A model generated the notes under the pieces. That model had not been told where the DNA came from. It was given only the letters and a program-made list of their open reading frames with translations, and did no database searches. Below, one piece after another: positions 1 through 6,329 of a stretch of DNA of 6,329 bases. Within the stretch, counting starts at the first letter, position 1; every line of letters starts with the position of its first letter. Made by a program: the position numbers and the translations under genes. Origin of the DNA: Actinomycetota bacterium (GTDB lineage: Bacteria; Actinomycetota; Humimicrobiia; Humimicrobiales; Humimicrobiaceae). The stretch is taken from NCBI GenBank assembly GCA_016783985.1, contig JADHVM010000060.1, positions 1 through 6,329 on the forward strand. The letters are read 5' to 3'.

Positions 1-61
1 GGCTTACGGATATATCACTGGGTAGTGTGTCTTTACTACTACCTGTATATTCCTATTACTC

Positions 62-130
62 TGTATTGGTTTCAGGTACTTTTTTACTTGAGGCAGTGTA
101 TTAGCTTTCGAGTACCTTTTTGTATGAGGC
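62..130. repeat. Imperfect tandem repeat, two copies of about 33-34 bp
   Basis: Two adjacent copies, 62-94 and 97-130, agree at about 26 of 33 positions with one single-base gap. Both begin TGTATT, share GTAC followed by a T tract, and end GAGGC. The period is about 35 bp. The repeat lies exactly where the front part of the sigma-factor gene should be and ends at the point where sigma-like coding sequence resumes. No frame across 1-127 resembles sigma region 2 or the linker. With only two diverged copies it is not a CRISPR array. It could be the edge of an inserted element or a decayed repeat; its origin is unknown. Confidence 0.55.
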
Positions 131-418
131 AACAGGGAAGAACCTCTTGAAGAAACAGCCGATGACTTGATTGGAAATGATATGCTGCTGAAAAATAGTT
201 CCATATTAAAAAAAGAATTGGGTTTTGAAAACTTCAAGCTCATAGATGCTATGGGTAAACTGACAAAACTTCAGAAAGATATAATCATCTTGAAATTTGT
301 GGAAGATTTTGACTATAAAACCATAGCAAACATTTTCGGGAAAAACCAATCCACAATCAGGGGAATATTATTCAGGGCTATAACAAAACTAAAAAATGAA
401 ATTAAAAATAAAAAATAA
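128..418 (+). pseudogene. Sigma-70 family (ECF-like) sigma factor, C-terminal remnant with region 4
   Basis: The open frame from 128 encodes the back half of a small sigma factor. An acidic linker (EEPLEETADDL) is followed by a region-4 helix-turn-helix. The segment KLTKLQKDIIILKFVEDFDY and the following TIANIFGKNQSTIRGILFRA are the classic sigma-4 pattern that contacts the -35 element. The core-binding and -10-melting region 2, which should precede it, is absent: the frame has stops at 23, 89 and 125, and no other frame resembles region 2. A TTG at 167 could start an 83-residue protein, but there is no ribosome binding site and the product would lack region 2. I read it as a truncated gene. 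Its end overlaps the first possible start of the DUF5667 gene, the usual arrangement of a sigma/anti-sigma pair. An intact short region-4-only regulator is a less likely alternative. Confidence 0.7.
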
Positions 419-437
419 CAAATATATAAATAATAAT

Positions 438-1238
438 ATGAATGAGAAAACTGAAAAAATATTTAATAGGTGCTTAAAATTAATAAGCAGGGGTTACAGT
501 ATACAATATTGCCTTAAAAAATATAGCAGGTATAAGGATACACTGGAAGAATATTTTAAGACAATAAAATATCTGGAGAACCTAAAAAATATAAAGCCAA
601 AAGACATAAATATCAAAAGCAGCCTTGATAAAATCTATAGTTCTGCCAAAAACAGAACGGAACCGGATATGGATAAAACTAAAAGCAAAACTGCCGCTCC
701 TGGCTCCGGTAGAAGAGTTTCTCTCTTAAAGCCTGCCATAGTATTTATAACAGTTTTAGTAGTAACAATTCTCTCTTTCGCAGGAACAGTTTATGCTTCC
801 CAGGATAGTCTGCCGGGAGAAAATCTTTACCCGGTTAAAAGGACAGCAGAAAGCATACAGTTATTTTTCTATCCTGAATCAAAAAAAGGACAGCTTCATT
901 CCAAATTATTAAACAATAGGATATATGAAGCCGATATGTTAATGGAAGCTAGCCAGGATAGCGGTATAGAATTAATTGAAGAACTTCTGCTTGAAATTGA
1001 CGAAGAATATTATCAATGCAAAAAATATAATTTTTTTGAAGCCGGAGATGAAGAAGAAACAGTCACCACAATTAATAATATAAAGAATAAATACCGTAAT
1101 AAATACGGACAGCATAACCAGGATACAGAAGAGCATAGTGGATATAATGAGGATGCTGGAAATAAAGAAAATATGAGCAATGAAGAAAATATGGGAGAAA
1201 ATGAAAGAAACCAGAATAGAAAAGCCAACGGAAAGTAG
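438..1238 (+). CDS. DUF5667-type single-pass membrane protein, probable anti-sigma partner
   Basis: This is a 266-residue protein if started at 438; the same frame also has an ATG at 396 (280 residues) overlapping the sigma remnant. I prefer 438 because the family-like N-terminal motif (RCLKLISRGYSIQYCLKKY) then begins near residue 11, but neither start has a clear ribosome binding site. Order: a cytoplasmic helical segment (1-75), a basic linker, one membrane helix at about 98-121 (KPAIVFITVLVVTILSFAGT), then the hallmark SLPGENLYPVKR at about 124-135, a helical region, and a low-complexity Asn/Glu-rich tail with NEENM-like repeats from about 213. DUF5667 genes often follow ECF sigma genes, and the protein is presumed to hold the sigma factor at the membrane; that role is inference. 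Because the upstream sigma gene is truncated, this protein may have lost its partner. Confidence 0.72.
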   Translation: MNEKTEKIFNRCLKLISRGYSIQYCLKKYSRYKDTLEEYFKTIKYLENLKNIKPKDINIKSSLDKIYSSAKNRTEPDMDKTKSKTAAPGSGRRVSLLKPAIVFITVLVVTILSFAGTVYASQDSLPGENLYPVKRTAESIQLFFYPESKKGQLHSKLLNNRIYEADMLMEASQDSGIELIEELLLEIDEEYYQCKKYNFFEAGDEEETVTTINNIKNKYRNKYGQHNQDTEEHSGYNEDAGNKENMSNEENMGENERNQNRKANGK

Positions 1239-1343
1239 GTATTAGAACCTGTAGGTCAAATAAATTTTATATCCCTGTATCATATTGATCCTCTCTTGCA
1301 ACTTTTTAACCGGAACCTAAATTTTAATAGATGGCTAACACTA
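1239..1343. other. Intergenic gap between convergent genes
   Basis: An AT-rich 105-bp gap separates the ends of the DUF5667 gene (+) and the dehydrogenase gene (-). I found no stem-loop with a T tract on either strand, so how the two converging transcripts end is not visible. Confidence 0.5.
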
Positions 1344-2132
1344 CTATATCAGCTGGCGCTTATTAAATGGTAAAGTTATAAATCTCCAAATTGTTTTTGC
1401 TTTTGTCAACCAGACTATATGTGCATCGTTTTTAGTATTTGCAAGCATTTTAGGAATGAAGAACTTAGCTACTGTTTCAGGCTTATCGGCAAGGATATTA
1501 AATATAAATCTAAAACTCTTATCCCTTATTACAGGAGACTCATCACCCTCAGGTGTTTTAGTGATGAAATCAGTCAGCATCATACCAGGTGACAGCCGTC
1601 CTGCCATAACAGATGTACCTTTAAGTTCTTTTGCTAATGCCTTTGTAAAATATGTCAGTGCCCGCTTTGATGTGCCATATAGAATTGTTTTTTTTTGTAT
1701 CATATTATTAGAGCCTAATCCCTCCATATTCCATATCTGACCGCCGCCTTGAATGAGCATATTTTTTGCAGCAATCTGAGAGCCATAAATTACCCCTTTT
1801 ATATTGACATCTATAATTGCATCAACGTAGGATGCTTCAGTTTCATAGCAAAACTCATAAGGGCAATTTTGGCCTGCGTTGTTAATCCATATATCAACCC
1901 GTCTCCATTTATCTACTGATTGCTTCCATAGGGCTTCAATCTCATTTCTATTTTTTACATTACAAGGAACAAAAAAAATCTTGCTTTCAAATCCGTCAAA
2001 CTCATTTTTTAGTGCCTCTGAAAGCTTTTCACCTCTTCCAGATATGGTGACATTGCAACCAGCTTTTATAAACTCTTTTGCCATGCAAAGCCCAATTCCT
2101 CTTGTACTCCCGGTTATAATAACATTTTTCAT
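1344..2132 (-). CDS. Short-chain dehydrogenase/reductase resembling chlorophyll(ide) b reductase (NYC1/NOL)
   Basis: This 262-residue cytoplasmic oxidoreductase has a Rossmann fold. The nucleotide-binding motif TGSTRGIG is at 7-14, with SGRG at 31-34 suggesting NADP(H). CNV at 57-59 contacts adenine, NNAG is at 84-87, and the catalytic pair is Y152/K156 in YGTSK. The segment before the tyrosine reads GGGQIWNMEGLGS, with the candidate catalytic Ser141 eleven residues before Tyr152. That spacing and the NM-x-G-x-GS pattern recall plant NYC1/NOL chlorophyll(ide) b reductases, as do the following LSPGMMLTDF and a stretch around KPETVAKFFIPKML. The resemblance is from memory, not a search. Nothing else here suggests photosynthesis, so the substrate is unknown. 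The start is supported by GGGGAG eight bases upstream. The gene stands alone and converges with the DUF5667 gene. Confidence 0.85.
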   Translation of the reverse strand: MKNVIITGSTRGIGLCMAKEFIKAGCNVTISGRGEKLSEALKNEFDGFESKIFFVPCNVKNRNEIEALWKQSVDKWRRVDIWINNAGQNCPYEFCYETEASYVDAIIDVNIKGVIYGSQIAAKNMLIQGGGQIWNMEGLGSNNMIQKKTILYGTSKRALTYFTKALAKELKGTSVMAGRLSPGMMLTDFITKTPEGDESPVIRDKSFRFIFNILADKPETVAKFFIPKMLANTKNDAHIVWLTKAKTIWRFITLPFNKRQLI

Positions 2133-2140
2133 AAAATTAT

Positions 2141-2146
2141 CTCCCC
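2141..2146 (-). promoter_or_regulatory. Ribosome binding site of the dehydrogenase gene
   Basis: GGGGAG on the minus strand, with 8 bases to the ATG at 2132. It fixes the start codon. Confidence 0.75.
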
Positions 2147-2172
2147 GTAATTAGTAATTGCCTCTCTTTCAT

Positions 2173-2203
2173 TTGACGGATATGTCGAAAAGTATTATAT
2201 AAT
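2173..2203 (+). promoter_or_regulatory. Possible plus-strand promoter with operator-like motif
   Basis: TTGACG (2173-2178) is followed after 17 bases by TATATA (2196-2201), or after 19 bases by TATAAT (2198-2203). The -35 lies in TTGACGGATATGTC, which differs at only two of 14 positions from the sequence at the ribbon-helix-helix promoter (6063-6076). No convincing gene follows on the plus strand before fic. A minus-strand TATAAT at 2194-2199 in the same AT-rich stretch could instead serve the dehydrogenase gene. Confidence 0.3.
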
Positions 2204-2505
2204 TTTTATTATATATTAGGAAATTTTAAGAAGTACTGTTTTAAGGTATGTAATACGCAGCTGTCTTTGCATCTGATAATAGTGAAAGTAGTTAGAACCT
2301 TCTTCAATATTGTGGAAATTAGGAAAGATTTGTTAGATTTTATTCTTGATCCTGTCTATTCTCTGAAAGATATCCACAATATCAATATTTGTATTGGCTG
2401 CGTCTAATAGAGCCAGCCATAAATATTGAAATTTCGAACCAATTTTTAAAAGCAATTATTAAGCTTAGAGAATTTATATTTTGATTAAAGAAATATCATA
2501 ATGCC
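2204..2505. other. Non-coding stretch, possibly a decayed gene
   Basis: No gene with a start and ribosome binding site is visible. One plus-strand frame stays open for about 78 codons up to a TAA at 2405-2407 and ends in SLKDIHNINICIGCV, loosely like the D-x-x-I-x-x-CIGC segment of flavodoxin-like FMN reductases. This could be a remnant or chance. Two inverted repeats occur: ATATTGTGGA (2307-2316) with TCCACAATAT (2373-2382), and TGGCTG (2395-2400) with CAGCCA (2414-2419). Neither is followed by a T tract. Confidence 0.35.
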
Positions 2506-2509
2506 CAAA

Positions 2510-2557
2510 CCTAACAATTACTTGACTGATGTAAGGTTTACTGTTATAATCCTAACA
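2510..2557. promoter_or_regulatory. Three operator-like half-sites around the fic promoter
   Basis: CCTAACA occurs at 2510-2516 and again at 2551-2557, with an inverted near-copy (TGTAAGG, reverse complement CCTTACA) at 2530-2536. Centres are 20-21 bp apart, about two helical turns each. They flank the -35 box and the -10 box. The first two extend to a 9-of-10 inverted repeat, AAACCTAACA (2507-2516) with TGTAAGGTTT (2530-2539). Binding by a repressor, perhaps the Fic protein's own winged helix, is inference. Confidence 0.4.
2522..2550 (+). promoter_or_regulatory. Sigma-70-type promoter of fic
   Basis: TTGACT (2522-2527) is separated by exactly 17 bases from a perfect TATAAT (2545-2550). Transcription should begin near 2557, leaving a leader of about 23 bases with no Shine-Dalgarno sequence before the ATG at 2580. 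The leader carries the 8-bp palindrome AACATGTT (2566-2573). Confidence 0.75.
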
Positions 2558-2579
2558 ACTAAAACAACATGTTAATACA

Positions 2580-3728
2580 ATGGGAATAGGTAAATTAGTT
2601 CAACAACCTAACGGATATAAAGCTTTTATTCCAGATAAGTTTCCCCCAAGAGAAAAGATTGTTTTAAATACAAAAACTCAGCAATTACATGCGAAAGCAG
2701 TTCTTATGCTTGGTAAGCTTGATGGAATAACTCAGCTACTTCCTGATCTTGATTTTTTTATTTTAATGTATATAAGAAAGGAAGCTACTAAATCAAGTGA
2801 AATTGAAGGCACAAAAGCAACAATAGTTGATGTTATCAAGACAGAATCTCAAATAGAGTATAGGTATCCAAGAGATGTTGAGAGAATCCTTCATTATATA
2901 CAAGCTATGGAATATGGCCTTAAAAGGCTTGAAACCCTACCTTTATCTTTAAGGTTTATAATGGAAATTCACAAGATGCTGCTTGAAGATACTGCTGATG
3001 CGCCTGGTAAAACTCCTGGAGAATTTAGAAAATCACAAAATTGGATAGGGGGAGGATCTTTAAACACAGCAACTTTCATTCCTCCTACTCCATCAGAAAT
3101 GAATAGATGTCTTGATGATTTTGAAAAATTCTTATATGCAGCAGATGATTATACACCACTAATCAAAGCTGCACTTTTACATGCACAATTTGAAACAATT
3201 CACCCATTTTTGGACGGCAACGGCAGGACTGGGAGACTTATTACTACATTTTATCTCTGTAAATTAGGTATTCTTGAAAGACCTGTTTTATATCTTTCTG
3301 ATTATTTTTTAAAGAACCAACAAGAATATTACAATTCTTTAGCTAAATACCACAGTGTAGATAGTGATATAACTACTTGGTTAGATTTTTTCCTTGATGG
3401 TGTAGCTATAATAGCAAGTGAAGCAATTGAAACCTCAAAGAAAATAAATTCTTTAAGGATAAAAGATTTATTAAAAATTCAGACACTAGGAAAACGTGCA
3501 AAGAATGGAATTATTGTTCTAGAAAAATTATACAATCTACCTATTATTAAAGTAAAAAAAGTTGAAGAATGGACTGGCTTATCGCGGCCACAAGCTAATG
3601 AATTGGTAAAAAAATTTGTTGAGATTGGTGTTCTAGAACAAATAAATAAAAAAGTTGAGTATGATCGGGAATTTTGGTATAAAAAATACATGGATTTATT
3701 TATCAGTAAAGAAGAGTCTAAATACTAG
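2580..3728 (+). CDS. Fic-domain protein, class II, with C-terminal winged helix (predicted AMP-transferase)
   Basis: This 382-residue cytoplasmic protein should move AMP (or another nucleotide phosphate) onto a target hydroxyl. An N-terminal Fic_N region (about 10-95) carries the inhibitory motif S72-x-x-x-E76-G77 inside SSEIEGTKAT. In class II Fic proteins this glutamate blocks ATP positioning. The Fic core follows: PGEFRKSQNWIG (146-157), the target-docking flap TFIPPTP (165-171), and the full active site HPFLDGNGRTGR (208-219) with catalytic H208 and phosphate-binding N214/R216/R219. The C-terminal part (about 309-370) looks like a winged helix; WTGLSRPQANELVKKF is a likely recognition region. 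All key residues are present, so the enzyme is probably active and self-inhibited. The start fits the family N-terminus but lacks a ribosome binding site. No partner antitoxin is adjacent. The stop codon directly touches the convergent tRNA gene. Confidence 0.92.
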   Translation: MGIGKLVQQPNGYKAFIPDKFPPREKIVLNTKTQQLHAKAVLMLGKLDGITQLLPDLDFFILMYIRKEATKSSEIEGTKATIVDVIKTESQIEYRYPRDVERILHYIQAMEYGLKRLETLPLSLRFIMEIHKMLLEDTADAPGKTPGEFRKSQNWIGGGSLNTATFIPPTPSEMNRCLDDFEKFLYAADDYTPLIKAALLHAQFETIHPFLDGNGRTGRLITTFYLCKLGILERPVLYLSDYFLKNQQEYYNSLAKYHSVDSDITTWLDFFLDGVAIIASEAIETSKKINSLRIKDLLKIQTLGKRAKNGIIVLEKLYNLPIIKVKKVEEWTGLSRPQANELVKKFVEIGVLEQINKKVEYDREFWYKKYMDLFISKEESKY

Positions 3729-3802
3729 TGGCTGGGGAGGGGGGATTCGAACCTCCGCCCTACGGTCCAGAGCCGCATGTCCTACCACTAGACTACTCCC
3801 CA
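3729..3802 (-). tRNA. tRNA-Gln (anticodon CUG), CCA encoded
   Basis: The reverse strand folds as a cloverleaf. Acceptor TGGGGAG pairs with CTCCCCA, followed by discriminator G and an encoded CCA at 3731-3729. The D arm is GTCT-AGTGGTA-GGAC. The anticodon arm is TGCGG, loop CTCTGGA, CCGTA, so the anticodon is CTG, reading CAG (Gln). The variable loop is GGGC, and the T arm is GGAGG-TTCGAAT-CCCCC. The T stem contains one A-C mismatch (third pair, 51-63), which is unusual. The mature 5' end is at 3802. The U1-G start of the acceptor and G73 suit glutamine. Its 3' end meets the fic stop codon with no gap, so its terminator, if any, must lie inside fic on the opposite strand. Confidence 0.93.
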
Positions 3803-3808
3803 GTATGA

Positions 3809-3826
3809 ATAGCATTATAATGCTAT
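3809..3826. promoter_or_regulatory. 18-bp perfect palindrome holding the likely tRNA -10 box
   Basis: ATAGCATTATAATGCTAT is its own reverse complement. It contains TATAAT on the minus strand (3819 to 3814), 11 bases before the mature tRNA 5' end, the right distance for a short-leader tRNA promoter. No good -35 lies 16-18 bases upstream. TTGCCA (3848 to 3843) is 17 bases from a weaker TAGCAT overlapping the palindrome. Because it is symmetrical, the plus strand also carries TATAAT (3816-3821). Confidence 0.45.
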
Positions 3827-3999
3827 CAGAAATTTTATAATGTGGCAAAATATAATAGTGTAAAAGACTAAAAAATGATATGAATATTTATATACTATAA
3901 CCAGGGCCCATAAATTTTGTAAAAGCTTATAATTAAAGTAGTGGAATTGCATAAAAAATAACAGAGTATTGAATTATTCAGTTTTTCTTATATAAAAAG

Positions 4000-4019
4000 T
4001 AAAGATGTTGTTATCTTTA
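4000..4019 (-). terminator. Candidate terminator of the iscS-iscU-zinc-ribbon cassette
   Basis: TAAAGAT (4000-4006) and ATCTTTA (4013-4019) form a 7-bp stem with a 6-base loop. On the minus strand the stem is followed, after one base, by a run of five T (3998-3994), about 30 bases beyond the zinc-ribbon stop. The stem is AT-rich and therefore weak, but position and direction fit. Confidence 0.5.
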
Positions 4020-4049
4020 TTCATAATCTTATTTTACTACTGTATATTC

Positions 4050-4241
4050 CTATAATTCCACTCCGCAATTGGGACATTTTTCCATTTTATCTGAAACCGG
4101 ATAGCTGCATTCTGTACAATGGCTGACTTTGAAATTGCAGAAAGAACAATATTCCACTTTGCTGCTCTCCAGCTCCATGTCACAATAAGGGCATCTGCAT
4201 GGTGCTTTTCCACCTTTGCTTTTTGATTCTTTTTTAGTCAT
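4050..4241 (-). CDS. Small double zinc-ribbon protein
   Basis: This is a 63-residue basic protein whose core is two four-cysteine zinc ribbons. Counting from the ATG at 4241, the first uses C17/C20 (CPYC) and C32/C35 (CSFC), the second C42/C45 (CTEC) and C56/C59 (CPNC); one further cysteine is at C15. An upstream in-frame ATG at 4253 would give 67 residues, but GGGAG lies five bases before 4241 and nothing precedes 4253, so I chose 4241. It is the last gene of the cassette, 17 bases after the iscU stop, and is probably co-transcribed and co-translated with it. Zinc ribbons bind metals, nucleic acids or proteins. A link to Fe-S assembly rests on position only, and I do not recognise a named family. 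Confidence 0.75.
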   Translation of the reverse strand: MTKKESKSKGGKAPCRCPYCDMELESSKVEYCSFCNFKVSHCTECSYPVSDKMEKCPNCGVEL

Positions 4242-4246
4242 ATAGA

Positions 4247-4251
4247 CTCCC
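4247..4251 (-). promoter_or_regulatory. Ribosome binding site deciding the zinc-ribbon start
   Basis: GGGAG on the minus strand with a 5-base spacer to the ATG at 4241. It overlaps the alternative upstream ATG (4253), which therefore cannot use it. Confidence 0.65.
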
Positions 4252-4258
4252 ATTTATA

Positions 4259-4642
4259 CTATTTTTTATTTTTTTGTTTTTCCTTGTAATTCTCGATAGC
4301 CCTGTGCAATGCATCTGCGCCCAGATTTGAGCAGTGAAGTTTGTTTTTAGGCAATCCGCCGAGCTCTTTTGCAACATTTTTATTAGAAATTTTTAATGCT
4401 TCGTCCAGGGTTTTCCCTTTAGCCATCTCACTGACCATGCTGGATACTGCAATTGCTGCACCGCATCCGAAAGTCTTAAATTTTACATCATTAATTTTAT
4501 TATCCTTAACTTTTATATAGAAAGTCATCATATCGCCGCAGACAGGGTTTCCGATTTCACCTATGCCGTCTGCATCTTTTATTTCTCCAACATTTCTTGG
4601 AGACATAAAATGCTCCATTACTTTTTTGCTATACATAAACAT
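4259..4642 (-). CDS. iscU: IscU/NifU N-terminal-type Fe-S cluster scaffold protein
   Basis: The protein has 127 residues, the normal length for IscU, and should build [2Fe-2S] or [4Fe-4S] clusters and pass them to target proteins. The opening YSKKVMEHFMSPRNVGEI is typical. The three ligand cysteines are present: C35 in GNPVCGD (with the regulatory aspartate D37), C60 in FGCGAAIA, and C104 in LHCSNLGADAL. The family motif LGGLPKNKLHCS replaces the LPPVK chaperone-docking motif of E. coli IscU, as in NifU-type and archaeal members. AGAGG lies five bases before the ATG at 4642. It sits downstream of the iscS-like gene, 109 bases away, with its own possible promoter in the gap. All residues needed for a working scaffold are visible, in contrast to the partner IscS. 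Confidence 0.93.
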   Translation of the reverse strand: MFMYSKKVMEHFMSPRNVGEIKDADGIGEIGNPVCGDMMTFYIKVKDNKINDVKFKTFGCGAAIAVSSMVSEMAKGKTLDEALKISNKNVAKELGGLPKNKLHCSNLGADALHRAIENYKEKQKNKK

Positions 4643-4647
4643 TGGTA

Positions 4648-4652
4648 CCTCT
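4648..4652 (-). promoter_or_regulatory. Ribosome binding site of iscU
   Basis: AGAGG on the minus strand, 5 bases before the ATG at 4642. A second in-frame ATG at 4636 would be 11 bases away, so 4642 is favoured. Confidence 0.6.
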
Positions 4653-4713
4653 TTTCAAAAAAATGTAAATTATCTTGTATTTTATATTCTATACAGGCTT
4701 TAAAATTTAAACA

Positions 4714-4742
4714 AATATATTATTTTAAGTTGTTTCTTTCAA
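4714..4742 (-). promoter_or_regulatory. Possible internal promoter for iscU and the zinc-ribbon gene
   Basis: On the minus strand TTGAAA (4742-4737) is separated by 17 bases from TATATT (4719-4714), each matching 5 of 6 consensus bases. Initiation near 4707 would leave a leader of about 65 bases. It would let iscU be made independently of the unusual iscS. Confidence 0.45.
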
Positions 4743-4751
4743 GTAATTTGT

Positions 4752-5918
4752 CTATTCTTTATATAATGGTGACATTTTCCTCAATCTATCTATAATCGAT
4801 GGAAGAACTGCAAGGACTCTATCTACTTCTTTTAAAGTATTATACTTTCCTAATGAAAATAAAATTGAGCCCTGTGCCATGGTAGGGGACAGGCCCATGG
4901 ACAGCAGAACATGCGAGCTTTTTAGTGCCTGTGAAGTGCAGGAAGACCCGCTGGCTGCAGCAATCCCTTCAAAATTCAACATAAGCAATATTGATTCTCC
5001 CTCAATAAATTCAAAGCTTATATGTACATTTCCAGGGGTTCTCTCGGCTGGATGTCCATTTAATTTAACATTCTTGATTTTATCACTTATTCCTTTAATC
5101 AGATTGTCCCTTAGTCCTGATATATATTTATTATTTTTATCCATTTCATTTTCAGCTATCTCGCATGCCTTACCAAAACCGGCAATAGCCGGGACATTTT
5201 CAGTTCCTGCTCTTCTTCCACTCTCTTGAATACCTCCCAGAAGCAGTGGCTTTATTCTTATTCCTTTTTTTACATATAAAGCGGCAGCTCCTTTTGGACC
5301 ATAAATTTGCTGGGAGGTGAAGCTATATGAGTCTACACCGAGTTTATTAACATCAACCGGTATTATTCCTGCTGCAGCTGCGCCATCGCTGTGAAATAAA
5401 ATATTATTTTCTTTTGTAATATTTGATATTTCTTTTATTCTCTGGATGGTTCCCACCTCATTATTTGCATGCATGATAGATACAAGTGCTGTATCCCTGG
5501 TAATTTTCTTTCTTACATCTTCAGGATTTACAGAACCATATTCATCTGCAGGAACCAGACTTACCTTCCAGCCTTCTTTTTCAAATTCTTTTAAAGGGTT
5601 GATAATTGATAGATGTTCAATACTGGAGGATATTATATGAGTACCTCTGTCCTTATAAGCTCTGGCCAGTCCCCAAAGGGCAAAATTATTTGATTCTGTA
5701 CCGCAGGATGTAAAGTATATTTCTTCTTTATTTGCACCAATAAGACTGGCTGCCTGTGCCCTTGCCTTGCCCAGAGCTTTTCTTACCATATCTCCAAAAT
5801 CATGAAGACTTGAGGGATTACCATACTTTTTTTTAAAATATGGTTTCATCTCTTCAAAAACTCTATCATCAACTCTTGTAGTAGAAGCATTATCAAAGAA
5901 AATTTTTTCTTTACTCAT
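4752..5918 (-). CDS. IscS/NifS-like cysteine desulfurase homologue lacking the PLP-binding lysine
   Basis: The 388-residue product has normal length and fold type I layout: FFDNASTT (7-14), GNPSSLH (33-39), CGTESNN (72-78), EH (101-102; PLP-stacking H102), HANNEVG (150-156), HSDGA (176-180; D178 for the pyridine nitrogen), RRAGTENV (235-242) and the cysteine loop GSSCTS (324-329; C327). In active desulfurases the Schiff-base lysine lies in S-x-H-K-x-x-GPKG; here the segment reads SFTSQQIYGPKG, with Q203 and Q204 for His and Lys. The residue equal to E. coli Gln183 is A181. The codons are clean (CAG CAA) with no frameshift. A standard PLP aldimine is therefore impossible, though C327 could still bind a cluster or persulfide. 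From memory, Archaeoglobus fulgidus IscS also lacks this lysine. The start at 5918 has no strong ribosome binding site. Confidence 0.9.
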   Translation of the reverse strand: MSKEKIFFDNASTTRVDDRVFEEMKPYFKKKYGNPSSLHDFGDMVRKALGKARAQAASLIGANKEEIYFTSCGTESNNFALWGLARAYKDRGTHIISSSIEHLSIINPLKEFEKEGWKVSLVPADEYGSVNPEDVRKKITRDTALVSIMHANNEVGTIQRIKEISNITKENNILFHSDGAAAAGIIPVDVNKLGVDSYSFTSQQIYGPKGAAALYVKKGIRIKPLLLGGIQESGRRAGTENVPAIAGFGKACEIAENEMDKNNKYISGLRDNLIKGISDKIKNVKLNGHPAERTPGNVHISFEFIEGESILLMLNFEGIAAASGSSCTSQALKSSHVLLSMGLSPTMAQGSILFSLGKYNTLKEVDRVLAVLPSIIDRLRKMSPLYKE

Positions 5919-5938
5919 AACAATTACTTTTATGTTTG

Positions 5939-5987
5939 ATTATAATTACTATTATTATAGTATCAGTAATAATAAATTGATTATTAC
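5939..5987 (-). promoter_or_regulatory. AT-rich control region upstream of iscS with inverted repeats
   Basis: Minus-strand TATAAT occurs at 5944-5939 and 5959-5954; neither has a good -35 (CTGATA, 16 bases upstream of the first, is the best). Two inverted repeats overlap this stretch: TACTAT/ATAGTA (5947-5952 and 5957-5962) and the 8-bp pair GTAATAAT/ATTATTAC (5966-5973 and 5980-5987, 6-base spacer). They could be operators, but such sequences arise easily in AT-rich DNA. Confidence 0.35.
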
Positions 5988-6031
5988 ATAAATCATTTTA
6001 AATAGATTATTCTAAAAATCAACTTAACATC

Positions 6032-6036
6032 GGAGG
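6032..6036 (+). promoter_or_regulatory. Strong ribosome binding site of a leader ORF
   Basis: GGAGG, four bases before the ATG at 6041. It is among the best matches to the anti-Shine-Dalgarno sequence in the window, yet it precedes a 15-codon ORF, not the start of the ribbon-helix-helix gene. Confidence 0.55.
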
Positions 6037-6040
6037 TCAT

Positions 6041-6088
6041 ATGTTTTTAATATTTGATATTGTTGACAAATATGTCATAAATCTTTAG
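6041..6088 (+). CDS. Possible 15-residue leader peptide
   Basis: The ORF encodes MFLIFDIVDKYVINL and ends in TAG at 6086-6088. It is preceded by GGAGG at ideal spacing. It lies in the same frame as the ribbon-helix-helix gene, separated from its ATG by the amber stop and four further codons. It may be a translated leader that couples or tunes translation of the next gene, or the former N-terminus of a longer protein cut by the stop. It also spans the TTGACA/TAGTAT promoter-like boxes, so both cannot easily serve the same transcript. Confidence 0.35.
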   Translation: MFLIFDIVDKYVINL

Positions 6089-6091
6089 TAT
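6063..6091 (+). promoter_or_regulatory. Promoter with operator-like inverted repeat before the ribbon-helix-helix gene
   Basis: A perfect TTGACA (6063-6068), 17-base spacer and TAGTAT (6086-6091, 4 of 6) would start transcription near 6098, making the mRNA nearly leaderless for the ATG at 6101. TGACA (6064-6068) and TGTCA (6073-6077) form an inverted repeat with a 4-base spacer over the -35, where autorepression by the encoded DNA-binding protein would be expected. Confidence 0.5.
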
Positions 6092-6100
6092 TTAAGTATT

Positions 6101-6329
6101 ATGACTAAGAAGATGTATAGTTTCAGGTTAAATAAAGACTTAGTTGATAATGCAAAAAAAATTGCTGAAAATATGGATATATCATTATCGTTATTTATCA
6201 GCTGTCTGATAAAAGAAAAAATAAGTAATTTAAAATCTGGAAATAATGATAAAAGTTTTTTTATATCTAACGAGCTTACTCCCCAAATCTTACGTGAAAT
6301 AGTTTCAGAGATAAAAGAATTAAGGACGG
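6101..6329 (+). CDS. Ribbon-helix-helix DNA-binding protein (CopG/Arc type), partial at window end
   Basis: Seventy-six codons are visible and the frame is still open at the last base. Residues 4-10 (KMYSFRL) fit the DNA-contacting beta strand. Helix A follows (DLVDNAKKIAENM, 13-25), then a turn (DIS) and helix B (SLSLFISCLIKEKI), the standard ribbon-helix-helix dimer fold. A polar linker and a further helical segment (TPQILREIVSEIKEL) come next, as in antitoxins whose C-terminus binds a toxin, or in mobilization accessory proteins. I chose the ATG at 6101 because it begins just before the beta strand; M5 at 6113 is an alternative. Neither has a ribosome binding site of its own. It is divergent from iscS, with 182 bp between. 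A toxin gene might lie beyond the window. Its role is inferred from the fold only. Confidence 0.65.
   Translation, partial: MTKKMYSFRLNKDLVDNAKKIAENMDISLSLFISCLIKEKISNLKSGNNDKSFFISNELTPQILREIVSEIKELRT

What the first reader, a model, noticed from the sequence alone, without database searches (positions are those of the whole stretch)
5296..5313. IscS homologue without the PLP-anchoring lysine
The S-x-H-K-x-x-GPKG segment reads TSQQIYGPKG: Q203 and Q204 replace the conserved His and Lys. The E. coli Gln183 equivalent is also lost (A181), while H102, N152/N153, D178 and loop cysteine C327 stay. The ORF is full length and otherwise well conserved, so it is under selection and not a pseudogene. 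The likely meaning is an IscS that no longer makes sulfur from cysteine but still partners IscU, perhaps with C327 as a cluster ligand and sulfide as sulfur source. From memory, A. fulgidus IscS (Asp at this position) is a precedent in archaea.
Basis: partly seen in the sequence, partly recalled or inferred. Interest (0 to 1): 0.8.

Follow-up and report, generated by a model that had tools for sequence, protein, structure and literature searches.

The report
IscS without desulfurase residues, beside TusA
A protein that normally strips sulfur from the amino acid cysteine has lost the residues needed to do so, yet is kept next to its iron-sulfur partner IscU and, in most relatives examined, next to sulfur-carrier genes, which suggests that these microbes feed their iron-sulfur cluster machinery with sulfur from another source.

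Summary
All 137 aligned rows of its clade (Humimicrobiaceae-type Actinomycetota where named) are QQ, with Cys327, His102 and Asp178 invariant. Lys-less proteins of Chloroflexota and of Archaeoglobus-type archaea show the same combined loss, and the A. fulgidus member is reported to lack desulfurase activity (PMC7585200). New here is the setting: of 33 Lys-less loci with room, 28 have iscU and 29 have tusA just downstream, often with a zinc ribbon and dsrE; of 122 Lys-bearing loci none has tusA, dsrE or the zinc ribbon. The window is one of four Lys-less loci without adjacent tusA; its nearest held relative has tusA-dsrE elsewhere and no SufBD hit. One Chloroflexota genome held as one contig shows the Lys-less protein as its only IscS/SufS-type gene. 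Best reading: a non-desulfurase IscS that docks IscU, with Cys327 handling sulfur brought by TusA/DsrE or as sulfide. Activity is not measured.

The parts
4752..5918 (-). Lys-less IscS/NifS-type protein, 388 aa (called IscS* here)
   Evidence: ORF; PF00266 265.5 bits, best NCBIfam TIGR03402 501.9 bits, below its cut-off 530.75; AlphaFold2 mean pLDDT 91.6 and Foldseek matches to NFS1, A. fulgidus IscS and E. coli IscS
5307..5312 (-). codons Q203 (CAG) and Q204 (CAA) in place of His205 and the PLP lysine Lys206 of E. coli IscS
5376..5378 (-). codon A181, in place of E. coli Gln183
   Evidence: A 132, S 4, G 1 of 137; Q in 116 of 116 Lys-bearing
4860..4862 (-). codon L353, in place of E. coli Arg354
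   Evidence: L 126, S 11 of 137; R in 116 of 116 Lys-bearing
4938..4940 (-). codon C327, equivalent of the persulfide cysteine Cys328, on a low-confidence loop
   Evidence: 137 of 137 Cys; residues 326-331 pLDDT under 50
5703..5705 (-). codon C72, a clade-specific cysteine two residues before the equivalent of Thr76
   Evidence: Cys in 132 of 137 QQ rows, 3 of 116 Lys-bearing rows; closeness of Thr76 to the PLP phosphate is recalled
4259..4642 (-). IscU/NifU-type scaffold with the equivalents of Cys37, Asp39, Cys63, Lys103, His105 and Cys106
   Evidence: PF01592 169 bits; TIGR03419 204.4 bits, above cut-off 187.9; residues
4050..4253 (-). 67-aa zinc-ribbon protein, third gene of the cluster
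   Evidence: PF13240 27.1 bits over cut-off 25; PF12773 double zinc ribbon 24.9 bits, under cut-off 27.3; homologue near 19 of 33 Lys-less loci, 0 of 122 Lys-bearing loci

Best explanation
The protein is a former cysteine desulfurase that has given up PLP/cysteine chemistry but is kept as a partner of IscU. Shown by sequence: loss of the PLP lysine, its neighbour His205, Gln183 and Arg354; an otherwise intact predicted fold; invariant loop Cys327; frequent linkage (28 of 33 loci) to a diverged IscU and, in relatives, to TusA (29 of 33), DsrE and a zinc ribbon. Inferred: TusA (loaded by DsrE, by a rhodanese, or by the cell's separate Lys-bearing IscS) docks on this protein and passes sulfane sulfur to Cys327 or straight to IscU; Cys327 on its mobile loop then acts as sulfur relay and/or temporary cluster ligand while IscU builds the cluster. 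TusA would thus run in the direction opposite to E. coli, where it takes sulfur from IscS.
For: Combined loss of K206 and R354: 136 of 136 Lys-bearing rows with a readable column 354 keep R (one more is cut there) and 37 of 37 Lys-less rows lack it; the same in 120 of 120 listed Chloroflexota-type proteins and in 119 of 119 listed A. fulgidus relatives, leaving aside one that matches the engineered D199K chain (lists capped at 120). In E. coli IscS, changes at H104, D180, Q183, K206 and C328 abolish activity (PMC9978102 passages). Neighbourhood, 33 Lys-less loci with at least 1.2 kb of 3' room: IscU 28, TusA 29, DsrE 15, zinc ribbon 19; 122 Lys-bearing loci: IscU 71, others 0. Four of the 33 (L014, L017, L220, L222) have TusA but no IscU. 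The partner IscU is a distinct type (Ec40 Met, 42 Thr, 43 Phe, 69 Val, 74 Ser, 110 Gly in 28-30 of the 31 readable rows) with all ligands kept. G001 has TusA-DsrE on another contig. No SufBD hit in G001 and G016, both 94% complete, and the only stand-alone IscU hit in each lies beside IscS*; the other NifU_N hit in each is inside a frame of about 490 aa, in G001 an MnmA fusion. G339, held as one contig of 1.12 Mb, has IscS* as its only IscS/SufS-type PF00266 match together with IscU, zinc ribbon, a DsrE2-type protein and TusA. Every TusA piece printed that reaches the motif keeps CPxP.
Against: No biochemistry. The neighbourhood association may rest on a single clade, so the loci are not independent, and TusA/DsrE are not beside IscS* in the window or in G001. 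The TusA contacts mapped in E. coli IscS are not specially kept (Ec45 Trp is mostly Glu/Asp here and mostly Arg/Gln in Lys-bearing rows, contacts from PMC2854127 passages). R354K keeps full activity in E. coli IscS, so the weight of Arg354 alone is unproven. M. cuprina TusA and DsrE3A did not react with sulfide, glutathione persulfide or polysulfide, only with tetrathionate (PMC4175335). Archaeal Lys-less genes could not be checked for tusA linkage.
Confidence: 0.55

Rival explanations
1. A. fulgidus-type model: the protein only lends Cys327 as a ligand and docking surface to IscU; free sulfide of the anoxic habitat supplies the sulfur, and TusA/DsrE serve something else such as tRNA or cofactor thiolation.
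For: A. fulgidus IscS has the same combined loss (N198, D199; Ala for Q183; Leu for R354) and is reported to lack activity and to give a Cys ligand (PMC7585200). Sulfide feeds clusters through IscU in E. coli lacking IscS (PMC13015791 abstract). In the window and G001 tusA/dsrE are not beside iscS*.
Against: Does not by itself explain why tusA (29 of 33) and dsrE (15 of 33) follow the Lys-less gene and 0 of 122 Lys-bearing ones.
Confidence: 0.28
2. Regulatory or mixed-dimer role: it pairs with the cell's Lys-bearing IscS or competes for IscU and so controls sulfur flow.
For: A Lys-bearing IscS was found in 16 of 17 Humimicrobiaceae genomes with the QQ protein and an IscS/SufS-type one in 10 of 12 Chloroflexota genomes with IscS*.
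Against: G339 shows no Lys-bearing partner. In G001 and G016 no other stand-alone IscU and no SufBD was found, which fits a core rather than an accessory role.
Confidence: 0.08
3. Still a PLP enzyme, using PLP without a Schiff base or acting on another substrate.
For: His102, Asp178 and Thr239 are invariant in the clade; E. coli K206A still holds some PLP (PMC9978102).
Against: Arg354, Gln183 and His205 are lost together with the lysine; in the Chloroflexota-type list Asn155 is lost too in 98 of 120.
Confidence: 0.05
4. Sequencing error or decaying gene.
For: One divergent locus is broken: in L132 (G004) iscS* is short and iscU is split between two frames.
Against: QQ in 120 of 120 listed homologues from many sources; full-length ORF; dN/dS 0.07.
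Confidence: 0.01

Closest known systems
Archaeoglobus fulgidus IscS2 (PDB 4eb5, 4eb7, 4hvk; D199K mutant 4r5f)
   Same: Type I fold; catalytic Lys and His replaced (N198-D199), Gln183 as Ala, Arg354 as Leu, loop Cys kept; solved as a complex with IscU (PMC7585200 passage). With eight diagnostic columns removed, one clade for all 20 Lys-less rows is not rejected.
   Different: Asn-Asp instead of Gln-Gln; archaeal; 44-46% identical over the model; its gene neighbourhood was not seen here.
Methanosarcina acetivorans IscS1
   Same: Said to lack the essential lysine (PMC7585200 passage).
   Different: Sequence not seen here; the same paper says IscS1 and IscU3 could be non-functional.
E. coli IscS / human NFS1 / NifS cysteine desulfurases
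   Same: Fold, sequence family, loop cysteine, IscU as partner.
   Different: K206, H205, Q183 and R354 lost; NCBIfam equivalog cut-offs for NifS and IscS not reached, though the Lys-bearing L133 protein also misses them.
MIS (MisS-MisU) minimal iron-sulfur system
   Same: Two-gene IscS/IscU homologue pair; seen only through a passage of PMC12442378.
   Different: Whether its authors noted Lys-less members or tusA/dsrE linkage is unknown; their paper is not held.
rhd-tusA-dsrE2 sulfur-trafficking clusters of sulfur oxidisers
   Same: TusA beside DsrE-type proteins as sulfur carriers (PMC4175335 passages).
   Different: There tied to Dsr/Hdr-type oxidation; here tied to IscS*/IscU and a zinc ribbon.

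Membership tests
Cysteine desulfurase (IscS/NifS, PLP-dependent) | type I aminotransferase-V fold and sequence family | tested here: met
   PF00266 265.5 bits; Foldseek TM (by query) 0.92-0.97 in the first 20 rows
Cysteine desulfurase (IscS/NifS, PLP-dependent) | Schiff-base lysine (Ec Lys206) | tested here: not met
   Gln in 137 of 137 clade rows
Cysteine desulfurase (IscS/NifS, PLP-dependent) | PLP/substrate-pocket residues Gln183, His205, Arg354 | tested here: not met
   A/S/G, Q and L/S in 137 rows
Cysteine desulfurase (IscS/NifS, PLP-dependent) | persulfide cysteine on the loop (Ec Cys328) | tested here: met
   137 of 137
Cysteine desulfurase (IscS/NifS, PLP-dependent) | release of sulfur from cysteine | not testable with these tools
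   needs an assay
A. fulgidus-type Lys-less IscS | K206 and R354 both lost, Q183 not Gln, loop Cys kept | tested here: met
A. fulgidus-type Lys-less IscS | common descent with the archaeal proteins | tested here: inconclusive
   quick tree joins the window clade with the archaeal one at SH-aLRT 92; a single clade of all 20 Lys-less rows is not rejected (lnL 47.5 higher, p-AU 0.928); no Lys-bearing archaeal IscS was in the tree
A. fulgidus-type Lys-less IscS | loop Cys ligates a cluster on IscU | not testable with these tools
   needs a structure or spectroscopy
IscU/NifU-type scaffold (partner) | three Cys plus Asp39 and Lys103-x-His105-Cys106 | tested here: met
   TIGR03419 above cut-off

The most novel reading that the evidence does not exclude
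A widespread anaerobic iron-sulfur assembly module, iscS*-iscU-zinc ribbon-tusA-dsrE, in which a catalytically dead IscS is a loading dock: sulfane sulfur from inorganic sources arrives on TusA/DsrE and is handed over Cys327 (perhaps with the clade-specific Cys72) to IscU, so that clusters are built without cysteine as immediate sulfur donor; in lineages such as G339 it would be the cell's only IscS-type machinery.
Probability: 0.35. Interest if true: 0.85.

Novelty: new variant of a known kind. Interest (0 to 1): 0.68.

Why it matters
Where anaerobes take the sulfur of their iron-sulfur clusters from is an open question. A family of IscS proteins that has lost four catalytic-pocket residues, kept across two bacterial phyla and archaea and, in the bacteria, with a recurring set of sulfur-carrier neighbours, gives a concrete and testable alternative to cysteine desulfuration. 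Source names seen for these proteins mostly call them cysteine desulfurases, so sulfur metabolism predicted for uncultured anaerobes may be wrong at this step.

Tried and rejected
Rejected: sequencing error or pseudogene. Rejected: an isolated oddity of one genome. Considered and not settled: one or several origins of the lysine loss. A FastTree of 159 rows gives one clade, support 100, but with the diagnostic columns in; a quick IQ-TREE of 76 rows without eight such columns splits the Lys-less rows in two, yet trees that hold all 20, or the 12 bacterial ones, together score higher and are not rejected. Rows dropped: for the second E. coli row and two long-branch rows (L154_4369, L115_45, L153_187), the engineered chain P0242, archaeal-list proteins of 420 aa or more, and rows 68% or more identical to one already kept; identical genes were counted once, E. 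coli left out, and counts taken only where at least 1.2 kb lay 3' of the gene (155 of 174 genes). Led nowhere: showing the A. fulgidus chain through (crowded out by the 9we* chains); dN/dS against more distant genes; E. coli TusA-contact residues as a predictor. The archaeal gene neighbourhood could not be reached. The statement that I found no report of the tusA/dsrE-IscS* module rests on search listings only (one search returned mostly noise), in an open-licence library; the paper on MIS/SMS is not held.

Full report
1. Observation. The ORF at 4752-5918 on the minus strand encodes 388 residues with TSQQIYGPKG at 201-210; the two glutamines are codons CAG (5312-5310) and CAA (5309-5307). It is an IscS/NifS-type protein by family (PF00266; best NCBIfam model NifS, 501.9 bits, under its cut-off of 530.75) and by predicted fold: AlphaFold2 mean pLDDT 91.6, pTM 0.91, the Cys327 loop (326-331) being the only segment under 50; best solved relatives are NFS1, A. 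fulgidus IscS and E. coli IscS. The gene is followed by iscU (4259-4642) and a 67-residue zinc-ribbon gene (4050-4253), all on the minus strand.

2. Not a quirk. Those with a source name include Actinobacteria, Candidatus Hydromicrobium and Humimicrobiaceae; Candidatus Humimicrobiaceae is a family of Actinomycetota. The window's own assembly is not held; the nearest, G001, shares 80% of the sampled words and has a 99% identical gene. Of 35 genomes of that family, 32 have some match and 17 have the QQ gene among the loci read. Against G016 the gene shows dN 0.094 and dS 1.364.

3. The loss is a set, not one residue. With E. coli IscS as ruler, the clade (137 rows) has Q for H205 and K206 in all, A/S/G for Q183, and L (126) or S (11) for R354; the 116 Lys-bearing rows keep Q183, H205, K206 and R354 without exception. 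The equivalents of His104, Asn155, Asp180, Thr243, Cys328, Ser326 and Ser330 are invariant in the clade. Column by column, 354, 206, 205 and 183 are four of the five most different columns of the protein. In E. coli IscS, H104, D180, Q183, K206 and C328 are each needed for activity, while R354K is tolerated (PMC9978102, passages). So canonical cysteine desulfuration is very unlikely; this is inference, not measurement.

4. A family. In 400 genomes of the phylum of G036, Lys-less genes were read in 13, with Q, A or S at 206; weaker matches were not all read, so this is a lower bound. The A. fulgidus chain 4eb5 has Asn-Asp at these places; among 120 listed relatives (archaea where named) 119 have D and one, matching the engineered D199K chain, has K; none has Arg at 354. 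According to a passage of PMC7585200 A. fulgidus IscS lacks desulfurase activity and gives a cysteine ligand to the cluster on IscU, and M. acetivorans IscS1 also lacks the lysine. I have not seen the original A. fulgidus papers. On a 159-row tree the 35 Lys-less bacterial rows need one change. With eight diagnostic columns removed and archaea added (76 rows), the quick tree split them, but trees with all 20 Lys-less rows together (lnL 47.5 higher, p-AU 0.928), or the 12 bacterial ones (55.4 higher, p-AU 0.955), were better than the free search found and are not rejected. A single old origin is possible, not shown.

5. Neighbourhood, the new finding. In Humimicrobiaceae the QQ gene is followed by iscU in 16 of 17 loci, and in the seventeenth (L132) by an iscU broken into two frames. 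Beyond iscU come, in many of them, the zinc ribbon, tusA (PF01206) and dsrE (PF02635). In Chloroflexota the order iscS*-iscU-zinc ribbon-tusA-dsrE, or with a DsrE2-type protein (PF13686) before tusA, recurs. Counting distinct genes with at least 1.2 kb of 3' room (155 of 174): of 33 Lys-less, IscU 28, TusA 29, DsrE 15, zinc ribbon 19; of 122 Lys-bearing (close relatives, family paralogues, Chloroflexota controls), IscU 71 and none of the other three (Fisher p for TusA 1.8e-27, too small because relatives are not independent). Four Lys-less genes have TusA but no IscU (L014, L017, L220, L222). The four without adjacent TusA are the window, its close copy L116, L221 and L031. G001 nevertheless has tusA-dsrE, 97-98% identical to query sequences of the module, on another contig. 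The IscU beside IscS* is a distinct type with all ligands kept (32 against 74 distinct sequences).

6. Role in the cell. Lys-bearing IscS was found in 16 of 17 genomes with QQ (the exception, G019, is 73% complete); of 20 such paralogue loci read (L133-L152), some at contig ends, one lies beside iscU (L134); of two whose neighbours I annotated, L138 lies beside mnmA and L133 beside an NAD synthase. SufBD was not found in G001 or G016 (94% complete each) and their only stand-alone IscU hit is the one beside IscS*, so IscS*-IscU is probably their main cluster assembly machine; MAG gaps could hide others, and 20 of the 35 family genomes do have a SufBD hit. In 12 Chloroflexota genomes with IscS*, 10 have a Lys-bearing IscS or SufS-type gene as well, while G339 (held as one contig of 1.12 Mb; completeness not told) and G056 (several contigs) show none: their remaining PF00266 matches are a transaminase-type protein each and weak matches of 24.4 bits or less. 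G339 has the whole module and a SufB-type protein. In 10 genomes asked, cysteine synthase was found in 10 (over the cut-off in 9) and a rhodanese domain in 8 (not in G036 and G339), so cysteine can probably be made; the upstream donor of TusA stays open.

7. Mechanism and rivals. Most likely IscS* is a dock and relay: TusA/DsrE-borne sulfur goes over Cys327 to IscU, or Cys327 only holds the nascent cluster while sulfide enters. Sulfide can feed IscU in E. coli without IscS (PMC13015791 abstract and passages), so the simpler A. fulgidus-type model stays a strong rival. E. coli TusA binds IscS away from the IscU site (PMC2854127, passages), but those contacts are not specially conserved here, nor in the Lys-bearing rows, and a studied archaeal TusA/DsrE pair carried thiosulfonate and did not react with persulfide (PMC4175335). 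A clade-specific Cys72 (132 of 137; 3 of 116 Lys-bearing) sits two residues before the Thr76 equivalent and could be a second sulfur-handling residue; this is a guess.

8. Membership and novelty. By a defining feature (Schiff-base lysine) it is not a PLP cysteine desulfurase, though it belongs to that fold family. By residues it resembles A. fulgidus IscS2; common descent is inconclusive. New as far as my searches show: the bacterial breadth, the Arg354 loss as part of a set, and the tusA/dsrE/zinc-ribbon module. The search listings showed no report of the module; the MIS/SMS paper could not be read.

Noticed in passing
L160:5560-7029 (G001 contig 154): A 489-aa protein fuses a NifU_N domain (7-123) to an MnmA-type tRNA thiouridylase (134-486); frames of about 420-510 aa with a NifU_N match occur in several other family genomes, not annotated further.
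   Followed up: partly
L155 (G010) and L156 (G014): IscU resembling the window's (78-82% identical) beside TusA (and zinc ribbon in L156), with no iscS* found on the contig piece: the module seems to exist without IscS*.
   Followed up: no
L132 (G004): iscS* read as 312 aa and iscU split between two frames: a decaying or mis-assembled copy of the module.
   Followed up: no
L031:5986-7170: A second, divergent Lys-less IscS in a Dehalococcoidia genome that also has the usual one (G039); it lacks also the lysine of GPKG (GPQG) and has neither iscU nor tusA found beside it.
   Followed up: partly
window residues C72 and C252 of the 4752-5918 protein: Two further cysteines almost fixed in the clade (132 and 131 of 137) and rare in Lys-bearing rows (3 and 15 of 116).
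   Followed up: no
window 2580-3728: Fic-type protein (PF13784 + PF02661) ending just before a tRNA-Gln (3729-3802, minus strand); an ORF of the same length, 382 aa, lies downstream of the module on the G001 contig.
   Followed up: no
window 167-418 and 396-1238: Sigma-70 region 4 fragment followed by a DUF5667 protein, resembling an ECF sigma factor with a partner gene.
   Followed up: no
window 6101-6328: Start of a small protein with a weak match to RelB/ParD-type antitoxins, cut by the window end.
   Followed up: no
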